The notes under the pieces are model-generated. The model did no database searches and was not told the origin of the DNA. It saw nothing but the letters and a program-made list of their open reading frames with translations. This document shows positions 1 through 64,000 of a DNA stretch of 64,000 bases, piece after piece. Source of the stretch: Nitrospira sp. (GTDB lineage Bacteria; Nitrospirota; Nitrospiria; Nitrospirales; Nitrospiraceae); assembly GCA_030653545.1 (NCBI GenBank), contig JAURZE010000025.1, forward strand, positions 62,001 to 126,000, in the 5' to 3' direction. How positions within the stretch are numbered: the stretch's first letter is position 1; every line of letters starts with the position of its first letter. The position numbers were made by a program, and so were the translations under genes.

Positions 1-2312
1 AGGATCGTGGTGGTGAAACCTTTCTCTTTGCCTTCGGCGATATTCCGATCCATCAAGGCGCGCACGCCGGCATATTTTTCAAAATAGGTCTCAATGTACT
101 TCTTGGCCTCTGCCTGCGGCACGCCGATGTTCTGCGAGAGGCCAAAGGGGCTGATGCCGTAGACGATGCCGAAGACCACACTCTTGGCCGCCCGCCGCAT
201 TTCGCGCGTGATCTGGGAAGCGGGGAGGTGGAAAATGTCCATGGCCGTGGCCATGTGAATGTCTTCGCCCTTCTCAAACACTTCGAGCAAGCGCGGATCC
301 TGCGACAAATGCGCGAGGATGCGCGGCTCGATCTGACTATAGTCGGCGCAGAGTAGGGTGTGGCCTTTCGGCGCGATGAAGGCTTCGCGAATGCGCAGGC
401 CGTAGTCGCCCTTGACCGGAATATTCTGCAGATTGGGATCGGTCGATGACAACCGGCCGGTCGCGGCGACGGTTTGATTCAGCGACGTGTGGAGCCGCTT
501 GGTTTCGGGATTCACGAGTTCCGGCAAGGCATCCACGTAGGTCGATTTGAGTTTGCTGATGCTGCGATAGGTCAGGATCTGCGCAGGTAAATCATGCTGG
601 GTTGCGAGCTGCGTGAGCGTGTCTTCGTCGGTCGAATAGCCGGTCTTGGTCTTGCGGCCCGGCTTAAGGCCGAGTTTCTCGAAAAGTATGACTGCCAGCT
701 GTTTCGGCGAATTGATGTTGAACTCGCCGCCCGCCAGGCCGGCGATGGTCTCCATCATCTTGTCGAGTTCGTGCTCCAGTTCCTTGCTCAAGACCTTCAG
801 ACCCTCGACGTCGAGCAGGAAACCGTTTCGTTCGATCTCGGCCAGCACCGGCACGAGCGGCATTTCAATCTCATGGAAGAGTGTCAGGCTGCCCTGGGCG
901 GTCAGTCGCTCGATCATCACCGGGGCCAGCTGGGCCAGCACGGTGGCCTGCTCGGCGGCTTCGTCTCGTGAGCCGGTCTCTTCATCGAAGAGCGATTGCG
1001 GGGCCTTGGCCTCGGTGTGTGAGTCGCCCAGGCGATGGCCCACCGCTTCCATGGCGATGGTCGCGAGGCTGTGGTCGCGGCGATTGGGGTTGAGCAGATA
1101 GTCCGCGACCATCGTATCGAGATAGGGGCCGGCGACGGTGACGCCGATGCGATGGAACGCGAGCAGCGTGGCTTTCAGGTCATGGACGACCTTGGTGCGC
1201 GTCTGGTCATGCAACAGGGTCGTGATCGGGCGCATGTAGGTATGCACGTCGAGCGGGAAAAAGGCGGTGTGGCCTCCCGATGAGAGCGCGAACCCGAGCA
1301 CGTCGGCACGGACGCTGGCCCCGCCTGAGAGCAGGCATTGCACGGCGAGCGGACTTCCTGCCGGGAGGCTTTTGACGAACCGTTCTGCGGAGGGCTCGTC
1401 TTGGACGATCGTGAGTGCTGCCGCCGGGGTCTCCGGTGGCTTGGTTGCCGGTTGAAGCGTCTTCAGCAGGGCGGTGAATTCCAGTTCGCGGAGCAGGTCG
1501 GTGAGTTGATCCTGGTGCGGCGGCTTGACCCGGAAGGCCTCCGCGTCGAATTCGACCGGGCTGTTCACGTCGATGGTCGCGAGCTTGCGGCTGAGCCGGG
1601 CGTTGTCGGCCTGTTCAATCAGCATCGCTTTGATGCGGGGCGGCGTGACTTCCTCGACGCGGCGGAGCAATTCGTCGATCGTGCCAAACTGCACGATGAG
1701 CTTGATCGCGGTTTTTTCACCGATACCTTTGACGCCGGGGATGTTGTCCGAGGCATCGCCCATGAGCCCCATGATCTCGATCACCCGCGCCGGTTCAACG
1801 CCGAATTTCTCGACACATTCGGGTTCGCCGGACCATTTATCTTTCACCGGGTCGTAGATGCGAATGTGCGGCGTGACGAGCTGCAGCATGTCCTTGTCGC
1901 CGGTGACAATGACGACGTCATCGCCGGCGCGTTCGGCTTTTTGAGCGAGGGTGCCGATCAGATCGTCCGCTTCGTAGCCGGCCTGCTTCACGGCGGGAAT
2001 GTTCAAGGCTTCCACGGCCCTATGGATATAGGGGATTTGGGCGCTCATGCCCTCGGGCATCGGGGGGCGCTGGGCTTTGTACTCTTTAAACTCCTGGTGG
2101 CGCAGTGTCGGTCCCCGTTCGTCGAACGCGACGACGATCCCGTCCGGTTTCCGCTCGCGCAGGATCTTCAGCAGCGTGGTCATGAAGCCATAGACGGCGT
2201 TTGTCTGGAGACCTTTGGAATTATTCAGCGCGGGCAGGGCGAAGAACGCACGATAGATATAGGCGCTTCCGTCGATGAGATAGAGCGTCTTGCGGTTCGA
2301 ATCGGTCGTCAT
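1..2312 (-). CDS. polA: DNA polymerase I (3' end beyond window)
   Basis: Repair and Okazaki-fragment-processing polymerase. About 770 codons are present; the final ~120 or so (end of the palm, motif C) lie beyond base 1. Domains in order: an N-terminal 5'-3' exonuclease domain with LIDGSAYIYRAFF, VTGDKDMLQLV and MGDASDNIPGVKGIGEKTA; a central 3'-5'-exonuclease-fold domain; and the polymerase domain with motif A ADYSQIEPRILAHLS and the O-helix region RRAAKSVVFGIVYGIS. The central domain reads PLAVQCLLSGG where E. coli has the DxE metal ligands, so proofreading is probably lost, as in several Gram-positive and thermophile Pol I enzymes. The start ATG (2312-2310) gives the normal N terminus. The gene follows the PGPGW-like gene by 13 bp and is probably co-transcribed with it. 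Confidence 0.97.
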   Translation of the reverse strand, partial: MTTDSNRKTLYLIDGSAYIYRAFFALPALNNSKGLQTNAVYGFMTTLLKILRERKPDGIVVAFDERGPTLRHQEFKEYKAQRPPMPEGMSAQIPYIHRAVEALNIPAVKQAGYEADDLIGTLAQKAERAGDDVVIVTGDKDMLQLVTPHIRIYDPVKDKWSGEPECVEKFGVEPARVIEIMGLMGDASDNIPGVKGIGEKTAIKLIVQFGTIDELLRRVEEVTPPRIKAMLIEQADNARLSRKLATIDVNSPVEFDAEAFRVKPPHQDQLTDLLRELEFTALLKTLQPATKPPETPAAALTIVQDEPSAERFVKSLPAGSPLAVQCLLSGGASVRADVLGFALSSGGHTAFFPLDVHTYMRPITTLLHDQTRTKVVHDLKATLLAFHRIGVTVAGPYLDTMVADYLLNPNRRDHSLATIAMEAVGHRLGDSHTEAKAPQSLFDEETGSRDEAAEQATVLAQLAPVMIERLTAQGSLTLFHEIEMPLVPVLAEIERNGFLLDVEGLKVLSKELEHELDKMMETIAGLAGGEFNINSPKQLAVILFEKLGLKPGRKTKTGYSTDEDTLTQLATQHDLPAQILTYRSISKLKSTYVDALPELVNPETKRLHTSLNQTVAATGRLSSTDPNLQNIPVKGDYGLRIREAFIAPKGHTLLCADYSQIEPRILAHLSQDPRLLEVFEKGEDIHMATAMDIFHLPASQITREMRRAAKSVVFGIVYGISPFGLSQNIGVPQAEAKKYIETYFEKYAGVRALMDRNIAEGKEKGFTTTI

Positions 2313-2325
2313 GATAGATAGCGGC

Positions 2326-2757
2326 TTACGAGTCCGGCGCGAGGGTCAGCGGCGGCTTGTCGAACTTGGCGCGCATCGCATTGAGGGCCTGTAACACGGT
2401 GTGCTGGCCGACGATTTTCGCCTCCAGCTTCCGCTTGCCAGGAAAATCCAGGAGCGAGATGCCGATGAGCATGGTCAGGATCCCCTGGCCGGGAAGAAAC
2501 AGCATGGCGAGACCGGCCAGCAGAAACACGGCGCCGACTACATTCTTGACGATCAGCCCGGCCAATCGAAGAACCGGGTGGTGATCCTTCATCCAATGCC
2601 GGGGCGTGCGCGTGTCGAAATAATCGGCTGGCAGGCGCACCATGATGAAGGGGATGGCAATCAGGGTACCGATAAATCCGACCAGTGAACCGACGGTTAG
2701 CCAGATGAGCACGTGGACCGGGACATATTGTGTGACTGTCGCGAGAATGGCATCCAT
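2326..2757 (-). CDS. PGPGW-type small inner-membrane protein
   Basis: A 143-residue membrane protein with a hydrophobic segment near residues 14-40 and a second hydrophobic hairpin near 70-105. The second hairpin carries LFLPGQGILTMLIGISLLDFPGK, close to the PGPGW signature of the DUF/PF09656 putative transmembrane family (here PGQGI). Function is not established for this family. The N terminus faces a promoter region shared with the divergent gene at 2876, and the stop lies 13 bp before polA, suggesting a two-gene transcript. The family call rests on the PGxG-hairpin pattern and the following FPGK(R) stretch, not on an alignment. Confidence 0.75.
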   Translation of the reverse strand: MDAILATVTQYVPVHVLIWLTVGSLVGFIGTLIAIPFIMVRLPADYFDTRTPRHWMKDHHPVLRLAGLIVKNVVGAVFLLAGLAMLFLPGQGILTMLIGISLLDFPGKRKLEAKIVGQHTVLQALNAMRAKFDKPPLTLAPDS

Positions 2758-2813
2758 GGGGGACGGATCCTAGCACGGAGATCCTCTCAACCGGAAGAGC
2801 TAGGCGCGCATGG

Positions 2814-2843
2814 TTTACCTCGCAAAGGATGGCGTCATATAAT
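2814..2843 (+). promoter_or_regulatory. Sigma-70-type promoter for the 2876 gene
   Basis: TTTACC (2814-2819), an 18-bp spacer and a perfect TATAAT (2838-2843). The predicted transcription start near 2850 makes the upstream ATG at 2852 an unlikely start and supports 2876. Confidence 0.65.
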
Positions 2844-2875
2844 GGCGCAGCATGTCCGGAGCGAGTGAAACTTGT

Positions 2876-3232
2876 ATGGCCCTCCGCACTCTTCTACCCT
2901 GGCGACCACTTACCCTTCTGCTGCTGTGTCTGTTCTTCTGCGGCGGAACGGTTCCGGGTGTGTCTCTGGCCGCCGAGAGCGACGAGCTTCAGATCGAAGT
3001 CAGCAAGAAGGGGCTCGGCAAAGAGGTGGTGATCACGCAGGGGGCCAAAGAGTGGTTCATGATGATTGAAGTGACGCCGGAGAATACGGTGGTAGTCCGG
3101 CAGGAGAAGGATCACGAGAAGTATCTGGTCGACGAGAGCGAAACGCACGACCGTCCGCTCGTGTCTGCCGAAGTCGATGCGGCCATTGCCGATTATATTA
3201 ACAGCGTAAAAGCCCGCGCCAAGAAGAAGTAA
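2876..3232 (+). CDS. Small secreted protein of unknown function
   Basis: A protein of 118 residues if translated from ATG 2876. An in-frame ATG at 2852 exists, but it sits at the predicted transcription start of the promoter at 2814-2843 and would put eight polar residues before the signal peptide. From 2876 the N terminus is a standard signal peptide: MALRTLLPWRP, a leucine-rich core, then VSLAAES with probable cleavage after LAA. The mature part (~85 residues) is highly charged, with KKGLGKEVV, EVTPENTVVVRQEKDHEKYLV, and a lysine-rich tail. I recognise no family. It is followed after 7 bp by a DsrE-like gene, so the two are probably one transcript. Confidence 0.75.
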   Translation: MALRTLLPWRPLTLLLLCLFFCGGTVPGVSLAAESDELQIEVSKKGLGKEVVITQGAKEWFMMIEVTPENTVVVRQEKDHEKYLVDESETHDRPLVSAEVDAAIADYINSVKARAKKK

Positions 3233-3239
3233 CGGTCCT

Positions 3240-3659
3240 ATGTCGAAGAAGCCCAAGTTCGTCATCTTCGCCCACAACGCCACCTACGATAAGCTGCATC
3301 AAGTTGCGACGCTCGGTATGACGGCTGCCGCGATGGGGAAAGATGTGATTGTCGTGCTGTTGTTCTGGACGATCAAGAAGCTGGCCGAAGGGAAGATCGA
3401 CCAGATCGATTTTCCCCCGGAGTATGCGGACTCTGCCGTGGAAGTCGCACGCTTGTTGAAAGAGAAGAAGGTTCCGAAGATCTCCGAAATGTTTCAGGAT
3501 GCGAAACAGGTCGGTCATTTTCGCCTGATCGCCTGCAGCGCCGGCCTGGAATATATGGGCGTGGACGGCCAGGCGGTTGAGGCCAAGGTCGATGAAGTTC
3601 TCGGGCTCCCCGCCATTTTAAGTTTGACCGCCGAGGCGGAGACGAAACTCTTCATCTAG
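3240..3659 (+). CDS. DsrE/F-like family protein
   Basis: A 139-residue cytoplasmic protein of the DsrE-like alpha/beta fold. It opens with KFVIFAHNATYDKLHQVATLGMTAAAMGKDVIVVLLFW, the typical first strand and helix, and keeps a cysteine (C99) in LIACSAGLEYMGVDG, the position of the sulfur-carrying cysteine of DsrE2-type proteins. It ends in KLFI, like the NLFI end of the DsrE2 protein at 6539-7069. Families of this fold carry persulfide sulfur between TusA-type carriers and enzymes; a role in sulfur trafficking is therefore inferred, not shown. Its only operon partner appears to be the small secreted protein 7 bp upstream. Confidence 0.8.
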   Translation: MSKKPKFVIFAHNATYDKLHQVATLGMTAAAMGKDVIVVLLFWTIKKLAEGKIDQIDFPPEYADSAVEVARLLKEKKVPKISEMFQDAKQVGHFRLIACSAGLEYMGVDGQAVEAKVDEVLGLPAILSLTAEAETKLFI

Positions 3660-3715
3660 TGCGAGAGTCGCGGGAATCGCGAGGCTTGCGGGACGTGTTT
3701 CTCGCCGGCGCTCGC

Positions 3716-4375
3716 TCAGCGCGAGTGCGTCACTCCCACCCGATCGCAATACTCAGTCAGTTTGCACTTACTGCACCAGGGAGAGACCGGCTGGCAGAGG
3801 TTTTGGCCGAAGGGCACCAGGAGATCGTTGAAGGTGATCCAATGTTGCGGAGGGAGTTTCCGGCGCAAGGCTTCTTCGCTCTCGTCAGGAGTCTTGGTCT
3901 TGATGTAGCCCCAGCGGTTGCTGATCCGGTGTACGTGAATATCGACGCAGATGCCCGGTTTGCCGTAGCCCACCGTGACGACCAGGTTGGCGGTCTTTCG
4001 TCCTACCCCTGAGAGCGTGACCAATTCGTCGATGGAATCGGGCACGACTCCGCCGTACGTTTCCAAGAGCCGCTGACAGATCTGATGAATGGATTTGGCT
4101 TTCGTCCGGTAGAAGCAGACCGGATAGATGGCCTGTTCTATCGTTTCGAGCGAAAGCGTCAGCATCGGGGCGGGTTTGTGCGCTAAGGCAAACAGCCGCT
4201 CGCTGGCTTCACCGGTGGTTTTGTCTTTGGTGCGGAGGCTGAGGAGGCAGGAAATCAGGATACGGAACGGATCGCGGTTCGACTCTCGCGCCACGACCCC
4301 CACCACCGGTTCCTGCCATTGACGAATCTCTCGCCTGACGATCCTGATGGCGGCATGGATCTGATCCTGACGCAT
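3716..4375 (-). CDS. nth: Endonuclease III (base-excision repair DNA glycosylase/AP lyase)
   Basis: A 219-residue protein covering the whole family length. It excises oxidised pyrimidines and cleaves the AP site. The helix-hairpin-helix LSGVGRKTAN (121-130) contains the catalytic lysine K127; the catalytic aspartate is D145 in ICVDIHVHRISNRWG; and the C-terminal 4Fe-4S cluster ligands are C194, C201, C204 and C210 (C-x6-C-x2-C-x5-C). It converges on the DsrE-like gene, 56 bp away, and lies 63 bp upstream of nothing on its own strand but downstream of rpsU, so it may be transcribed by read-through from rpsU. Confidence 0.95.
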   Translation of the reverse strand: MRQDQIHAAIRIVRREIRQWQEPVVGVVARESNRDPFRILISCLLSLRTKDKTTGEASERLFALAHKPAPMLTLSLETIEQAIYPVCFYRTKAKSIHQICQRLLETYGGVVPDSIDELVTLSGVGRKTANLVVTVGYGKPGICVDIHVHRISNRWGYIKTKTPDESEEALRRKLPPQHWITFNDLLVPFGQNLCQPVSPWCSKCKLTEYCDRVGVTHSR

Positions 4376-4438
4376 CTGGTTCGACTAGCGTGGAGTGGGG
4401 GAATGCTGACCGAGGAGAGCGCTCGAGTGAACGATCAG

Positions 4439-4633
4439 CTACTCAGGCTTCCGCTTGGACAACCACTTCTGACGGCGGCGTTGAGCTTCGCGCAGTTTCG
4501 CTTTCTTCCTGACGCTCGGCTTTTCATAGAAACGGCGACGCTTCAGTTCGCGGAACAAACCTTCGCCTGCCAGCTTCTTCTTGGCAACCTTCAGAGCTTT
4601 TTCAACGTTGTTATTGAAAACTTTAATTTCCAT
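4439..4633 (-). CDS. rpsU: 30S ribosomal protein S21
   Basis: A 64-residue, very basic protein of exact S21 length. It starts MEIKVFNNNVEKALKVAKKKL, has the family core RELKRRRFYEKPSVRKK and ends in an arginine/lysine-rich helix. S21 sits near the anti-Shine-Dalgarno end of 16S rRNA in the small subunit and helps initiation. It lies between ftcD upstream and nth downstream on the same strand. No obvious promoter of its own was identified in the 50 bp separating it from ftcD. Confidence 0.96.
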   Translation of the reverse strand: MEIKVFNNNVEKALKVAKKKLAGEGLFRELKRRRFYEKPSVRKKAKLREAQRRRQKWLSKRKPE

Positions 4634-4683
4634 CCGGTCCGACTTTCCACTTTCTCAGGCCGTGCCTGTCTGCACCCATGACA

Positions 4684-6177
4684 CTACGTACTAGGCGGCG
4701 GAGTGTAGCATAGCCCCCTGAGTTCCTCAAGACTGTTGGCGATCTTAGTCATTCGGCGCGCATGATTTGCAGCAACAGACTGATTTCGTTGCAGTTTTAC
4801 GTTGGTTTGTGCGGTATGCAGTCCGGCTTCGGTCGCGGCGATCGCGCAGATCATTCCAACCGTGAGATCCGATTGCACTGCCGGTGACAGAGACTGTCGA
4901 ATGGCGGCGATCGTCAGTCCTGCTTCGCAGGCGAGTTCCGCGATTGTGAGCGGAACCTCGGTCGCTTGCTCAAGGGCCGTTGAGAGACGCTGTGGACGGT
5001 CAGCGTGATCCGCGGGGAGGCGTCGGGCTTGTGAGACTGCGGCATAGGCCGCGCAGTCGTTCTGCATCAAAGCCGCCAGTTTTTGACTAAGGCTGTTGAG
5101 GGATTGCTCGGCCGTCGACAGCTTCCCGATTCGTGCTCCCATGGTGCCCAAAGATGCCGCGAGGGCTCCCGCCAGTGCTGCGACCGCGCCGCCGGCCGGT
5201 GCCGGCGTGGGGGCTGACAGGGCATAGAGAAACTCACTGATGGTTGATTCCGACCCGGGGTCGGGCCGGGCGTCCCGGACGCCCGCCAGTCTTGTTTCCA
5301 GAATTTGAGTGGAGTCGAAGTTCACGATCTGTAAGAGCGACGCAGCGGCCTGATCCAGCGCGGCTTGGGGAACGAGACCGATCAGTTCGCTCTCGACGAT
5401 CTCCACACCGGCCTTGGCTGACTCGGCTTGCACTTCACGGAAGGCTGCGGCCATCGATGTGACATGGTAGTCGGTCAGATTCATCGAGACTTGCACAAGC
5501 CCGCGGCTGGCCAGCGCTACTCCAATCGCTTTGACGCAGGGCAGGCCGCCGTTGGAGCGCCGGATCGTGCGCGCGATGGCCTTCGCGATCGTGAGATCGG
5601 GGGTCTTCAGATTCACATTGAAGGCAATGAGGGGGGGCCTGGCGCCGATCACAATAGCTCCTGCCGTGTCATGGAGACGGGCGGGTCCGAAGTCCGGGCG
5701 CCAGTTTCGGTCGGTCGCCATTCTCGCTCCCAGCCCGGACAGTCCTCCCCGTCGGATCGTTTCCAGCCTGGTCCGGTCCGGATGACCAGCCGCCTGCTCA
5801 TACAGAAACACTGGGATCAGCAGTTCTGCTCCCACGCGTTTACCCAGCCGACGAGCGAGTTGTGCGCAGTCTTCCATTGTCGTGCCCTGGATTGGGACAA
5901 AGGGAACGACATCCGTCCCCCCGATGCGTGGATGGACTCCCGTGTGGCTGCGCAGATCGATCAGCTTCGTCGCGATTTGTATTGCTTGAAACGCCGCTTC
6001 CAGGACCGCATCGGGATCGCCGGCAAAGGTCAACACAGACCGATGGTGATCGGGATCGCTCGTCCGATCCAACAGCCAGACGCCCGGGACCGATTCCACC
6101 GCTGCGATCAGCGCCTGGACGGTGGCGGGATTCCGGCCTTCGCTGAAATTGGGGATGCACTCGATGATCTTTGGCAT
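4684..6177 (-). CDS. ftcD: Fused glutamate formiminotransferase-formimidoyltetrahydrofolate cyclodeaminase
   Basis: A 497-residue protein. The N-terminal half (from MPKIIECIPNFSEGRN through about residue 300) is glutamate formiminotransferase, with SDPDHHRSVLTFAGDP, the HTGVHPRIGGTDVVPFVP motif and YHVTSMAAAFREV. The C-terminal part (about 315-497) is the helical cyclodeaminase domain, with APTPAPAGGAVAALAGALAAS. Together they move the formimino group from formimidoglutamate to tetrahydrofolate and release ammonia to give methenyl-THF. The fused arrangement is that of the animal enzyme and occurs in some bacteria. The in-frame ATG at 6363 would run antisense-free through tusA's own reading region and is rejected; MPK at 6177 is the family start. 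No histidine-degradation genes are nearby, so its role here is unclear. Confidence 0.92.
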   Translation of the reverse strand: MPKIIECIPNFSEGRNPATVQALIAAVESVPGVWLLDRTSDPDHHRSVLTFAGDPDAVLEAAFQAIQIATKLIDLRSHTGVHPRIGGTDVVPFVPIQGTTMEDCAQLARRLGKRVGAELLIPVFLYEQAAGHPDRTRLETIRRGGLSGLGARMATDRNWRPDFGPARLHDTAGAIVIGARPPLIAFNVNLKTPDLTIAKAIARTIRRSNGGLPCVKAIGVALASRGLVQVSMNLTDYHVTSMAAAFREVQAESAKAGVEIVESELIGLVPQAALDQAAASLLQIVNFDSTQILETRLAGVRDARPDPGSESTISEFLYALSAPTPAPAGGAVAALAGALAASLGTMGARIGKLSTAEQSLNSLSQKLAALMQNDCAAYAAVSQARRLPADHADRPQRLSTALEQATEVPLTIAELACEAGLTIAAIRQSLSPAVQSDLTVGMICAIAATEAGLHTAQTNVKLQRNQSVAANHARRMTKIANSLEELRGLCYTPPPST

Positions 6178-6201
6178 TGATGATCTTATCGTCCGGAAAC
6201 G

Positions 6202-6239
6202 AAAAAGCCGGAAGGGGTCTTCGATCTCCCTCCGGCTTT
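6202..6239 (-). terminator. Rho-independent terminator downstream of tusA
   Basis: A 9-bp perfect stem (6204-6212 with 6231-6239) in which minus-strand AAAGCCGGA pairs with TCCGGCTTT, followed on the minus strand by a short T run (6206-6202). It lies between tusA and ftcD, so ftcD transcription must restart downstream or depend on read-through. Confidence 0.75.
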
Positions 6240-6269
6240 CTGAGGCTTCGGTTCGAAGCCGTCGCGGCG

Positions 6270-6512
6270 TTACTTGGTCTTCTTGACGAAGGTTTTGTAG
6301 ATCCGGCCTGAGGCGGCCTGTTCTTCTTCCATGCCGACCAGTTGATGTCCCGTCGTGTCGCACCAGGCGGGCATGTCTTTCTTGATGCCTTCGTCGTCAG
6401 ATACCACCTCGAGCACCTGCCCGAGGGTGAGTTCCTTGATCTTCTTCGAAGTCAGAATAATCGGCATGGGGCAAAAGTATCCGAGCGTATCGAGCTTCAC
6501 ATCAGCCTGCAT
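6270..6512 (-). CDS. tusA: TusA/SirA-family sulfur carrier protein
   Basis: An 80-residue protein of full family length. The signature LDTLGYFCPMPIIL contains the CPxP motif, with C14 as the persulfide-carrying cysteine; a typical beta-alpha-beta-alpha-beta pattern follows. TusA proteins accept persulfide sulfur from desulfurases or rhodaneses and hand it to other proteins for thiolation or sulfur oxidation. The gene lies 26 bp after dsrE2 on the same strand. TusA with DsrE2 is an established pairing in sulfur-metabolising organisms. A terminator follows at 6202-6239. The plain TusA role in tRNA thiolation is an alternative, but the DsrE2 partner argues for a sulfur-transfer relay. Confidence 0.9.
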   Translation of the reverse strand: MQADVKLDTLGYFCPMPIILTSKKIKELTLGQVLEVVSDDEGIKKDMPAWCDTTGHQLVGMEEEQAASGRIYKTFVKKTK

Positions 6513-6538
6513 CGTCGGTATCTCCGTCTGTGATCGAT

Positions 6539-7069
6539 TTATATAAAGAGGTTGACGCTACCCTGCTTGGCCTCCGCCAAGTAAGTCGTGACCCCGGCGA
6601 ATTGATCGATTCCGTCGATCAACGTGTCTTTCGTAATGCCCATGAGGCCCATCGTCGTCGTGCAGGCGATGAACCGCACGCCCAAATCCAGTGCCGTCTC
6701 CATCAGCTCGGGAACTCCCGGCATCCGGTTCTGTTTCATGACGAGTTTCATCATGCTGGTGCCGAGACCGCCGAAGTGGAATCGGGAGAGCGGGAGATTG
6801 TCGGCGCCTCCCTTGTTCAGCAGGCCGAACATGCGGCGCAGCCAGTCTTTGGCCGAGCTGGTGGCCCCTTGCTTGCGAATCGTATTCAATCCCCAGAAGG
6901 TGAAGAACACGGTGACCTGCATGCCCATTGCGGCGGCGCCCGTGGCGATGATGAAGGCGGCCATCGCGCGATCCAGATCGCCGCTGAGCAGGACAATCGT
7001 CACCCGGTCCGGCTTGGATTCCTGTAACTGCGCTAATGTGGCGGAGGGCTCTATTTGCGTCATCTGCAT
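6539..7069 (-). CDS. dsrE2: DsrE2-like peroxiredoxin-fold sulfurtransferase
   Basis: A 176-residue protein of the DsrE/DsrF/DsrH-like family (DsrE2 type). Its strands and helices follow the family order: VTIVLLSGDLDRAMAAFIIATGAAAMGMQVTVFFTFWGL, a long charged insert, then FIACTTTMGLMGI with the conserved cysteine C136. A hydrophobic stretch near residues 36-60 fits the membrane-associated behaviour proposed for DsrE2. It is the first gene of a dsrE2-tusA transcript that starts from a strong promoter at 7125-7154. The likely role, passing persulfide sulfur to or from TusA, is inferred from family and pairing; no rhodanese gene is adjacent. Confidence 0.88.
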   Translation of the reverse strand: MQMTQIEPSATLAQLQESKPDRVTIVLLSGDLDRAMAAFIIATGAAAMGMQVTVFFTFWGLNTIRKQGATSSAKDWLRRMFGLLNKGGADNLPLSRFHFGGLGTSMMKLVMKQNRMPGVPELMETALDLGVRFIACTTTMGLMGITKDTLIDGIDQFAGVTTYLAEAKQGSVNLFI

Positions 7070-7124
7070 GGGTGCCTCAATTCGATGGTGCGGTGCGAAC
7101 GACCGCTATTTTTAAGGTGTTTTG

Positions 7125-7154
7125 ACTATAGTCTCCGTATCTTTTTCTTGTCAA
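7125..7154 (-). promoter_or_regulatory. Promoter of the dsrE2-tusA operon
   Basis: On the minus strand, perfect TTGACA (7154-7149), 18-bp spacer, TATAGT (7130-7125). The start ATG follows about 55 bp downstream. It faces the divergent promoter at 7165-7193; the two -35 boxes are about 10 bp apart, so one bound regulator could affect both. Confidence 0.75.
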
Positions 7155-7164
7155 GGCAACGCGC

Positions 7165-7193
7165 TTGACCGCACTCGTGCGGCTGGCTATAGT
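7165..7193 (+). promoter_or_regulatory. Promoter of the Rieske oxygenase/Lon-domain operon
   Basis: TTGACC (7165-7170), exactly 17 bp, TATAGT (7188-7193); transcription is expected to start near 7200, about 38 bp before the ATG at 7238. Confidence 0.72.
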
Positions 7194-7237
7194 CCCAGCC
7201 GATCGGGTTTTGACCAGACGTTGGATACTGCCATCCC

Positions 7238-8326
7238 ATGAGCACCGTTCTCGAACAGGATACGACGCCGTTACGCAGTCCACCGCTGCTGGGCTTCTGG
7301 TATGCGGCCGCGCCCAGTTCAGATGTGGCCCCTGGCGCCATGAAGGGCGTGGTACTGCTGAGCACGCCGATTCTTCTCTGTCGTACCAAAGACGGCGGCG
7401 TTTCGGCGATGCTCGACCTCTGTCCCCATCGGGGGATGCCCCTGTCCTTCGGGCGGATGGATGGGGATCGGGTGGAGTGTTACTACCACGGCTGGCAATT
7501 CGGGACGGATGGACGGTGCACGGCGATTCCGTCCCTGGTGAGCGATTCCCCGATCGATCCGAAGAAGATCTGCGTCACGTCCTATCCCTGTCAGGACCAG
7601 GACGGGTACATCTGGGTTTATATGGCGGACAGCCGCTATCCCGATCGGCCGATTCCTCCGTTGATGCGACATCCCCTTCCGTCGAGCCCCTATCTGATGT
7701 TCCAGCATTCACAGATGTTGTCCAGCACGCTCGACGACGGCGTGGTGGGGTTGATGGATCCGGCGCATGGCCCCTATGTGCATCAGAGCGGTTTGTGGCG
7801 GAAGCCCGCCAGCCAGCACGACAAAGCGAAGACCTTTGAGCCGATCCCGAACGGGTTCCGGATGATCGGCCATGCGCCGTCGAAAAACAGTCCGCCGTAT
7901 CAACTGTTGAAGTGGGTTTCCGGGGGAGAATTACGCACCACCATCGATTTCGTGTTGCCGAATCAGCGGTATGAGTTCATCCAATGCGGTTCGCTGTGGG
8001 TCTCGATCCGGGTCTTGATGACGCCGATTACCGAACACGAAACCCGCATGGATTTCTGTGCGGCCTGGAATGCCTTCCGTTGGCTGCCGTTCGGCAAGTC
8101 GATTTTCAGATATTTCGCCAAGGGCTTTCTGGCGCAGGACAAGGTGGCGATGGACCGCCAGTCGATCGGGCTCAAGCACAAGCCGCCGTTCCGTCTGGTC
8201 GGCGATGCCGACCAGCAGGCCAAGTGGTATCACAAATTGAAAGCGGCCCATGTCGCGTCGCTCCAGACCGGACAACCGTTCGAGCATCCACTCAAAGGAC
8301 CTGTTACGCTGCGATGGCGAAGCTAG
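7238..8326 (+). CDS. Rieske 2Fe-2S oxygenase (aromatic ring-hydroxylase-like)
   Basis: A 362-residue Rieske non-haem iron oxygenase. The N-terminal Rieske domain binds 2Fe-2S through C62 and H64 (LCPHRGMP) and C81 and H84 (CYYHGWQFGTDGRC). The C-terminal catalytic domain has the mononuclear iron motif LMDPAHGPYVH, with H177 and H182 and an upstream aspartate pair; the third ligand is expected among later acidic residues. Enzymes of this layout hydroxylate or demethylate aromatic or alicyclic substrates with electrons from a separate reductase, but the substrate cannot be read from sequence. No reductase is adjacent. The 3' end overlaps the start of the secreted protease-domain gene by 13 bp, so the two are translationally linked. 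Confidence 0.88.
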   Translation: MSTVLEQDTTPLRSPPLLGFWYAAAPSSDVAPGAMKGVVLLSTPILLCRTKDGGVSAMLDLCPHRGMPLSFGRMDGDRVECYYHGWQFGTDGRCTAIPSLVSDSPIDPKKICVTSYPCQDQDGYIWVYMADSRYPDRPIPPLMRHPLPSSPYLMFQHSQMLSSTLDDGVVGLMDPAHGPYVHQSGLWRKPASQHDKAKTFEPIPNGFRMIGHAPSKNSPPYQLLKWVSGGELRTTIDFVLPNQRYEFIQCGSLWVSIRVLMTPITEHETRMDFCAAWNAFRWLPFGKSIFRYFAKGFLAQDKVAMDRQSIGLKHKPPFRLVGDADQQAKWYHKLKAAHVASLQTGQPFEHPLKGPVTLRWRS

Positions 8327-8985
8327 GGTTCGTCCTCGTCCATCTCGGGTTGCTTGTCGGTCTTGCCTCAATAGGGTGTCCCACTCCGGTCGCCGCTCAA
8401 GCCGCACGGATTGTGTCAGTGCCCACGCTGGGCGTGCGGACCGACGGCTTGCCTGGCGTGATCAATCAGGTCTTGATTCAATTTGAGCGAATTCCTGTTC
8501 AGCACGGTCCCGTCCTTGATTTCAATGAAATCAATCTGGGCGGAGGTTCTCTGGTGGGTGAGGAGTGGAAAGACGGAGTACGCCATGCCGTGCAGGCCGT
8601 CGCCAGGCTCGTGGGAGAGGACGGACATGATTGGCGGATCACATTGAAGAACCGGGCTGTGACGGCTGTGACGGACGGCCGAAGTTCGAGCGGTGCCATT
8701 GCGGTCGGCATTCTGGCTGCCTATAGAGGCGATGCCCTGAGGTCGGATATCGCGGTATCCGGGGTGATTACGCCGGATGGGCGGCTCGACGTGGTGGGCG
8801 GCTTGCCAAGTAAGCTGGAGGCGGCTGCCGGGGGGCAATATCGATCGTTGGTGATCTCACGCCATCAACCCTATACCTCGGATTGGCCTCAAGGTGAAGA
8901 AGCGGCGGCTCGATTGCGCATCGCGCTGATTCAGGTTCGTACGTTGACTGAGGCGTACGAGGCGATGACCGGAGGCGGGCGCTAA
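8314..8985 (+). CDS. Secreted stand-alone Lon-type (S16) protease domain protein
   Basis: A 223-residue protein beginning inside the Rieske gene. Residues 1-29 form a signal peptide (hydrophobic core LGFVLVHLGLLVGLASIG, probable cleavage after VAAQA). The mature part resembles the Lon proteolytic domain without the ATPase: DGRSSSGAIAVGILAAYRGD corresponds to Lon's DGPSAG segment with the catalytic serine (S124 or S125), and SDIAVSGVITPDGRL followed by VVGGLPSKLEAA matches the DVAMTGEI...GGLKEKLLAA segment with the catalytic lysine (K167). Both dyad residues are thus present. Being exported, it would act outside the cytoplasm. The start has no clear Shine-Dalgarno and probably depends on coupling. 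The stop overlaps the stop of the convergent antiporter gene by 4 bp. Confidence 0.82.
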   Translation: MAKLGFVLVHLGLLVGLASIGCPTPVAAQAARIVSVPTLGVRTDGLPGVINQVLIQFERIPVQHGPVLDFNEINLGGGSLVGEEWKDGVRHAVQAVARLVGEDGHDWRITLKNRAVTAVTDGRSSSGAIAVGILAAYRGDALRSDIAVSGVITPDGRLDVVGGLPSKLEAAAGGQYRSLVISRHQPYTSDWPQGEEAAARLRIALIQVRTLTEAYEAMTGGGR

Positions 8986-10994
8986 CGTTCTTTCGATTCA
9001 GTCGGGAGGATGAGTTCCATAGCCCGGCGGATCTGAGCACGGGAACCGAGCAGGACCACAATATCGCCGGGGAGCAGTTTGGTTTTTTCCGACGGGTTTG
9101 ATTCGGTGACCCCCGCTCTGGTCCAGGCAATGACCGAGGCTCCGGTCCGTGGTCGCAACGAAAGCTGGGAAAGCAGTTTCCCGGCCGCCGGCGAGCCGTC
9201 TTCAATCCGGCAGGTCTCTACTTCCACATCGCTGAGTGTTCCGCCGCGGAGATGATGCGCCAGTTCCGGCAAGTCGCTCCGGCGCAGCAGGGCGTAGCCT
9301 TCCCGGCGCACCTGCTCGGCTTTCCGCATGACGAATTCCTGCGGCATGTTGTAGGTGCGGAGGACCAGGGCAAAGATTTCAATCGAGGTTTCAAACTCCT
9401 CCGGCACCACGTCATCGGCGCCGAGTTGATGGAGTTCTTCCAGCTCCCGCAGGTAGCGGGTCCGTACTACGATGTGGAGTTTCGGATTCAAGCCTCTGGC
9501 GACTTGGACGGTGCGTCTGGCCATGAAGGGATCGGAGATCGCGACGACCAGCACACGCGCATCTTCGATCTTCACATGGCGGAGCACGTTCGGATTGGTC
9601 GCATCGCCGTAGTACAGCGGGAGCCCATGCTTGGTTTCCCGTTGGACCGTATCGCCATCGAGATCCAGCGCGATATAGGGCACTTCTGTTTCGCCCAGCA
9701 CTCGCGCGAGGTTGCGCCCGTTCAAACCATATCCCACGATGATCACGTGGTCCTTGATCCGGAGATGCCGGCCTTCCGCTTCGAGCACGTGGGCCGTCGT
9801 CCTGCCGGGGAACCAGTGGCGGAGCCGCTGCATCGCTTCGGCCCGGCGGGCGAGATGCGGGGACCATTGCATGAGGAAGGGGGTAATAATCATCGAACAG
9901 ACGGAGACGGCGAGGAATATCTGATAGGGCGCGCCGGTCAGCAGCTTATTTTCTTGTCCGACTTGCGCGAGGATGAAGCTGAACTCGCCGACCTGTGCCA
10001 AGGCTACGCCGGCCATGACGGCCGAGCGCGGGGGAATGGCGACGGCGAGGACGGCTCCGGCCCCGGTCACAAACTTGATCACGAGGATGGCCGCGAGGAG
10101 GCCGGTGACCACGGCGGGATATTCGAGCAGGATCCGCCAGTCCATTAAGATGCCGATGGACACGAAGAACAGACTGTTGAAGCTGTCCCGAAACGGCAGC
10201 ACTTCCGCCATGGCCTGGTGGCTGAATTCCGATTCAGAAATGATGAGCCCGGCGATGAAGGCGCCGAGGGCCAGCGAGAGCCCGCCGAGCGACGTCAACC
10301 AGGCGATGCCGAGGCAGAGCACGATGATCGTGAGCAGAAACAGTTCACGGCTGCGGCTCCGGACAATGTGCTCGAGGAGTTTCGGTACGAGATACCAGGC
10401 GGCAACCACGATGAGCCCGACGACGACCACAGATTTTCCGAGGGTAAGGAGGATGGAGAGCGCGGCTCCTTCACTGGGGCTGGACAGGATCGGCGCGAGG
10501 AGGATCATCGGCACCACGGCCAGATCCTGGAAGACGAGAATGCCGATCGCCGCGCGTCCGTGCAGGGATTCACTTTCACCGTTTGCAGCCAGAGCTTTCA
10601 AAACGATCGCGGTGCTGCTGAGGGAGAGGAGGAATCCCCAGAAGATACCTTGTTGCCACGGCACTCCGGCGAGTGTCGCTCCGGCCCAGACGATGGCGAT
10701 GACGCCTCCGACCTGAATCGGTGCGGCAATGAAGAGCAGGCGCCGCAACGAAGCCAGCTGCACAAGCGAAAATTCGATGCCAATCGTGAAGAGCAGTAGG
10801 ACCACGCCGATCTCGGCCAGTACTTGAACCGTACTGGAGTCGGAGATCAGATTGAATCCGTGGGGGCCGATCAGTGCCCCGGCCACCAGAAATCCCGCGA
10901 TCGACGGGAGCCGGAATTGATGAAAGACAAACACGACGGCAATGGACACTGTGAAGATGACGAGCAGATTGCTGAGAACGCTGTAGTCGGTCAT
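8982..10994 (-). CDS. KefB/CPA2-type cation:proton antiporter with RCK domains
   Basis: A 670-residue inner-membrane protein. Residues 1-390 form the CPA2 Na+/H+ exchanger domain of about 12 helices, including FLVAGALIGPHGFNLI and LLLFTIGIEFS. Residues ~405-525 form a TrkA-N/RCK nucleotide-binding domain (DHVIIVGYGLNGRNLARVL, YYGDATNPNVLRH). Residues ~575-665 form a TrkA-C domain (LRPRTGASVIAWTR, LLPGDIVVLLGSR). Family members exchange K+ or Na+ for H+, gated by nucleotide or ligand at the RCK domain. It could also be a glutathione-gated efflux system, but no ancillary KefF/KefG is present. It is tail-to-tail with the Lon-domain gene with a 4-bp stop overlap. Confidence 0.93.
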   Translation of the reverse strand: MTDYSVLSNLLVIFTVSIAVVFVFHQFRLPSIAGFLVAGALIGPHGFNLISDSSTVQVLAEIGVVLLLFTIGIEFSLVQLASLRRLLFIAAPIQVGGVIAIVWAGATLAGVPWQQGIFWGFLLSLSSTAIVLKALAANGESESLHGRAAIGILVFQDLAVVPMILLAPILSSPSEGAALSILLTLGKSVVVVGLIVVAAWYLVPKLLEHIVRSRSRELFLLTIIVLCLGIAWLTSLGGLSLALGAFIAGLIISESEFSHQAMAEVLPFRDSFNSLFFVSIGILMDWRILLEYPAVVTGLLAAILVIKFVTGAGAVLAVAIPPRSAVMAGVALAQVGEFSFILAQVGQENKLLTGAPYQIFLAVSVCSMIITPFLMQWSPHLARRAEAMQRLRHWFPGRTTAHVLEAEGRHLRIKDHVIIVGYGLNGRNLARVLGETEVPYIALDLDGDTVQRETKHGLPLYYGDATNPNVLRHVKIEDARVLVVAISDPFMARRTVQVARGLNPKLHIVVRTRYLRELEELHQLGADDVVPEEFETSIEIFALVLRTYNMPQEFVMRKAEQVRREGYALLRRSDLPELAHHLRGGTLSDVEVETCRIEDGSPAAGKLLSQLSLRPRTGASVIAWTRAGVTESNPSEKTKLLPGDIVVLLGSRAQIRRAMELILPTESKER

Positions 10995-11184
10995 GCGATA
11001 GGTTGCCAGGATTGGGTGTGAAAAGTCAGGCGGGGAGCTCGATCATCCCGTGCGGAGCGCCCCTCACGATTCACATGATTCAGAGCGGAGAATACCTCAG
11101 CGGAGGGTCCCGAACAAGGTAAAGCTTCTTGTCCAACTTATCGGAGATGCGTAGAGTGGCCCCGGGAGTGAGGAAAGGAGTCGA

Positions 11185-11865
11185 ATGATTCGCGCGATCT
11201 TGTTCGATTTTAATGGCGTCATCGCGGACGATGAGACGACCCATGTGGCGTGTTTCTGTCAGGCGCTCCAAGAATTCGGCCTGACGCTTTCCAAAACCGA
11301 GTATTACGGGACGTATCTGGGAATGGATGAACGGACCTGCACCGCGCTTCTCCTCACGGCGCGCGATGGAAAGAGTGACGCCGGGTTGGTCCAGCGGATT
11401 CAGGAGCGGAAGGCCGAGTTGTTCCGGCTCCATCCCCGCGCACAGCAACCGGAACTGTTTCCCGGTGTGATTGAGTTTGTGCAAGCCGCCCGGCGGCTGT
11501 GTCATCTGGCGATCGCCTCCGGTGGCCGGCGCGAGCAGATTGATCGGGCCCTTCGCGGGACGGTGATCGAACGGGCCATTGAACTTATCGTATCGGCAGA
11601 GGATTGTTCGGTCGGGAAACCTAATCCGGGTATCTATCTGTTGACGTTGAAGCGGTTGAACGACGTCGTTCGGCCTCCGTTGGGGGCCGACGAGTGCCTG
11701 GTCATTGAAGACTCGAAGGCCGGCATTCGCGCGGCCCGCGCGGCCGGGATGCCTGTGCTCGCGCTGGCGACGACCTACCACCTCGACGAATTGGGCGAGG
11801 CGGATCGCGTCATGCCCTCATTGGCCGGCGTCGATCCCGGGCCGTTTCTGCGGCAATTTCCCTGA
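11185..11865 (+). CDS. HAD-superfamily hydrolase, beta-phosphoglucomutase-like subgroup
   Basis: A 226-residue soluble protein with all HAD motifs. Motif I is AILFDFNGVIADDE, with nucleophile D8; the usual second aspartate (DxD) is N10 here. Motif II is LAIASGG (S around 111), motif III K is in SVGKPNPGIYL, and motif IV is VIEDSKAGIRAARAAG. The four-helix cap between motifs I and II is the subclass I type of phosphoglucomutase/phosphonatase relatives. The Asn at the general acid/base position points away from mutase activity and toward phosphatase or another activity. Start at 11185 is set by AAAGGAG 5 bp upstream. It stands alone between convergently or divergently placed neighbours. Confidence 0.88.
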   Translation: MIRAILFDFNGVIADDETTHVACFCQALQEFGLTLSKTEYYGTYLGMDERTCTALLLTARDGKSDAGLVQRIQERKAELFRLHPRAQQPELFPGVIEFVQAARRLCHLAIASGGRREQIDRALRGTVIERAIELIVSAEDCSVGKPNPGIYLLTLKRLNDVVRPPLGADECLVIEDSKAGIRAARAAGMPVLALATTYHLDELGEADRVMPSLAGVDPGPFLRQFP

Positions 11866-12052
11866 GGCCGACGAGTGTTCAATCTCGCGCACTCAATCGC
11901 GGGAAATCCGCTCCAGATCTGCGATTCCCCCTCCAAAGTGGCATAGACTCCCGCGGCCCTCCTTGCGTAGGCTGTATGTATTACGGCGCGACTCGCATCT
12001 TGGTGCTCAGGGGTGTCCGGTGCGCGGTCACAATCTTTCCCGGAGGTGTTCT

Positions 12053-12604
12053 ATGGGCCTGTACCAGATGCTGTCAGTCATTACGCTTGTCACGTTTGCT
12101 GTGGTAAGCCCTGCGCAGAGTGATACTCCGCCTCCGTCGGAGCCGTCCCAGACGTGGGAATGTCCGCAAGCCGACGGGACGTCGGTGTACACGAATAAAG
12201 AAAAACCCGGTTGCCGGCCGATGACGCTGAAGCCGTTGTCGGTGGTTCCTTCATTGGACAACATGCCGCTGATTCCCCGCTCGATCGGCAATCCGCCCAT
12301 CTTGGCTCCTGTGTCGCAGGGATATGGGCCTGTTAGCGGAGCGCAGAATGTGCCGGATTGGGCCAAAGACTGGCATGCCTCAGCGACGGGAAATCGAGGT
12401 GACATCTGCGGGATGTTTTGGGAATGGGTCCGGCTGAATGAAAGAACCAGAGGCGGATTTTTCTTTGGTTCTGATTCGTCCTATGGCGGTGATCCGAGTG
12501 GACAAAACCAGCGGGGCGCCAGTTACTCGTTCTACGATCAAGCGCGGTATGCCGCGTTGGCAAGAATTTTTGGGTCAGGGTTTATCCCGGTCGGTTGTCA
12601 GTAG
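12053..12604 (+). CDS. Secreted protein of unknown function with DUF4124-like N terminus
   Basis: A 183-residue protein. The start is ATG 12053, preceded by CGGAGGTG 8 bp upstream; a much longer open frame reaching back to 11705 is a shadow of the HAD gene. Residues 1-22 are a signal peptide (MGLYQMLSVITLVTFAVVSPAQS). The mature protein opens with WECPQADGTSVYTNKEKPGC, reminiscent of DUF4124 domains (a tryptophan/tyrosine-rich strand with two cysteines), then has a proline-rich linker and a C-terminal region with DWAKDWHASATG, CGMFWEWVRL and an FGSGF end. Four or five cysteines suggest disulfides in the periplasm. No function can be given. Confidence 0.7.
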   Translation: MGLYQMLSVITLVTFAVVSPAQSDTPPPSEPSQTWECPQADGTSVYTNKEKPGCRPMTLKPLSVVPSLDNMPLIPRSIGNPPILAPVSQGYGPVSGAQNVPDWAKDWHASATGNRGDICGMFWEWVRLNERTRGGFFFGSDSSYGGDPSGQNQRGASYSFYDQARYAALARIFGSGFIPVGCQ

Positions 12605-12616
12605 CAGCCGACCGGT

Positions 12617-13009
12617 TTATCCGCGCAGTTTCGCCAGGACCGTGGCGGGGTCCCAGTAGGCCCAGAGCGTCTGAATGTCTCCGGCCTCGTTGAACTCGAA
12701 CACGTCGATTCCGTGAACCTCGACCGGCTTTCCGTTCTTCCCGATCCCTTGGCCATGAAAGACAACCGCCGCTCGGTTGTGGGCGATGTGCATCTCTTGT
12801 GCGTGGATGGTGACTTCCTGCAGGGCGCTGGCAATGGTGTGAAAGACCGTCCTCAATGCGGTATGCCCCTGCACGGGTGTGGCCCCATAGGGTTCGTGAC
12901 TGATCGCATCGACGGCGAAGCAGGCCGTCCAGGCCGTGGGATCCAGGGCACGCCAAGCGGCGAAATACCGGTCGACGCGGTCGCGAATGTCGTCGGGTGA
13001 GAGCGGCAT
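12617..13009 (-). CDS. NTF2-like / SnoaL-like fold protein
   Basis: A 130-residue cone-shaped alpha+beta protein of the nuclear-transport-factor-2 superfamily. It starts MPLSPDDIRDRVDRYFAAWRALDPTAW, with the expected FAVDAISHEPYG, the strand VTIHAQEMHIAHNRAAVVFHGQG and a final FEFNEAGDIQTLWAYWDP. Families with this fold include ketosteroid isomerases, SnoaL cyclases and many proteins of unknown function; the ligand pocket does not reveal which. The start at 13009 is chosen because AAAGGA lies 7 bp upstream; an in-frame ATG at 13051 lacks such a site. It converges on the secreted-protein gene 12 bp away and is just downstream of the epimerase gene on the same strand. Confidence 0.75.
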   Translation of the reverse strand: MPLSPDDIRDRVDRYFAAWRALDPTAWTACFAVDAISHEPYGATPVQGHTALRTVFHTIASALQEVTIHAQEMHIAHNRAAVVFHGQGIGKNGKPVEVHGIDVFEFNEAGDIQTLWAYWDPATVLAKLRG

Positions 13010-13056
13010 CGTCAGTCCTTTCGTGACCATCCTGGCAACACGGGAAATCACCCGGC

Positions 13057-14079
13057 TCAGGCTTTATAGAACTCCCGATACCACTTCACGAAGCGGGGAA
13101 TGCCTTCTTCGATCGGCGTCGCGGGTTTGAATCCCACATCATTGGCCAGGTCGTCGATGTCCGCATAGGTCGCCGGCACATCACCAGGCTGCAAAGGCAT
13201 GAGCTTTTTTTCCGCCTTCTTGCCCAGGGCGTCTTCCAACACTTCGATAAAATGGAGCAGCTCGACCGGCTGATGGTTGCCGATGTTATAGACCCGCGCC
13301 GGAGCCGAACTGGTGCCGGGATCCGGTTGCTCGCCGGTCCAAGCCGGATTCGGTGTCGCCGGATGATCGAGGGTACGGATGATGCCCTCAACAATGTCGT
13401 CTATGTAGGTGAAATCGCGTTTCATTTTTCCGTGATTGAAGACCTCGATCGGTTTTCCTTCCAGAATCGCCTTGGTGAAAATAAAGAGCGCCATATCCGG
13501 GCGTCCCCAGGGGCCATAGACGGTAAAGAAGCGCAGGCCGGTGCAGGGGATGCGATACAGATGCGCGTAGCAATGGGCCATGAGCTCGTTAGCCTTCTTG
13601 CTCGCGGCATAGAGCGAGACCGGATGGTCGACGTTATCGTGGATCGAGAACGGCATATGGGTATTGCCGCCGTAGACGGAACTGGAGGAGGCGTAGACCA
13701 GATGGTCGACCTTGGCGTGCCGGCATCCTTCCAGAATGTTCATGAAGCCTTCGATGTTGCTCTCGGTATAGGCGTGGGGATTGATCAGCGAGTAGCGGAC
13801 GCCGGCTTGGGCGGCCAGATGCACCACGCGCTTGATTCCGTGATCGGCAAAGAGCGCCTTCATGCCTGCGCGATCGGCCAAATTCAGTTTGAGAAAGCGA
13901 TGGCCGCTGGCGTTGGCCAGTTGGGCCAGGCGCGCCTCCTTCAGGCGGACATCATAGTAGTCATTGACGATATCCAGGCCGATGACCTGTTCGCCGCGCG
14001 CCAGTAAGCGCTGGGCCACGTGGAAACCGATGAATCCGGCCACGCCGGTGACAAGAATCGGGGATGGTGCTCCAGCCAT
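13057..14079 (-). CDS. NAD-dependent sugar-nucleotide epimerase (UDP-glucuronate 4-epimerase-like)
   Basis: A 340-residue extended short-chain dehydrogenase. The NAD site is [19 protein letters not shown], the catalytic serine lies in [17 protein letters not shown], and the YxxxK motif is [28 protein letters not shown] is typical of the CapI/GAE group, which converts UDP-glucuronate to UDP-galacturonate for surface polysaccharides; UDP-glucose 4-epimerase is the alternative. The preferred start is ATG 14079, with GAAGGAG 9 bp upstream; the ATGs at 14097 and 14085 sit before or too close to that site. The UDP-glucose dehydrogenase at 29307-30629 could supply UDP-glucuronate, though the genes are 16 kb apart. 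Confidence 0.9.
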
Positions 14080-14118
14080 TCGCATGCACTCCTTCACATG
14101 TAGATAAAACGATGGTGC

Positions 14119-15750
14119 TTATGCCCGCCCGGCTGACTTCATGAACGGGGGATCGCCGTGGTCCAGGCGGTGTAAGGCCAGTGGGGTCAAGGATTCGCCT
14201 GACGAGACCACTTCCACACGACCGTCCTGGTCGGCCCGATAGATATCGAGCGCTCGAGCGCAATGATACCCGCAACCCTGAGGGTCGAGAAGATCTTTCA
14301 GCTTTTCCGGACGTTCCCAATGGGCTGTGAGCAGCGCAGTTCTTGCGGGATTCCGCTGACTGAACATGAATGAGAGATGGTCCGGATACCAGTCCGCCCC
14401 TCCGGTGGCGTAGGAGACAAACAAGTTGGCCTGCGCGGAGGCGCAGAGATCTGACAGGTAGGCATTGGTAAGGTAGCCGTTTTCACCCACGTCCAGCCAC
14501 TTTCCGGGGTGGGACAGCGAGGCATGGGCCGCATAACTCCGCACCTCCAGCAGTTGTTGCTGTGACGCGAGCACGAGCGAGATGGGGCCGTATTTCACGA
14601 CCAGTTGCTGAATGATCTGTTCCTTAAGCGCCGACCGTCCGCTATTCGTCGGGCCGCTGTCGGCATGCACAAGGATATTCTGCCCGCGGTCGTGGATCAG
14701 ATAACAGTTTCTCGGCATTTCGAGATCGCAGGGGTCTTCTCCGTAAAACGGGACCGAGACGACGGCTCCCCCGTCGAAGTCCCAGCGCTCGCCGTGCGCC
14801 AGTTCAACCACTCGTCCGAAGCCCATCTCGCGTAACAGCCCGAGGTAGTCGTAGTGCAGCTTCTTGCGATTGCGCCGGCTGGGCACAATGATGGGCGTTT
14901 CCTTGGGAAGATGCAGGAGGGTTCGTGGGTCGACGTGATCGTCGTGGTCGTGCGTGAGAAACACGGCGGCCGGTTTCGGCAGCAATGCGCCCCACAACGA
15001 CGGGACCGACGATTCCGCAAACCAGGGAAGCAGCCAGGGATCGAAGAGCAGCATCTGCGATTGCTGGCGGTAGAGCAGCGCCGCATGTCCCAAATGCACG
15101 AGATCACGATCCTGCACCGCGTCGAGCCAGCGCTGCCGGACCGTCGGCTGGGCGGCGCTGAGCAGACACTCGTATTGGTGCAGCGACTCAATCAGTTTGA
15201 GGAGGAGCGGCTGGGCTTCGCGAGGTGCGGCCATGACCACCGTTTTGATTTCCTCGGCTTGATGGGTGCCGTCCAGCATGCCGAGGACTTTCCCCACTGC
15301 CGGGCCGAGGAGGCGCTGATCGAATCCGATCGGAATGGCCTGCCGTTTGACGGAATGGAAAATGCGCAGGCCGCCGTTGGTGACCGTCCCAGATTTCGTC
15401 GGATCGGTCGGAAATTCCCATTGAAACGTGCCGTCTGGTTTCCTGCCGCAGCGAATATGTTGCTTCAGGTAAGGGCGGGAGTTCACCAGTTCCGCATAGG
15501 CATCTTCCAGCCGCCGTTGCCGGTCGGGGTCCTCCAGCGATGCCCGCTTCGAAAAGACGTCGCTGATGGCCGTATCGATGGAGCTGGACAATAAGCTGTG
15601 GGCTTCGTGCAGGCTGGCCACGACCTCCGGGGCGATGCCGGCCACGAATGGGAACGGCCCGGGCGCTTCTCCGCTTTCCAATTGCACCCAACACCAGGGA
15701 GCGAGGCTGACATATTGTTGCCGTGGAAGCCGGTCCCACACGCTACTCAT
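14119..15750 (-). CDS. Large metallo-beta-lactamase-fold hydrolase with winged-helix-like middle domain
   Basis: A 543-residue protein. The metal site HxHxDH is H267-D271-H272 in FLTHDHDDHVDP, so the C-terminal 340 residues are an MBL-fold domain of the UlaG/PhnP-like type (later GEDPCDLEMPRNCYLIHD and VHADSGPTN supply further ligands). Residues ~130-200 look like a small winged-helix domain, with GPAVGKVLGMLDGTHQAEEI and LLKLIESLHQYECLL, the pattern of PqqD-like recognition domains found in peptide-modifying systems. The first 130 residues are unrecognised. It lies 3 bp after the VOC-family gene, so the two are co-transcribed. Substrate unknown; hydrolase or oxygenase chemistry are both possible. 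Confidence 0.75.
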   Translation of the reverse strand: MSSVWDRLPRQQYVSLAPWCWVQLESGEAPGPFPFVAGIAPEVVASLHEAHSLLSSSIDTAISDVFSKRASLEDPDRQRRLEDAYAELVNSRPYLKQHIRCGRKPDGTFQWEFPTDPTKSGTVTNGGLRIFHSVKRQAIPIGFDQRLLGPAVGKVLGMLDGTHQAEEIKTVVMAAPREAQPLLLKLIESLHQYECLLSAAQPTVRQRWLDAVQDRDLVHLGHAALLYRQQSQMLLFDPWLLPWFAESSVPSLWGALLPKPAAVFLTHDHDDHVDPRTLLHLPKETPIIVPSRRNRKKLHYDYLGLLREMGFGRVVELAHGERWDFDGGAVVSVPFYGEDPCDLEMPRNCYLIHDRGQNILVHADSGPTNSGRSALKEQIIQQLVVKYGPISLVLASQQQLLEVRSYAAHASLSHPGKWLDVGENGYLTNAYLSDLCASAQANLFVSYATGGADWYPDHLSFMFSQRNPARTALLTAHWERPEKLKDLLDPQGCGYHCARALDIYRADQDGRVEVVSSGESLTPLALHRLDHGDPPFMKSAGRA

Positions 15751-15753
15751 CGT

Positions 15754-16191
15754 CTATGACCCGGTTTCCCAGCGGAGCGTGCTGATCGTGGGTTCATAGA
15801 GGGCCTGAATCACATTGCCGTCTGGATCAGAAAAATAAAATGAGTAACTGCCGTCCCGGTGTTGCTTCGGTTGTTTGACGATCGTTCCACCGAGCTGAGC
15901 AATCTTCGGGGAGATCTCCGCGAACATCCGGTCGACTGCTTGGGGATTGTCGAGGATCACACCGACGTGATCTAGCAATTGGCCCTGGGGCTGGCGATAG
16001 GCGCTGAGTTCATTCTGAGAAATTTGATGGAGCGCGAGATTGTCGCTTCCCGAACTGAAATAAACATTGTCGGGATCCGGCTCCCAGACGACCTTCATGC
16101 CCAGCAACTCTTCGTAGAACCGGCGTGACGTAGGAAGATCGGTCACACGGAGCGCCAGATGACGGAGTCCTCGATGAAGCGGAATAGACAT
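15754..16191 (-). CDS. VOC-superfamily (glyoxalase/bleomycin-resistance-like) metalloprotein
   Basis: A 145-residue protein made of two beta-alpha-beta-beta-beta modules. Probable metal ligands are H11 (GLRHLALRV), H55 (LALHQIS), H75 (LLDHVGVIL) and E133 (VIQALYE). FYFSDPDGNVIQALYE is the family hallmark. Members include glyoxalase I, extradiol dioxygenases and fosfomycin-resistance enzymes; the substrate is not deducible. The start MSIPLHRG at 16191 is chosen because the family begins here; an in-frame ATG at 16407 would add 72 residues of non-homologous sequence overlapping the divergent gene. It is the first gene of a two-gene unit with the MBL-fold gene. Confidence 0.85.
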   Translation of the reverse strand: MSIPLHRGLRHLALRVTDLPTSRRFYEELLGMKVVWEPDPDNVYFSSGSDNLALHQISQNELSAYRQPQGQLLDHVGVILDNPQAVDRMFAEISPKIAQLGGTIVKQPKQHRDGSYSFYFSDPDGNVIQALYEPTISTLRWETGS

Positions 16192-16345
16192 GGAACCGAT
16201 CCTGCCCCTACAAATCAGCCGGTTGGAAACAACCGTATAGTAGGGAGGCATTGCCTCACCCGTCAACGGAAATTCTGCTCCTGCGGAAGCCAGGGCGGCT
16301 GTGATACGATGGCCCATTGATCGTTGTACAAAGGAGTGTCGTGGC

Positions 16346-17176
16346 ATGAATGCTCTACGTTCTATGATGCTTGTGGGGATCGTTCTGGTTGCAGCGCCGG
16401 CCGTCACAGCGGCCCAAGGGCTTGAGAAGGAAGTAAAGGGAAAAGACGGAGCCCCGATGGTGTTGATTCCCGAAGGTGCCTTCCCGATGGGTGTTCCGCA
16501 TGGCGACCGCGACGGAGGACGGGACGAATATCCCCGCCACGACGTATTTGTGAATAATTTCTATATCGACAAATATGAGCTGACGAACGGTCGTTATCTT
16601 GAGTTCGTCAAGGCGACGAACCACCGTATTCCGCAGAATCCCAAGAATGCCACGAGAAACCTCTGGCAGGGCGATACCATTACCGAGTCACTCGCCGATC
16701 GACCGGTCATCAATGTGGATTGGGCCGATGCGAATGCCTATTGCCAGTGGGCCGGCAAGCGGTTACCGACGGAAGCAGAATGGGAGAAAGCGGCCAAGGG
16801 GACAGCCGATCGTCGATTCCCTTGGGGGAACGTCGAGCCGACGAACAAGCATCTGAATTTCAACCAGCAGTGGATCGGGGAAAAGACCCTTATGCCGGTG
16901 GGAAGCTATGAGCTCGGGAAGAGCCCCTTCGGCGTCTACGACATGGCCGGCAACGTCTGGGAATGGGTCAACGATTGGTATGACGCCAAGTATTACGAGA
17001 AGAGCCCGGCGAAAAATCCTACGGGTCCGGAAACCGGCACCAAGCGCGTGCTCCGTGGATCGGGCTGGCAGAACGAAACGCCGACCGTCCGCATCTTCAC
17101 TCGCGTGGACAGCGATCCGACTATCCGCAACGAATCGACCGGATTCCGTTGCGCGATGGATGCGCGGGCAAAGTAG
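16346..17176 (+). CDS. Secreted FGE-sulfatase-fold (SUMF1-like) protein lacking the copper cysteines
   Basis: A 276-residue protein with a signal peptide (residues 1-23, ending VTAAQG). The mature part is the formylglycine-generating-enzyme fold: MVLIPEGAFPMGVPHGDRDGGRDEYPRHDVFVNNFYIDKYELTN, PVINVDWADANAYCQWAGKRLPTEAEWEKAAKG, GVYDMAGNVWEWVNDWYD and a final RGSGW...STGFRC. In true FGEs two cysteines near the C terminus bind copper; here that stretch reads VLRGSGWQNETPTVRIF with no cysteine, so sulfatase activation is unlikely. Such proteins are common in Nitrospirota as ligand-binding or enzyme partners. Start at 16346 is supported by AAAGGAG about 9 bp upstream. HemD-like gene follows by 8 bp. 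Confidence 0.88.
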   Translation: MNALRSMMLVGIVLVAAPAVTAAQGLEKEVKGKDGAPMVLIPEGAFPMGVPHGDRDGGRDEYPRHDVFVNNFYIDKYELTNGRYLEFVKATNHRIPQNPKNATRNLWQGDTITESLADRPVINVDWADANAYCQWAGKRLPTEAEWEKAAKGTADRRFPWGNVEPTNKHLNFNQQWIGEKTLMPVGSYELGKSPFGVYDMAGNVWEWVNDWYDAKYYEKSPAKNPTGPETGTKRVLRGSGWQNETPTVRIFTRVDSDPTIRNESTGFRCAMDARAK

Positions 17177-17184
17177 CATTCGCT

Positions 17185-18024
17185 ATGAGTGAGAAGGGGT
17201 TGTCAGGAATCGCTGTCGCCGCATTTGAAAGCCGAATGGCAGTCGAGATGACCCGGCTCATTGAACGATACGGGGGCCGCCCATCGGTGGCCCCCGCCCT
17301 CCGCGAACTCCCTATCCAAGATAATCCCACTGCCCTGCGATTTGGAATCCGGCTCATCGAGGGCCAGGTCGATGTATTGGTGCTGATGACCGGCGTCGGG
17401 ACGACCGCGTTGTTTGACATACTCAAATCCCGCCATCCTATGTCCTCCATCATGGTCGGGGTAAAGCAGTGCGCTCTCGTCGCACGCGGGCCGAAGCCGG
17501 TGGCGGCGTTGAAAGCGCTGGGGATTTCGCCGACGCTCATTGTCCCGGAGCCCAATACGTGGGTCGATGTGGTGTCGACGCTCGATGAGTATCGGCCGGT
17601 CAAAGGGCTGCGTGTGGCGGTGCAGGAATATGGGAATGCCAATCCTGAATTCTTAGAGGCGTTAACGGCTCGTGGCGCCGATGTGTTTCCCGTTCCGGTC
17701 TATAAGTGGGGACTTCCGGAAGACCTGGCTCCGCTCAGACAGGTCTTGGCAGACGTGGTTGCGGGCGATATCTCCGTGATGCTGATCACGAATGCGGCGC
17801 AGATCGATCACGTGATGCAGGTGCTTGAACAGGAGGGGAAAGTTCCTCTGTTTAGAGAGGCCTGTAAGAGGATCGTCATCGCGTCCATCGGCCCGACCGC
17901 CAGCGAGCGGCTCCGGCACTACGACCTTCCCGTCGACTTTGAGCCGTCGCATGGGAAGATGGGCGTGCTGGTGAAGGAATTGTCCGAACAGGTTGCCTCG
18001 CTGCTCGCCTCAAAGCGCCGCTAA
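17185..18024 (+). CDS. hemD: Uroporphyrinogen-III synthase family protein
   Basis: A 279-residue two-domain protein. GLSGIAVAAFESRMAVEMTRLIERYGGRPSVAPALRELP is the classical HemD opening; DVLVLMTGVGTTALFDIL, GLRVAVQEYGNANPEFLEALTARGADVFPVPVYKWGLPED and the ending VIASIGPTASERLRHYDLPVDFEPSHGKMGVLV complete the pattern. The enzyme inverts ring D and cyclises hydroxymethylbilane for haem and sirohaem. No other haem gene is adjacent, and the sequence is diverged, so a paralogous role cannot be excluded. The chosen start is MSEKG at 17185, 8 bp after the FGE-like stop; an in-frame ATG at 17149 would overlap that gene. Confidence 0.82.
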   Translation: MSEKGLSGIAVAAFESRMAVEMTRLIERYGGRPSVAPALRELPIQDNPTALRFGIRLIEGQVDVLVLMTGVGTTALFDILKSRHPMSSIMVGVKQCALVARGPKPVAALKALGISPTLIVPEPNTWVDVVSTLDEYRPVKGLRVAVQEYGNANPEFLEALTARGADVFPVPVYKWGLPEDLAPLRQVLADVVAGDISVMLITNAAQIDHVMQVLEQEGKVPLFREACKRIVIASIGPTASERLRHYDLPVDFEPSHGKMGVLVKELSEQVASLLASKRR

Positions 18025-18208
18025 TCGCCTCGCAGATCCTCGTCCATTTGATCCTCCCTCGTTCAAACCTGTGCAACGGGTGGATAGATCCCTTCGTCAG
18101 GATTTCGGCTATCGTCATCTTTCGCGGGGTTCGGCGCGGCACTTCTCTTGCGGACCTTCGCTGAGTTCTCGCTTCACACAGAGGGTTTCCTATGAAAAGG
18201 GGGATGCG

Positions 18209-19075
18209 ATGGCAACAACGCTTGACCTGGACAAACAGACGGCTTCGTTCGTGTGGCAGCTGGAAGAGCAACGCAAACTCGAAAAGACGCTGCTGGTTGA
18301 ACGGGTCCGTGGAACGAAAGAAGGCACCGAATCGGTCTTCAACGATATCAAGACTCGCGTGGCGGTGCTCGAGAAGTTGAACGGGTCCGCCAGTGCCACC
18401 TGCATCGCGCCGATCGGCTGGAGCAAGCTGATTTTTACCGGTGCGGACAGTGTGTCGGCGCCGAATACGATCGGGTTCGGCGATCGTGATGAAACGCTCT
18501 GCAAGCTGGACCAGATTCGTTATTTTGAAGACACCACCTATCTGCGCCTCAGCGCGAATCCCCATTATGTCGAGCATGTGATGCCGAACAAATCCGCCCA
18601 TGCGCGGGTCGGGGCCAACGCCTCGCTCTGGGACACGCTGGGGTATATTCACGTCGGCTATGTGACGCAACTGGGGATTCCGGCCTCGTTGGAACCGACC
18701 ACCGTGTCGATCATGTCGCGTCTGAATACGCTCTTTAATTGGGTTGAAGCCAATGCTGTGGGCGACGAATGGTATGCCCATGTCTCGGCCACGGCCCGAC
18801 TCTGGGTCACCTACGATGGAGAGTTTCGTCAAGCCCCACCGGCGGTATTCGTGAACGTCCTGGCGACGCCCTCGCAGATGCGGACCCATCACGATATTCC
18901 ATCACCGGCGCCGAGCGCGGCGTTGACGATGCAGGTCTCGGCATCGGCAGGCAGCGGCACGACGATCAGTGTGTATGAGAGCATCGAGCTGGTCGCAACC
19001 ACCCCGAACGGGCATGCCTATCTGGACGGGATCTTTTCGTGGGAACCGTTGGCGGTGCAGCTGAGAGAGGGTTAG
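18209..19075 (+). CDS. Conserved-looking protein of unknown function
   Basis: A 288-residue protein without signal peptide or membrane segment. It starts MATTLDLDKQTASFVWQLEEQRKLEKTLL with an amphipathic helix, then has KTRVAVLEKLNG, LFTGADS-like strands and SRLNTLFNWVEANAVGDEWYAHVSATARLW. The C-terminal half is beta-rich with many alanine/serine/threonine residues (SAALTMQVSASAGSGTT). I recognise no family. AAAAGGGGG just upstream and the good ATG at 18209 define the start; another open frame reaching back to 17993 lacks one. Its TAG overlaps the convergent gene's stop by 3-4 bp. The 184 bp before it shows no clear promoter. Confidence 0.65.
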   Translation: MATTLDLDKQTASFVWQLEEQRKLEKTLLVERVRGTKEGTESVFNDIKTRVAVLEKLNGSASATCIAPIGWSKLIFTGADSVSAPNTIGFGDRDETLCKLDQIRYFEDTTYLRLSANPHYVEHVMPNKSAHARVGANASLWDTLGYIHVGYVTQLGIPASLEPTTVSIMSRLNTLFNWVEANAVGDEWYAHVSATARLWVTYDGEFRQAPPAVFVNVLATPSQMRTHHDIPSPAPSAALTMQVSASAGSGTTISVYESIELVATTPNGHAYLDGIFSWEPLAVQLREG

Positions 19076-20349
19076 CGCCCGGCGTCCTTGTACAGGGATC
19101 GAATGATCTCAGCCGTATTGAAGAGCATGGCGTTTGGTCTGGTGTAGGCGGCGTGACCGTAGTAGTGCTCCTGGACATTGGTGGAGTTCGTACAGTCTTT
19201 GTAGTCGACCAGCAGGCAACTGCCTTCGCTGGGAAACCGCACGGCGCGGCGGGCGCATTCCAGCCAGCGTTCGAACCCATCGTAGGGCTCGACCATTTCC
19301 CATACGGTCTTGTTGACCGCTTTCGCGGCCTCAGTCGCCGGGACGGCATCGCTTCCCGCGACGGCCAACTGCTGGACATAGTCTCCGCCCCATGCGATGG
19401 GCATTTCCATCGTGACTTGCGGCAGCTCCATCTTGGATAGCCAGGTTTTGCCATCCGTCCGGAGATTCCGGTGATTGACGATGTGCAACAGGCGTCCCAT
19501 TCCCGAGAGGTCCCATCCATATCGAATGGGAGTGCCCATGGTAACGACATCGAGGGTAGCGCCGTTCATCAAGGAATGGTCGGCGAGCAGCGGCTCGATG
19601 TGCCGGGCCATGGTGGCCAGGTCTGCTTGGTTGTGTTGTTCAGCGAAGGCGGCCAGCAGGCCCAGGAGTTTCGGCCGTTTCGTAATGGGGCTGGGACAGA
19701 GCAGATTGGAGGCCAAGGCAAGGACTAACCCCGCCTGTCCGTGAGCCTGGACGAGGATCCGGTCTCCCTTGCCGAGTTGTTGAGTCTCGCAGAGGGCGTG
19801 CAGTTCATGGAGCAGGCGGACAGCGGCTGCAGCACGACCCAGGTGATGATGTTCCGAGGCCCAGAGTACGCGCCGACAGGCGATCGGTTGAGGCAGGCGC
19901 TTGTTGATGGCTTGTTGAAAGAGCGCCGTGTACGCGTTGGTGAAGTTGCCGGCCTCGCCGACTTGGTCATCGACGATCTTCCGGGTGGCCTCATCGTTCG
20001 GGAGCGGGGGCTTGAGTCCCCCGGAGAGGGCCGGGATTCCGTTTCCTCCTTCACGCATGGCCGCGAGCAGGGCATCGACACCCGAAACGCCGCGCGAATA
20101 GCCGCGCTTGAGTCCGCCGACATCATCCAGCCGCTGCATCCCGAACACATCGCTGCCGTGGATCGATCCATGGAGGAACATGATGGCGCGGACGCCCGCG
20201 CTGGCCAGCCGCGGGCCGTAGTCGGCCATACCCTCGAACCAGGCCGGAGATTCTGGAAGCGCGCCGCCGGTCAGCTCGGCGGTCGTCAATCGTTCGCCGG
20301 GGCTCTTTCGTGAGAGCTCGTCGTGCTGGAAGTTGTTCTCGTTCGGCAT
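19072..20349 (-). CDS. Large protein of unknown function, lipase-like fold suspected
   Basis: A 425-residue soluble protein. Recognisable elements are ASAGVRAIMFLHGSIHGSDVFGMQRLDD near the start, suggesting an alpha/beta-hydrolase oxyanion strand (FLHGS), and GKGDRILVQAHGQAGLVLALASNLL, where a nucleophile elbow GxSxG would be expected but reads AHGQAG without a serine. DVVTMGTPIRYGWDLSGMGRLLHIVNHR also resembles lipase-like proteins. If this reading is right the enzyme has lost its serine or uses another chemistry; this is inference. The C terminus has CLLVDYKDCTNSTNVQEHYYGHAAYTRPNAML. It follows the LPP20-like gene pair on the same strand by 51 bp. Confidence 0.6.
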   Translation of the reverse strand: MPNENNFQHDELSRKSPGERLTTAELTGGALPESPAWFEGMADYGPRLASAGVRAIMFLHGSIHGSDVFGMQRLDDVGGLKRGYSRGVSGVDALLAAMREGGNGIPALSGGLKPPLPNDEATRKIVDDQVGEAGNFTNAYTALFQQAINKRLPQPIACRRVLWASEHHHLGRAAAAVRLLHELHALCETQQLGKGDRILVQAHGQAGLVLALASNLLCPSPITKRPKLLGLLAAFAEQHNQADLATMARHIEPLLADHSLMNGATLDVVTMGTPIRYGWDLSGMGRLLHIVNHRNLRTDGKTWLSKMELPQVTMEMPIAWGGDYVQQLAVAGSDAVPATEAAKAVNKTVWEMVEPYDGFERWLECARRAVRFPSEGSCLLVDYKDCTNSTNVQEHYYGHAAYTRPNAMLFNTAEIIRSLYKDAGR

Positions 20350-20400
20350 GGGATGAGGTATCTACCGCAAGTGGACGCGGAAGTGCAACGGAGTTCTCAT

Positions 20401-20967
20401 TTATCGGGATGCGGGAGGGAGTGGATCGAGGTCCGGCGTCTGCTTCGGCTGGAGGGGACTCTTGAGCATCACCGCTGTGGCGGTACAGATTTTATGCTCC
20501 TCATCGATCCGGCGATCAACAATCTTGACCCCCAATAGATATTCCTGAACAATTTCTTCGCGGGTGAGTTCAATATCTTGTTCGCTCTCACGTCCGGTCC
20601 GTTCACGGACGCGGTCGACCATATGCTCCTTCACCATCACACGAATCTGCTTGGCCAGGTCGGTCCGCGCCGAGAGTTCCGAGACGCGCTGACAGACGAT
20701 CGTGCCTTTCGCCAAATCACCTTGGCCTCTTCCGACCCAATAGCGCTCTGACGAATAGGAGCCCTGACCCTCTTCGGTTGGCAGTTGGCTTCCGCTCACT
20801 GGTTTGACCGATCCCTCTGGTGCTGGTTGCTGTTTGAGCCGCTCGAATGACCGTTCTGCTCGAGTTCTGACCTCGCCTGGCTCGGCCGCATCGCTCTGAT
20901 AAGGCAGGAGAAGCAGGGTGCTCCCGAGCGCGAATTCCATAATTGTCAGTCTGACCGAGTTCTTCAT
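20401..20967 (-). CDS. Secreted LPP20-like protein
   Basis: A 188-residue protein with a signal peptide (MKNSVRLTIMEFALGSTLLLLPYQSDAAEP). After a charged, proline/glutamine-containing linker comes WVGRGQGDLAKGTIVCQRVSELSARTDLAKQIRVMVKEHMVDRVRERTG, the pattern of LPP20-type outer-surface or periplasmic domains, in which a glycine-rich strand is followed by a long helix (family known from Helicobacter). The tail is proline-rich. It begins 3 bp after the stop of the next upstream gene, which also has this kind of domain, so the two were probably co-expressed and possibly act together at the cell envelope. Function unknown. Confidence 0.65.
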   Translation of the reverse strand: MKNSVRLTIMEFALGSTLLLLPYQSDAAEPGEVRTRAERSFERLKQQPAPEGSVKPVSGSQLPTEEGQGSYSSERYWVGRGQGDLAKGTIVCQRVSELSARTDLAKQIRVMVKEHMVDRVRERTGRESEQDIELTREEIVQEYLLGVKIVDRRIDEEHKICTATAVMLKSPLQPKQTPDLDPLPPASR

Positions 20968-20970
20968 GGC

Positions 20971-22257
20971 CTACTTTGCTCGTTTTCCCCCACCGCCCCC
21001 TCCTGTTCCTCGATTTCCACCACCACCTTGTCCGCTGCCGCCAGGCATGTGGGGAGTTAATCGATAGGGAACCCGTGGGACTTGATGGGGCATGGGGGGG
21101 TGGATCTGGTTAATCGTCGGGGGTAGGCGTCGAGCGGCGGGAGGCTGATTGCCGGAACCGGCACCCGGCGTCTGTGTGAAGCTACCGTTCTGTTGCAGAA
21201 ATTGTTGCATTCGGGTGGAGGCGCGCGGCGGCAGCTGTTGGCCCGCCGATGGCGGCAGAAACGGATTCAGTTGATGGACATCGGTCAAGTTGCGCGATCC
21301 CGGCTGATGGCTGATTTGTGGCGGCCCGGTTGGGGTGGTATGGGTGATTTCGTTCAGTGTGCGCGGTATGCCCGGAGATCCGGGGCCGGGAACAATCTGA
21401 TGAGTCGGCATGTGGGAAGGAATACTGCCGGGTGTCGGCGGAGTTGGCGGTTGAGGCGGCGCCGGGGGCTGTCTGGTGGTGATCACTTGCTGGGCCACAA
21501 CCACGTGAGGGCTGTTCGGGTAGAGGCCCCGGGCGACGTTTAACAGCGCATGCGTCTGGGCCAGGCCGACCCAGGGATAAGGATAGACGACCGGCGAGAC
21601 GATCACCCAGTCAGTCCAGGCCTGCGAGACCATCGCATTCGACTGAACGCGATTGAGAATCTCTTCCCGTTGCTGAAATGCCTGTTGCGTCTGGTCTGGG
21701 GTTGACGCGCTCGCCAGGGCCTGGTTTGCCGCCTCGAGTTCCTGCTGGAGCTGTTCGTTTTCCTGTTTCAATGCCACCAGCTGGACTCGCGCATCTTCGT
21801 TCTCCCGGAGCGCGGCAATGGCGTGACCGACTTCTTCCGTATCGACTTGGGCAACGAGATCGACTTTGACGACGATGGTATCACCGTCAATCGTCGTGTT
21901 GGTTTGTTGGTCCAGCACGAGGACGAGACCGGCGGTATAGGTCCGGATCTCATCTTTCGTGACATCCATGCCGTCTACAACTGTGATACTTTCGAGATAG
22001 GTCGCCACCTGCTCGAGCGCAGTCCGTTTGGCCGATTCCGTAGCCATTCGAATCGCCTCCTCGCGGGTGTCACGATCTCCCATCCGATATTCAGCTTGAG
22101 CGGTAACCACTCGAACTTCAGCATTCGCAGGAGATGCCATCTGGAGTGGGATTGCGATCAGAAGGAGCGAGGACAACAAGATCTGCCGGAGTTGCTGAGA
22201 GGCCAGGGAGGCTGCCTGTTGTCCTGACTGAGCCAGCATTGCCTTCACCCTCTCCAT
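20971..22257 (-). CDS. Secreted LPP20-like coiled-coil protein with proline/glycine-rich tail
   Basis: A 428-residue protein; start MERVKAMLAQ at 22257 gives a normal signal sequence (LLSSLLLIAIPLQMASPANAEV), whereas ATG 22323 would add 22 polar residues. The mature protein has VVTAQAEYRMGDRDTREEAIRMATESAKRTALEQVATYLES, an LPP20/DUF-like beta-helix module; TYTAGLVLVLDQQ and a beta domain; a coiled coil (about 160-215, VALKQENEQLQQELEAANQALA); then a long proline-rich region and a glycine-rich, lysine-ending C terminus (HMPGGSGQGGGGNRG...). The low-complexity tail is probably extracytoplasmic. It is the first of a three-gene minus-strand unit with 20401-20967 and 19072-20349. Confidence 0.68.
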   Translation of the reverse strand: MERVKAMLAQSGQQAASLASQQLRQILLSSLLLIAIPLQMASPANAEVRVVTAQAEYRMGDRDTREEAIRMATESAKRTALEQVATYLESITVVDGMDVTKDEIRTYTAGLVLVLDQQTNTTIDGDTIVVKVDLVAQVDTEEVGHAIAALRENEDARVQLVALKQENEQLQQELEAANQALASASTPDQTQQAFQQREEILNRVQSNAMVSQAWTDWVIVSPVVYPYPWVGLAQTHALLNVARGLYPNSPHVVVAQQVITTRQPPAPPQPPTPPTPGSIPSHMPTHQIVPGPGSPGIPRTLNEITHTTPTGPPQISHQPGSRNLTDVHQLNPFLPPSAGQQLPPRASTRMQQFLQQNGSFTQTPGAGSGNQPPAARRLPPTINQIHPPMPHQVPRVPYRLTPHMPGGSGQGGGGNRGTGGGGGGKRAK

Positions 22258-22373
22258 AAGAGGACTGACGCACCAGGACCCCGTTGGTTGACGCAACTCT
22301 GACGGTCCAGACGAATTCAGCATAACACCGGGAAACCCGTTTCGCCAGGCGATCCGCGCCTTCTGCAGCCACC

Positions 22374-22403
22374 TTGCCTTCCAGAAAATTCGCGTGCTAA
22401 GGT
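22374..22403 (+). promoter_or_regulatory. Promoter for the phosphatase-like gene
   Basis: TTGCCT (22374-22379), 18-bp spacer, extended -10 TGC-TAAGGT (22398-22403). A similar TGC-TAGGGT -10 lies at 25383 before the second HEAT gene. Confidence 0.5.
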
Positions 22404-22443
22404 ACGCATCCCCTTATTGGGTGAAAGGAAACGACACACGTCC

Positions 22444-23466
22444 ATGAACAGCTTATCCCGCTTTTTGCTTACCGTTGTTGTCAGTCTCTCTGTGCTGGGG
22501 CTTGAGATCCTGGGAGGGCCGGCCGGCGCTCTTGCTTCATCAACGTCCAAAGCGAGTGAGCTGGCCCAGGGGGCTCCCGAGCACGTCATACTGTTTGTTC
22601 TTGAGGGATTTGGCCAGGATTCGCTCAAGGGCGGTGCTATGCCGGTTATCAGTAAACTGGTGAAAGATGGCGCAGCAACCTGGTCCGCCACAGGGGTCAA
22701 TCCGGCCTTACGGTTGCCGACGATGGCATCGATCGTGACCGGGATGCCGGTCGAAAAGCACGGCATCACATGGAACGTATTCGAATTCAGCCGGGGCTAT
22801 CCGCGCTCGCCCAGCATGTTCGATTATCTGGACTTAAGCGGCGGCCGCGACAGCGCCATTTTCTATATGGACGAGTCGCTCTACCAGCTGGCCAGGCCGG
22901 AGGTGTATACCGACTATCAATTATGCGGCGCGTTGCGCCCCGAGTGCCGTTCCGAGAAGATTGTGTCCTATATCCGGCAGTACTTCCAGAAAGCCACGAG
23001 CGGCTCTGGCTATGGTCATGCGATTCTCTCGGTGCCCCATCTACTGGTCGTGCATCTGCCGGAAGCCGGCCGGGCAGGGGTGGCGCATGGATGGAATTCC
23101 AAGGAGTATCGTCAGGGGTTGCAGGCGGTGGACAGCGCGATGAAGTCTGTGTTGGACGTGTTCAAAGAGCACGGGCTCTTAAACCGGACCACCGTGCTGG
23201 TGACGGCACTCAGTGGTCCCGGTACGGATCTGAGCGGTGAAGCGGCCACCACGGCAGGCACCCCAATGGTCCCGTGGATCGCGTCAGGAGTGGGGATCAA
23301 GCATGGGCAGGTCATCCACCAGCCGGTGTCGATCATCGATACCGGAGCGACGGTCATGCGCATTCTCGGGCTCGAGACCCATACGGAATGGGAAAGCAAA
23401 GCGGTCGAAGAGATTTTTCAAGCGGCAGCGGTCGCGCCGGCAGCGGCCTCGTCCAAGAAACAATAG
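22444..23466 (+). CDS. Secreted alkaline-phosphatase-fold protein with degenerate metal site
   Basis: A 340-residue protein. Residues 1-32 form a signal peptide (hydrophobic stretch LLTVVVSLSVLGLEILGG, then ALAS). The mature part follows the nucleotide pyrophosphatase/phosphodiesterase branch of the alkaline-phosphatase superfamily: HVILFVLEGFGQDSL, MPVISKLVKDGAATW, LRLPTMASIVTGMPVEKHGITWN with the threonine nucleophile position conserved. However, the metal ligands expected later are absent: the DxxGHxxG motif is replaced by HLPEAGRAGVAHG, and the DHG motif by TALSGPGTDLSG; the first Asp is Glu in VLEGFG. It is probably a catalytically poor or binding-only relative. Start 22444 is supported by the in-frame ATG after GAAAGGAAACG. 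Confidence 0.78.
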   Translation: MNSLSRFLLTVVVSLSVLGLEILGGPAGALASSTSKASELAQGAPEHVILFVLEGFGQDSLKGGAMPVISKLVKDGAATWSATGVNPALRLPTMASIVTGMPVEKHGITWNVFEFSRGYPRSPSMFDYLDLSGGRDSAIFYMDESLYQLARPEVYTDYQLCGALRPECRSEKIVSYIRQYFQKATSGSGYGHAILSVPHLLVVHLPEAGRAGVAHGWNSKEYRQGLQAVDSAMKSVLDVFKEHGLLNRTTVLVTALSGPGTDLSGEAATTAGTPMVPWIASGVGIKHGQVIHQPVSIIDTGATVMRILGLETHTEWESKAVEEIFQAAAVAPAAASSKKQ

Positions 23467-23474
23467 GGCGATAT

Positions 23475-23930
23475 ATGAGGAAGCGATTTTCTCGTCAATG
23501 GTGCCTAGCACTCGCAGGAACAGCGATGTTCGGAGCTCTGATGTGCGCCCAGCCGCTGATCGGGCAAGCCGGCCCGCCGCCGGCGCATCTCAAGGAGCAT
23601 CGCATTACAATCGATGCAACGCAGTTGGTGCCGGCCTCGTGGTGGCAAGTTCCGGGCGTGACGCCATCAATCTACCACTCTGATCCGGATTCGCTGGATG
23701 CGCCGAAGACTTCCGAACAACGGGAGCTGCAGCTCAAGCCGGGCAAATACAAGTTCATTTCGTTCACGTTCGATTTTCCCTTCGCCGTAAATCTTTCCGG
23801 GATGTTGGAGTTTTCGAAGGCGTTGGATCAATGTGTCGAGGGCCGCGGCACCCAGACGCTGGTGATCAAGTGCAAGCGGACCTATCCCCACGGGGGGCAA
23901 CGGGATCAGTATTACGAACAGAAGCCTTAA
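23475..23930 (+). CDS. Small secreted protein of unknown function
   Basis: A 151-residue protein with a signal peptide (MRKRFSRQWCLALAGTAMFGALMCAQPLIGQAG) and a mature part that is basic and beta-rich: HLKEHRITIDATQLVPASWWQVPG, ELQLKPGKYKFISFTFDFPFAVNLSG, CVEGRGTQTLVIKCKRTYPHGGQ. Two cysteines of the mature protein could form a disulfide. The pattern LxPGKYKFISFTFDFPF suggests a beta-sandwich. No family recognised. The start at 23475 lies 8 bp after the phosphatase-like stop, so it belongs to the same transcript. The HEAT gene follows 5 bp after its stop; this places the small secreted protein between an exported phosphatase-like protein and cytoplasmic HEAT proteins. Confidence 0.65.
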   Translation: MRKRFSRQWCLALAGTAMFGALMCAQPLIGQAGPPPAHLKEHRITIDATQLVPASWWQVPGVTPSIYHSDPDSLDAPKTSEQRELQLKPGKYKFISFTFDFPFAVNLSGMLEFSKALDQCVEGRGTQTLVIKCKRTYPHGGQRDQYYEQKP

Positions 23931-23935
23931 CTACT

Positions 23936-25300
23936 ATGACGCAATCTCTAGAAGATTTGTTGGAAGCGCTTGAGGATGTCGATGATGCGACGCGCGAGGA
24001 GGCGGCGAAGGCCCTGGCCGAACTCGGCGATCCCAAGACCATCGACCCCCTGGTGAGCGCTTGCAGTGACGATTTCTGGTCCGTGCGGGCCTACGCGGGT
24101 TGTGCCGTCGCGAAGATCGGCGGGCCGAAGGCGCTGGAAGCGCTGGTTGGACTGTTCAACGATACCATCATGGAAGTGCGCAATCAGGCTGTCGAGGCGA
24201 CGGCGAAGATGGGCCCGGCGGTCGTCGATCGCATGATCGCGGCGTTGAAAGATGAACGGTGGCGGGTCCGGGAGCATGCGGCAAAGACCTGCGGAGAAAT
24301 TCGTGACAAGGCGGCGGTCGATCCGCTCATCGCCGTCTGTCGCGATCGCGATGGTGCGGTGAAGAGCGCTGCGGCCGAGGCCCTGGGGAAGATCGGCGAT
24401 GCGAAGGCCGTCCCGGCATTGATCAAGTTATTCCGGGATTCATCGAAGATTGTGCGTGAAACCGCCGGGACCGCCCTCATCTGTATCGGGCAGCCGTCGG
24501 TCAATCCGCTGGTCGAGGCGTTGAAGGACAAAGATTTCGTGGTGCGGTGCCATGCGGCCCGCGCCTTGGGCGGAATGACCACCGACTATCAAATCGGTCG
24601 GACCTGGGTTCGCGATGCCAACGTCGTCGATGCGTTGATTGCCACGTTAAAAGATCCGGATCGGGCCGTTCGTGAGGATGCTACGATTGCCTTAGGCATG
24701 ATCGGTGACTCACGAGCCATCGACGCTTTGTTGGAAGCCATGAAAGACGGTGTCGTGAAGCGGCATGCGATCGCGTCTCTCGGCATGATCGGCGATCCGC
24801 GGGCATTGCCGGCCGTCCTGGATGCCTTGAAGGGAAAGGGCATCAAGCAGGAGGGCACGCCGACGCCGGGTTGTATTGTGAGCGAAGATGCCTTCATTAA
24901 GGAGGCGGCGGCTACGGCCCTCGGCCAGTTCCGCGACCCCTCGGTCATTCCCGATCTCATTATGTTGTTGAAGGACGGGGTGTTGCGGGAAAAAGCCGCT
25001 CAAGCCCTCACGGTGATCGGGGACACGGCCATTGAACCATTAATCGCGTTTCTCTATGACCCGAAAGCATCAGAAGTGGAAGCCGAGGGTGAACGGGTGT
25101 TGTCGTACGCGTCCGTTCGGTTGACGGCCAAAGATGCACTCCGGTTGATCGTCCTTGAGACATTGGAAACGCTGGGATGGTCGCCCCCCGCCGAAGAAGT
25201 GCAGATCAGCTCCAGCAAGGCGGACAATCTCCGGGTCGATCGGCCCTTGGGCGATACCGGCCGGTTTGGGCCGTCAGGCGATGTGGCCAAGTCCAGTTAG
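23936..25300 (+). CDS. HEAT-repeat protein A (PBS-lyase-type repeats)
   Basis: A 454-residue protein built from about twelve HEAT-type repeats, each ~31 residues of two helices with the consensus VRxxAAxALGxIGDxRAVxPLIxAL. Examples: SVRAYAGCAVAKIGGPKALEALV, DRAVREDATIALGMIGDSRAIDALLEAM. This is the phycobilisome-lyase-like HEAT subtype (PF13646/PF03130 style), used broadly as protein-binding scaffolds; no phycobiliproteins are expected here. The last 40 residues (SSSKADNLRVDRPLGDTGRF) are non-repeat. There is no signal peptide. It begins 5 bp after the secreted small protein; a 114-bp gap separates it from the next HEAT gene. Function unknown. Confidence 0.9.
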   Translation: MTQSLEDLLEALEDVDDATREEAAKALAELGDPKTIDPLVSACSDDFWSVRAYAGCAVAKIGGPKALEALVGLFNDTIMEVRNQAVEATAKMGPAVVDRMIAALKDERWRVREHAAKTCGEIRDKAAVDPLIAVCRDRDGAVKSAAAEALGKIGDAKAVPALIKLFRDSSKIVRETAGTALICIGQPSVNPLVEALKDKDFVVRCHAARALGGMTTDYQIGRTWVRDANVVDALIATLKDPDRAVREDATIALGMIGDSRAIDALLEAMKDGVVKRHAIASLGMIGDPRALPAVLDALKGKGIKQEGTPTPGCIVSEDAFIKEAAATALGQFRDPSVIPDLIMLLKDGVLREKAAQALTVIGDTAIEPLIAFLYDPKASEVEAEGERVLSYASVRLTAKDALRLIVLETLETLGWSPPAEEVQISSSKADNLRVDRPLGDTGRFGPSGDVAKSS

Positions 25301-25358
25301 GCATCCTGGAGCTGCTGTTGTCCTTCCTCATCTCCTCGCCAGTTGCGTTCCGGTTCCG

Positions 25359-25388
25359 TTGACCCTGTAAAAAACCGTGTGCTAGGGT
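25359..25388 (+). promoter_or_regulatory. Promoter for HEAT gene B
   Basis: TTGACC (25359-25364), 18-bp spacer, extended -10 TGC-TAGGGT (25383-25388), about 27 bp before the start. Confidence 0.55.
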
Positions 25389-25414
25389 TATCGGCTCGAT
25401 TCAGGAGGTCCAGA

Positions 25415-26497
25415 GTGGAGGATCCCGTGGCAGAGCAGATTGCAGCCCTCAAAGACGAGGACTGGGCTATTCGAGAGGAAGCCGCCGGCTTACTCGGGAC
25501 CTTCAAGGATCCGCGCGCGGTTCAGCCGTTAGTCTCGATCCTTCGCGATGCTGATCGCGCGGTTCGGGAAGCGGCGATCGGGGCGCTGACGTCGATCGGT
25601 GCGCCTTCGGTCGAAGCCCTTGGCGCGTGCCTCGTCGACCGCGAATTGTCGGTGCAGGAAGCGGCCTCCGGCATCCTGGCCTCCATTGCCGATGAGCGTG
25701 TCTATGGGCCCTTGGTCGTCGCGTTGCGGAGTGCCGACTGGATCGTGCGCATGCATGCGGCGAAGGCATTAGGGCGGGTGAAAAATATGGCGGCGGTCGA
25801 GCCGCTGATTCCGCTGTTGCAAGATAAAGTCAAAGCCGTGCGGGAAGAAGTCGCGACCGCCCTGGCCTCGATCGGGGAAGCGGCGATCCCTTCGTTGCTC
25901 GAGGCGTTGCAGCATACGGAATGGCTGGTTCGACTCCATGCGGTGGAGTCGCTCGGTAAAACGAAATCGCCACGTGCCGTTGAGCCGCTCCTCGCGCTGC
26001 TATTCAACGACCAGGATTCCGCTGTTCGCGAAGATACGGTGCGGGCCCTGGGCGAGATCGGCGATCCGCTCGCAGTCGAGTTCTTATTCACGGCGATGCG
26101 GGAACCGGGCTTGCGCACTCTTGCGGTAGAAGCGCTCGGACGCATCGGTGACCGGCGGGCGGTGCCGGTATTGATGGAAGTGGTGTTAGGGACTTGTCCG
26201 CCTGACGTGACGCGGGCTGTCGCCGGCTGTGGCGATCAATGGAGCGAAGAAGTCATCACTCAGGCTGCGGCCGCCAGGGCTTTGGGTATCATCGGCGATG
26301 ACGCCGCGGTCCCTGCGCTGGTCACCGCATTGGAGTCAACGTTTACCAGAGCTGAGGCGGCGGCGGCGTTAGCCAAGTTTGGATCGAAAGTGGTTCCGCT
26401 CCTCATCCCGCTGTTGACCGGCCACCCCGATGAAAATATGCGGTATCACGTGAAGGAAACCCTGGCGCTGGCGGGATGGCGAGCCGGGCGAGTGTAG
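25415..26497 (+). CDS. HEAT-repeat protein B
   Basis: A 360-residue protein of about ten HEAT repeats, for example AIREEAAGLLGTFKDPRAVQPLV, AVREAAIGALTSIGAPSVEALG and LRTLAVEALGRIGDRRAVPVLM, with no signal peptide and no non-repeat domain. A GTG start at 25415 is chosen because AGGAGG lies 6 bp upstream (25403-25408); the ATG at 25343 precedes the predicted promoter and lacks such a site. One internal insert, around residues 270-290 (TCPPDVTRAVAGCGDQWSEE), breaks repeat periodicity and contains two cysteines. A probable scaffold protein; partners unknown. A palindromic intergenic element follows. Confidence 0.88.
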   Translation: MEDPVAEQIAALKDEDWAIREEAAGLLGTFKDPRAVQPLVSILRDADRAVREAAIGALTSIGAPSVEALGACLVDRELSVQEAASGILASIADERVYGPLVVALRSADWIVRMHAAKALGRVKNMAAVEPLIPLLQDKVKAVREEVATALASIGEAAIPSLLEALQHTEWLVRLHAVESLGKTKSPRAVEPLLALLFNDQDSAVREDTVRALGEIGDPLAVEFLFTAMREPGLRTLAVEALGRIGDRRAVPVLMEVVLGTCPPDVTRAVAGCGDQWSEEVITQAAAARALGIIGDDAAVPALVTALESTFTRAEAAAALAKFGSKVVPLLIPLLTGHPDENMRYHVKETLALAGWRAGRV

Positions 26498-26499
26498 TC

Positions 26500-26622
26500 G
26501 GATGCTGAAAACGTCCGCCAGCGGGGTTCTCGCGTCGCGCCGAGACTCTCAACGTGCGAAGCCGTACTCCTTTGGTCCCGGTGCTTGCTGCGGTCTTACT
26601 GGATAGCCTTTTTGAGCATCCT
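26500..26622. repeat. Palindromic intergenic element (REP/MITE-like)
   Basis: A ~123-bp element between two HEAT genes. Its ends are imperfect inverted repeats: it starts GGATGCTGAAAACGTCCGCCAG and ends with the complement-like CTGGATAGCCTTTTTGAGCATCC (reading the plus strand). The outermost 12 bases pair with one mismatch. The layout resembles repetitive intergenic elements I associate with Nitrospira genomes; only one copy is visible in this window, so the repeat status is inferred from structure, not shown. Confidence 0.5.
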
Positions 26623-26684
26623 AGTAGGGTAAATGGAGCGTATCAGTATTCATTGTGTGTCCAGTGTTTCTATTGAAAGTATAA

Positions 26685-27785
26685 ATGTCCAAGGAAACGA
26701 TTGAAACGCTGGTTTCGGAGCTGGTCCATGAAGAAGACTGGCGGCGCATGCGGGCGACGGCGGCCTGTGTCGCCGGCGGACCTCGCGCCGTCCAAGCGCT
26801 CGTCGAGGCGCTTCGGACCGGGACACCCGAGCTGAAGAAAGAAGTGGCGGCGATGTTGTCGCGCATCAAAGATCCGCAGGCCGGCGTGGCGCTGGTCGGT
26901 CTTCTGGAAGACGAAGATGAAGTGGTGCGGAAGGCGGGCGCCAATGCGTTAGAGCAGATGGCCGGGGTGCTCGATACGGACACCGCTGCAGCGCTGGTGG
27001 CGTTGCTTCCCAAGTATCAGGAGGGCGAGGCGCGGCAGCTGATGACCCATCTGGTCGGAGCTATTCCAACGGCGGTGATCCCGCTGTGCGACATGTTGAA
27101 GCACCCGGATCCGTCCGCGCAGGTGACGGCGGCGTTGATGCTCGACCAGCTTCTGGATCCCCGTTCTATCGATGCATTCATTGATGCGATGGGTCAACCG
27201 GCGGTGCAGGATATTGCGGTCAGCACGTTGAAGAAGCTGAGCGCGATCCGCGAGCGGATCGATGAGACGTTCAACGCGCTTCGGGATGTGGAAGGGGCGA
27301 GCGAACGCGAAGAAGCGCGGATGTCGACGGTGATCTATCTCCTGGGCATCGGGCGGCCGAGCGTGGAGATTTTAATCGAATATCTCGAAGACGATGATTG
27401 GCTGGTGCGTGAAGCGGCGGCCGATTTGTTGGGAAAGATTGCGGACGTGCGGGCAGTCGAGCCATTGATGCGGCGACTGGAGCGCGACAAGGATACCGGC
27501 GTGAAGGAGCTGGCGATCAAGGCGCTGGGATTGATCGGCGATGCCCGTCCGACGCAGCTCTATCTGGAAGCGATTCCGATCCGGCCGCTCCGGGTGTATG
27601 CGATGGAGGCGCTGGCCAAGATCAAGGATGTGGAAGTGTTGCGCCCTCATAAAGAACTCTTTGATCGGCTGCGGACGGATCGAGACGGGCTGGTGGCTTA
27701 TAATGCGGGATTGATCGCTGATAAACTTGAAGCCTTAGGCGGAACCGATACCACAGGTCAGGAAGGGAATCACGAGGATGAGTAA
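26685..27785 (+). CDS. HEAT-repeat protein C
   Basis: A 366-residue protein. The first ~230 residues are diverged HEAT repeats (TPELKKEVAAMLSRIKDPQAGVALV, DPSAQVTAALMLDQLLDPRSIDAFI) and the last third regains the strong consensus (WLVREAAADLLGKIADVRAVEPLM, GVKELAIKALGLIGDARPTQLYLE). It lies downstream of the palindromic element and has no strong Shine-Dalgarno; upstream is GAAAG 9 bp away. It ends EGNHEDE, and its stop overlaps the next HEAT gene's start by 8 bp, which ties C and D translationally. Probable scaffold protein; function unknown. Confidence 0.88.
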   Translation: MSKETIETLVSELVHEEDWRRMRATAACVAGGPRAVQALVEALRTGTPELKKEVAAMLSRIKDPQAGVALVGLLEDEDEVVRKAGANALEQMAGVLDTDTAAALVALLPKYQEGEARQLMTHLVGAIPTAVIPLCDMLKHPDPSAQVTAALMLDQLLDPRSIDAFIDAMGQPAVQDIAVSTLKKLSAIRERIDETFNALRDVEGASEREEARMSTVIYLLGIGRPSVEILIEYLEDDDWLVREAAADLLGKIADVRAVEPLMRRLERDKDTGVKELAIKALGLIGDARPTQLYLEAIPIRPLRVYAMEALAKIKDVEVLRPHKELFDRLRTDRDGLVAYNAGLIADKLEALGGTDTTGQEGNHEDE

Positions 27786-28542
27786 TGAGACAGAATCTGA
27801 TCGGATTGATCTCCTCATTTCGGCATTGCGCGACGAAAATGAAGCGTTGCGCGATCACGCGATCGCGAGCCTCGGACAGATGGGGGCCGATGCCGTGCCG
27901 CGTCTGATCGGGCTGATGGCCGATGAAGATGTCGTGATTCGAGAGGCGGCGACGACGGCGGTCGTGCGGATCGGGCCCTCCGTGGTGGAGGCGCTTTTGG
28001 ATGCGTTGCAGGATGATGAGTGGGCGATTCGCGAACAGGCGGCATCCGGACTCGGCAAGCTCAAGGACCCCCGCGCGGTCGAGCCGTTGGTGAAGGCGCT
28101 CAAAGATAAGGATGGCGCGGTGCGGACGGCGGCGGTCTGGGCGCTGGAACGGATCGGCGATGCGCGTGCAGTGCCCGGGCTGGTCGATGTGCTCAGCGAC
28201 AACACGCTTCGGGAGGATGTTGCCCGTGTCTTGAAGAAAATCGGCGATGCGCGCGCGGTGGATGCGTTGATCGACGGCCTCTTGGGCAATAATTGGATGG
28301 TGCGGCGCCATGCCGCAGAGGCCTTGGGGAAGATCGGGGATCACCGCGGGGTCGGCCCGTTGATTGAATCATTGCAAGACGAAGATTGGCTGGTCAGGCG
28401 GAACGCGGCGGAATCGCTGGCCCGCCTTGGGGCGAAGGAGGCGATTCAGCCGCTCTTGCCTCTGCTCGAAGATGAAAATACGATGGTACAAGAAACCGTT
28501 GAAGGCGTGCTCGCGAGCTTGGGTTGGACCGCGAAACAGTAA
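27778..28542 (+). CDS. HEAT-repeat protein D
   Basis: A 254-residue protein consisting almost entirely of eight near-consensus HEAT repeats, among the most regular in the cluster: ALRDHAIASLGQMGADAVPRLIGLM, AIREQAASGLGKLKDPRAVEPLVKAL, AVRTAAVWALERIGDARAVPGLVDVL, MVRRHAAEALGKIGDHRGVGPLI. The N terminus has a short charged cap (MSNETESDRIDLLI). It starts inside gene C (ATG within the last 8 bp), so it is coupled to it. Highly regular HEAT arrays like this form curved superhelices that bind a protein partner; the partner is unknown. Confidence 0.92.
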   Translation: MSNETESDRIDLLISALRDENEALRDHAIASLGQMGADAVPRLIGLMADEDVVIREAATTAVVRIGPSVVEALLDALQDDEWAIREQAASGLGKLKDPRAVEPLVKALKDKDGAVRTAAVWALERIGDARAVPGLVDVLSDNTLREDVARVLKKIGDARAVDALIDGLLGNNWMVRRHAAEALGKIGDHRGVGPLIESLQDEDWLVRRNAAESLARLGAKEAIQPLLPLLEDENTMVQETVEGVLASLGWTAKQ

Positions 28543-28580
28543 TCGCTCCTCTTACCTTATAGACAAGAAGGATACACGTT

Positions 28581-29288
28581 ATGGCTGATGAAGCACCGGT
28601 GAAATTGATTCAGATCGGTCCGAAGGGCGGGGAAAAGAAAGACGGGTTCAACCTGGTGACTGAGCGGGTAGTGGCCATCAACCCCGAGGCCAAGCAACTC
28701 GAAGTCGAGTTGCTCGCATACGACGGCAAGACGGTGGTCCTCGAGGTCGCCGAAGAGGCGCTTGAAGACCTCAAGAAGCTCAAAGTCGGCGACGGGGCGA
28801 CCATTCGGGTTGTTGAAGAGAATGGGAAGCGGGTCGCGAAGAGTTTCCGGATTCGTTCAAAAGATCCGAACGCGGCCAAAGCCGATGCCATGTTGCTGGA
28901 TCTTAAGGATCCGCACTGGCTCAATCGGAAGTATGCGGCGGAAGTCTTGGGCGAGCTCAAGGACAGCCGCGCGGTGACGCCGCTCGTGGAGGCCTTGGTG
29001 GATGAGGTCGGCGATGTGCGGCAGCGTGCGTATGATTCGCTGATCAAGCTCGGCGGGATCTCTGTGTCCTCCTTGGTGCCGTTGCTCGTGTCCGAGGAGG
29101 ATGAAATCCGGCAATCGGCGACGGAGATTATCCGAAAAATCGGCAAGCCTGCCGTGGAGCCGCTGGCGACGGCGTTGACGGATGCCGATGACCGGTTGAA
29201 GACCCGGATCATGAAAGTGCTGGATCGGATGGGCTATAAGCCGAAGGCCAAGCAGGAGACCGGTGCTGAATTGCCCCGCCTGACCTAA
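28581..29288 (+). CDS. HEAT-repeat protein E with N-terminal beta-barrel-like domain
   Basis: A 235-residue protein. Residues ~5-90 are a non-HEAT, beta-rich domain (LIQIGPKGGEKKDGFNLV, TVVLEVAEEALEDLKKLKVGDGATIRVVEENGKRVAKSFRIR) of small-barrel appearance; the KVGD...V segment is reminiscent of SH3/OB-type strands. Residues ~100-215 are four HEAT repeats (LNRKYAAEVLGELKDSRAVTPLVEAL and three more). It follows gene D by 38 bp with AAGAAGGA 10 bp before the ATG. It is the only member of the cluster with an extra domain and is last in the run, ending at the hairpin before the convergent ugd gene. Confidence 0.85.
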   Translation: MADEAPVKLIQIGPKGGEKKDGFNLVTERVVAINPEAKQLEVELLAYDGKTVVLEVAEEALEDLKKLKVGDGATIRVVEENGKRVAKSFRIRSKDPNAAKADAMLLDLKDPHWLNRKYAAEVLGELKDSRAVTPLVEALVDEVGDVRQRAYDSLIKLGGISVSSLVPLLVSEEDEIRQSATEIIRKIGKPAVEPLATALTDADDRLKTRIMKVLDRMGYKPKAKQETGAELPRLT

Positions 29289-29299
29289 GCCGCCACCGG

Positions 29300-29321
29300 C
29301 CGCGGCCTAGGCAGGCCGCGG
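29300..29321. terminator. Hairpin between convergent HEAT gene E and ugd
   Basis: A perfect 9-bp stem (29300-29308 with 29313-29321; CCGCGGCCT/AGGCCGCGG) with loop AGGC. It overlaps the ugd stop at 29307 and lacks a long T run, so termination strength is uncertain; it could serve both converging transcripts. Confidence 0.45.
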
Positions 29322-30629
29322 TTCTCTGGTGGGTCGCCCGACTGATACGTGGCGGAACCCGTGTCCCGTCACCCGGTCGGAGTCATAGACATTGCGCAGA
29401 TCAAGCAGCAGCCGATGACGCATGGATTGCTTGAGCCGGTCGAAATCGAGATTCCGGAACTGGTTCCACTCGGTCATGATGATGAGCCCGTCGGCGTTTT
29501 CAGCCACATCGTAGGCTTCTTTGCATGGAATCATTCCCGGGATGAGCTTCGTGGCTTCTTCCATCGACACCGGGTCGTAGGCTCGCACGGTGGCGCCTTC
29601 CTTCATAAGCTCTTTCAAGATCGTCAAGGACGGAGCCTCGCGCATATCGTTCGTATTCGGCTTGAACGAAAGCCCCAGTACCCCGAGAGTTTTTCCAGCG
29701 AGCCCGCCGCAGGCCTCGCGGATCTTCGCGACCATTCTGAGGTGCTGTTCGTAGTTCACTTTGGCGGCTGCTCCGGCGATTTGGAATGGATAGCCCACGC
29801 GTTCACCTGTCTGGACCAGCGCCGCGAGGTCCTTGGGGAAGCAGGACCCACCGAATCCCGGCCCCGCGTGGAGAAACTTACCGCCGATTCGATGATCCAG
29901 CCCCATGCCCTTGGAAACCAATTGCACATCCGCGCCGACGCGCTCGCAGACCGTGGCCATCTCGTTGATGAACGAAATCTTGACGGCGAGAAAAGCGTTT
30001 GACGCGTACTTGATCATTTCCGCCGTGGGGACGTCGGTGACGACAAAGGGCGTTTCAAGCAGGTAGAGCGGCCGATAGAGGTCTTTCATGATGGCCGCGG
30101 CTTGATCGCTATCGGCGCCGAGCACTACGCGGTTCGGGCGCATGAAGTCTTCAATTGCGGATCCTTCACGCAAGAATTCAGGGTTGGAGACAATGTCAAA
30201 ATTAATCGGTTTCGTCTGGTGTTTTCGGATGACCTCCCGGAGTCGCTCGCCGGTTCCGACGGGGACAGTCGACTTGGTGACGATCACTTTATAGCCGGTC
30301 ATGTGCTTGGCGATGCCACGGCCGACTTCCTCCACAAACGACAGATCCGCAGATCCATCGCTCTTTGGGGGAGTGCCCACAGCAATGAAAATGACGAGAG
30401 CTTTATCAACGGCTTTGACGACATCTGTCGTGAAGCTCAGCCGGCCTTCTTTGATTCCTTTGGCGACCAATTCGGTGATGCCCGGTTCGAAAAATGGCAC
30501 CTCTCCCTTTTCCAGCTTCTCAACCCGACGGGCGTCGTTATCCATGCAAGTGACGTTGACGCCGAACTCCGCAAAGCAGGCTCCTGTGACAAGGCCGACG
30601 TAACCGGTTCCAATGACGCTGATATGCAT
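29307..30629 (-). CDS. ugd: UDP-glucose 6-dehydrogenase
   Basis: A 440-residue NAD-dependent dehydrogenase that oxidises UDP-glucose to UDP-glucuronate. The NAD-binding opening is HISVIGTGYVGLVTGACFAEFG, the central GADSDQAAAIMKDLYRPLYL helix is intact, and the catalytic cysteine is C263 in GFGGSCFPKDLAAL; the C-terminal UDP-binding domain ends normally. UDP-glucuronate can feed the epimerase-like gene at 13057. The start at 30629 is preceded by AAGGAG ten bases upstream, and a promoter lies at 30671-30699. It converges on the HEAT cluster and shares a hairpin with it. Confidence 0.96.
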   Translation of the reverse strand: MHISVIGTGYVGLVTGACFAEFGVNVTCMDNDARRVEKLEKGEVPFFEPGITELVAKGIKEGRLSFTTDVVKAVDKALVIFIAVGTPPKSDGSADLSFVEEVGRGIAKHMTGYKVIVTKSTVPVGTGERLREVIRKHQTKPINFDIVSNPEFLREGSAIEDFMRPNRVVLGADSDQAAAIMKDLYRPLYLLETPFVVTDVPTAEMIKYASNAFLAVKISFINEMATVCERVGADVQLVSKGMGLDHRIGGKFLHAGPGFGGSCFPKDLAALVQTGERVGYPFQIAGAAAKVNYEQHLRMVAKIREACGGLAGKTLGVLGLSFKPNTNDMREAPSLTILKELMKEGATVRAYDPVSMEEATKLIPGMIPCKEAYDVAENADGLIIMTEWNQFRNLDFDRLKQSMRHRLLLDLRNVYDSDRVTGHGFRHVSVGRPTREPRPA

Positions 30630-30670
30630 GGGATTGTTTCTCCTTGGTAGCTAGGGTATTGGTGGAGCAA

Positions 30671-30699
30671 AGTATAGCAATGGATCAAACAGTGGGCAA
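30671..30699 (-). promoter_or_regulatory. Promoter of ugd
   Basis: On the minus strand, TTGCCC (30699-30694), 17-bp spacer, TATACT (30676-30671); 41 bp before the start codon. Confidence 0.65.
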
Positions 30700-30748
30700 T
30701 GAAATGGCTAAAATCGGCTACTTAGTGTTCAGGGTAGATTCCACGGCG

Positions 30749-30778
30749 TTGACTCTTTGAAAATTGGTTGAGTAGAAT
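30749..30778 (+). promoter_or_regulatory. Promoter of the CBS gene
   Basis: TTGACT (30749-30754), 18-bp spacer, TAGAAT (30773-30778); 32 bp before the GTG start at 30811. Confidence 0.65.
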
Positions 30779-30810
30779 CCGACTCTTCTACAAGAGGGAG
30801 CACTGTTGCC

Positions 30811-31215
30811 GTGAACTCCGTAGGAATGCAGCGTCCGCTTGCAGTCATGATGCGGTCGGCAGCGCAGACGATTTCCCCGGATGCGACAGCTTGCGATGCC
30901 GCGCGGCAAATGCGTGCGGCAAAAGTCGGAGCGCTCTTGGTTCGTGAGGGCGCGTGCTACCTCGGGATTATCAGTGAAGCCGATCTGGTTCGAAAGGTAT
31001 TGGCGGAATCCCTGGTTCCTGCTCATACGCTTGTGCGGTCAGTCATGAGCGCCCCGCTGATCACGATTGACGTGACGGCCTCGGCGCATGATGCCAGCGA
31101 CGTCATGGCGCAGGCTGGTATTCGCCATCTGGCGGTCGTTGAAGGCGGAGAAGTGGCTGGAATACTTTCCGTAAGAGATTTGCTGCGGTATTTCAAGAAT
31201 TGGGGACCTCAATGA
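30811..31215 (+). CDS. CBS-domain pair protein
   Basis: A 134-residue protein of exactly two CBS domains: TISPDATACDAARQMRAAKVGALLVREGACYLGIISEADLVRKVL and LITIDVTASAHDASDVMAQAGIRHLAVVEGGEVAGILSVRDLLRYF. Paired CBS domains bind adenine nucleotides or similar ligands and report energy state, usually by controlling a partner protein. The start is a GTG with AGAGGGAG about 10 bp upstream; the downstream in-frame ATG at 30826 is an alternative. It precedes the spermidine-synthase-like gene by 58 bp and could share its transcript. Confidence 0.85.
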   Translation: MNSVGMQRPLAVMMRSAAQTISPDATACDAARQMRAAKVGALLVREGACYLGIISEADLVRKVLAESLVPAHTLVRSVMSAPLITIDVTASAHDASDVMAQAGIRHLAVVEGGEVAGILSVRDLLRYFKNWGPQ

Positions 31216-31273
31216 TCCGTGTGGCCTCTTGCCTTCTTGGTCCTGGTCAATACCTGTCTGCGCTGCCTCTCGC

Positions 31274-32821
31274 ATGACCGTTGAAGGGACCCCTCCAATC
31301 TCGCGTGCGTTCCTGCTTTCCACTGCGCTGATCACCGGGGCGGTCGTGATGGCGCTCGAAATTCTCGGCAGCAGGCTGCTCGCCCCCGTGTTCGGAAACT
31401 CTTTGTTTGTGTGGGGGGCGCTGATCGGAGTCATCCTTGCCGCGATGAGCAGCGGCTATGCCTTCGGCGGATGGGCGTCAGATCGGTATGCAGGGGGGAG
31501 CGTGCTCGCGGGGCTGCTGCTCTTTTCAGGCTCCTGGACATTTCTCGTTGCCTGGGCCAGCCAGCCGATCCTGTTTCAAGTGGACGCCTGGATTCAGGAC
31601 CCACGGTGGGGGCCTTGCCTTGCGGCCACGATTCTCCTGGCGCCTCCTGCATTCGGTTTGAGCGGGGTCTTGCCCGCGATGTTGCGGTTGGCCGTCTCTG
31701 ATATGGGGCACTTGGGGCGCCACACGGGCCGCATGATCGCCCTGTCAACCGTAGGAAGTCTGATCGGGACCTGGGGAACCGCGTTCTTTCTGCTCTCGTG
31801 GATCGGCAGCCAGGCCTTGGTGGCCTGGTTGGGGACAATCCAAGTGGTACTGGGGCTGTTGTGGCTCTGGCGGGGGACGAAAGTCAGACCTGTTGGGCTA
31901 TTCCTCGGACTGGCCTGCAGCGGCCTGTTCGTTGCCTTGGCGCTCCATCCCATCCAGAAATTGAACCCGCCGGTTCATCAGGAAGATAGTCCCTATCAGC
32001 AAGTACGGGTGCGGGATGACCAGTTGTTTCGGTACCTTGTGCTGGATCGTACGTTTCATGCAGTGATGTGGAAAGCCGATCCGCTTCCGCTGTTTCTGCC
32101 CTACAGCCAGCTCATGGTGGCGTCGTTAGCGTTGGTCGATCAGCCTCAACGCGGTCTGATTTTGGGACATGGCGGCGGCTCGCTGGCCAAGTGGCTGGCG
32201 CACTATTGGCCCGATCTCGAAATGGACATCATCGAGTTCGATCCGGTGGTGGTGCGGATGGCAGAAGACTATTTTGAGTATCATCCTCCAGCCAATCACC
32301 ATGTGCGGGTCAAGGACGGGCGGGCGTTCCTGAATACCACCGACCACCTTTATGATGTGATTTGGATCGATGCGTTTGCCCGCCACATGATTCCGTTTCA
32401 TCTGACCACAAAAGAATTCTATGCGGCGGTGCGAATGCATCTGAAACCGGATGGAGTTGTGGCGTTGAATTTGGCGTCATCCGGAGAAGACCTCGATAAT
32501 GCACGGGCAGCGGCTGTCGTACAGACCATGCGTGGTGAGTTCCCCGTAATTGAAACCTTTGCGGTCAAAGGGCCATGGAAGAGCGGCCAGACCAAAGCGG
32601 AGAATTTGATTTTTTTTGCAGGGGGCCCGGTCACGGAACACGGACATGAAGCCTTCATCGCAAAAGTGACCGCGATGGCTATGAATCGACAACTCCCAAG
32701 CGAGGCGGTCGCGCTGCTCGGATCTCACCGGACTGATCCATGGCCGATGGGATTTGAACTGACAGACGATTTCGCTCCCTATGATGTTCTGATAGGGAGA
32801 GATGCGTCTGATGTACGTTAG
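31274..32821 (+). CDS. Membrane-anchored spermidine-synthase-like methyltransferase-fold protein
   Basis: A 515-residue protein: an N-terminal membrane part of about six helices (STALITGAVVMALEILGSRLLAPVFG is helix 1) in residues 1-240, then a spermidine-synthase-type Rossmann domain. GLILGHGGGSLAKWLAHYWPDLEMDIIEFDPVVVRMAEDYF and VKDGRAFLNTTDHLYDVIWIDAFARHMIPFHLTTKEFY contain the expected glycine-rich and acidic substrate-site motifs. Such fusions are widespread and often annotated as spermidine synthase, but their reaction is not established. ATG 31274 is preferred over the upstream TTG at 31229, which adds 15 non-family residues. It follows the CBS gene on the same strand. Confidence 0.8.
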   Translation: MTVEGTPPISRAFLLSTALITGAVVMALEILGSRLLAPVFGNSLFVWGALIGVILAAMSSGYAFGGWASDRYAGGSVLAGLLLFSGSWTFLVAWASQPILFQVDAWIQDPRWGPCLAATILLAPPAFGLSGVLPAMLRLAVSDMGHLGRHTGRMIALSTVGSLIGTWGTAFFLLSWIGSQALVAWLGTIQVVLGLLWLWRGTKVRPVGLFLGLACSGLFVALALHPIQKLNPPVHQEDSPYQQVRVRDDQLFRYLVLDRTFHAVMWKADPLPLFLPYSQLMVASLALVDQPQRGLILGHGGGSLAKWLAHYWPDLEMDIIEFDPVVVRMAEDYFEYHPPANHHVRVKDGRAFLNTTDHLYDVIWIDAFARHMIPFHLTTKEFYAAVRMHLKPDGVVALNLASSGEDLDNARAAAVVQTMRGEFPVIETFAVKGPWKSGQTKAENLIFFAGGPVTEHGHEAFIAKVTAMAMNRQLPSEAVALLGSHRTDPWPMGFELTDDFAPYDVLIGRDASDVR

Positions 32822-32923
32822 ATAGAATAAGGTTATGCAAGGCATTGAATGTATTGCTACATTGTTCAATTTTCAAGCGGATCATGAATCAAGCCATCAT
32901 CGATTTCTATCTGGAGAAGCTGC

Positions 32924-32953
32924 TTGCTTCCATTTTGAGCCCTATGCTATAAG
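32924..32953 (+). promoter_or_regulatory. Promoter of the cupredoxin gene
   Basis: TTGCTT (32924-32929), 18-bp spacer, TATAAG (32948-32953); about 145 bp of untranslated leader precede the start at 33098. The rest of the 276-bp gap after the preceding gene holds only a weak inverted repeat near 32845-32870, a possible terminator. Confidence 0.6.
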
Positions 32954-33097
32954 TTGCGCCTCGTGATGTAGCAATTGTTGGCACAGGGTGTATGTGTGAG
33001 TGTCGGACGGCATCGGATCAGTCAAGGCTATCAGAGCTTGGCGGAAGTTATTTACCAACCTAATCACATCTCTTCTTCTTTATTAAGGAGGTAGGTC

Positions 33098-33574
33098 ATG
33101 GGCAAGACGATGTTATCGGTCCTCTTTGGCCTCGGGTTGAGCGTCGCTGGAGCCTCGGCTGCATTTGCACTCCAAGCCGGTGGTGTTGAGGTCGGCGACC
33201 TTGAAACCGGATCAGTCGTGGGCCAGTCGTTCAAGGAACTGGATGTGGATGCGTCATTTTACGCCATCGAAATCGGCAACATGAAGACCTGGTATCCGCC
33301 GACGACCGTGATTGATTTTAAGACGCGGCCCGGCGCCCCGGTGCTGCTGAAGGTGACTAATCTGTCCACTGCAGAGCATGGATTCCAGCTCACAGCAGCG
33401 GTGAATCAATCGGCCCCGACGGTGTTGAACACCAAGCTGGTGCTCAAGCCAGGCGAGACCAAGTACATCGGTGTTCCAACGAGCGACTTGTTCTATGCCG
33501 CGGGGAACGTGTTGGAGTATCGTTGCCATCTGCATCCGGCGCACGTCGGTGGTAAGTTGGTAATGTTGAAATAG
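33098..33574 (+). CDS. Secreted cupredoxin-like copper protein
   Basis: A 158-residue periplasmic protein with a signal peptide (hydrophobic LSVLFGLGLSVAGASAAF, cleavage near ALQAG). The mature fold is a cupredoxin-like beta-barrel. H94 (AEHGFQLTA) and the cluster C143-H144-L145-H146-P147-A148-H149 (EYRCHLHPAHVGG) are the expected copper ligands of a type-1-like centre; the last ligand could be the nearby M156 (KLVMLK). Small cupredoxins are typical electron carriers of Nitrospira-type nitrite oxidisers. AAGGAGG seven bases before the ATG and a dedicated promoter and terminator suggest strong, independent expression. Confidence 0.85.
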   Translation: MGKTMLSVLFGLGLSVAGASAAFALQAGGVEVGDLETGSVVGQSFKELDVDASFYAIEIGNMKTWYPPTTVIDFKTRPGAPVLLKVTNLSTAEHGFQLTAAVNQSAPTVLNTKLVLKPGETKYIGVPTSDLFYAAGNVLEYRCHLHPAHVGGKLVMLK

Positions 33575-33608
33575 TTCGGTCATTTTTTCTGACCGCAAGT
33601 TGAGATAA

Positions 33609-33650
33609 CCAAGGCCTCGGAGAAGCAATTCTCCGAGGCCTTGGTGTTTT
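33609..33650 (+). terminator. Strong Rho-independent terminator after the cupredoxin gene
   Basis: A perfect 16-bp stem (33609-33624 with 33629-33644) capped by a GCAA tetraloop, followed by a T run with one G. Among the strongest terminator structures in the window. Confidence 0.9.
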
Positions 33651-33680
33651 ATCTCAAGCCCGTTTATTGAGAGTGATTCG

Positions 33681-34013
33681 CTACGTCTCTTCCGGTTGGC
33701 AATCTGCTCCGCTCTCTACGGGAATCCGTTGTATGGCGGTCAGCTTTCCTGCGACGATCAAGAGTAGGTACCTACTTTCTTGTGCGGCCGGCTGTTGCTT
33801 CTCAATAACATAGGTGTAGAGATCGACGACCATCTCGTCCCCGTCCCATTGGGTGTCGTTTACGACCCACATATGGCTGGTGGCGTCGGGGAAATGGCGA
33901 GTGACGAACCCCTCTATGATCGCCCCCAGTTCGCTTGTGCTGGCGTGGACCCATCCGGGGGCAGTAAGGGTAAAAAAGAGGAGCGTGCTAAGGAGCCAGA
34001 AGCGTGGACGCAT
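33681..34013 (-). CDS. Small secreted protein of unknown function
   Basis: A 110-residue protein with a signal peptide (MRPRFWLLSTLLFFTLTAPGWVHASTS). The mature part is acidic: LGAIIEGFVTRHFPDATSHMWVVNDTQWDGDEMVVDLYTYVIEKQ, SRYLLLIVAGKLTAIQRIPV, ending GADCQPEET. The alternating beta pattern suggests a small beta-sandwich; no family is recognised. It lies between two terminators (33609-33650, plus, and 34157-34192, minus) and 206 bp from the ferredoxin gene, so it is probably a separate monocistronic gene. Confidence 0.6.
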   Translation of the reverse strand: MRPRFWLLSTLLFFTLTAPGWVHASTSELGAIIEGFVTRHFPDATSHMWVVNDTQWDGDEMVVDLYTYVIEKQQPAAQESRYLLLIVAGKLTAIQRIPVESGADCQPEET

Positions 34014-34156
34014 GACTGCACCTCCAGGGTAAGAGGGAGAGGCTCAATCGAAGCGTGGCAGTCGATAAGGAGTAGACTGCGACAACAAAATCCTACAGCT
34101 GATTCAATCGTAATGCTAGTGGAATGTTGTGGTCGGCGAGGTCAGGAAGAGAAAAT

Positions 34157-34192
34157 GAGAGGGCCTTGTGTTGATCAACACAAGGCCCTCTC
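34157..34192 (-). terminator. Perfect 36-bp palindromic terminator downstream of the ferredoxin gene
   Basis: A perfect palindrome: the 18-bp half 34157-34174 pairs with 34175-34192. On the minus strand it is followed by a T-containing stretch (ATTTTCTC), fitting termination of the ferredoxin transcript; the plus-strand 3' side is not clearly T-rich. Confidence 0.75.
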
Positions 34193-34219
34193 TTACATCA
34201 CGAAGCCCTGAGGAGTGTG

Positions 34220-34567
34220 CTAGTTCCGGACGCCGCTCCAGATCTTGCTCTCATCAATGGCCTTGTCAGGGTTCAACGTTTTGGCCTTTGTCATTAACAC
34301 ATCCGTTGTTTCCGGATAGGCCGGATCGGAGATGCAGCAATTGTCCACAGGGCAGACGGCCGCGCACTGCGGTTCATCAAAGTGCCCGACGCATTCCGTG
34401 CAGCGATCATGGGTGATGATGTAAATGTTGTCGCCTACGCCCTGACCGTCGCCCACGTGATGGCCCTTGCCCTCAGCATCGCTCCGGGTTTCGAAAATCG
34501 CCTCGTTGGGACATTCAGGCAGGCAAGCCCCACAGGAAATGCATTCGTCGGTAATCAGCAGTGCCAT
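34220..34567 (-). CDS. 2[4Fe-4S] ferredoxin with C-terminal extension
   Basis: A 115-residue cytoplasmic ferredoxin. The first cluster motif is DECISCGACLPECP (C-x2-C-x2-C-x3-C-P) and the second is CTECVGHFDEPQCAAVCP, with an eight-residue insertion between its second and third cysteines, as in Allochromatium-type (Alvin) ferredoxins. A ~30-residue acidic insert (EGKGHHVGDGQGVGDN) separates the two clusters and a C-terminal helix follows. Alvin-type ferredoxins have low-potential clusters and donate electrons to enzymes. AAGGAGG lies eight bases before the ATG. The terminator at 34157 closes the transcript. Confidence 0.92.
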   Translation of the reverse strand: MALLITDECISCGACLPECPNEAIFETRSDAEGKGHHVGDGQGVGDNIYIITHDRCTECVGHFDEPQCAAVCPVDNCCISDPAYPETTDVLMTKAKTLNPDKAIDESKIWSGVRN

Positions 34568-34786
34568 GACCCACGCCTCCTTCTCACTTCTGAGACAACA
34601 AACAATATTGACAAGATCGCGCCGCCCCGACCATAGTGCGTGCGCTGTGTGGGGGCCATTCTATTCTGTGATTCTTTTCTAAGTCAACAGAACGGCTTCC
34701 GGTCAGAAGGCCTAGAATTCAAGGGAATATGGCCCATGAGGCCCAGGCCGGTAAGTTAATTTTTCTCGACACCGAAGGCGAAGACT

Positions 34787-35287
34787 ATGGCTTTAACGCA
34801 GTCTCAGGGGAGTGATCGAGAGCAGAAAAAAAAGCGGATCATCATGATGATCCTGTTGGCGATCCTCCTCATGAGCGTGTCCATGTTTCTGGTGCCGCAG
34901 AAGGACACGGACATCATTGTGGTGACCTTTCCTCACGGTGAAACGATCGAAGCGGAAGTTGCAGAGACGCCGGAAAAGCTGCTGTTCGGGCTCGCGTTTC
35001 GTGATCAGTTGCCGCCCAATACGGGGATGCTTTATATCTTTGAGTCTAATGGGCTCCATCGGGTCCGGACCAAGGAATTTCGATTTCCTGTGGACATGAT
35101 CTGGGTCGATGAGAGCCATCATGTGGTGCACATGGTCGAGCGTGCGAGCCCCTGCGAGAAGGACCCCTGTCCGTTCTTCGGTCCTCCGCCGGAGGCGGCG
35201 CGGTATGTACTGGAAACCGAGGCGGGATTTATCCAGCGGGTTGGTGTTGCAAATGGGGACGAGCTAAAGTATTTCCTGCGCATGTAA
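34787..35287 (+). CDS. DUF192-family protein with membrane anchor
   Basis: A 166-residue protein: a short charged N terminus, one membrane helix (IIMMILLAILLMSVSMFLVP) and a DUF192 domain (residues ~50-160: HGETIEAEVAETPEKLLFGLAFRDQLPPNTGMLYIF, FPVDMIWVDESHHVVHMV). DUF192 proteins are usually periplasmic or extracellular, of unknown function. The start follows CGAAGG seven bases before the ATG. It heads a plus-strand run with the Rieske ferredoxin 52 bp later, chagasin-like and D-amino acid transaminase genes. Confidence 0.85.
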   Translation: MALTQSQGSDREQKKKRIIMMILLAILLMSVSMFLVPQKDTDIIVVTFPHGETIEAEVAETPEKLLFGLAFRDQLPPNTGMLYIFESNGLHRVRTKEFRFPVDMIWVDESHHVVHMVERASPCEKDPCPFFGPPPEAARYVLETEAGFIQRVGVANGDELKYFLRM

Positions 35288-35339
35288 CGGATTCGCCTGC
35301 AGAGTGCCGTGCCGTTTCTGGCCGATTGAGGAGACTGGT

Positions 35340-35657
35340 ATGGAGGGGTTCCAACGGGTCGCTGGACTGAACGAAGTGGCGCCCGGGCAATCGAAAGTCG
35401 TGAAGGTTAATGACAAGGCCATTGCCCTGTTCAATATCGACGGAAAGTTCTATGCGATTCACAATTTGTGTCCGCATGAAGGCGGGCCGCTGAACGAAGG
35501 TCGATTGAAAGGGTATGTGGTGGCCTGTCCCTGGCACGACCTGGCCTTCGACATTCGAAGCGGGCAGGGAACCGACGGCGGCGGCTATTGCATCGGGAGT
35601 TATGAAGTGCGTGTCGAGGATGCCGATATTTTTGTGGGGCCCCGTCGAAAGGCGTAA
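35340..35657 (+). CDS. Rieske-type 2Fe-2S ferredoxin
   Basis: A 105-residue stand-alone Rieske domain. The cluster ligands are C and H in NLCPHEGGPL and C and H in VACPWHDLAF, with the GSYEVRVEDADIFVG C-terminal strand. Such small Rieske ferredoxins donate electrons to ring-hydroxylating oxygenases or nitrite reductases; here no partner oxygenase is adjacent, but the Rieske oxygenase at 7238-8326 could need such a donor. The start at 35340 has GGAG 7 bp upstream; the ATG at 35304 would add 12 residues and is less likely. The gene is followed after 47 bp by a chagasin-like gene. Confidence 0.88.
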   Translation: MEGFQRVAGLNEVAPGQSKVVKVNDKAIALFNIDGKFYAIHNLCPHEGGPLNEGRLKGYVVACPWHDLAFDIRSGQGTDGGGYCIGSYEVRVEDADIFVGPRRKA

Positions 35658-35704
35658 TGCTGGGTTGAGGGGGAGATGGTGGTCTATGGAGCTCGTGGGC
35701 AGTT

Positions 35705-36049
35705 ATGAATAGTGCCGGACAGAATATCTCGGGCTCCTCGGAAGGACAAGGGAGTCGGGCGATCGAGGCCGTCCTTGGGCGAGCGTTTACCATTCATCTG
35801 TGGGAAGACCGTACCCGTGGCGAGCAATGGGTTCCGAGCTACAACACCAAGGCGCTGACCCTTGTGGATGATCAATTTCTCCGAGTCGCCAGTAATAACG
35901 CAGTCGAGAATGGTCAACGCACGTTCGAGTTTCAGGGGATGCTGCCCGGGACCCATGAATTAGTATTCGAAAAGCGCATGGGGTGGAAATTCACCGCGGA
36001 AGATCGTCGGATATTCCTGATTCAGGTTGCGCCAACCGGGAAAGGTTGA
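35705..36049 (+). CDS. Chagasin-like (I42) cysteine-protease inhibitor
   Basis: A 114-residue protein with no signal peptide. Residues ~25-110 show the chagasin beta-sandwich pattern: FTIHLWEDRTRGEQWVPSYN (corresponding to the NPTTGF/W loop) and FEFQGMLPGTHELVFEKRMGW (the GTFEF...RPW-like segment). Chagasin-family proteins inhibit papain-type proteases; bacterial members are usually periplasmic, so a cytoplasmic one is unusual. The assignment rests on the loop patterns only. Its TGA overlaps the transaminase start (TGATG), so the two are coupled. Confidence 0.6.
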   Translation: MNSAGQNISGSSEGQGSRAIEAVLGRAFTIHLWEDRTRGEQWVPSYNTKALTLVDDQFLRVASNNAVENGQRTFEFQGMLPGTHELVFEKRMGWKFTAEDRRIFLIQVAPTGKG

Positions 36050-36909
36050 TGGCCGTGCCGAATATTGCATTTATCAATGGGCGATTCCTTCCCTGGCATG
36101 AGGCTACCGTACCGATCGAAGATCGTGGATTTCAGTTCGGCGATGGTGTGTACGAAGTCATCAGGACCTATCGCGGCCGTCCCTTTGAGCTGGATGCGCA
36201 TCTCAATCGGCTTGACCGCAGTGCGCGTGAACTGAGCCTGATTCAGCCCTATACGAGAGCCCAGTGGACCGAGTGGATTCAGCAGGGCATTCGGGCGGCT
36301 GGATATGCAGAGGCGAAGGTTTATCTCCAGATCACCCGCGGGGTGGCTGCGAGAGACCACGCGTTTCCGTCCAACGTGGCTCCGACGGTGGTGATGACGA
36401 TTCGAGAGTTGGCGCCATTTCCGGCGAAGACCAGGGAGACCGGCGTCATTGCTAAGACCTGTGAGGACTTGCGCTGGGGGCGTTGCGACATCAAGAGCGT
36501 GAATTTGTTGGCGAATGTGTTGGCTCGAGAAGAGGCGAAGCGGGCCGGTGTGTTTGAGGCGATCCTGGTGAAAGATGGCCTGGTCACGGAAGGGTCGGTG
36601 AGCAATGTGATGGCGGTACAATCGGGAACCGTGGTGACCGCTCCGGAAGGCCCGCGAATTCTATCGGGAGTAACCCGCACGGTGGTCTTGAGCCTGGCGA
36701 GGGCGGCGGGGTTCCCGGTGCGTGAAGAGTTTCTGCCGGTCGAGTCGCTCTATACCGCGGATGAAGTGTTTCTGACCGGGACGACCGTGGAAGTCCTTGC
36801 GGTGGTTCAGGTGGATGGGCGGGTGATCGGGGCCGGTCGACCCGGTCCGGTTGTCGAGGCTCTGGCCTCCCGCTGGGCGGCATTGACGGGGTCGTCCCCC
36901 TTGCTTTGA
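36049..36909 (+). CDS. D-amino acid / branched-chain class IV aminotransferase
   Basis: A 286-residue fold-type IV PLP enzyme. PLP lysine K149 lies in RCDIKSVNLLANVLAREEA, E181 in GLVTEGSVSNVMAV binds the pyridine nitrogen, and FQFGDGVYEVIRTYRGRPFELDAHLNRL is the D-amino acid transaminase opening (Y35 and substrate residues). Such enzymes make D-glutamate or D-alanine for peptidoglycan; a branched-chain aminotransferase is the alternative. The chosen start ATG 36049 overlaps the chagasin-like stop. The rimP region follows. Confidence 0.88.
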   Translation: MAVPNIAFINGRFLPWHEATVPIEDRGFQFGDGVYEVIRTYRGRPFELDAHLNRLDRSARELSLIQPYTRAQWTEWIQQGIRAAGYAEAKVYLQITRGVAARDHAFPSNVAPTVVMTIRELAPFPAKTRETGVIAKTCEDLRWGRCDIKSVNLLANVLAREEAKRAGVFEAILVKDGLVTEGSVSNVMAVQSGTVVTAPEGPRILSGVTRTVVLSLARAAGFPVREEFLPVESLYTADEVFLTGTTVEVLAVVQVDGRVIGAGRPGPVVEALASRWAALTGSSPLL

Positions 36910-36940
36910 GGGGGGGGCCATGTTAAGGTGCCGTCGCTGG

Positions 36941-36966
36941 AAGTGGGCTCAGGCCCACTTTTTTGT
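36941..36966 (+). terminator. Terminator-like hairpin in the rimP leader
   Basis: An 8-bp stem (36941-36948 AAGTGGGC with 36953-36960 GCCCACTT), loop TCAG, followed by a run of T. It sits between dat and rimP; hairpins of this kind are a recurring feature before rimP in many bacteria and probably limit or attenuate operon entry. Confidence 0.75.
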
Positions 36967-36984
36967 TTGGGCAGATGTACGGCA

Positions 36985-37494
36985 GTGTCAGAGGATACCG
37001 CATTGAGCATTCCGGAGCATGGATCCCGGTCTTCCATTGATCGGATTCAGGACATTCTTTCTCCGATTCTCTGGACACTAGGGTTGGAATTAGTGGACGT
37101 GGTGTGCGTCGGGCAAGGTTCCCGATCCGTTGTCCGAGTGCTGATCGACAAACCAGGTGGTGTGACCGTTTCAGATTGTGAGCGGGCCCATTTGGCGGTA
37201 GGGCCCGCGCTGGATGTTGCCGATCCATTTCCACATACCTACACGCTGGAAGTGTCATCACCCGGGCTTGACCGCCCGTTCAAGCGGCTCCAAGACTATC
37301 AGCGTGCGGTCGGGAAGCGGGTGAGCGTCAAGCTGAAGCAGCCGCTTGACGGCCAATGGCGTATTATCGGAGAGTTAGTGGAGGCGGATGAGGACTCGGT
37401 CGTTCTGGCGATCGCGTCGAAGGCCGCTACGACGGACACAGTGAAGCTGGATCGCCACTCTGTCGCGGAGGCCCGGTTAGTGATTGAGATTTAG
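36985..37494 (+). CDS. rimP: Ribosome maturation factor RimP
   Basis: About 169 residues. RimP is needed for 30S subunit maturation. The family pattern is clear: ILSPILWTLGLELVDVVCVGQGSRSVVRVLIDKPGGVTVSDCERAHLAVGPALD, PFPHTYTLEVSSPGLDRPFKRLQDYQRAVGKRVSVKLKQ and the C-terminal SH3-like barrel. The start is not certain: GTG 36985 is used; the open frame begins at GTG 36928 inside the hairpin, and TTG 37003 with AGAGGA seven bases upstream is equally plausible. First gene of rimP-nusA-infB. Confidence 0.88.
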   Translation: MSEDTALSIPEHGSRSSIDRIQDILSPILWTLGLELVDVVCVGQGSRSVVRVLIDKPGGVTVSDCERAHLAVGPALDVADPFPHTYTLEVSSPGLDRPFKRLQDYQRAVGKRVSVKLKQPLDGQWRIIGELVEADEDSVVLAIASKAATTDTVKLDRHSVAEARLVIEI

Positions 37495-37547
37495 CCGATG
37501 GTCAGGAGTGGTCACAGTCCCGCACGATCGAGCAGGAGCCTAAATTT

Positions 37548-38699
37548 ATGAACCGAGAATTAATCGCAGTCATCGATGAGATTGGACGCCAAAAGGGCAT
37601 CGAAAAGTCCCGTGTCATCGGGGCCATCGAGTCGGCCCTCCAAACCGCTGCCAAAAAGCGCTTCGGGCAGGCGGAGAATATCCAAGTCGAGATCGACTCT
37701 AAGACGGGCGAGATCTCCGTGGTCTCGAAGAAGACGATTGTCGATCACGTGAGCAACCCGAAGGCGGAAATCTCCCTTCAGGAAGCGCGCCAACTTGATA
37801 GCGAAGCGGAAGTGGGAGACGAAATCGGCTCGCTCATCGAAATGGACGAGCTCGGCCGTATCGCGGCACAGACGGCGAAACAGGTCATCTTTCAAAAGGT
37901 GCGCGAAGCCGAGTGGGAAGCGGTTCAGAAAGAATATTCGACCAGGCAGGGCGACCTCGTCAACGGCATTATCTTGGGCATGGAACGCCGGAATTATCTG
38001 GTAGACCTCGGCAAGACGGAAGCCGTCCTTCCGATTCAGGAGCAGATTCCGCGCGAGACGTATCGGCGCGGCGACCGGGTCAAGGCGATGTTGTTGGAAG
38101 TCCGCCGGACGCCGAAAGACGTGCAGGTCATTCTGACGCGGAGCCATCCCCAATTCGTCTCGAAGCTGTTCGAGCTGGAAGTGCCGGAAGTCATGGAAAA
38201 GATCGTGGAGATCAAGTCGATTGTCAGAGAGCCGGGCGATCGCACGAAGATTGCGGTGACCTCGCGTGAGAAAGCGGTCGATCCGGTCGGCGCCTGTGTC
38301 GGCATCAAGGGATCGCGCGTGCAGGCGGTGGTCCGCGAGTTACGGGGCGAGAAGATCGATATCATCACCTGGACGCAGGATCCTCGCGTGTTTATTGCGG
38401 AGGCGCTGAATCCGGCTTCGATCGAAAAAGTCGGTATCGACGACGAGAAGAAGTCGGCGTTGGTCGTGGTCGCCGATTCGCAGCTGTCGCTGGCGATCGG
38501 GAAGAACGGGCAGAATGTGCGGTTGGCGGCTCGTTTGACCGGATGGAAGATCGATATCATCAGCGCGACGGAATACGAAAAAGAAAAAGTGGAGCGCGAC
38601 AAGGAAATCAAAGCTGCGATGGCCGACGAGGCCGAAGCGCAGCGGTTGCAGGAAGAGGCCCGGCAAGCCGCCAGGGCCGAAGAAAACGAATCGAACTAG
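37548..38699 (+). CDS. nusA: Transcription termination/antitermination factor NusA
   Basis: A 383-residue protein of bacterial NusA length without the extra C-terminal acidic repeats of enteric NusA. Order: N-terminal RNA-polymerase-binding domain (MNRELIAVIDEIGRQKGIEKSRVIGAIESALQTA), S1 domain (from about 130: GDLVNGIILGMERRNYLVDLGKTEAVLP), then KH1 (VGACVGIKGSRVQAVVRELRGEKIDII) and KH2 (LAIGKNGQNVRLAARLTGWKIDII). It controls pausing, termination and antitermination. The gene is 53 bp after rimP and just before infB, the standard order. Confidence 0.96.
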   Translation: MNRELIAVIDEIGRQKGIEKSRVIGAIESALQTAAKKRFGQAENIQVEIDSKTGEISVVSKKTIVDHVSNPKAEISLQEARQLDSEAEVGDEIGSLIEMDELGRIAAQTAKQVIFQKVREAEWEAVQKEYSTRQGDLVNGIILGMERRNYLVDLGKTEAVLPIQEQIPRETYRRGDRVKAMLLEVRRTPKDVQVILTRSHPQFVSKLFELEVPEVMEKIVEIKSIVREPGDRTKIAVTSREKAVDPVGACVGIKGSRVQAVVRELRGEKIDIITWTQDPRVFIAEALNPASIEKVGIDDEKKSALVVVADSQLSLAIGKNGQNVRLAARLTGWKIDIISATEYEKEKVERDKEIKAAMADEAEAQRLQEEARQAARAEENESN

Positions 38700-38723
38700 A
38701 ATCGAGTTCAACCAGTGTCTGCA

Positions 38724-41306
38724 ATGCGCGTCTATGAATTAGCGAAGAAGCTGGGGATCGAGAACAAAGATCTCATCCCTGAACTCAAGAAGATGGGTGT
38801 GCCTGTCGCCTCTCACAGCAGTGCGCTCGATGACGACACGGTGCAAAAAGCTCTGGACAAACTCAGCCCGAAAGCCAAAGGGGCCGTGAAGGCGAGTGGG
38901 AAGGCGTCAGGCGACGATGTGGTCGGAAAAACACGCGACACTGAGGTAAAGCACGAGAGCGGGCATGGCGCCAAGGCGTCTGCCTCCAAGGCGGCGATTG
39001 TGGAGGAGCCGGCAAAGACGGACAAGCGGCGCATCCTCATCAAGCGCAAGAAGGAAGATGAGCCGGTTGAAGCCAGCAGTCCGGTGGCTCCCCCGCCGAG
39101 CGAGGTCGAGACGTCAGCCGTCGCTGCAACGTCCGCTGCGCATCCGGCGGTGAGTGAACCGCCCCCTCCTCCTCCCCCTGTGGTCCTGCCGGAGTTGCCG
39201 GAAATCGGAACGATCCTCGCGCAACCTCCTCCTCCGGTTGAGAAGGTTGTTGTAAAGCCCGCGGCTGTTACGCTGGGAGCGGCGCCTGGAATTATGCTGA
39301 CGCCGGAAGCGCTCGCAGCGAAGAAGAAGAGCTTGGCGCTCGAAGCGATTGAAGCGGAAGGGCTCAAGGAAAAGCTCAAAAAAGCCAAAAAAACCGGTCG
39401 GCCCAAAGAAGAGCCGGATGTGAAGCATCGTGAAGATGCCGCCCGGTGGCAGGATCTTCGTGCCATTCCGACTGTGCAGCGCCGCGATGATCGGTCCCGG
39501 CATCTGCATCACAGTGCGCCTTCAGAAATTACCAAGCCGCGTAGAAAGAGCGTCAAGGTGACGGTGGGCACGACGGTGAAAGAGTTTGCCGAGTTGATCG
39601 GGCAACGTCCGGCTGACATCGTTCGAAAGTTGATGGAGATGGGGCAGATGCTCACGTTCAATCAGCCGATGAACATGGATGTGGCCTCGATGATTGCCGA
39701 AGAAGCCGGCGTCAAGATAGAAATCTCCGTTGAGAAGGCCGGCGATGAACTCCTGGAGGCCGTGGTGCAAGCGGGAGAGGGCGATGAGCGCCTTGAGCCC
39801 AGGCCTCCGGTCGTCACCATCATGGGCCACGTCGATCACGGAAAAACATCGCTCCTGGATGCGATCAGACAAACGAAGGTGGCCGAGGGCGAGGCAGGCG
39901 GGATTACGCAGCACATCGGCGCCTATACCGTTTCGGTTCATGGGAAGCAGGTCACATTCCTGGATACGCCGGGCCACGAAGCCTTTACCGCCATGCGGTC
40001 GCGTGGGGCCAAGGTGACGGACATCGTCATTCTCGTGGTGGCTGCCGACGATGGCGTGATGCCGCAAACCATCGAAGCGATCAACCATGCGAAGGCGGCA
40101 GGGGTGCCACTGATTGTGGCGATGAATAAAATCGACAAGCCTGAGGCCAACCCCGATCGGGTGCGTAATGCGCTGTCTGAGCACGGGCTGATTTCCGAAG
40201 CCTGGGGCGGCGACACCATTATGGTGGAGGTCTCAGCCAAGCAGAAGACCGGTCTCGACACGTTACTCGAAATGATTTTGCTTCAGTCGGAAGTGTTGGA
40301 GTTGAAGGCCGATCCGCACCGTCAGGCCAAGGGGACGGTCGTGGAAGCCAAGTTGGAGCGGGGCCGTGGCCCTGTTGCAACGGTCCTGGTTCAGAGCGGG
40401 ACGCTCAAAGTAGGCGATGTGTTTGTGGTCGGAACGTTCAGCGGTCGCGTCCGGGCCTTGCTCAATGACCAGGGTGTCAAGACGCAGCAGGCGACGCCGT
40501 CGATTCCGGTCGAGGTGATCGGGTTGCCGGGAGTGCCTTCAGCCGGAGATGTCTTCCAAGTGGTCTCCGACGAGCGAGTGGCGCGAGAAATTGCCGATGA
40601 GCGGGCGCAGAAGCAGCGCACGGCGGATCTCGCGGGTCAGACGAAGGTCTCGCTCGACGATCTCTTTGCCAGAATTAAGGAAGGGTCAGCCAAGGAGCTC
40701 GCCATCGTCATTAAGGCGGACGTGCAGGGCTCATCTGAAGCGCTGGCCGCGGCGGTTGAAAAGCTTCCAACCCCTGCGGTGAGGATCCGGGTCATTCACA
40801 ACGGCGTCGGGGGAGTCACGGAGTCCGATGTGCTCCTGGCTGCCGCCTCGCGCGCGATTATTATCGGATTCAATGTTCGTCCTGAACCGAAAGCCGCGTC
40901 CCTAGCCGAGCAGCAAGGGGTCGACGTTCGGTTGTATACGATTATTTATGAAGCTTTGTCCGACATTAAGGCCGCGATGGAAGGGTTGCTGGACCCCACG
41001 CTGAAGGAGCGGTCGTTGGGCCGGGCGGAAGTGCGCCAAGTTTTCACGATTCCCAAGGCCGGTGTCGTGGCCGGTTCCTACGTGGTCGAGGGCACGATCT
41101 CCCGAGCGGCGGTGGGAGTCAGGCTCATTCGAGACAACGTGGTGGTGTTCGAGGGCCGCCTCGGCTCGTTGCGCCGGTTCAAGGATGACGTGCGCGAAGT
41201 GCAGCAGGGATACGAGTGCGGTATCAGCATCGAGAACTTTAACGACATCAAGGCTGGCGATGTGATCGAGGCCTATACGATCGATAAGATCGCGGGGAAG
41301 CTCTAA
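38724..41306 (+). CDS. infB: Translation initiation factor IF-2
   Basis: An 860-residue GTPase that brings initiator tRNA to the 30S subunit. The N-terminal [23 protein letters not shown] motif is the IF-2 start domain, followed by a long alanine/proline/lysine-rich linker (about 55-260, including [13 protein letters not shown]). The G domain carries [17 protein letters not shown] (P loop), [16 protein letters not shown] and [10 protein letters not shown]; domains II-IV and the C-terminal formyl-Met-tRNA-binding part are complete. ATG 38724 is the family start; a GTG nine bases upstream adds three residues. Confidence 0.97.
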
Positions 41307-41331
41307 GTCGTAGCGCCGGTAGGTGTGATGT

Positions 41332-41622
41332 GTGGCTGGGATGGTCGTGGGAGTCTGCACCGTCGAGCTGTGGATTCCGGAGAGTCAGTCGCTCAAGGAT
41401 AAGCGGCAGGTCTTGCATAGCGTGAAGGATCGCCTGCGCGGCAAGTTCAACCTCTCTGTTGCCGAAGTAGACGGGCAAGACCTCTGGCAAAAAGCGGTGC
41501 TCGGGATGGCCTGTGTGGCGAATGACGGGAGCCACGTCGAACAGGTCCTCGAGCAGGCGCTCAACGTCATCAAGAGTATGCCAACCATTGAAGTTGTTCG
41601 TGTGCATCGGGAGCTCTTGTAA
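41332..41622 (+). CDS. ylxP: YlxP/DUF503-family protein
   Basis: A 96-residue protein of the DUF503 family, which is almost always found between infB and rbfA: GVCTVELWIPESQSLKDKRQVLHSVKDRLRGKFNLSVAEVDGQDLWQKAVLGMACVANDGSHVEQVLEQALNVI. Its function is not settled; the location links it to ribosome biogenesis. The start is GTG 41332, with ATG 41341 as an alternative. Twenty-five bases after infB. Confidence 0.88.
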   Translation: MAGMVVGVCTVELWIPESQSLKDKRQVLHSVKDRLRGKFNLSVAEVDGQDLWQKAVLGMACVANDGSHVEQVLEQALNVIKSMPTIEVVRVHRELL

Positions 41623-41684
41623 CACGCATGCGTGTGAGATCTGGAAGAAGTAGGCAGGAAGAGCGAGCGTGCGACAGGTGGGCG

Positions 41685-42110
41685 ATGTCCAAGACGACCT
41701 ATAAGCGATCAGACCGAGTAGCCGACCAGATTCGCATGGAGGTGGCGGACATCTTGATGCGCAAGATCAAGGATCCGCGCGTGCGGTCGGTCACGGTGAC
41801 AGACGTCGAACTGACGGCGGATCTACGGATCGCCTACATCTTCGTCACGACGATGGAGAAGGAGCAGGCTGAGCGCGATGTGTTTGCCGGATTATCGAAG
41901 GCCAGCGGTTTCGTTCGGGCCGAGCTGGGCCGGCGATTGGCATTGCGGTATTTGCCCGAAATCGTCTTTAAGCGAGATGAGACGGGCCCGCGCGGTGACC
42001 GAGTCATGAAATTGCTCGATGAATTGCAGCCGCATGAGACGGCCCAAGACACGTCCGATGGCACGTCCGGTCCGGCGGAGTTGATCATTCCCCCGATGAG
42101 AACGAAGTGA
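41685..42110 (+). CDS. rbfA: Ribosome-binding factor A
   Basis: A 141-residue KH-fold protein needed for 30S assembly. The typical segments are KRSDRVADQIRMEVADILMRKIKDPRVRSVTVTDVELTADLRIAYIFVTTM and RRLALRYLPEIVFKRDETGPRGDRVMKLLDEL. The start MSKTTYKR at 41685 has AGGTGGGCG just upstream; an earlier in-frame ATG at 41628 would add 19 non-family residues. Its TGA shares the A of the next ATG (TGATG), coupling rbfA to truB. Confidence 0.93.
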   Translation: MSKTTYKRSDRVADQIRMEVADILMRKIKDPRVRSVTVTDVELTADLRIAYIFVTTMEKEQAERDVFAGLSKASGFVRAELGRRLALRYLPEIVFKRDETGPRGDRVMKLLDELQPHETAQDTSDGTSGPAELIIPPMRTK

Positions 42111-43054
42111 TGGCGTTGGTGACGGAAGGGCGGCAAAAGACTCGTGTGGGCGATGGCGTGCTCATCGTCAACAAAGAGGCGGGCTGGACCTCCCATGATG
42201 TGGTGGCGAAAGTACGGGGCCTGTTGGGTGGGGCTAAGGTCGGGCATGCCGGCACGCTGGATCCTGCGGCGACGGGTGTGCTGCCTCTGCTGATCGGGAA
42301 AGCGACGCGGGTGGCGGAATATCTGGTGGGTTGGGACAAGGAGTATCGTGCGGTCCTGCGGTTGGGTGAAACGACGGATACGCAGGATGCGACCGGGACC
42401 GTGCTTCAGCGGGTGGAGACGGCGGGTGTGAGTGCCGAAATTCTTGACGGCGTGGTCGCTCGATTTCGCGGGCCACAAAAGCAAATGCCCCCGATGTATT
42501 CGGCGGTGAAGGTGGCCGGGCGGCCGTTATATAAGTCGGCCCGCGCCGGAGAAACCGTTGAGCGAGCAGAACGGGACATCGTCATTCACGAGCTCGACGT
42601 GACGGCCGTCGACGGCCGCGACATTGCATTGCGAGTCGTCTGCTCGAAGGGAACCTATATCCGGACGTTGTGCGCCGATATGGGGCAGGCATTGGGCGTC
42701 GGCGGACATCTGCTGTCGCTTGAGCGCACGCGTGTCGGGTCGCTGACGATCGAGCAGGGGCTGACGGTCGACCAGATTGCCGCTCATGTGACGATCGGCT
42801 CGGTTGAATCGATCTTATTGACGCTGGATCAGGTGTTGGCGCAGCTGCCCCTTGTGACGGTGACGATGGAGCAAGCCGTACGCGTGCTGCACGGGGCGCC
42901 AATCGGGTTGCCGCACGATCTGTCGCCCACCTCGTTGCCCATCCGCCTGAAGGATGAGCAGGGACGGTTGTTGGCAATCGGTGCGTATGACGGGCAAGGT
43001 AAAGGGTCGGTCAGAATTGACAAAGTGTTAGTGGACAGTGAATCACTCAATTAA
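42110..43054 (+). CDS. truB: tRNA pseudouridine(55) synthase TruB
   Basis: A 314-residue enzyme that makes Psi55 in tRNA. GVLIVNKEAGWTSHDVVAKVRGLLGGAKVGHAGTLDPAATGVLPLLIGKATR contains the catalytic aspartate (D51) and motif; KEYRAVLRLGETTDTQDATGTVLQ and the C-terminal PUA-like end are present. The start ATG 42110 overlaps rbfA's stop; the GTG at 42107 is an alternative. rpsO follows after 21 bp. Confidence 0.95.
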   Translation: MALVTEGRQKTRVGDGVLIVNKEAGWTSHDVVAKVRGLLGGAKVGHAGTLDPAATGVLPLLIGKATRVAEYLVGWDKEYRAVLRLGETTDTQDATGTVLQRVETAGVSAEILDGVVARFRGPQKQMPPMYSAVKVAGRPLYKSARAGETVERAERDIVIHELDVTAVDGRDIALRVVCSKGTYIRTLCADMGQALGVGGHLLSLERTRVGSLTIEQGLTVDQIAAHVTIGSVESILLTLDQVLAQLPLVTVTMEQAVRVLHGAPIGLPHDLSPTSLPIRLKDEQGRLLAIGAYDGQGKGSVRIDKVLVDSESLN

Positions 43055-43075
43055 AAGGCAGGAGGAGTACGAGTC

Positions 43076-43345
43076 ATGGCCTTGTTGAAGGAAGCAAAGA
43101 CGGAGTTGATCAAGCAGTATCGCCAGCACGATACGGATTCGGGATCCCCCGAAGTTCAGATTGCGGTGCTGACCAATCGGATTACCTATTTGACCGAGCA
43201 TTTCAAGCTGCACAAGAAGGATCACCATTCACGGCGTGGTCTCTTGCAGCTCGTCGGACGGCGGCGCCGGTTGCTCGACTATCTGCGTGGCGTCGATGAA
43301 GCGCGGTATCGTGCAGTCATCGAACGACTCGGTATTCGCAAGTAG
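43076..43345 (+). CDS. rpsO: 30S ribosomal protein S15
   Basis: An 89-residue protein of exact S15 length with the family pattern: [78 protein letters not shown]15 binds 16S rRNA at the central domain. AGGAGG lies nine bases before the ATG. Between it and pnp are two strong hairpins (43369-43395 and 43420-43455), the classic rpsO-pnp arrangement. Confidence 0.97.
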
Positions 43346-43368
43346 TCGGAAGAGAGACGGACGCAAGC

Positions 43369-43395
43369 CGCTGTCGCACAGGGAGTGCGACAGCG
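43369..43395 (+). terminator. First hairpin between rpsO and pnp
   Basis: A perfect 11-bp stem (43369-43379 CGCTGTCGCAC with 43385-43395 GTGCGACAGCG), loop AGGGA. No T run follows, so it may act as an RNA processing or stability element rather than a strict terminator. Confidence 0.55.
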
Positions 43396-43419
43396 CGGAA
43401 CGCATGTCGCACAGGTGAA

Positions 43420-43455
43420 CACGGAGATACGCTCGCGTGCGAGCGTATCTCTGTG
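43420..43455 (+). promoter_or_regulatory. Second hairpin, pnp leader RNA processing element
   Basis: A 12-bp perfect stem (43424-43435 with 43440-43451) with loop CGTG, extended by CAC/GTG with a G-U pair to a 16-bp arm. It sits 36 bp before the pnp start; in E. coli, RNase III cleaves such a leader hairpin to allow pnp autoregulation. Confidence 0.6.
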
Positions 43456-43490
43456 GGCATCTGTGGGACCCAACCTGGAGGACACCATAG

Positions 43491-45605
43491 ATGGTACACG
43501 TTGTTGAATTAGAGATTGCAGGCCGCACCTTGCGGCTTGAAACCGGTCGAGTGGCCAAGCAGGCCGACGGCTCGATTTGGGCCACGTACGGGGACACCGT
43601 AATATTGGCGACCGCGGTGGCGTCACAGAACGCCAAGCCCGGTATCGATTTTCTGCCGCTCACGGTCGATTACATTGAAAAAGCCTACGCCGCTGGAAAG
43701 ATCCCGGGAGGATATTTCAAGCGCGAGGGACGTCCGGCGGAAAAGGAAGTCCTGACCAGCCGCTTGATCGATCGTCCTCTGCGACCGCTCTTCCCCGAAG
43801 GCTACTACTTCGAAACCCAGGTCATTGCGTCGGTCTTGTCCGCAGACAAAACAGGCGCGACGGATGTGGTCGGCATTACCGCGGCCTCCGCGGCCTTATC
43901 GATTTCGAATATCCCGTTCGCGGGACCCGTGGCCGGTGTGAAGATCGGCCGGGTGAAGGGCCAGTTTGTCGTGAATCCCGACCTGGAGACCTTGGAAATC
44001 AGCGATCTCCATTTGGTGGTAGCCGGGACGGCCGATGCCATCATGATGGTCGAAGCGGGCGCCAATGAATTGCCCGAGGCCACCATGCTGGAAGCCCTGG
44101 CCTTGGCCCATGCCGAGATCAAGAAGATCGTCGCGAAGATTTCCGAACTGGCCAAGCTGGTCGGGAGCAAGAAGCGCGAAGTGAAAGTCGAAGCGATCGA
44201 TCCGACGCTGGCTGCCAAAGTGAAGGCGATGGTCGCGCAGCCGATTCGCGAAGCAATCATGATCCCGAACAAGGCCGCGCGTCAGGAGCGATTGGATCAA
44301 GTGATGGCCGAGGCCGTCGAGAAGCTCAAGAATCCCGAGGTGCCCACCACCGAGCGCCACGTCAAGATCGTCTTCCACGGGTTGGAATACACCGAAGTCC
44401 GGAACATGATTCTCGAAAAGCGCTCACGCGCCGACGGGCGCGGCCCGGCGGATATCCGGCCGATCACCTGCGAAGTCGGGGCCTTGCCCAGGGCGCACGG
44501 GTCCGCCATTTTCACGCGCGGCGAGACGCAGAGTCTTGCGGTCGTGACGCTGGGGACAACGGACGACGAGCAGCGCATCGATGCGTTGGAAGGCGAGTAC
44601 ACCCGCACCTTCATGCTGCATTACAATTTCCCGCCCTTCAGTGTCGGCGAGGCACGGCCCCTTCGCACGCCGGGTCGGCGCGAGGTCGGTCACGGCGCGC
44701 TGGCAGAGCGGGCGTTGAAGCCGGTCATTCCCGGGAAAGACGTGTTTCCCTACACGCTCCGTATCGTGTCAGAAATTCTGGAGTCCAACGGATCCTCGTC
44801 GATGGCAACCGTCTGCGGCGGCACCCTGGCGATGCTGGATGCCGGCATTCCCATCAAGGAGCCGGTGGCTGGGATTGCGATGGGCCTGATTAAGGAAGGG
44901 GATGGAGTCATCATCCTTTCGGACATTCTGGGCCTCGAAGATCATTTGGGCGATATGGATTTCAAGGTCTGCGGAACGAAGAATGGCGTGACGGCCTTGC
45001 AGATGGACATCAAGATCGGCGGAATCACGATGGCGTTGATGCAGCAGGCGCTGGAGCAGGCCCGTACCGGACGCATCCATATCCTTGAGCGGATGGCCTC
45101 GGCGTTGACGACGCATCGTGCGAACCTCTCGCCTTTTGCTCCGCGTATCTATACGGTCAAGGTCAAGCAGGATAAGATTCGGGACATCATCGGCCAGGGC
45201 GGGAAAACCATCCGCGCGATCCAGGCCGATTGTGGCGTCAAGATCAATATCGAAGATACCGGTATCGTCACTATCGCGTCCGCCGACGAGGCGTCGTTGC
45301 AGAAGGCGAAGGATATGATCAACCGGCTGACCGAAGAAGTCGAGATCGGCAAGATCTATATGGGGACCGTCAGGAAGATTATGGACTTCGGCGCATTTGT
45401 CGAGGTGTTGCCGGGCACCGATGGTCTCGTGCACATTTCTCAATTGGCGCACCATCGCGTGAAGGCCGTATCCGACGAAGTTGCAGAGGGCGATCAGATC
45501 ATGGTGAAAGTCCTGGAGATCGATCGCCAGGGCAAGATCCGCTTGAGCCGGAAAGAGACCATGCCGGCTCCGGCAGGGGGCTCACAGGAACCAGCGGCCG
45601 AGTAA
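43491..45605 (+). CDS. pnp: Polynucleotide phosphorylase
   Basis: A 704-residue enzyme with two RNase PH domains (about 10-230 and 320-560), the first starting VELEIAGRTLRLETGRVAKQADGSIW, then KH (VKQDKIRDIIGQGGKTIRAIQADCGV) and S1 domains (IYMGTVRKIMDFGAFVEVLPGTDGLVHISQL). It degrades RNA phosphorolytically from the 3' end and is part of degradosome-like complexes. CTGGAGG lies nine bases before ATG. The upstream leader has two hairpins of the autoregulation type. The M16 protease follows by 5 bp. Confidence 0.97.
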   Translation: MVHVVELEIAGRTLRLETGRVAKQADGSIWATYGDTVILATAVASQNAKPGIDFLPLTVDYIEKAYAAGKIPGGYFKREGRPAEKEVLTSRLIDRPLRPLFPEGYYFETQVIASVLSADKTGATDVVGITAASAALSISNIPFAGPVAGVKIGRVKGQFVVNPDLETLEISDLHLVVAGTADAIMMVEAGANELPEATMLEALALAHAEIKKIVAKISELAKLVGSKKREVKVEAIDPTLAAKVKAMVAQPIREAIMIPNKAARQERLDQVMAEAVEKLKNPEVPTTERHVKIVFHGLEYTEVRNMILEKRSRADGRGPADIRPITCEVGALPRAHGSAIFTRGETQSLAVVTLGTTDDEQRIDALEGEYTRTFMLHYNFPPFSVGEARPLRTPGRREVGHGALAERALKPVIPGKDVFPYTLRIVSEILESNGSSSMATVCGGTLAMLDAGIPIKEPVAGIAMGLIKEGDGVIILSDILGLEDHLGDMDFKVCGTKNGVTALQMDIKIGGITMALMQQALEQARTGRIHILERMASALTTHRANLSPFAPRIYTVKVKQDKIRDIIGQGGKTIRAIQADCGVKINIEDTGIVTIASADEASLQKAKDMINRLTEEVEIGKIYMGTVRKIMDFGAFVEVLPGTDGLVHISQLAHHRVKAVSDEVAEGDQIMVKVLEIDRQGKIRLSRKETMPAPAGGSQEPAAE

Positions 45606-45610
45606 TCCTC

Positions 45611-46861
45611 GTGTATCGCAAGCTCATTCTGGAGAACGGGGTCCGCTTGGTCAGCGAGCGGATCCCCACTCTCAAGTCGGTCACCGTCGGCATTTGGGTC
45701 AACGCCGGATCGCGTGACGAGCAGCCGGCACAAGCCGGATATTCCCACTTCATCGAACACATGTTTTTCAAGGGGACGACCAGCCGGTCGGCCACCGACA
45801 TCTCGCGCGAGATCGATGCGCTGGGCGGCGAGATGAATGCCTTTACCACGCGCGAGACCACCACGTTTTATGTGAAAGTGCTCGACCAGCATCTGCCGAA
45901 GGCCCTCGACCTGCTCTCCGATCTCTTGCACCGCTCTAAATTCGCTCCGAAGGATATCGGAAAAGAAAAACAGGTAGTGTTGGAAGAGATCCGCATGGTG
46001 CAGGATGATCCGGAAGATCTTGTCCAGGAGCTCCACACCGGCCAGGTCATGGGCCGTCATCCGCTGGGTCGTCCGATCCTAGGGCGGGCAGCGACGATCG
46101 GGGCGTTGCGGCGGCAGGATCTTCTCGATTACATCGATGCGCGATATCAGCCGCAGGAGATTGTCGTCGCGGTGGCGGGAAGTTTTGATCAGCGAGCGCT
46201 TGAGCGGACCATTGCGCGCGAGTTCGGCCGTCGTCGTCCGTCATCGCCGCAGCCGCATGTGCGCCGTGCGCCGGAGATTCTCGGCGGCGTGGTGATGCAG
46301 CAAAAGAAATTGGAGCAGGTCCATCTCTGCATCGGCATGAAGGGCATATCTGCCGGCCATCCGGATCGGTATGCCGCGTATGTGTTGAACAGCGTGCTGG
46401 GCGGGAGTGTGAGTTCGCGACTGTTTCAGGAAGTCAGAGAAAAGCGGGGACTGGCCTATTCGATCTATTCCTTTCTCTCCGGCTATTCAGACGGCGGGAC
46501 CATCACCGTGTATGCGGGAACGCGCCAGAAAGAAGTCGAGCGGGTGCTCGACGTCATTCGCCGCGAGATCCGTCGCATGGCTGCCAACGGCATCACGCGG
46601 GATGAGTTGAAGCGAACGAAGGATCAAATGAAGGGCAGCCTGATGCTCAGTTTGGAGAGTTCGCATAGCCGGATGAATAAGCTGGCGAAGGACGAGATGA
46701 TCAAAGGCAAACACACGTCACTCGATGACATGACGCGGGCCATCGATGCCGTCACATTCAAGCAGATGGAGCGAGTCGCACAGGAACTTCTTGACGAAAA
46801 ATCGATGGCGATCACCGGTCTTGGGCCTCTGTCCGCGCGCCAACTCCAGCTCGCGAGATGA
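45611..46861 (+). CDS. M16-family zinc metallopeptidase
   Basis: A 416-residue peptidase. The inverted zinc motif HxxEH is AGYSHFIEHMFFKGTTSRSATDISREI, with the distal glutamate in EEIRMVQDDPEDLV; the Arg/Tyr pair (VREKRGLAYSIYSF) is also present. Members include processing peptidases and PqqF-like enzymes; bacterial gene neighbours of pnp of this kind are common and their substrate is unknown. The start GTG 45611 lies 5 bp after pnp and has no clear Shine-Dalgarno, so it is probably coupled. A much earlier in-frame ATG (45230) overlaps pnp and is a shadow. Confidence 0.9.
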   Translation: MYRKLILENGVRLVSERIPTLKSVTVGIWVNAGSRDEQPAQAGYSHFIEHMFFKGTTSRSATDISREIDALGGEMNAFTTRETTTFYVKVLDQHLPKALDLLSDLLHRSKFAPKDIGKEKQVVLEEIRMVQDDPEDLVQELHTGQVMGRHPLGRPILGRAATIGALRRQDLLDYIDARYQPQEIVVAVAGSFDQRALERTIAREFGRRRPSSPQPHVRRAPEILGGVVMQQKKLEQVHLCIGMKGISAGHPDRYAAYVLNSVLGGSVSSRLFQEVREKRGLAYSIYSFLSGYSDGGTITVYAGTRQKEVERVLDVIRREIRRMAANGITRDELKRTKDQMKGSLMLSLESSHSRMNKLAKDEMIKGKHTSLDDMTRAIDAVTFKQMERVAQELLDEKSMAITGLGPLSARQLQLAR

Positions 46862-47200
46862 GAATTTTTTAATAGAGCTGTATTTCTGACAGAATAAATG
46901 ATTAAGATAATGCTGCATAACGTGTTGTTGTGTATGATGTTTACCTGTGGATTAAAAGTTTATTAGAGGGTCAAACATTTTCTTGACACTAATTGACCGT
47001 TTCAGTACGATTGCGCCGGTCTAGTGAACTAGAAATTTTAAACGGGGAACAACCGCGAAAGAGAAAGAGGGAAGGGGGTGGCCGAACACTTTCTCCTGAG
47101 CTTTGTAGCCTCTGATCATTCGGTAGTAGATGCATTCATCGCTTTCAAGGTGAACGTTCATTAGGTTGTGGGTTTTATTTTTATGAAGGAGGGACTAGGT
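46862..47200 (+). promoter_or_regulatory. AT-rich intergenic region with a promoter for the secreted pair
   Basis: A 339-bp gap, richer in A and T than its surroundings. It contains TTGACA (46983-46988), a 17-bp spacer and TACGAT (47006-47011), a good sigma-70 promoter, 190 bp before the start at 47201. No gene of its own was recognised. A second, weaker TTGACC at 46993 overlaps it. Position and strong ribosome binding sites suggest high expression of the two downstream secreted proteins. Confidence 0.55.
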
Positions 47201-47710
47201 ATGAAGAGGGTCTTAGTACTAGCCGCCGTTGCAGTGTTTTCTGTGGCTGGCTTGCTATCGGCCGGATTTGCCGTGGCCGCCGATGCTCCAGCTGGAGGTG
47301 GTCCTGCCACCGACGTGGTCGGTGGAAAGGTCATGAAGGGCGATGCCGCCAAGACGCTTCAGGGTCGTGTCTGGTCGCAGTGGGCCGACAATCCCGATAG
47401 CGAATTGCTGTTCGGTATTCAGTATTGGAACACCGGTGATCCTGCTTCAGGCACTCCGGCCGGCCGTTCATCAACCATGATGGACGTCAAGCCTCCGGAT
47501 CCTTTGGTCACCTGCTGCGGCTGGGGCTTTGTCGGCGGCACCGATAAGAACAACGCCTACGCAGGCTGGTACCATGCCGCCACGACGGTGCGTTTGGCTG
47601 TGAAGGACAAGGCGTTGATGGATCAGATCATCAAGGCTGCGCAGGAACTCGTGGCCATGGAAGTCACCTTGGACGGCCGGACCATCACCGGATTCAAGGT
47701 TCTCAAGTAA
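47201..47710 (+). CDS. Secreted protein of unknown function, TLQGRV family member 1
   Basis: A 169-residue protein. ATG 47201 is preferred because AGGAGGG lies six bases upstream; an in-frame ATG at 47168 precedes this site. The signal peptide is MKRVLVLAAVAVFSVAGLLSAGFAVAADAP. The mature part begins in low-complexity PAGGGPATD, then carries KTLQGRVWSQWADNPDSELLFGIQYWN, WGFVGGTDKNNAYAGW and a beta-rich C terminus (MEVTLDGRTITGFKVLK). The motif TLQGRV is also present in the next gene, suggesting a shared fold or binding site. Function unknown; a strong transcription/translation start hints at high abundance. Confidence 0.7.
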   Translation: MKRVLVLAAVAVFSVAGLLSAGFAVAADAPAGGGPATDVVGGKVMKGDAAKTLQGRVWSQWADNPDSELLFGIQYWNTGDPASGTPAGRSSTMMDVKPPDPLVTCCGWGFVGGTDKNNAYAGWYHAATTVRLAVKDKALMDQIIKAAQELVAMEVTLDGRTITGFKVLK

Positions 47711-47760
47711 TCGATTTCATCACGCTTTATTCTTTCATGTTGTTGAAGGAGGATTCGATT

Positions 47761-48435
47761 ATGAAGCTTCAGAAGCAAGGCGGGGCCGTGATGGCAGCTG
47801 TTGCCCTGGTAGTCGGCATGGCTTCCAGCGCGCTGGCCATCGAAGCATTTCAAGAGCGGTTTGAGTGGGGCGATCTCAGCAAGCCCACCACATTGCAGGG
47901 TCGAGTGATTATTCTCGATCCCTACGATGAAGCTGTGTGGATCAACGTGTCCGTGTTCGGCGGAGCCGCCGAGAGCGGCTTGTTCTGGCAGAAAGTTCAC
48001 CCGGGCAAGAACCTCAAGTTCTATGCCGACAAGGGTGCCTGGGAAGAGTTGAAGAAGATGGGCCGTCCGCATTCCGGACCGGCCGCGGCGAAGGAAGTGC
48101 CTCCGGGCAGCACGACCGACCTGGTCGAATTTGTCGTTACGGAGACCGAGCAGAATCATCGTGTGATCTCTTCTGTGAAGAAGCTTCCGGAAGTTGCTGG
48201 TGCACCAGGGAAGACTCTGAGCATCTCTGCCCTTCGTTTGAAGGAATGTGCGGGGAAGAATCAGAATACCGATGCCGGTTGTTCGGCAGCGGTGCAGCAG
48301 CTGAACACTTCGCCGAAGTCTCCGGATGGAGCCAGCATCCCGCAGCTATATGATGTGATGGTGCCAGGAGGACACACTCTCGGTGGGTTGATCCCTTGGG
48401 AAGCCAAGTATAACTTGCCAGGCGCTGCTCACTAG
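47761..48435 (+). CDS. Secreted protein of unknown function, TLQGRV family member 2
   Basis: A 224-residue protein. ATG 47761 has AAGGAGG seven bases upstream; the open frame to 47737 lacks it. Signal peptide MKLQKQGGAVMAAVALVVGMASSALAIEA. The mature part has TTLQGRVIILDPYDEAVWINVSVFGGA, the shared motif, then KVHPGKNLKFYADKGAWEELKK, a linker, CAGKNQNTDAGC with two cysteines, and YDVMVPGGHTLGGLIPWEAKYN. A strong terminator at 48460 ends the two-gene unit. Its TLQGRV is at almost the same distance from the signal peptide as in gene 1 of the pair. Function unknown. Confidence 0.7.
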   Translation: MKLQKQGGAVMAAVALVVGMASSALAIEAFQERFEWGDLSKPTTLQGRVIILDPYDEAVWINVSVFGGAAESGLFWQKVHPGKNLKFYADKGAWEELKKMGRPHSGPAAAKEVPPGSTTDLVEFVVTETEQNHRVISSVKKLPEVAGAPGKTLSISALRLKECAGKNQNTDAGCSAAVQQLNTSPKSPDGASIPQLYDVMVPGGHTLGGLIPWEAKYNLPGAAH

Positions 48436-48459
48436 TCTCGTTTCTAGTTTCTCTTGAGG

Positions 48460-48497
48460 GGCGGCCGTTCCTTGCGGAACGGCCGCCTTTTTCTTTT
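48460..48497 (+). terminator. Strong Rho-independent terminator of the secreted pair
   Basis: A perfect 12-bp stem (48460-48471 GGCGGCCGTTCC with 48476-48487) and TTGC loop, followed by TTTTTCTTTT. Confidence 0.9.
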
Positions 48498-48639
48498 CCT
48501 GTGTATGGACTCCTGTCGACGAAGCTTGAAAGAAAGCGCGTGGGAGGGAGACTGAGAACCGCAGTCAATCATCCAGACCAGACGCGGCACTACCCGTTAA
48601 ATGAATCTCGGCAGGCACCGCCAGCAGATGGCAGAGCTT

Positions 48640-49308
48640 CTAACAGCTCTTTGGTCGTCGTGAGTTGTTCCCTGCAAAGAGAACAAGCCCAGCGAGCAGC
48701 GCGCTGATCCCAATGACAATCGCGCTCATCGTGCGTAGCTGACGATCTGCCTCGTCTCGGACTTCACCCGCGATCTTCGCAACGACTTCCAATAACAGAT
48801 CCAGCTCTAGCGTGACCGCGATAAGTTTGGACCCCGCCCGTTCCGCGGCGTTTTCCTCCGCGGCATCGCGCAGGCGTTGCGCTTCTTCCGGTGAGGTGGT
48901 CTTCCAGCGTTGTTGGATCAGACCGATGGTTTGATCGGAGGTAGCCATATAATCTGCGAGGCGTGCTTTGACCGCCTGGAGTTCCCGCAGCTCATCGGCC
49001 ATTCCGCTTCTCTTGACGGTCGCGCTATTGGCGGCTTTGATGAATCGTTCGATGGGTTGCTCGATCTGGGCCCGTCGTTCCGTTAAGCCGGAAGTAATAC
49101 TCTCAAAGTCCTTTTGCGAATCGGATTCGATCGCGCGCAGAATCGACGTGCGGTAGCGAATCAGTTTGGCATTGATGTGGCCGAGATCGGTAGTGGCCAG
49201 GGTGTACTCCGCATAGATGACCCGGAGTTCCTGATCCACGCGGCTGAGAGAATAGCCGCCCCAGAGACCGGTCAACAGGATGAGCAAACTGATGACGATA
49301 GTTCTCAT
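48640..49308 (-). CDS. Four-helix-bundle sensor membrane protein without output domain
   Basis: A 222-residue protein. TM1 is IVISLLILLTGLWGGYSL near the N terminus (ATG 49308 rather than 49344, which adds 12 residues), TM2 is MSAIVIGISALLAGLVLFAG near the C terminus, and between them is a 150-residue helical, charged periplasmic domain (EYTLATTDLGHINAKLIRYRTSIL, GLIQQRWKTTSPEEAQRLRDA). This is the 4HB_MCP_1-like sensor domain of chemoreceptors and histidine kinases, but no HAMP or signalling domain follows. It may be a truncated receptor or a stand-alone sensor. No chemotaxis gene is near. Confidence 0.75.
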   Translation of the reverse strand: MRTIVISLLILLTGLWGGYSLSRVDQELRVIYAEYTLATTDLGHINAKLIRYRTSILRAIESDSQKDFESITSGLTERRAQIEQPIERFIKAANSATVKRSGMADELRELQAVKARLADYMATSDQTIGLIQQRWKTTSPEEAQRLRDAAEENAAERAGSKLIAVTLELDLLLEVVAKIAGEVRDEADRQLRTMSAIVIGISALLAGLVLFAGNNSRRPKSC

Positions 49309-49385
49309 GTCCAAACAATACCGGATTGAGGCAGAGAACACCATCGTAGGACAACGGATCGGCGGATCCGCAACGGCGGTTCACG

Positions 49386-50006
49386 CTACTTGAGTCTGAT
49401 CGTTCGGCCTTCGATCTTGAGATCTCCAAGAAATTTTTTGAAATTGGTTTCAAAAAGATCGGTCGTCAAATGCTGGGCATCCTCTTGATCGAACCAAAAC
49501 ACCCGATCGCTTCCCGTTCCGGAGACCTTTTCTCGCACGATGCTCTCATCGGTGTGGTTTATGATCTGAAATGCCAGCGCGTTCGTTGCCGTGAGATCCG
49601 TATGCATGAATCCGCTCTTGGCATCCACGGACAGGCTCTGAATGGTCCCTGCAATTGTGATGTCCGCGCCGTCGCTTCCCCGCGTGCGTGCCATGAACGT
49701 TTTCCAGCCCTGCCGGTTCAGGTAGTCGATGAGAGCTTGGGCCGTGGCTTTGGCCGCGCTCCCGCTCGGTAGATCAAAATAGCTGATTCCACCCCAGAGG
49801 TGCGATCGTGTTCCGAGATGGGCTTGGTTGAGCCTCTGATCTTCGAAGGGGAGTATCGCAATCCTGGGTCCCGGGGTGGCCGAGGCGGTTCCGCCTCCCG
49901 GAGTGATTCCAGGAATAGCAACATCGATACGTTCGCCCTTGCCGGCACAGGCTCCCAGGACAAGCATCCCGATGCACAACAGAATCCGACAGGATAGACG
50001 ATTCAC
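49386..50006 (-). CDS. Lipoprotein of unknown function
   Basis: A 206-residue protein with a lipobox (LVLGAC; signal peptide MNRLSCRILLCIGMLVLGAC), so probably a lipid-anchored outer- or inner-membrane protein. After a flexible glycine/threonine-rich stretch come RIAILPFEDQRLNQAHLGTRSHLWGG, GWKTFMARTRGSDGADITIAGTIQSLSV and TDLTATNALAFQIINHTDE; the opening resembles YajG/LptE-like folds and other outer-membrane assembly lipoproteins. The FEDQR start is typical of proteins that report an assembly level. Upstream on the same strand is Pal, 51 bp away. Confidence 0.65.
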   Translation of the reverse strand: MNRLSCRILLCIGMLVLGACAGKGERIDVAIPGITPGGGTASATPGPRIAILPFEDQRLNQAHLGTRSHLWGGISYFDLPSGSAAKATAQALIDYLNRQGWKTFMARTRGSDGADITIAGTIQSLSVDAKSGFMHTDLTATNALAFQIINHTDESIVREKVSGTGSDRVFWFDQEDAQHLTTDLFETNFKKFLGDLKIEGRTIRLK

Positions 50007-50057
50007 AATTGCCTCCTTCTCCCGATGGATGGCCCAGGCAAAGTATCCGGGGAAAGT

Positions 50058-50711
50058 TTATTGCACGACGAAATGCGCGCGACGATTGTATTTCCAGCAG
50101 CCTTCGTTGTGTTCGTTGCAAGCAGGTTTCACTTCACCATAACTGGTGGTGTGAAGACGGGAGGCAGGAATCCCGAGATTTTCCAAGTATCGCTTGGCGG
50201 ATTTGGCGCGCTTTTCTCCCAACACGAGATTGTAGGCCAGAGTCCCGCGCTCGTCGCAATGACCTTCGATCAATAAAGACTTGCCGGAAGCGTTCCGAAT
50301 CCAATGGCCGTTGCGTTCGAGCACGGGCTGCGCGTCGGTGCGAATGGTGTACTGATCGAAATCAAAATAGATATCTCCGATTCCAGTGGAGTCCGGAGTC
50401 ATGACGGAACCGTTCTCATGCAATGAAGCCGCGTTGTTTGACGGGATGGTCTTTCCTGGTGCCTGGGCGGGAATCTGGTTGGTTTGCGTTTCTTGGGTGC
50501 GGGATACTCCGCTCTCCGCAGGAGGCTCTATCGAGGCGATCCGATCCGGTCGGACAGTCTCGGAAGGAGTCTGGCCTTTTGTCGTCATGGATTGGTCTCC
50601 TGCGCTCGAGGACAATTGCTTGTTCGCGCAGCCAGCACCGCCAAGGATGAGACCACTCATGGATAGGGCTGTCCCCAGATACAAGAGAGTTCGGCTCAGG
50701 CGTCGGATCAT
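50058..50711 (-). CDS. pal: Peptidoglycan-associated OmpA-family lipoprotein
   Basis: A 217-residue protein with a lipobox (LILGGAGC) after MIRRLSRTLLYLGTALSMSG. After a serine/proline/threonine-rich linker comes the OmpA C-terminal domain: GIGDIYFDFDQYTIRTDAQPVLERNGHWI, LLIEGHCDERGTLAYNLVLGEKRAKSAKRYLENLGI, YGEVKPACNEHNEGCWKYNRRAHFVVQ; the D and R of NEHNEGCWKYNRR match the diaminopimelate-binding site. Tol-Pal role in outer-membrane integrity. No tol genes are adjacent in the window. Confidence 0.9.
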   Translation of the reverse strand: MIRRLSRTLLYLGTALSMSGLILGGAGCANKQLSSSAGDQSMTTKGQTPSETVRPDRIASIEPPAESGVSRTQETQTNQIPAQAPGKTIPSNNAASLHENGSVMTPDSTGIGDIYFDFDQYTIRTDAQPVLERNGHWIRNASGKSLLIEGHCDERGTLAYNLVLGEKRAKSAKRYLENLGIPASRLHTTSYGEVKPACNEHNEGCWKYNRRAHFVVQ

Positions 50712-50719
50712 TGGTCACC

Positions 50720-50911
50720 TCATGGCTGATTGAGAGTGGGTGGCATACCGTTGAGGCTTCCACCGCCGATCATCATGAACGTTGCATAGGCCGAGACGGG
50801 AAGGGGTGTCGCTACCGGTGAAGGTGCGACGAGGGCCAGAACCTCACAGATGTTGGGAGAATTCCTGCTGACTCTCGGGCGTGGCGATTCACCGGCGAAG
50901 AGCGTCGTCAT
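50720..50911 (-). CDS. Possible small protein coupled to a 34-residue membrane peptide
   Basis: A 63-codon ORF (MTTLFAGESPRPRVSRNSPNI..., ending LNGMPPTLNQP) 8 bp before pal. Its ATG overlaps the stop of the 34-residue ORF in an ATGA arrangement, and GAGGAAA lies just upstream. The protein is not similar to anything I recognise and lacks a membrane segment; it could be a coding artefact. The overlap is the main support. Confidence 0.35.
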   Translation of the reverse strand: MTTLFAGESPRPRVSRNSPNICEVLALVAPSPVATPLPVSAYATFMMIGGGSLNGMPPTLNQP

Positions 50912-51012
50912 TTTCCTCGCGGTTGATCTTTGTATACGCGTAGGATAAGCAACACCAGGAGAATCCCGAACACCAGGCTCCCCCCAAGAAAGATCATGCC
51001 GTCAGTCGACAT
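50908..51012 (-). CDS. 34-residue single-pass membrane peptide
   Basis: A short ORF of 34 codons, MSTDGMIFLGGSLVFGILLVLLILRVYKDQPRGK, with one hydrophobic segment (about 7-24) and a basic C terminus, the layout of small membrane peptides such as CcoQ or CydX-like subunits. The weak upstream A-rich stretch is its only candidate Shine-Dalgarno. It ends in ATGA overlap with the following ORF. This reading is inference from hydropathy and overlap. Confidence 0.5.
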   Translation of the reverse strand: MSTDGMIFLGGSLVFGILLVLLILRVYKDQPRGK

Positions 51013-51239
51013 AGTGAGAGTTTCTTTTCTATCAGTGCGAGATCACGTTCATGTCTGTTCGTGAATTCGACGGTTGTAGCCTCAGAGGCACATTCCTCTT
51101 CTAGCCAGCTCACACGATGCGAGGCCAGACCAGTCGTTCACGCGAGCGAAGTGGGGGGCTGCAAGAGAGGCCGTTTCTTACAGCCCATTATTCGGTCGTT
51201 CCCATGGGACTGATCTGGCGTCTCGATCATCGGGCATGC

Positions 51240-51470
51240 TCATATCGTAGTCGCGCTGCATCGTCGGCAGATGGTGTGACACCACCAGACTTGGGAGGCC
51301 TTCAACTTGTGCAGGGTAAAAAAGCGCGATTGGTCTGTCCATTTCTCTTCACTGGCCTGTTCTGAAAGACCGTCTTGCACACGATGACAGGTGTCGCACA
51401 GTAAGACGACGGGGTCGCTCATCCATCGTCCCGGCGTGATGGTCTGTTCGGACTCGTCCTCTAACTCCAT
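51240..51470 (-). CDS. Small zinc-ribbon-like protein after a two-component system
   Basis: About 76 residues (ATG 51470; a GTG at 51476 is also possible). LCDTCHRVQDGLSEQASEEKWTD and WWCHTICRRCS give CxxC and HTxCxxC pairs resembling the small zinc-binding motif found at the end of PAS or response-regulator-type sensor proteins (pattern CxxCkxirD...W...H(S/T)xCxxC). It lies 122 bp after the LuxR-type response regulator and on the same strand, which supports a regulatory role. Independent of this, it is too short to assign safely. Confidence 0.5.
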   Translation of the reverse strand: MELEDESEQTITPGRWMSDPVVLLCDTCHRVQDGLSEQASEEKWTDQSRFFTLHKLKASQVWWCHTICRRCSATTI

Positions 51471-51598
51471 CTGCACCGCCTGGCCACAGAAGCCGTTGAG
51501 TCATGCCACTCTATACGGACTATTATCGCGGGATGGAACTCGTAATTCCCGAAGGTGCCGGATGTATTTTTACGAGGAAGCGGTCGATTCTGATGGGC

Positions 51599-52243
51599 CT
51601 AGGTGGGGGTAACAATTCCGTGGGACAGCGCATATTTGATCAAGTCAGCCGTATTCTCCAACTGCAAGAGTTCCAGGATTTGCCCCTTATGGAATTCAAC
51701 GGTTCTCGGTGAAATGTTCAGCACATTAGCGATGTCTTTGGCGGTGCGCCCTTCGGTAAGAAGTTGAAGAACTTCCTTCTGCCGCAGAGTGAGGCCGCCG
51801 GCGCCATTGGCCTTTTCGGATGGGGTGGCGAGAAAGACGGCCAGGAGGTCCTTGGTAATGAGCGGGGTAATATACGAGTGCCCGGCAAGGACCGCTCGGA
51901 TCGCCTGCTCCAACTCATCGACCGCTGATCGTTTCAGGACATAGGCAGAGGCGCCGGCTTCAAACGCAGAGCGAACATATTCCGTGTCCGCATGCATCGT
52001 GACGAAGATCAGCTTGGCCATCGGGCACACTTTTTTGAGATGGGCAGCCGCATCAATGCCGTTCAGGAGGGGCATCGACACGTCGAGTATAATGATGTCC
52101 GGCTGAAGGGCTTTGGCCGACTCGATCAGTGCGCGACCGTCTGCGGCGGTGCCGACAAGGTCGTACCGGCCTTCCAGAATACGTTTGAAGCCTTCAATGA
52201 TGAGCGCGTGGTCGTCGGCCAGCAGAACGCGGGGTTTATGCAC
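51599..52243 (-). CDS. NarL/LuxR-family response regulator
   Basis: A 214-residue protein. Receiver: acidic pair D10-D11 (LLADDHALI), phospho-acceptor D54 (IIILDVSMPLLNG), threonine in LIFVTMHAD and lysine in SAYVLKRSA. C-terminal LuxR-type DNA-binding helix-turn-helix LTLRQKEVLQLLTEGRTAKDIANVLNISPRTVEFHKGQIL. Paired with the histidine kinase upstream (its ATG lies 8 bp inside the kinase gene's end), as in NarL-like systems. Targets unknown. Confidence 0.95.
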   Translation of the reverse strand: MHKPRVLLADDHALIIEGFKRILEGRYDLVGTAADGRALIESAKALQPDIIILDVSMPLLNGIDAAAHLKKVCPMAKLIFVTMHADTEYVRSAFEAGASAYVLKRSAVDELEQAIRAVLAGHSYITPLITKDLLAVFLATPSEKANGAGGLTLRQKEVLQLLTEGRTAKDIANVLNISPRTVEFHKGQILELLQLENTADLIKYALSHGIVTPT

Positions 52244-53405
52244 GGGGTGCTCCTGTAGTCAGGGGAATCTCAACATGGATATGGGTGCCCTGGGAGGGCG
52301 TAGAATCGATTCCGAATCGACCCTTCGCCAGGCGAACCCGTTCTTTCATGCTGAGAAGCCCCAGGTGTGCTCGGGTCTGCGAGAGTTGCGCCTGGTCGAA
52401 TCCCTTGCCGTTGTCATGGACAGAGAGAGACACGAGATCGTCTTCGCAGATCAACTCGACTTCAACCTGGGAGGCGTGGGCGTGGCGGACGATGTTGCTC
52501 AGACTTTCCTGTACGATCCGATAGAGGCAGATCGCCATTTCTGCGGGGAGCCCCGTCGTAGGATCCCGATGGACATAGGATATCTTGATTCCTGTGCGGG
52601 TGGAGAAATCATCGATCTGGCGTCGAATGGCTTTCACGAGCCCGAGATCGTCGAGGATGGAGGGGTGAAACCGGTAGGCCATCTGGCGTACGTCATCAGA
52701 GACAATGGTCAGCCGGTCGGAGACCAGCCGAATCGTCGAGCGGAGCGAGTGTGCGTCGGAGGACTCGTCTTTCTCAGCCTGCCGCAAATCCATTGAGAGC
52801 ATGGCGAGCCGTTGATTGATATCGTCGTGGAGGTCCCGGGAAATCCGTCTGCGATCCTCTTCCTGCGCCGTGAGGAGTTGTCCGGCTAACGCGCGCAGAT
52901 CCTCCCGGCTCTGTCGAAGTTCCCGCTGATTCGCCTGCAACACGGCTTCACTGTTCCGAAGCGATTGTTCCGTCTCTGCTCGCTCGGCGATTTCCTCAAC
53001 CAGGGTATTGTTGACGGTTGCCAGTTCCTGGGTGCGTTGTTGAACGCGTATTTCGAGGTCATCATGGGCACGTTGCAACGTGTCCTCTGCCCGGCGCTGA
53101 TGAAGGAAGAACAATACCGGTAGCCAGATGGCCGTCAAACTAAAGAGCCGGTTCGTGACGCCCATCCAAAGGGGAACTCCGTCGAGCGTGGGGCTCAGAA
53201 TCACGTCGGCCATGGTCAGCACGGAACATATGGAGGCGGTGATCACCGGCCCTGTACGGTTCGGTAGCAGGAACGACAGAATGACGAGTCCCCCGTAGAG
53301 AACGCCGTTTCCTATTCCCAGCGGGAGGTAGAGGTCGAGACAGAACAGGGCGATCCCCAGACCGATGATCACCAAGAGGAGTCGTTGATTGGCATTGACT
53401 GCCAT
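52236..53405 (-). CDS. HisKA_3-type sensor histidine kinase
   Basis: A 389-residue protein. N-terminal membrane region of about four helices (residues 1-110, MASE-like layout with LLLVIIGLGIALFCLDLYLPLGIGNGVLYGGLVILSFLL), a coiled-coil linker (RRAEDTLQRAHDDLEIRVQQRTQELATVNN), the HisKA_3 phosphoacceptor segment RRRISRDLHDDINQRLAMLSMDL with its histidine, and the HATPase (ESLSNIVRHAHAS, VHDNGKGFD). Partner is the LuxR-type regulator downstream with 8-bp overlap. Signal unknown; NarX-like nitrate sensing is not supported because the extracytoplasmic sensor is missing. Confidence 0.95.
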   Translation of the reverse strand: MAVNANQRLLLVIIGLGIALFCLDLYLPLGIGNGVLYGGLVILSFLLPNRTGPVITASICSVLTMADVILSPTLDGVPLWMGVTNRLFSLTAIWLPVLFFLHQRRAEDTLQRAHDDLEIRVQQRTQELATVNNTLVEEIAERAETEQSLRNSEAVLQANQRELRQSREDLRALAGQLLTAQEEDRRRISRDLHDDINQRLAMLSMDLRQAEKDESSDAHSLRSTIRLVSDRLTIVSDDVRQMAYRFHPSILDDLGLVKAIRRQIDDFSTRTGIKISYVHRDPTTGLPAEMAICLYRIVQESLSNIVRHAHASQVEVELICEDDLVSLSVHDNGKGFDQAQLSQTRAHLGLLSMKERVRLAKGRFGIDSTPSQGTHIHVEIPLTTGAPRA

Positions 53406-53469
53406 GAAGCGCCTCGCAGGCGGCCATTATCCGACTATTGAGGAAGCGGCATCAAGAGGGATGCGGCCC

Positions 53470-56121
53470 TCAGGATGCGGCATCCTTGGTCGAGGGGGTC
53501 GCTTTTCGCTGGAGATCCGCAAGGCAGTTGAGGGCATCCAGAGGCGTCATCGAGAATAAATCGATTTGCCGAACTTCCTCGACCAGGGGGTGCGGTTGAG
53601 GCAACGGCGCGGCGGCTGGTTCTGCGTGGGGGGCTGACTCCGCGATCTGGGCCGCCTCCGGTCGCTCCAACTGCACAAGGACATCCTGGGCCCGCGCGAT
53701 GACGGATTGCGGGAGGCCTGCGAGCTTGGCGACGTAGATGCCATAACTCCGGTCCGCTCCTCCGGCGACAATCTTCCGGAGAAAGACCACATCGCCGTCG
53801 CGCTCTTGCACCGCCACCCGGAAATTCTTGATCCCGTCACGCTGTTGTTCCAATTGGGTCATCTCATGATAGTGCGTGGCGAACAACGTGCGGGCTCCGA
53901 GCGTCCTGCGATCGTGGATATATTCTGCGACGGCCCAGGCGATACTGAGCCCGTCGTAGGTGCTGGTGCCCCGCCCGATTTCGTCAAGCAGGATCAGGCT
54001 CCGCACGGTCGCGCTGTGAAGAATCGTGGCGGTTTCCACCATCTCCACCATGAAGGTGCTGTGGCCGCTGGCCAGATTGTCCGAGGCTCCCACGCGGGTG
54101 AAGATTCGATCGACCACGCCGATGGTCGCCGCAGTAGCCGGGACGAAGCTGCCGATCTGCGCGAGCAGGACGATCAAGGCGACCTGGCGAAGGAAGGTGC
54201 TTTTCCCGGCCATATTGGGCCCGGTCAGGATCTGCAGGCGGTGGGAGTCCAGGTTCAGGAATGTGTCGTTCGGTACGAATGCCATCTCTTCAGTCAGCCG
54301 TTCCACGACGGGATGGCGGCCGCCTCGAATGTCGATCAGCCCGCCTTCGTTGATGACGGGTTTGGCGTATTGATTCAGGGCGGCGGTTTCCGCCAGCCCG
54401 GCCAGCACGTCGATCAAGGCCAGTTTTCCGGCCATCTCTTGTAGACGGCCGGCGTGGCCGGCGAGGGTCGTGCGAAGCTGGGCGAAAAGATCCTGCTCCA
54501 GCGCCAGCAGTTTCACTTCAGCTCCCGTCACGCGCTCTTCAAGCTCTTTCAACTCGGGGGTCATGAACCGCTCGGCGTTGACCAGTGTTTGCTTGCGGAT
54601 AAAGTCCGCCGGCACGCGGGCCAAATTGGCCTTGGTGATTTCGATGTAGTAGCCGAACACCTGGTTGTAGCGGACTTTCAGGGAGTCGATGCCGGTCCGT
54701 TCACGCTCTTTCGCCTCCAATGCGGCAATCCAGTGTTTGCCTTCGGTGTTGGCTTTTCGCAGTTCATCCACGTCAGCGTGGTATCCGTCGCGGATCACAC
54801 CTCCGTCTCGAAGGGACATCGGCGCGTCCGGTTGAAGGGCCTGTTCGATCAGTTCGGCGAGATCCCGCCCGTCGTCCCATGCTTCGCGGGCTTCGGCGAG
54901 CTGGGGGCTTAGGAGCGGAGTCAGTTGCGTTGCAATTTCCGGAAGGGCGGCGAGGGAGTCCTTCAGTGCCAGAAGTTCCCGGGGGCCTGCCACGCCGAGA
55001 ACGATGCGGCCACTCAGGCGTGAGAGATCCTGTACGGTTCTGAGCGCCGCGCGCAATGCCACGCGTGCCGCAATCCGGTCTTTCAATTCTCCGACGGCAT
55101 CGAGTCGGGCTTGGATGGCATCACTGTGAATCAGCGGCCGGACTAACCATTGGCGGAGCAGGCGGCTTCCCATGGCGGTGACGGTTCGATCCAGCACGGA
55201 GAGCAGCGTGGCAGGTTTCCCGCTGTGACCGTCGTCGAAGGCTTCCATCGGTTTCAGCAGTTCGAGATTGCGAATGGTGACGCTGTCCAAATGCATCGCG
55301 TCCGAGATCCGGCGGACACGCGGGCGACGGATGTAATCCAGCGGCGCGCTCGGCTGGGTGTCGCGGAAGTAGTTCAGGACCGCTCCGGCCGCGCCGATTC
55401 CTGCCGTCAGGCCCTGACAACCGAAGGCCTCCAGCGAATGAATGTGAAACTGCTCTTGCAGCAGGCGAGCGGCTCGTTCAGCGTCAAACGTCGACGCGTC
55501 GCGCTCGCACAGGCGTATGCCTTTCATCTGATCGAGCCAGGCCCTGTCCCGGCGGTCGGCTGTTGGCGCAAACAGAATTTCACGGGGATCGAGGCGAGCC
55601 AGTTCATCCAACGTTTGCGTCTGAGCCTGATCCCCCTGAAATTCGGCAATCCAGAACTCTCCGGTGGAGACTTCGAGCATAGCCAATCCGATCACGGATG
55701 GTGGTTTGGCTGTGGAGCTCACGGACACGGCTGCGAGGAAGTTCGATTCGACCGGAGAAAGAAACTCGGTTTCGACGAGCGTGCCGGGCGTGTACAGCCG
55801 GACGACTTCGCGGCGTACCAGCCCTTTGGCGAGCTTGGGGTCCTCGACCTGCTCGCACAGCGCCACCGTCCGCCCGGCCTTCAGCAGCTTGGCGATATAG
55901 CCGGTGGCGGCATGGTAAGGGACGCCGCAGAGCGGGACGGGATTCGGGCTGTTCTTGTCGCGCGAGGTCAGCGCGATGGAAAGAATGCGCGAAGCTTCCT
56001 GCGCATCCTGATAAAACATTTCGTAGAAATCACCCACCCGGAAAAACAAGATCGCATGTTCGTAGCCGCGCTTGATCTCCCGGTATTGCCGCATCAGCGG
56101 ACTGGCGTCGTGATCACTCAT
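53470..56121 (-). CDS. mutS: DNA mismatch repair protein MutS
   Basis: An 883-residue protein of the MutS1 subgroup. The mismatch-binding domain carries HAILFFRVGDFYEMFYQDAQEAS (with the F-x-E mismatch residues), and the ATPase domain has GPNMAGKSTFLRQVALIVLLAQIGSF (Walker A), ILLDEIGRGTSTYDGLSIAWAVAEYI (Walker B) and ATHYHEMTQLEQ. Length and domains are normal. Start MSDHDASPLMRQYREI at 56121. The 5' end lies in the first unit of a tandem duplication (56081-56287), and the upstream lapA-like gene is 96 bp away. Confidence 0.97.
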   Translation of the reverse strand: MSDHDASPLMRQYREIKRGYEHAILFFRVGDFYEMFYQDAQEASRILSIALTSRDKNSPNPVPLCGVPYHAATGYIAKLLKAGRTVALCEQVEDPKLAKGLVRREVVRLYTPGTLVETEFLSPVESNFLAAVSVSSTAKPPSVIGLAMLEVSTGEFWIAEFQGDQAQTQTLDELARLDPREILFAPTADRRDRAWLDQMKGIRLCERDASTFDAERAARLLQEQFHIHSLEAFGCQGLTAGIGAAGAVLNYFRDTQPSAPLDYIRRPRVRRISDAMHLDSVTIRNLELLKPMEAFDDGHSGKPATLLSVLDRTVTAMGSRLLRQWLVRPLIHSDAIQARLDAVGELKDRIAARVALRAALRTVQDLSRLSGRIVLGVAGPRELLALKDSLAALPEIATQLTPLLSPQLAEAREAWDDGRDLAELIEQALQPDAPMSLRDGGVIRDGYHADVDELRKANTEGKHWIAALEAKERERTGIDSLKVRYNQVFGYYIEITKANLARVPADFIRKQTLVNAERFMTPELKELEERVTGAEVKLLALEQDLFAQLRTTLAGHAGRLQEMAGKLALIDVLAGLAETAALNQYAKPVINEGGLIDIRGGRHPVVERLTEEMAFVPNDTFLNLDSHRLQILTGPNMAGKSTFLRQVALIVLLAQIGSFVPATAATIGVVDRIFTRVGASDNLASGHSTFMVEMVETATILHSATVRSLILLDEIGRGTSTYDGLSIAWAVAEYIHDRRTLGARTLFATHYHEMTQLEQQRDGIKNFRVAVQERDGDVVFLRKIVAGGADRSYGIYVAKLAGLPQSVIARAQDVLVQLERPEAAQIAESAPHAEPAAAPLPQPHPLVEEVRQIDLFSMTPLDALNCLADLQRKATPSTKDAAS

Positions 56122-56287
56122 CGGCGAGATCTCGCACGGGGTGCGTGACGGAGATGGAATGGCCGGCGGCCTATTCGAGCGACCCGTATTGCCGTATCAG
56201 CGGACATGGCGTTGTGCTCACTCATCGACGAGATCTCGCGCGGGCCCGGCGGTTGAACTCGAACGGCCGGTCAGCTTTTCGAGCGAC
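56081..56287. repeat. Diverged 104-bp tandem duplication at the lapA-mutS junction
   Basis: Unit 1 (56081-56183) and unit 2 (56184-56287) are tandem copies, about 85% identical over their first 60 bp. Unit 1 contains the mutS 5' end (codons 1-13); unit 2 contains the last codons of lapA, so the junction was duplicated. In unit 1, a second, disrupted lapA-like tail reads SLE, stop, AAGHSISVTHPVRDLADE; unit 2 reads SLEKLTGRSSSTAGPARDLVDE. In unit 2, a second mutS-like start has a one-base insertion that breaks its frame. Confidence 0.85.
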
Positions 56288-56556
56288 TGGCGCGCACGCT
56301 CCAGATCCACTTCGGCATCTTGCAGCGCTTTGGTCTTGCGGCGGAGTTCAATTCGGCCACGCACCCATGGGGGGAATAACAGAATGCCGGACACGAGCAG
56401 GCCGACAGCGAAGGCGGTGAGGATCGGTTTGTAGATCAGGGTGGAGGCTTCCAGTAGACCGAAGAAGTACCGCAAGGTGACTTCCTGTTCCTGATTTTGG
56501 AGAAAAAACGCCAGGGAAAGGAGCAGCAGAATTCCGACCAAGATGAGCCGAATCAT
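56218..56556 (-). CDS. LapA-domain (DUF1049) inner-membrane protein
   Basis: A 112-residue protein with two hydrophobic segments (LILVGILLLLSLAFFLQNQEQEVTLRYFFG and KPILTAFAVGLLVSGILLFPPWV), then a basic helix (RGRIELRRKTKALQDAEVDLERARQSLEKL): the LapA/YciS layout of proteins that help lipopolysaccharide assembly. Its C-terminal codons (LEKLTGRSS...) lie in unit 2 of the tandem duplication. The ATG overlaps the tsaE stop (ATGA), so it is the third gene of an nnr-tsaE-lapA unit. Confidence 0.82.
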   Translation of the reverse strand: MIRLILVGILLLLSLAFFLQNQEQEVTLRYFFGLLEASTLIYKPILTAFAVGLLVSGILLFPPWVRGRIELRRKTKALQDAEVDLERARQSLEKLTGRSSSTAGPARDLVDE

Positions 56557-57188
56557 GATGTGCGGGGTCTCCCTCTCCCGGTGGCCGTCTTGCGCGATGC
56601 GCTGGGTGCGGCCGCGCGCCGGCGTTGTCGAGCGGCTTGCTTGAGTGCTGCGAGCAACGTGCAGGCGCGCGGTCCGTGAGCGATCATGCGCGCAGTTCTC
56701 GTCGTCGGTGTGTTGTGCTGTAGCGTGAGTTCAAACCGATCGCTCGGCAATAATTCCGGGAACTTGTCGGCCCATTCGATCGCCGTGACGATGTTCCCAT
56801 GAAAGTATTCTTGTAGCCCGATTCCCTCGGCTTCCGCTCCGCTCCGTAGGCGATAGAGATCCACGTGAATCAGCGGGAGCCGTCCCTCGTATTCGTGGAT
56901 CAAGACGAAGGTCGGGCTGGTCACCTGATTCGATGGCGTGCCCAGTCCTGTTGCAATGCCGCGCACGAGAGCCGTTTTCCCGGCGCCGAGTTCTCCGGAG
57001 AGGGCCAGGGTTTCGCCGCCAGCCAGTGATCGCCCGATAATCCGGCCGAATGCTTCTGTGGCGGTGCGGGAGGGGAGCGCCACCGTCCAGGGCGCAGACG
57101 ACGCAGCGCGTGGCGGCGTAGCCGCGCGGGCCTTCCGTGGTGCGGCGGTCGTGGGCCGGCTACGCTGAGCCGATGTTCGTGAGCGCAT
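56553..57188 (-). CDS. tsaE: tRNA threonylcarbamoyladenosine biosynthesis ATPase TsaE
   Basis: A 211-residue protein. The P-loop is LSGELGAGKTALVRGIATGLG, followed by the family motifs SPTFVLIHEYEGRLPLIHVDLYRL and AIEWADKFPELLP. The ATPase supports t6A37 modification with TsaB/TsaD. Compared with the usual ~150-160 residues, it has an arginine/alanine/proline-rich N terminus (about 45 residues before ALPSRTATEAF) and a basic C-terminal tail (QRRRAAAPSASRKTATGRGRPRTS). The ATG 57188 lies 29 bp inside the end of the nnr gene, so the two are coupled; another ATG at 57209 is possible. Confidence 0.9.
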   Translation of the reverse strand: MRSRTSAQRSRPTTAAPRKARAATPPRAASSAPWTVALPSRTATEAFGRIIGRSLAGGETLALSGELGAGKTALVRGIATGLGTPSNQVTSPTFVLIHEYEGRLPLIHVDLYRLRSGAEAEGIGLQEYFHGNIVTAIEWADKFPELLPSDRFELTLQHNTPTTRTARMIAHGPRACTLLAALKQAARQRRRAAAPSASRKTATGRGRPRTS

Positions 57189-58716
57189 AGGGAATATGGT
57201 CAATGACATCTCTGGCGATTAAGCTGGTCTGTCCTATTGTCTCGGCGGCCAGATCTCCGGCGAGTCCGTGCACATATGTCGCGGCACAGGCGGCCTCCCA
57301 TGAGGCGACTCCCTGGGCGAGTAGTCCGACGATCATACCGGTTAAGACATCGCCGGTTCCAGCGGTGGCCATACCGGGATTGCCGGTCGGGCAAATGGCC
57401 ACCCTGCCGTCAGGTCCGGCAATCACGGTCCTGGCGCCTTTGAGCACTAGATAGCAGCCGCGTTCTCTGGCAAAACGTGCGGCCGTGCCGATTCGGTCGC
57501 CGTTGACCGATTGGGCCGAGGATTCGGTCACGAGTCTGGCCATTTCGCCGGGATGTGGCGTCAGGATAGGGGGGATTGTACACTCGGTGAAGAGCGCGGC
57601 GCGACCGGCCAGCGCGTTCAACGCATCGGCATCGAGGACACTTGGTCGATCCAGTTGCCGGACGAGTGCCTGCACCAGCTCAACGGTTTCCGGATGGGTT
57701 GAGAGCCCCGGGCCGATCGCGACCGCCGTTCTTGCGGCGATGAAGTCTTTCAGGCGATCCAACGCGGCGCGGGACAAGGTGCGCGCCTTGGTCTCGGGCA
57801 TCGGAATCGTCATGACTTCCAAGAGCTTGGCCTCCAGGACATCGTTGACGCTCGCCGGGATGGCCACGGTCACCAGACCTGCCCCCATTCGCAGAGCCGC
57901 CTGTGCCGACATCGCTGCGGCCCCGGTCTTGCCGACCGAGCCGGCGATGATGCCGGCATGGCCGAACGTGCCTTTGTGACTCGAGAGCCGGCGTGGAGGT
58001 AAGGCGGTCCGCACGAACGGGGCGGTGATCAAGCGAATCCGGCTTTCCGTGGCATCGACATAGGCCGGTGGAATACCGATATCGACAATCTCCACCCGTC
58101 CGGCGTGATCGATGCCCTGATTCTGGAATAGACCCAGCTTGGGCAGCCCGAAGGTTACCGTCAGATCGGCCTTCACGGCGTGGCCTAACACTGCGCCGGT
58201 GTCGGCATGGATACCGGAGGGCAAATCCACGGCCACGGTCAGGCGCTCTGCCTGATTGATGATGTCAATCGCCTCTGCATAGCGGCCGGTGACCGGAGCG
58301 GCCAGGCCTGTCCCGAGCAGCGCGTCGATGATCACGTGGCTGTCGCTGAGCATCGTCTGAATTTGACTGGTCGAAGAAAATGGCTTCACGACAGTCTTGC
58401 CGGCGATCCGGACGAGGTGCCGGTACATGCGCGCGGCGTCGCGACTCAGGTCCGTGGCCGGAGCCAGGGTGAACACCTGCACCTTGGCTCGTTGCTTGTG
58501 GAGCAAGCGCGCTACGACGAATCCGTCGCCGCCGTTATTGCCTTTCCCGCAGAAGATCGTGATGACTTTCCCTCGCAAGGCACCCAGCTGGTGCTCAAGG
58601 CTGACGACGACTCCGGCTCCGGCCCGCTCCATCAACGTGGTCCCGGGCACGCCAGCTTCTTCAATCGTCCGGTGATCCAGCGCCTGCATCTGTGCGGCGG
58701 TGACGATGAGCATCAT
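57160..58716 (-). CDS. nnr: Bifunctional NAD(P)H-hydrate repair enzyme
   Basis: A 518-residue protein from ATG 58716 (an ATG at 58713 is equivalent; the ATG at 58749 adds 11 residues). The N-terminal half is the NnrE/YjeF epimerase (IFCGKGNNGGDGFVVARLL; DALLGTGL; AVDLPSGIHADTG). The C-terminal half is the ADP/ATP-dependent NnrD dehydratase of the ribokinase-like fold (HAGIIAGSVGKTGAAAMSAQAALRMGAGLVTVA; LTPHPGEMARL; GNPGMATAGTGDVLTGMIVGLLAQG). The enzyme epimerises and dehydrates damaged NAD(P)HX. The fused form is common in bacteria. It is followed by tsaE. Confidence 0.95.
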   Translation of the reverse strand: MMLIVTAAQMQALDHRTIEEAGVPGTTLMERAGAGVVVSLEHQLGALRGKVITIFCGKGNNGGDGFVVARLLHKQRAKVQVFTLAPATDLSRDAARMYRHLVRIAGKTVVKPFSSTSQIQTMLSDSHVIIDALLGTGLAAPVTGRYAEAIDIINQAERLTVAVDLPSGIHADTGAVLGHAVKADLTVTFGLPKLGLFQNQGIDHAGRVEIVDIGIPPAYVDATESRIRLITAPFVRTALPPRRLSSHKGTFGHAGIIAGSVGKTGAAAMSAQAALRMGAGLVTVAIPASVNDVLEAKLLEVMTIPMPETKARTLSRAALDRLKDFIAARTAVAIGPGLSTHPETVELVQALVRQLDRPSVLDADALNALAGRAALFTECTIPPILTPHPGEMARLVTESSAQSVNGDRIGTAARFARERGCYLVLKGARTVIAGPDGRVAICPTGNPGMATAGTGDVLTGMIVGLLAQGVASWEAACAATYVHGLAGDLAAETIGQTSLIARDVIDHIPYALTNIGSA

Positions 58717-58849
58717 TGCGGGGCGTACCCTTTTCTGGCCATGGGCCATTGCGATGCGACTGGCAGCGCATGGCGCGAGAGGATGAATGCGTGTGGCGTC
58801 ATGAGATCGTTGACGGCTCGGGTCACGGTGAATGGCGTCGACAGGCAGG

Positions 58850-59563
58850 CTAGCCGAGCAGCGCTTTCATTTCTTTCACTGCCTGGTCGAGGCCGACGAG
58901 GACGGCGCGGGCGATGATGCTGTGCCCGATGTTGTACTCCACGATTTCAGGAATATGTGTCAGCCGTGCGACATTGCGGTAATTGAGGCCGTGTCCGGCG
59001 TTGACGCCCATGCCCAGCTTGTAGGCGAGCTTGGCGGCCTGGGTGATCGCCTCGAATTCCGCATCGGCCTCTTTCGACTTGGTGGCGTTGGCATAGCGCC
59101 CGGTGTGCAGCTCGACGAAGTCGGCAGAAATCTTGTGCGCCGCTTTGATCTGATTGAGATCGGGTTCGATGAAGAGGCTGACGGGGATTCCGGCATCGTG
59201 CAGCATGGAGACGGTGGTCTGCATACGCTCTTTCAGCCCTGCCACATCCAGACCGCCCTCGGTCGTCAGCTCCTGTCGTTTTTCCGGGACCAGGGTGACC
59301 AAGTCCGGTTTTATGGTCAGCGCAATCTTGACCATGGCTTCATCGGCGGCCATTTCCAGGTCCAGCTTGGTCCGGACGATCTCCCGCAAGAGCGTGAGGT
59401 CGCGGTCCTGAATGTGCCGCCGATCTTCGCGTAAGTGGACGACAAGGCCATCGGCCCCGGCGAGTTCTACGAGGACCGCTGCGGCCAAGGGATCCGGATC
59501 GGTCCCGCCCCGGGCTTGGCGAAGGGTCGCGATATGGTCAATATTAACGCCCAGCCTGGCCAT
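58850..59563 (-). CDS. pdxJ: Pyridoxine 5'-phosphate synthase
   Basis: A 237-residue TIM-barrel enzyme that condenses 1-deoxyxylulose 5-phosphate with 3-amino-2-oxopropyl phosphate. Characteristic segments are [54 protein letters not shown], and [11 protein letters not shown]. The active-site H in NIDHIA and E in VPEKRQE are present. ATG 59563 has GGAGG eight bases upstream; 59626 adds 21 residues without family support. It is the first gene of the pdxJ-nnr-tsaE-lapA run; 100-133 bp separate it from nnr. Confidence 0.96.
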
Positions 59564-59740
59564 GACACCTCCAGCCTGCGGGAGACCAACAGGAACGGAA
59601 TGAGTGACGGGGGAAACGTGACGCATTAATAGCAGAAGGCGAGGGATGGAGCAAGGTTGGCCGGCGTGGATCGCTGGAATGGGGAAATTGTGAGGCTTAA
59701 TTGTTTGCTGAAACCGAACCCCACAGAATCACAAGGCAAA

Positions 59741-59769
59741 TTGACTCGACAGGAGCCCTCCATTAGAAT
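59741..59769 (+). promoter_or_regulatory. Promoter of the threonine-pathway operon
   Basis: TTGACT (59741-59746), 17-bp spacer, TAGAAT (59764-59769), with transcription expected near 59776 and an untranslated leader of ~78 bases before 59854. In that leader, TTCCAGC and GCTGGAA (about 59780-59821) could pair around an inner CCTC/GAGG stem; no ORF-type attenuator was found. The rest of the 290-bp gap shows nothing else. Confidence 0.65.
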
Positions 59770-59853
59770 AGGCCCTTCTTCCAGCCTGTTCATTCCTCTG
59801 ATCACTGAGGAGCAGCTGGAAGGAGACCAGAATTTAAGAGGTAGAGGACCGTC

Positions 59854-61050
59854 ATGGGTTTGGGCGATGGGTTTTATCGGTTACAGCGACTTCCACCATA
59901 TGTGTTTGCTCAGGTGCAGAGCCTCAAGTTAGAAGCTCGACAACGCGGAGAGGATGTCATCGATTTCGGGATGGGCAATCCCGACCAGCCGACTCCGCCT
60001 CACATCGTCGACAAGCTGATTGAAGCCGCCCGCAAAGGCAAGAACCACCGCTACTCGGCGTCGCGTGGCATCACCAAGCTGCGTCATGCGATTTGCGGAT
60101 GGTACAAGCGGAATTACAATGTCGAGCTGGATCCCGAAACGGAAGCCATTGTCACGATCGGATCCAAGGAGGGCCTGGCCCATCTTGCGCTGGCGATGAT
60201 CGGTCCCGGCGATGTGGTCCTGACCCCGACGCCGACCTATCCTATCCATATGTATAGCTTCATCATTGCCGGGGGCGAGGTGCGCGGGATCGAACTGCGC
60301 CAGGACAGCGATTTTTTTGAGGACTTGCAACGGGTCTATCGGCAGACGATGCCGCGTCCGAAAATCCTGGTCATTAACTTCCCGCACAATCCCACGACCG
60401 CGGTGGTCGATATTTCATTCTTTAAGAAGATTGTCGCGTTTGCCAAAGAGCACAACGTGATCGTCATTCACGATCTCGCCTATGCCGATCTGGTGTTTGA
60501 TGGCTATAAGGCACCGAGTTTTCTCCAGGTCCCCGGCGCGAAGGATATCGGCGTCGAGTTCTATACGCTGTCGAAGGCCTACAATATGCCCGGATGGCGG
60601 GTGGGATTTTGTGTCGGCAATCGAGAAGTGGTCGGAGCCTTGGCGAAGATCAAGAGCTATCTGGATTACGGTATTTTTCAACCGGTCCAGATTGCCAGTG
60701 TCATCGCGCTGAACGGGCCTCAGGACTGCGTCAAAGAGACGGTGTTGCGCTATCAGAAGCGGCGGGATGTGTTGGTGGGCGGCTTGAACCGGATCGGGTG
60801 GCAGGTGACCAAACCCCTGGCGACGATGTTTGTGTGGGCGCAGATTCCGCAGGCCTATCGGCATATGGGGTCGTTGGAGTTCTCGAAGTTGTTGTTGCGC
60901 GAGGCAAAGGTAGCGGTCTCTCCCGGCATCGGGTTCGGCGAGGGTGGCGATGAGTATGTGCGATTCGGGCTGGTCGAAAACGAACATCGAACCAGGCAGG
61001 CGGTTCGGGGGATTAAGAAGGTGTTGAAGCTCGAAGGTTCGGAGGAATGA
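59854..61050 (+). CDS. Class I/II aminotransferase (AlaC-like)
   Basis: A 398-residue PLP enzyme. PLP lysine K241 lies in [20 protein letters not shown]; other conserved residues are N179 (NFPHNPTT), D207 and Y210 ([11 protein letters not shown]), and R373-region [10 protein letters not shown]. The N-terminal [15 protein letters not shown] and the pattern of the family fit AlaC-type alanine or LL-diaminopimelate-like transaminases. Placement before hom and thrC suggests aspartate-family amino-acid synthesis. It overlaps hom by 4 bp (ATGA) and has GGAGG inside its end serving hom. Confidence 0.9.
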
Positions 61051-62360
61051 AAACCCGCATCGGTGTCGGACTGATCGGATTCGGAACCGTCGGAACCGGC
61101 GTCGCGAAAGTCTTGTTCGAGAACGCGGCCTTGATTCGTCGGCGGGTCGGCGTTCCGGTCGAGCTCCTGCGGATCGCCGATCTCGACATCACCCGTGATC
61201 GCGGAGTGGCGGTGCCGCCCGGCGTGTTGACGACGGATGTGAAGCAGGTCCTTGCCGATCCGGCAATCGATATCGTGATCGAGCTGGTCGGCGGCTACGA
61301 TTTTGCCAAGCGTGTGATGCTCGACGCCATTGCCGCCGGCAAACATGTCGTCACGGCCAATAAAGCGCTTCTGGCGTTGCACGGAGAGGAAATCTTTGCC
61401 GCGGCGGAGTCCCGTCATGTGGACCTTGGCTTCGAAGCCAGCGTGGGCGGCGGAATCCCGGTCATTCGGGCGTTGACGGAAGGGCTGGCGGCGAATCGTA
61501 TCGAATCGATCTACGGCATTATCAACGGGACGTCGAATTATATTCTCTCCCGGATGACGCGCGACGGGCACAGTTTCGACGCTGTTCTCAAAGATGCTCA
61601 GCAAGCCGGGTATGCGGAAGCAGATCCCACGTTCGATGTGGCCGGGATTGACTCGGCCCACAAGCTCGCCATTCTGGCGAATCTGGCTTTTGGAACGCCG
61701 ATCAATTTCAAAGAGATCTACACCGAGGGGATTACCAATATCACGGAGCAGGACATCGCGTATGCGAGGGAGTTCGGATATACGATCAAGCTCTTGGGGA
61801 TCGCCAAGCTCCATGACGGGGCCGTTGAAGCGCGGGTGCATCCGACCATGGTGCCGTCTGATTCTCCGATCGCCAAAGTCGAGGGCGTCTATAACGCGAT
61901 CCATCTCGTCGGTGATGCCGTGGGCGACGTGATCCTGCATGGTCGGGGCGCAGGCTCCATGCCGACCGGTAGTGCGGTGGTGAGCGACGTCATTGCGATC
62001 GGGCGCAATCTGTTGAAGGGCGCTGCCGGGCGGGTTCCGCCGGCCTCGTTTCAGCAGGATCAGCGGCGGCCGATCCGTATCAAGCCCATGGAAGAAATCA
62101 GCTCACTCTACTATCTCCGATTTATGGTACTGGATCGACCGGGTGTGTTGGCGCAGATTGCCGGAGAGCTTGGCCGTTGCGAGATCAGCATCTCGTCGAT
62201 GCTCCAGCAGGGCCGTCGCGAAGGGCAGACGGTTCCGGTGGTCATCAAGACGCATATGGCGAAGGAGCGGGATGTGCAGAAGGCGATTCGTGAAATCAAT
62301 CGCCAGGCCTTTATTTCTGAGCCGGCCACGCTGATCCGCGTGGAAGGGAAGGATGAGTAG
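61047..62360 (+). CDS. hom: Homoserine dehydrogenase
   Basis: A 437-residue enzyme converting aspartate semialdehyde to homoserine. NAD(P)-binding [21 protein letters not shown], catalytic region [55 protein letters not shown] and a C-terminal ACT domain [22 protein letters not shown]. The ACT domain points to feedback control by threonine. Coupled with the aminotransferase and thrC (8-bp overlap). Confidence 0.96.
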
Positions 62361-63426
62361 TCGGATGGCTCGTTGGCGCGGCATTATTGAGGAGTATCGA
62401 AAGTTTCTTCCGGTGACGGGGGCGACGCCGATCATCAGTTTGGGGGAAGGCAATACGCCGCTCATTCGCGCGGAACGTTTGGCGAAGGCGATTGCCCCGG
62501 GTGTCGACCTCTACTTGAAATTCGAGGGGGCCAATCCCACCGGCTCATTCAAAGACCGCGGGATGACGATGGCGATCTCGAAGGCGGTGGAGCAGGGCGC
62601 GCGCGCGGTCATGTGCGCATCGACCGGCAATACCTCCGCCTCCGCCGCGGCCTACGGGGCCCGCGCCGGGCTGGCTGTCTATGTGTTGATCCCTGCGGGC
62701 AAGATCGCGCTCGGGAAACTGTCGCAAGCCATGATGCATCAGGCGACGGTTATCCAAATCGAAGGCAATTTCGATCAGGCGCTGACGATCGTCAAAGATC
62801 TCTCGGTCGCGCACCATATTGAGCTGGTCAATTCCATCAATCCCTTTCGAATCGAAGGCCAGAAGACGGCCGCCTTTGAAGTCTGCGATCAATTGGGGGA
62901 CGCGCCGCACCTTCATGTGTTGCCGGTCGGGAATGCCGGGAACATTACGGCCTATTGGAAAGGCTATTGTGAGTATCGGGCCGCGAATCAGACGACCAAG
63001 TTGCCGCGCATGATGGGCTTTCAGGCGGCGGGAGCCGCCCCGATGGTCTTGGGTCGGGTGGTGGAAGAACCGCAAACGATTGCCACAGCCATTCGTATCG
63101 GGAATCCGGCAAGCTGGGCCGCGGCGTCGACCGCGGTGGAGGAATCATCCGGCGCGATCGACCTGGTCACCGATGAAGAAATTCTTCAAGCCTATACGCT
63201 GGTGGCGGCCACGGAGGGTGTGTTTTGCGAGCCGGCTTCTGCCGCGTCCGTCGCAGGGGTGACGAAGCTGGGCCGAGCCGGGAAATTGCGGGAAGGGGAG
63301 ACGGTGGTGTGTACGCTGACCGGACACGGATTGAAAGATGCCGATACGGCGATCAGCGTGTCGAAACCGCCGTTGACTGTCAAGGCGACATCCTCGGATG
63401 TTGCCCGGTTATTAAACGCGCGATGA
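62353..63426 (+). CDS. thrC: Threonine synthase
   Basis: A 357-residue PLP enzyme making threonine from phosphohomoserine. PLP lysine K67 is in [16 protein letters not shown], with [41 protein letters not shown] and the C-terminal [21 protein letters not shown]. Length and motifs are those of the short bacterial/archaeal class. ATG 62353 lies within the last codons of hom. A mutase-like gene follows by 13 bp. Confidence 0.95.
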
Positions 63427-63439
63427 GGGTCTGATCTCA

Positions 63440-64000
63440 ATGAAGTATCTGATTCTCCATGCTGGCGGGTTAGCGGGTCATGCGCAGGATGCTCTGGGGG
63501 GACGCACGCCGCTCCAGGCGGCTGCCACGCCTCATCTTGATCGATTGGCACGGATCGGCGAACTCGGGTTGGTCACGATTCCTGCGGAGGGGCATCGCCA
63601 TGGCAGCGGGCTCAATGGGACGGCGATTCTCGGGTACGACCCCAAGAAATACTATCAAGGTCCCGGTCCGCTTGAGGCTGCCAGTCTCGGCGTATCTGTG
63701 ACGGAGCAGGATGTGGTCTATCGTTGTACGATGGTCACGGTGAAGCCGGAAGGCGGAAAAGTCGGCGCCGACATCAAGAAGTTAAGCGCGCATGTCGTAC
63801 TCGATGATGCGACGGCCGGCCTCATCGAAACGGAGGAGGCGCGTGAATTGATCGAGGCGATCAATGAGCAGCTCGGCTCTGAATCGATGCAGTTTTACCC
63901 CGGGACGGGCCATCGTCACGTCATGGTGTGGATGAAGGGCAAGCCACGGGCCGTGTGTGTGGATCCGCAGTCAGTGAGAGGCCGTCTGATCGGGGATGCG
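63440..64000 (+). CDS. ApgM-like cofactor-independent phosphoglycerate mutase family protein (3' end beyond window); candidate homoserine kinase
   Basis: About 187 codons are present. MKYLILHAGGLAGHAQDALGGRTPLQAAATPHLDRLARIGELGLVTIPAEGHRHGSGLNGTAILGYDPKKYYQGPGPLEAASLGV matches the archaeal-type ApgM N terminus (RTPLQAAATPHLDRLA, ILGYDP). However, the family's GDGMAD metal-ligand motif is HAGGLAG here, and the SDxAH motif is SGLNG, so the usual two-metal mutase site is altered. Members of this family replace ThrB as homoserine kinase in some bacteria; adjacency to thrC and hom supports that role, by inference. Homoserine kinase (ThrB of the GHMP type) is not seen in the window. Confidence 0.78.
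   Translation, partial: MKYLILHAGGLAGHAQDALGGRTPLQAAATPHLDRLARIGELGLVTIPAEGHRHGSGLNGTAILGYDPKKYYQGPGPLEAASLGVSVTEQDVVYRCTMVTVKPEGGKVGADIKKLSAHVVLDDATAGLIETEEARELIEAINEQLGSESMQFYPGTGHRHVMVWMKGKPRAVCVDPQSVRGRLIGDA

Follow-up and report, generated by a model that had tools for sequence, protein, structure and literature searches.

A conserved pair of putatively exported proteins in the Nitrospirales with a predicted, strongly diverged OB-type domain

Two adjacent genes of a Nitrospira genome, here called P1 and P2, make up an operon that is conserved, together with its promoter, well beyond the genus. We consider it reasonably probable that their putatively exported products share one strongly diverged OB domain, in which the motif TLQGRV common to both would be strand 1. 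The pair is a promising candidate for a function peculiar to the nitrite-oxidising way of life of Nitrospira, because the pairing is nearly universal, strongly conserved and lineage-specific, and because the proteins appear to be exported and have a conserved promoter of their own. On a global scale Nitrospira rank among the chief oxidisers of nitrite, and little is understood of their envelope and periplasm. The predicted OB assignment makes an unnamed motif a testable structural hypothesis.

The genes lie in the window, a stretch of 64,000 nucleotides of Nitrospira sp. contig JAURZE010000025.1, of which a model had made a sequence-only reading. Its description of two adjacent open reading frames, each with a signal-peptide-like N-terminus and each carrying TLQGRV, was accurate, and the locus is laid out as follows.

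46983-47011, forward strand: sigma-70-type promoter (TTGACA-17-TACGAT), very probable from scan and upstream alignment, common to both genes.
47012-47200, forward strand: untranslated leader of about 190 nt, read from the sequence, with AAGGAGGGACTAGGT directly 5′ of the start codon.
47201-47710, forward strand: P1, an intact open reading frame for a putatively exported protein of 169 amino acids; predicted OB-type domain at residues 49-169.
47761-48435, forward strand: P2, an intact open reading frame for a putatively exported protein of 224 amino acids; predicted OB domain at residues 40-143.
48456-48491, forward strand: intrinsic terminator, a perfect 12-bp GC-rich stem followed by a T run.

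The Shine-Dalgarno sites, of the AGGAGGG and AAGGAGG type, and the 12-bp-stem terminator are present in the sequence as first described. Both ribosome-binding sites are strong (AAGGAGGG 5′ of the P1 start, AAGGAGG 5′ of the P2 start), and the terminator forms 16 pairs including G-U, among them the perfect 12-bp stem GGCGGCCGTTCC. Rfam gave only weak matches, lying over the terminator; the one to L20_leader scored 29 bits where the gathering score is 58.7, and was rejected. The common promoter at 46983-47011 proposed by the earlier reading is borne out by conservation upstream of P1 in families f1 and f3, and not by scanning. The site scores 10 of 12 matches, and the scan found one promoter-like site where 1.1 were expected; at a chance rate of about one per 2.5 kb, the scan alone is no proof of a promoter. 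In the upstream alignment of f1 and f3, every sequence has the -35 core CTTGAC, the -10 region AGTAcCAT is almost unchanged, and the flanking sequence has mostly drifted; the promoter is for this reason very probably real. The leader of about 190 nt is unusually long and is poorly kept except near the Shine-Dalgarno site; its last 20 nt are strongly conserved in the same alignment, and an Rfam search of 46800-48700 gave no match to the leader.

Searching the genomes of the Nitrospira family (f1) for the tandem pair recovered P1 in 165 and P2 in 169 of 175 genomes, nearly always in single copy, and both proteins in 22 of 22 genera. The two genes share a strand, with 39-90 bp between them at loci where both were read and 50 bp in the window. 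The genome G203, a candidate for an independent loss of P2, was rejected as such; P2 is cut there by the contig end. The pair also occurs in two further families of the order (f2 and f3), is absent from the sampled f4, and did not turn up in the genomes sampled from the remaining families of the class. Its neighbours comprise truB, rpsO, pnp, an M16 peptidase gene, mutS, a lapA-like gene, tsaE, nnr and pdxJ. The order truB-rpsO-pnp-M16 peptidase-P1-P2, facing mutS, is shared by f1 and f3, whereas f2 has different genes upstream of a pair that still faces mutS. At the f2 loci L196-L201, a response-regulator gene akin to that at 51599-52243 of the window stands upstream of P1, replacing the M16 peptidase gene.

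Both N-termini are hydrophobic and carry an A-x-A type cleavage site (AVAA/DAP in P1, ALA/IEAF in P2), and by inspection of the sequences both features are kept in the relatives of each protein. Mature P1 averages 79% identity within the family, compared with 82% for PNPase, 67% for MutS, 67% for the M16 peptidase and 59% for TruB. Against four close relatives it shows 16, 3, 39 and 38 synonymous changes and 0, 0, 2 and 3 amino-acid changes, respectively; P1 is under purifying selection. The conserved residues of P1 include the aromatics W61, W76, W108, W123 and Y124, and those of P2 are described as charged or turn residues (I27-E28, E32-E35, W60, W76, E128 and E130-N132), a composition that would fit the binding of a partner or ligand. 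Between strands 2 and 3, P1 has a long, conserved loop with a CC pair at residues 105-106, present in 119 of 119 unique f1 and f3 proteins and missing in f2. Mature P2 begins with IEAFQERFEWGD and ends in a variable tail; despite this variability 107 of 125 unique relatives have His as the last residue (48430-48432), although f3 mostly has Lys, Gln or Glu there.

Searches of Pfam, NCBIfam and PDB sequences returned no significant hit for either protein, whether single sequences or profiles were used. A TatA_B_E hit (E 0.03 on P2, 0.008 on a relative) fell below the cut-off and was rejected. The initial statement that no known family is recognised stands at the level of sequence, yet the predicted fold appears to be a known one, OB of a CusF/SilF-like kind.

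AlphaFold2, supplied with 76 sequences for P1 and 80 for P2 at about 70-100% identity, returned models of low mean pLDDT (44 for P1, 57 for P2), with most strand and helix elements of P2 above 70. Both models have the strand order b1(TLQGRV)-b2-b3-helix-b4-b5, which is the OB order. Unrelated predicted folds, the outcome that the sequence-only reading had named as counting against a shared domain, did not occur; these are low-confidence models, and with mean pLDDT of 44 and 57 the closure of the barrel is uncertain, above all in P1. Foldseek with P2 residues 40-143 placed SilF/CusF first (E 3.8e-4, prob 1.00); in VIA-align the match reached Z 9.8 with an rmsd of 2.1 over 78 residues at 14% identity, the best non-CusF protein scoring Z 8.3, about 1.5 lower. 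For P1 the best VIA match is also SilF, at a Z of 7.1 that is tied with other OB structures and, being under 8, lies within the range for unrelated models; with so poor a P1 model, the match is only suggestive. OB structures top the match lists of both models. The structure 8bbz_AAA was matched over its residues 14-92 by both P1 49-169 and P2 41-143, so that T52 of P1 and T44 of P2 fall in the same register, as judged from the range ends only. PilY2 (3tdq, Z 7.5) and other small exported OB proteins resemble the pair in its predicted OB topology; no sequence relation was seen, and the middling Z may reflect the common arrangement alone.

TLQGRV occupies residues 52-57 of P1 and 44-49 of P2, and shuffled pairs of proteins of such composition had an exact 6-mer in common in 0.18% of trials. 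Relatives of P1 follow the pattern [TSK]L[KQ]GRV (among 119: TLKGRV 54, TLQGRV 45, SLKGRV 8, KLQGRV 6), and those of P2 mostly T[LI]xGRV (among 125: TLQGRV 67, TIQGRV 45). The exact hexamer is therefore local, and what is conserved is the strand pattern. In f2 the mature P1 starts at AETLKGR, so that the motif opens the domain. Pairwise BLASTP of P1 and P2 aligned the motif alone (E 0.16), and hhalign of the two families aligned strands 3-5 (E 0.001, probability 16-21%) with TLQGRV outside the alignment. In two profile-profile tests the real profiles scored 27.8 and 27.4, where the best of 150 column shuffles reached 20.1 and 22.0, respectively.

A third exported protein, P3 (L221, G000:C22:434608-435351), of 248 amino acids, also has a TxxGRV strand-1 motif. 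It shares LS-P-T-x-x-GRV-x-x-D with P2 (E 9e-5, outscoring all 100 shuffles), its own LSxPETxxGRVxxxD being akin to P2 strand 1, and it is present in f1-f3 and absent from the sampled f4, a distribution similar to that of the pair. P3 has no Pfam match and belongs to no known family; unlike P1 and P2 it is encoded elsewhere in the genome and has a long tail, with weak or no similarity to P1. P3 is likely a dispersed relative of P2.

OB folds are common and convergent, and OB strand 1 often reads x-G-x-V. Convergence would hence suffice if P1 and P2 were unrelated proteins, merely co-transcribed, with TLQGRV a coincidence. The BLASTP alignment restricted to the motif, the variation of the hexamer among relatives and the poor P1 model all suit this explanation; the low chance of a common 6-mer, profile scores above every shuffle, and the agreement of predicted topology and top structural match between the two proteins argue against it, and we hold it to be fairly improbable. 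The sharing of the motif is probably not coincidental. A strongly diverged common OB domain is the best reading of topology, structural match and register, profile score, the f2 start and P3 taken together; the shared domain with strong divergence first suggested for this pair has good support from these lines, which low-confidence models keep from being conclusive.

If P1 and P2 do share such a domain, the operon would encode periplasmic proteins each built around one small CusF/SilF-shaped OB barrel, and both would go back to a single ancestral exported OB domain, probably through an old duplication before the Nitrospirales families split. As a near-obligate pair they would most likely be physical partners in the periplasm. 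Their conserved aromatic and charged surfaces may bind a ligand or partner protein in a binding or scaffolding role, of which copper carriage as by CusF would form no part.

One conceivable role is to assemble or service nitrite oxidoreductase (NXR) or its periplasmic electron carriers. Of the families in the sampled class, f1, f2 and f3 alone yielded NxrB, and these are the families with the pair; 102 of 196 genomes were positive, and the gaps, that in the window genome included, are probably assembly gaps in a multicopy gene. Nitrospira NXR has been described as periplasmic (PMC6606698). Gene linkage to nxr was not seen, however, and the co-occurrence is weak evidence of a link since a single evolutionary event may explain the presence and absence of both, so that we rate this role as rather doubtful. 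We would put forward with still more reserve the fuller proposal that the pair is a two-protein accessory of the Nitrospira-type periplasmic nitrite-oxidation machinery, made of diverged OB barrels that lack the metal site of CusF and forming a core signature of nitrite-oxidising Nitrospirales.

The pair might instead be an abundant structural component of the envelope, for example of the wide Nitrospira periplasm. The conserved promoter, strong Shine-Dalgarno sites and lineage-wide conservation would suit such a component, and the two proteins had at first been called abundant-looking. That impression found no backing in codon usage, which gives no sign of exceptional expression: P1 and P2 reach ribosomal level in codon adaptation but come only 15-16 among 57 open reading frames. 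Codon bias in the window genome is slight, and codon adaptation says nothing here about abundance. The pair showed no self-assembly or cell-wall-binding domain, and a literature search for proteomic mention or expression data returned none. NITMOv2_2496 of N. moscoviensis is exported and among its most transcribed genes (PMC6606698), and was rejected as a counterpart of the pair by position: the pair lies at 4.216 Mb and tag 2496 at about 2.35 Mb, as interpolated from nxrB at 4.274/4.281 Mb in G055, taken as N. moscoviensis. The highly transcribed gene appears, by this interpolation, to be another one. P3 was likewise rejected as NITMOv2_2496, not being found at 2.20-2.52 Mb. We consider a structural envelope role unlikely.

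The likeness to CusF/SilF raises the question of metal binding. These periplasmic Cu(I)/Ag(I)-binding proteins are, like P1 and P2, small exported OB barrels (predicted so for the pair), and are the top structural match of both models. CusF binds its metal through His36, Met47 and Met49 with Trp44 as a cap (PMC9302797). In 13 sequences from f1, f2 and f3, neither domain has an invariant His or Cys; P2 has no invariant Met, and P1 has only M140, in the helix, and M153, in strand 4. The pair also differs from CusF/SilF in lacking a sequence-detectable relationship, as the searches of Pfam, NCBIfam and PDB sequences did not return CusF, and in its two-gene arrangement, the long P1 loop and the N- and C-terminal extensions of P2. 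Because the CusF ligands have no conserved counterpart in P1 or P2, the pair, CusF-like in predicted shape, is not a CusF member and not a copper chaperone of the CusF type. That P1 and P2 are nonetheless Cu/Ag or other metal chaperones of this type, as the top structural match, the CC pair of P1 (119 of 119) and the C-terminal His of P2 (107 of 125) could suggest, is very unlikely given the missing His/Met/Met site and Trp cap, the loss of CC in f2 and, mostly, of the His in f3, and the lack of cusCBA-like genes among the neighbours read.

Finally, P2 adjoins mutS directly in nearly all relatives other than the window genome and its nearest relative, L113. In the window a block of about 5 kb (48640-53405) stands between the two genes, as it does, in part at least, in L113; it encodes a 4HB-MCP-like protein, a protein of 206 amino acids, an OmpA/Pal-like protein, a NarL-type regulator and a histidine kinase.
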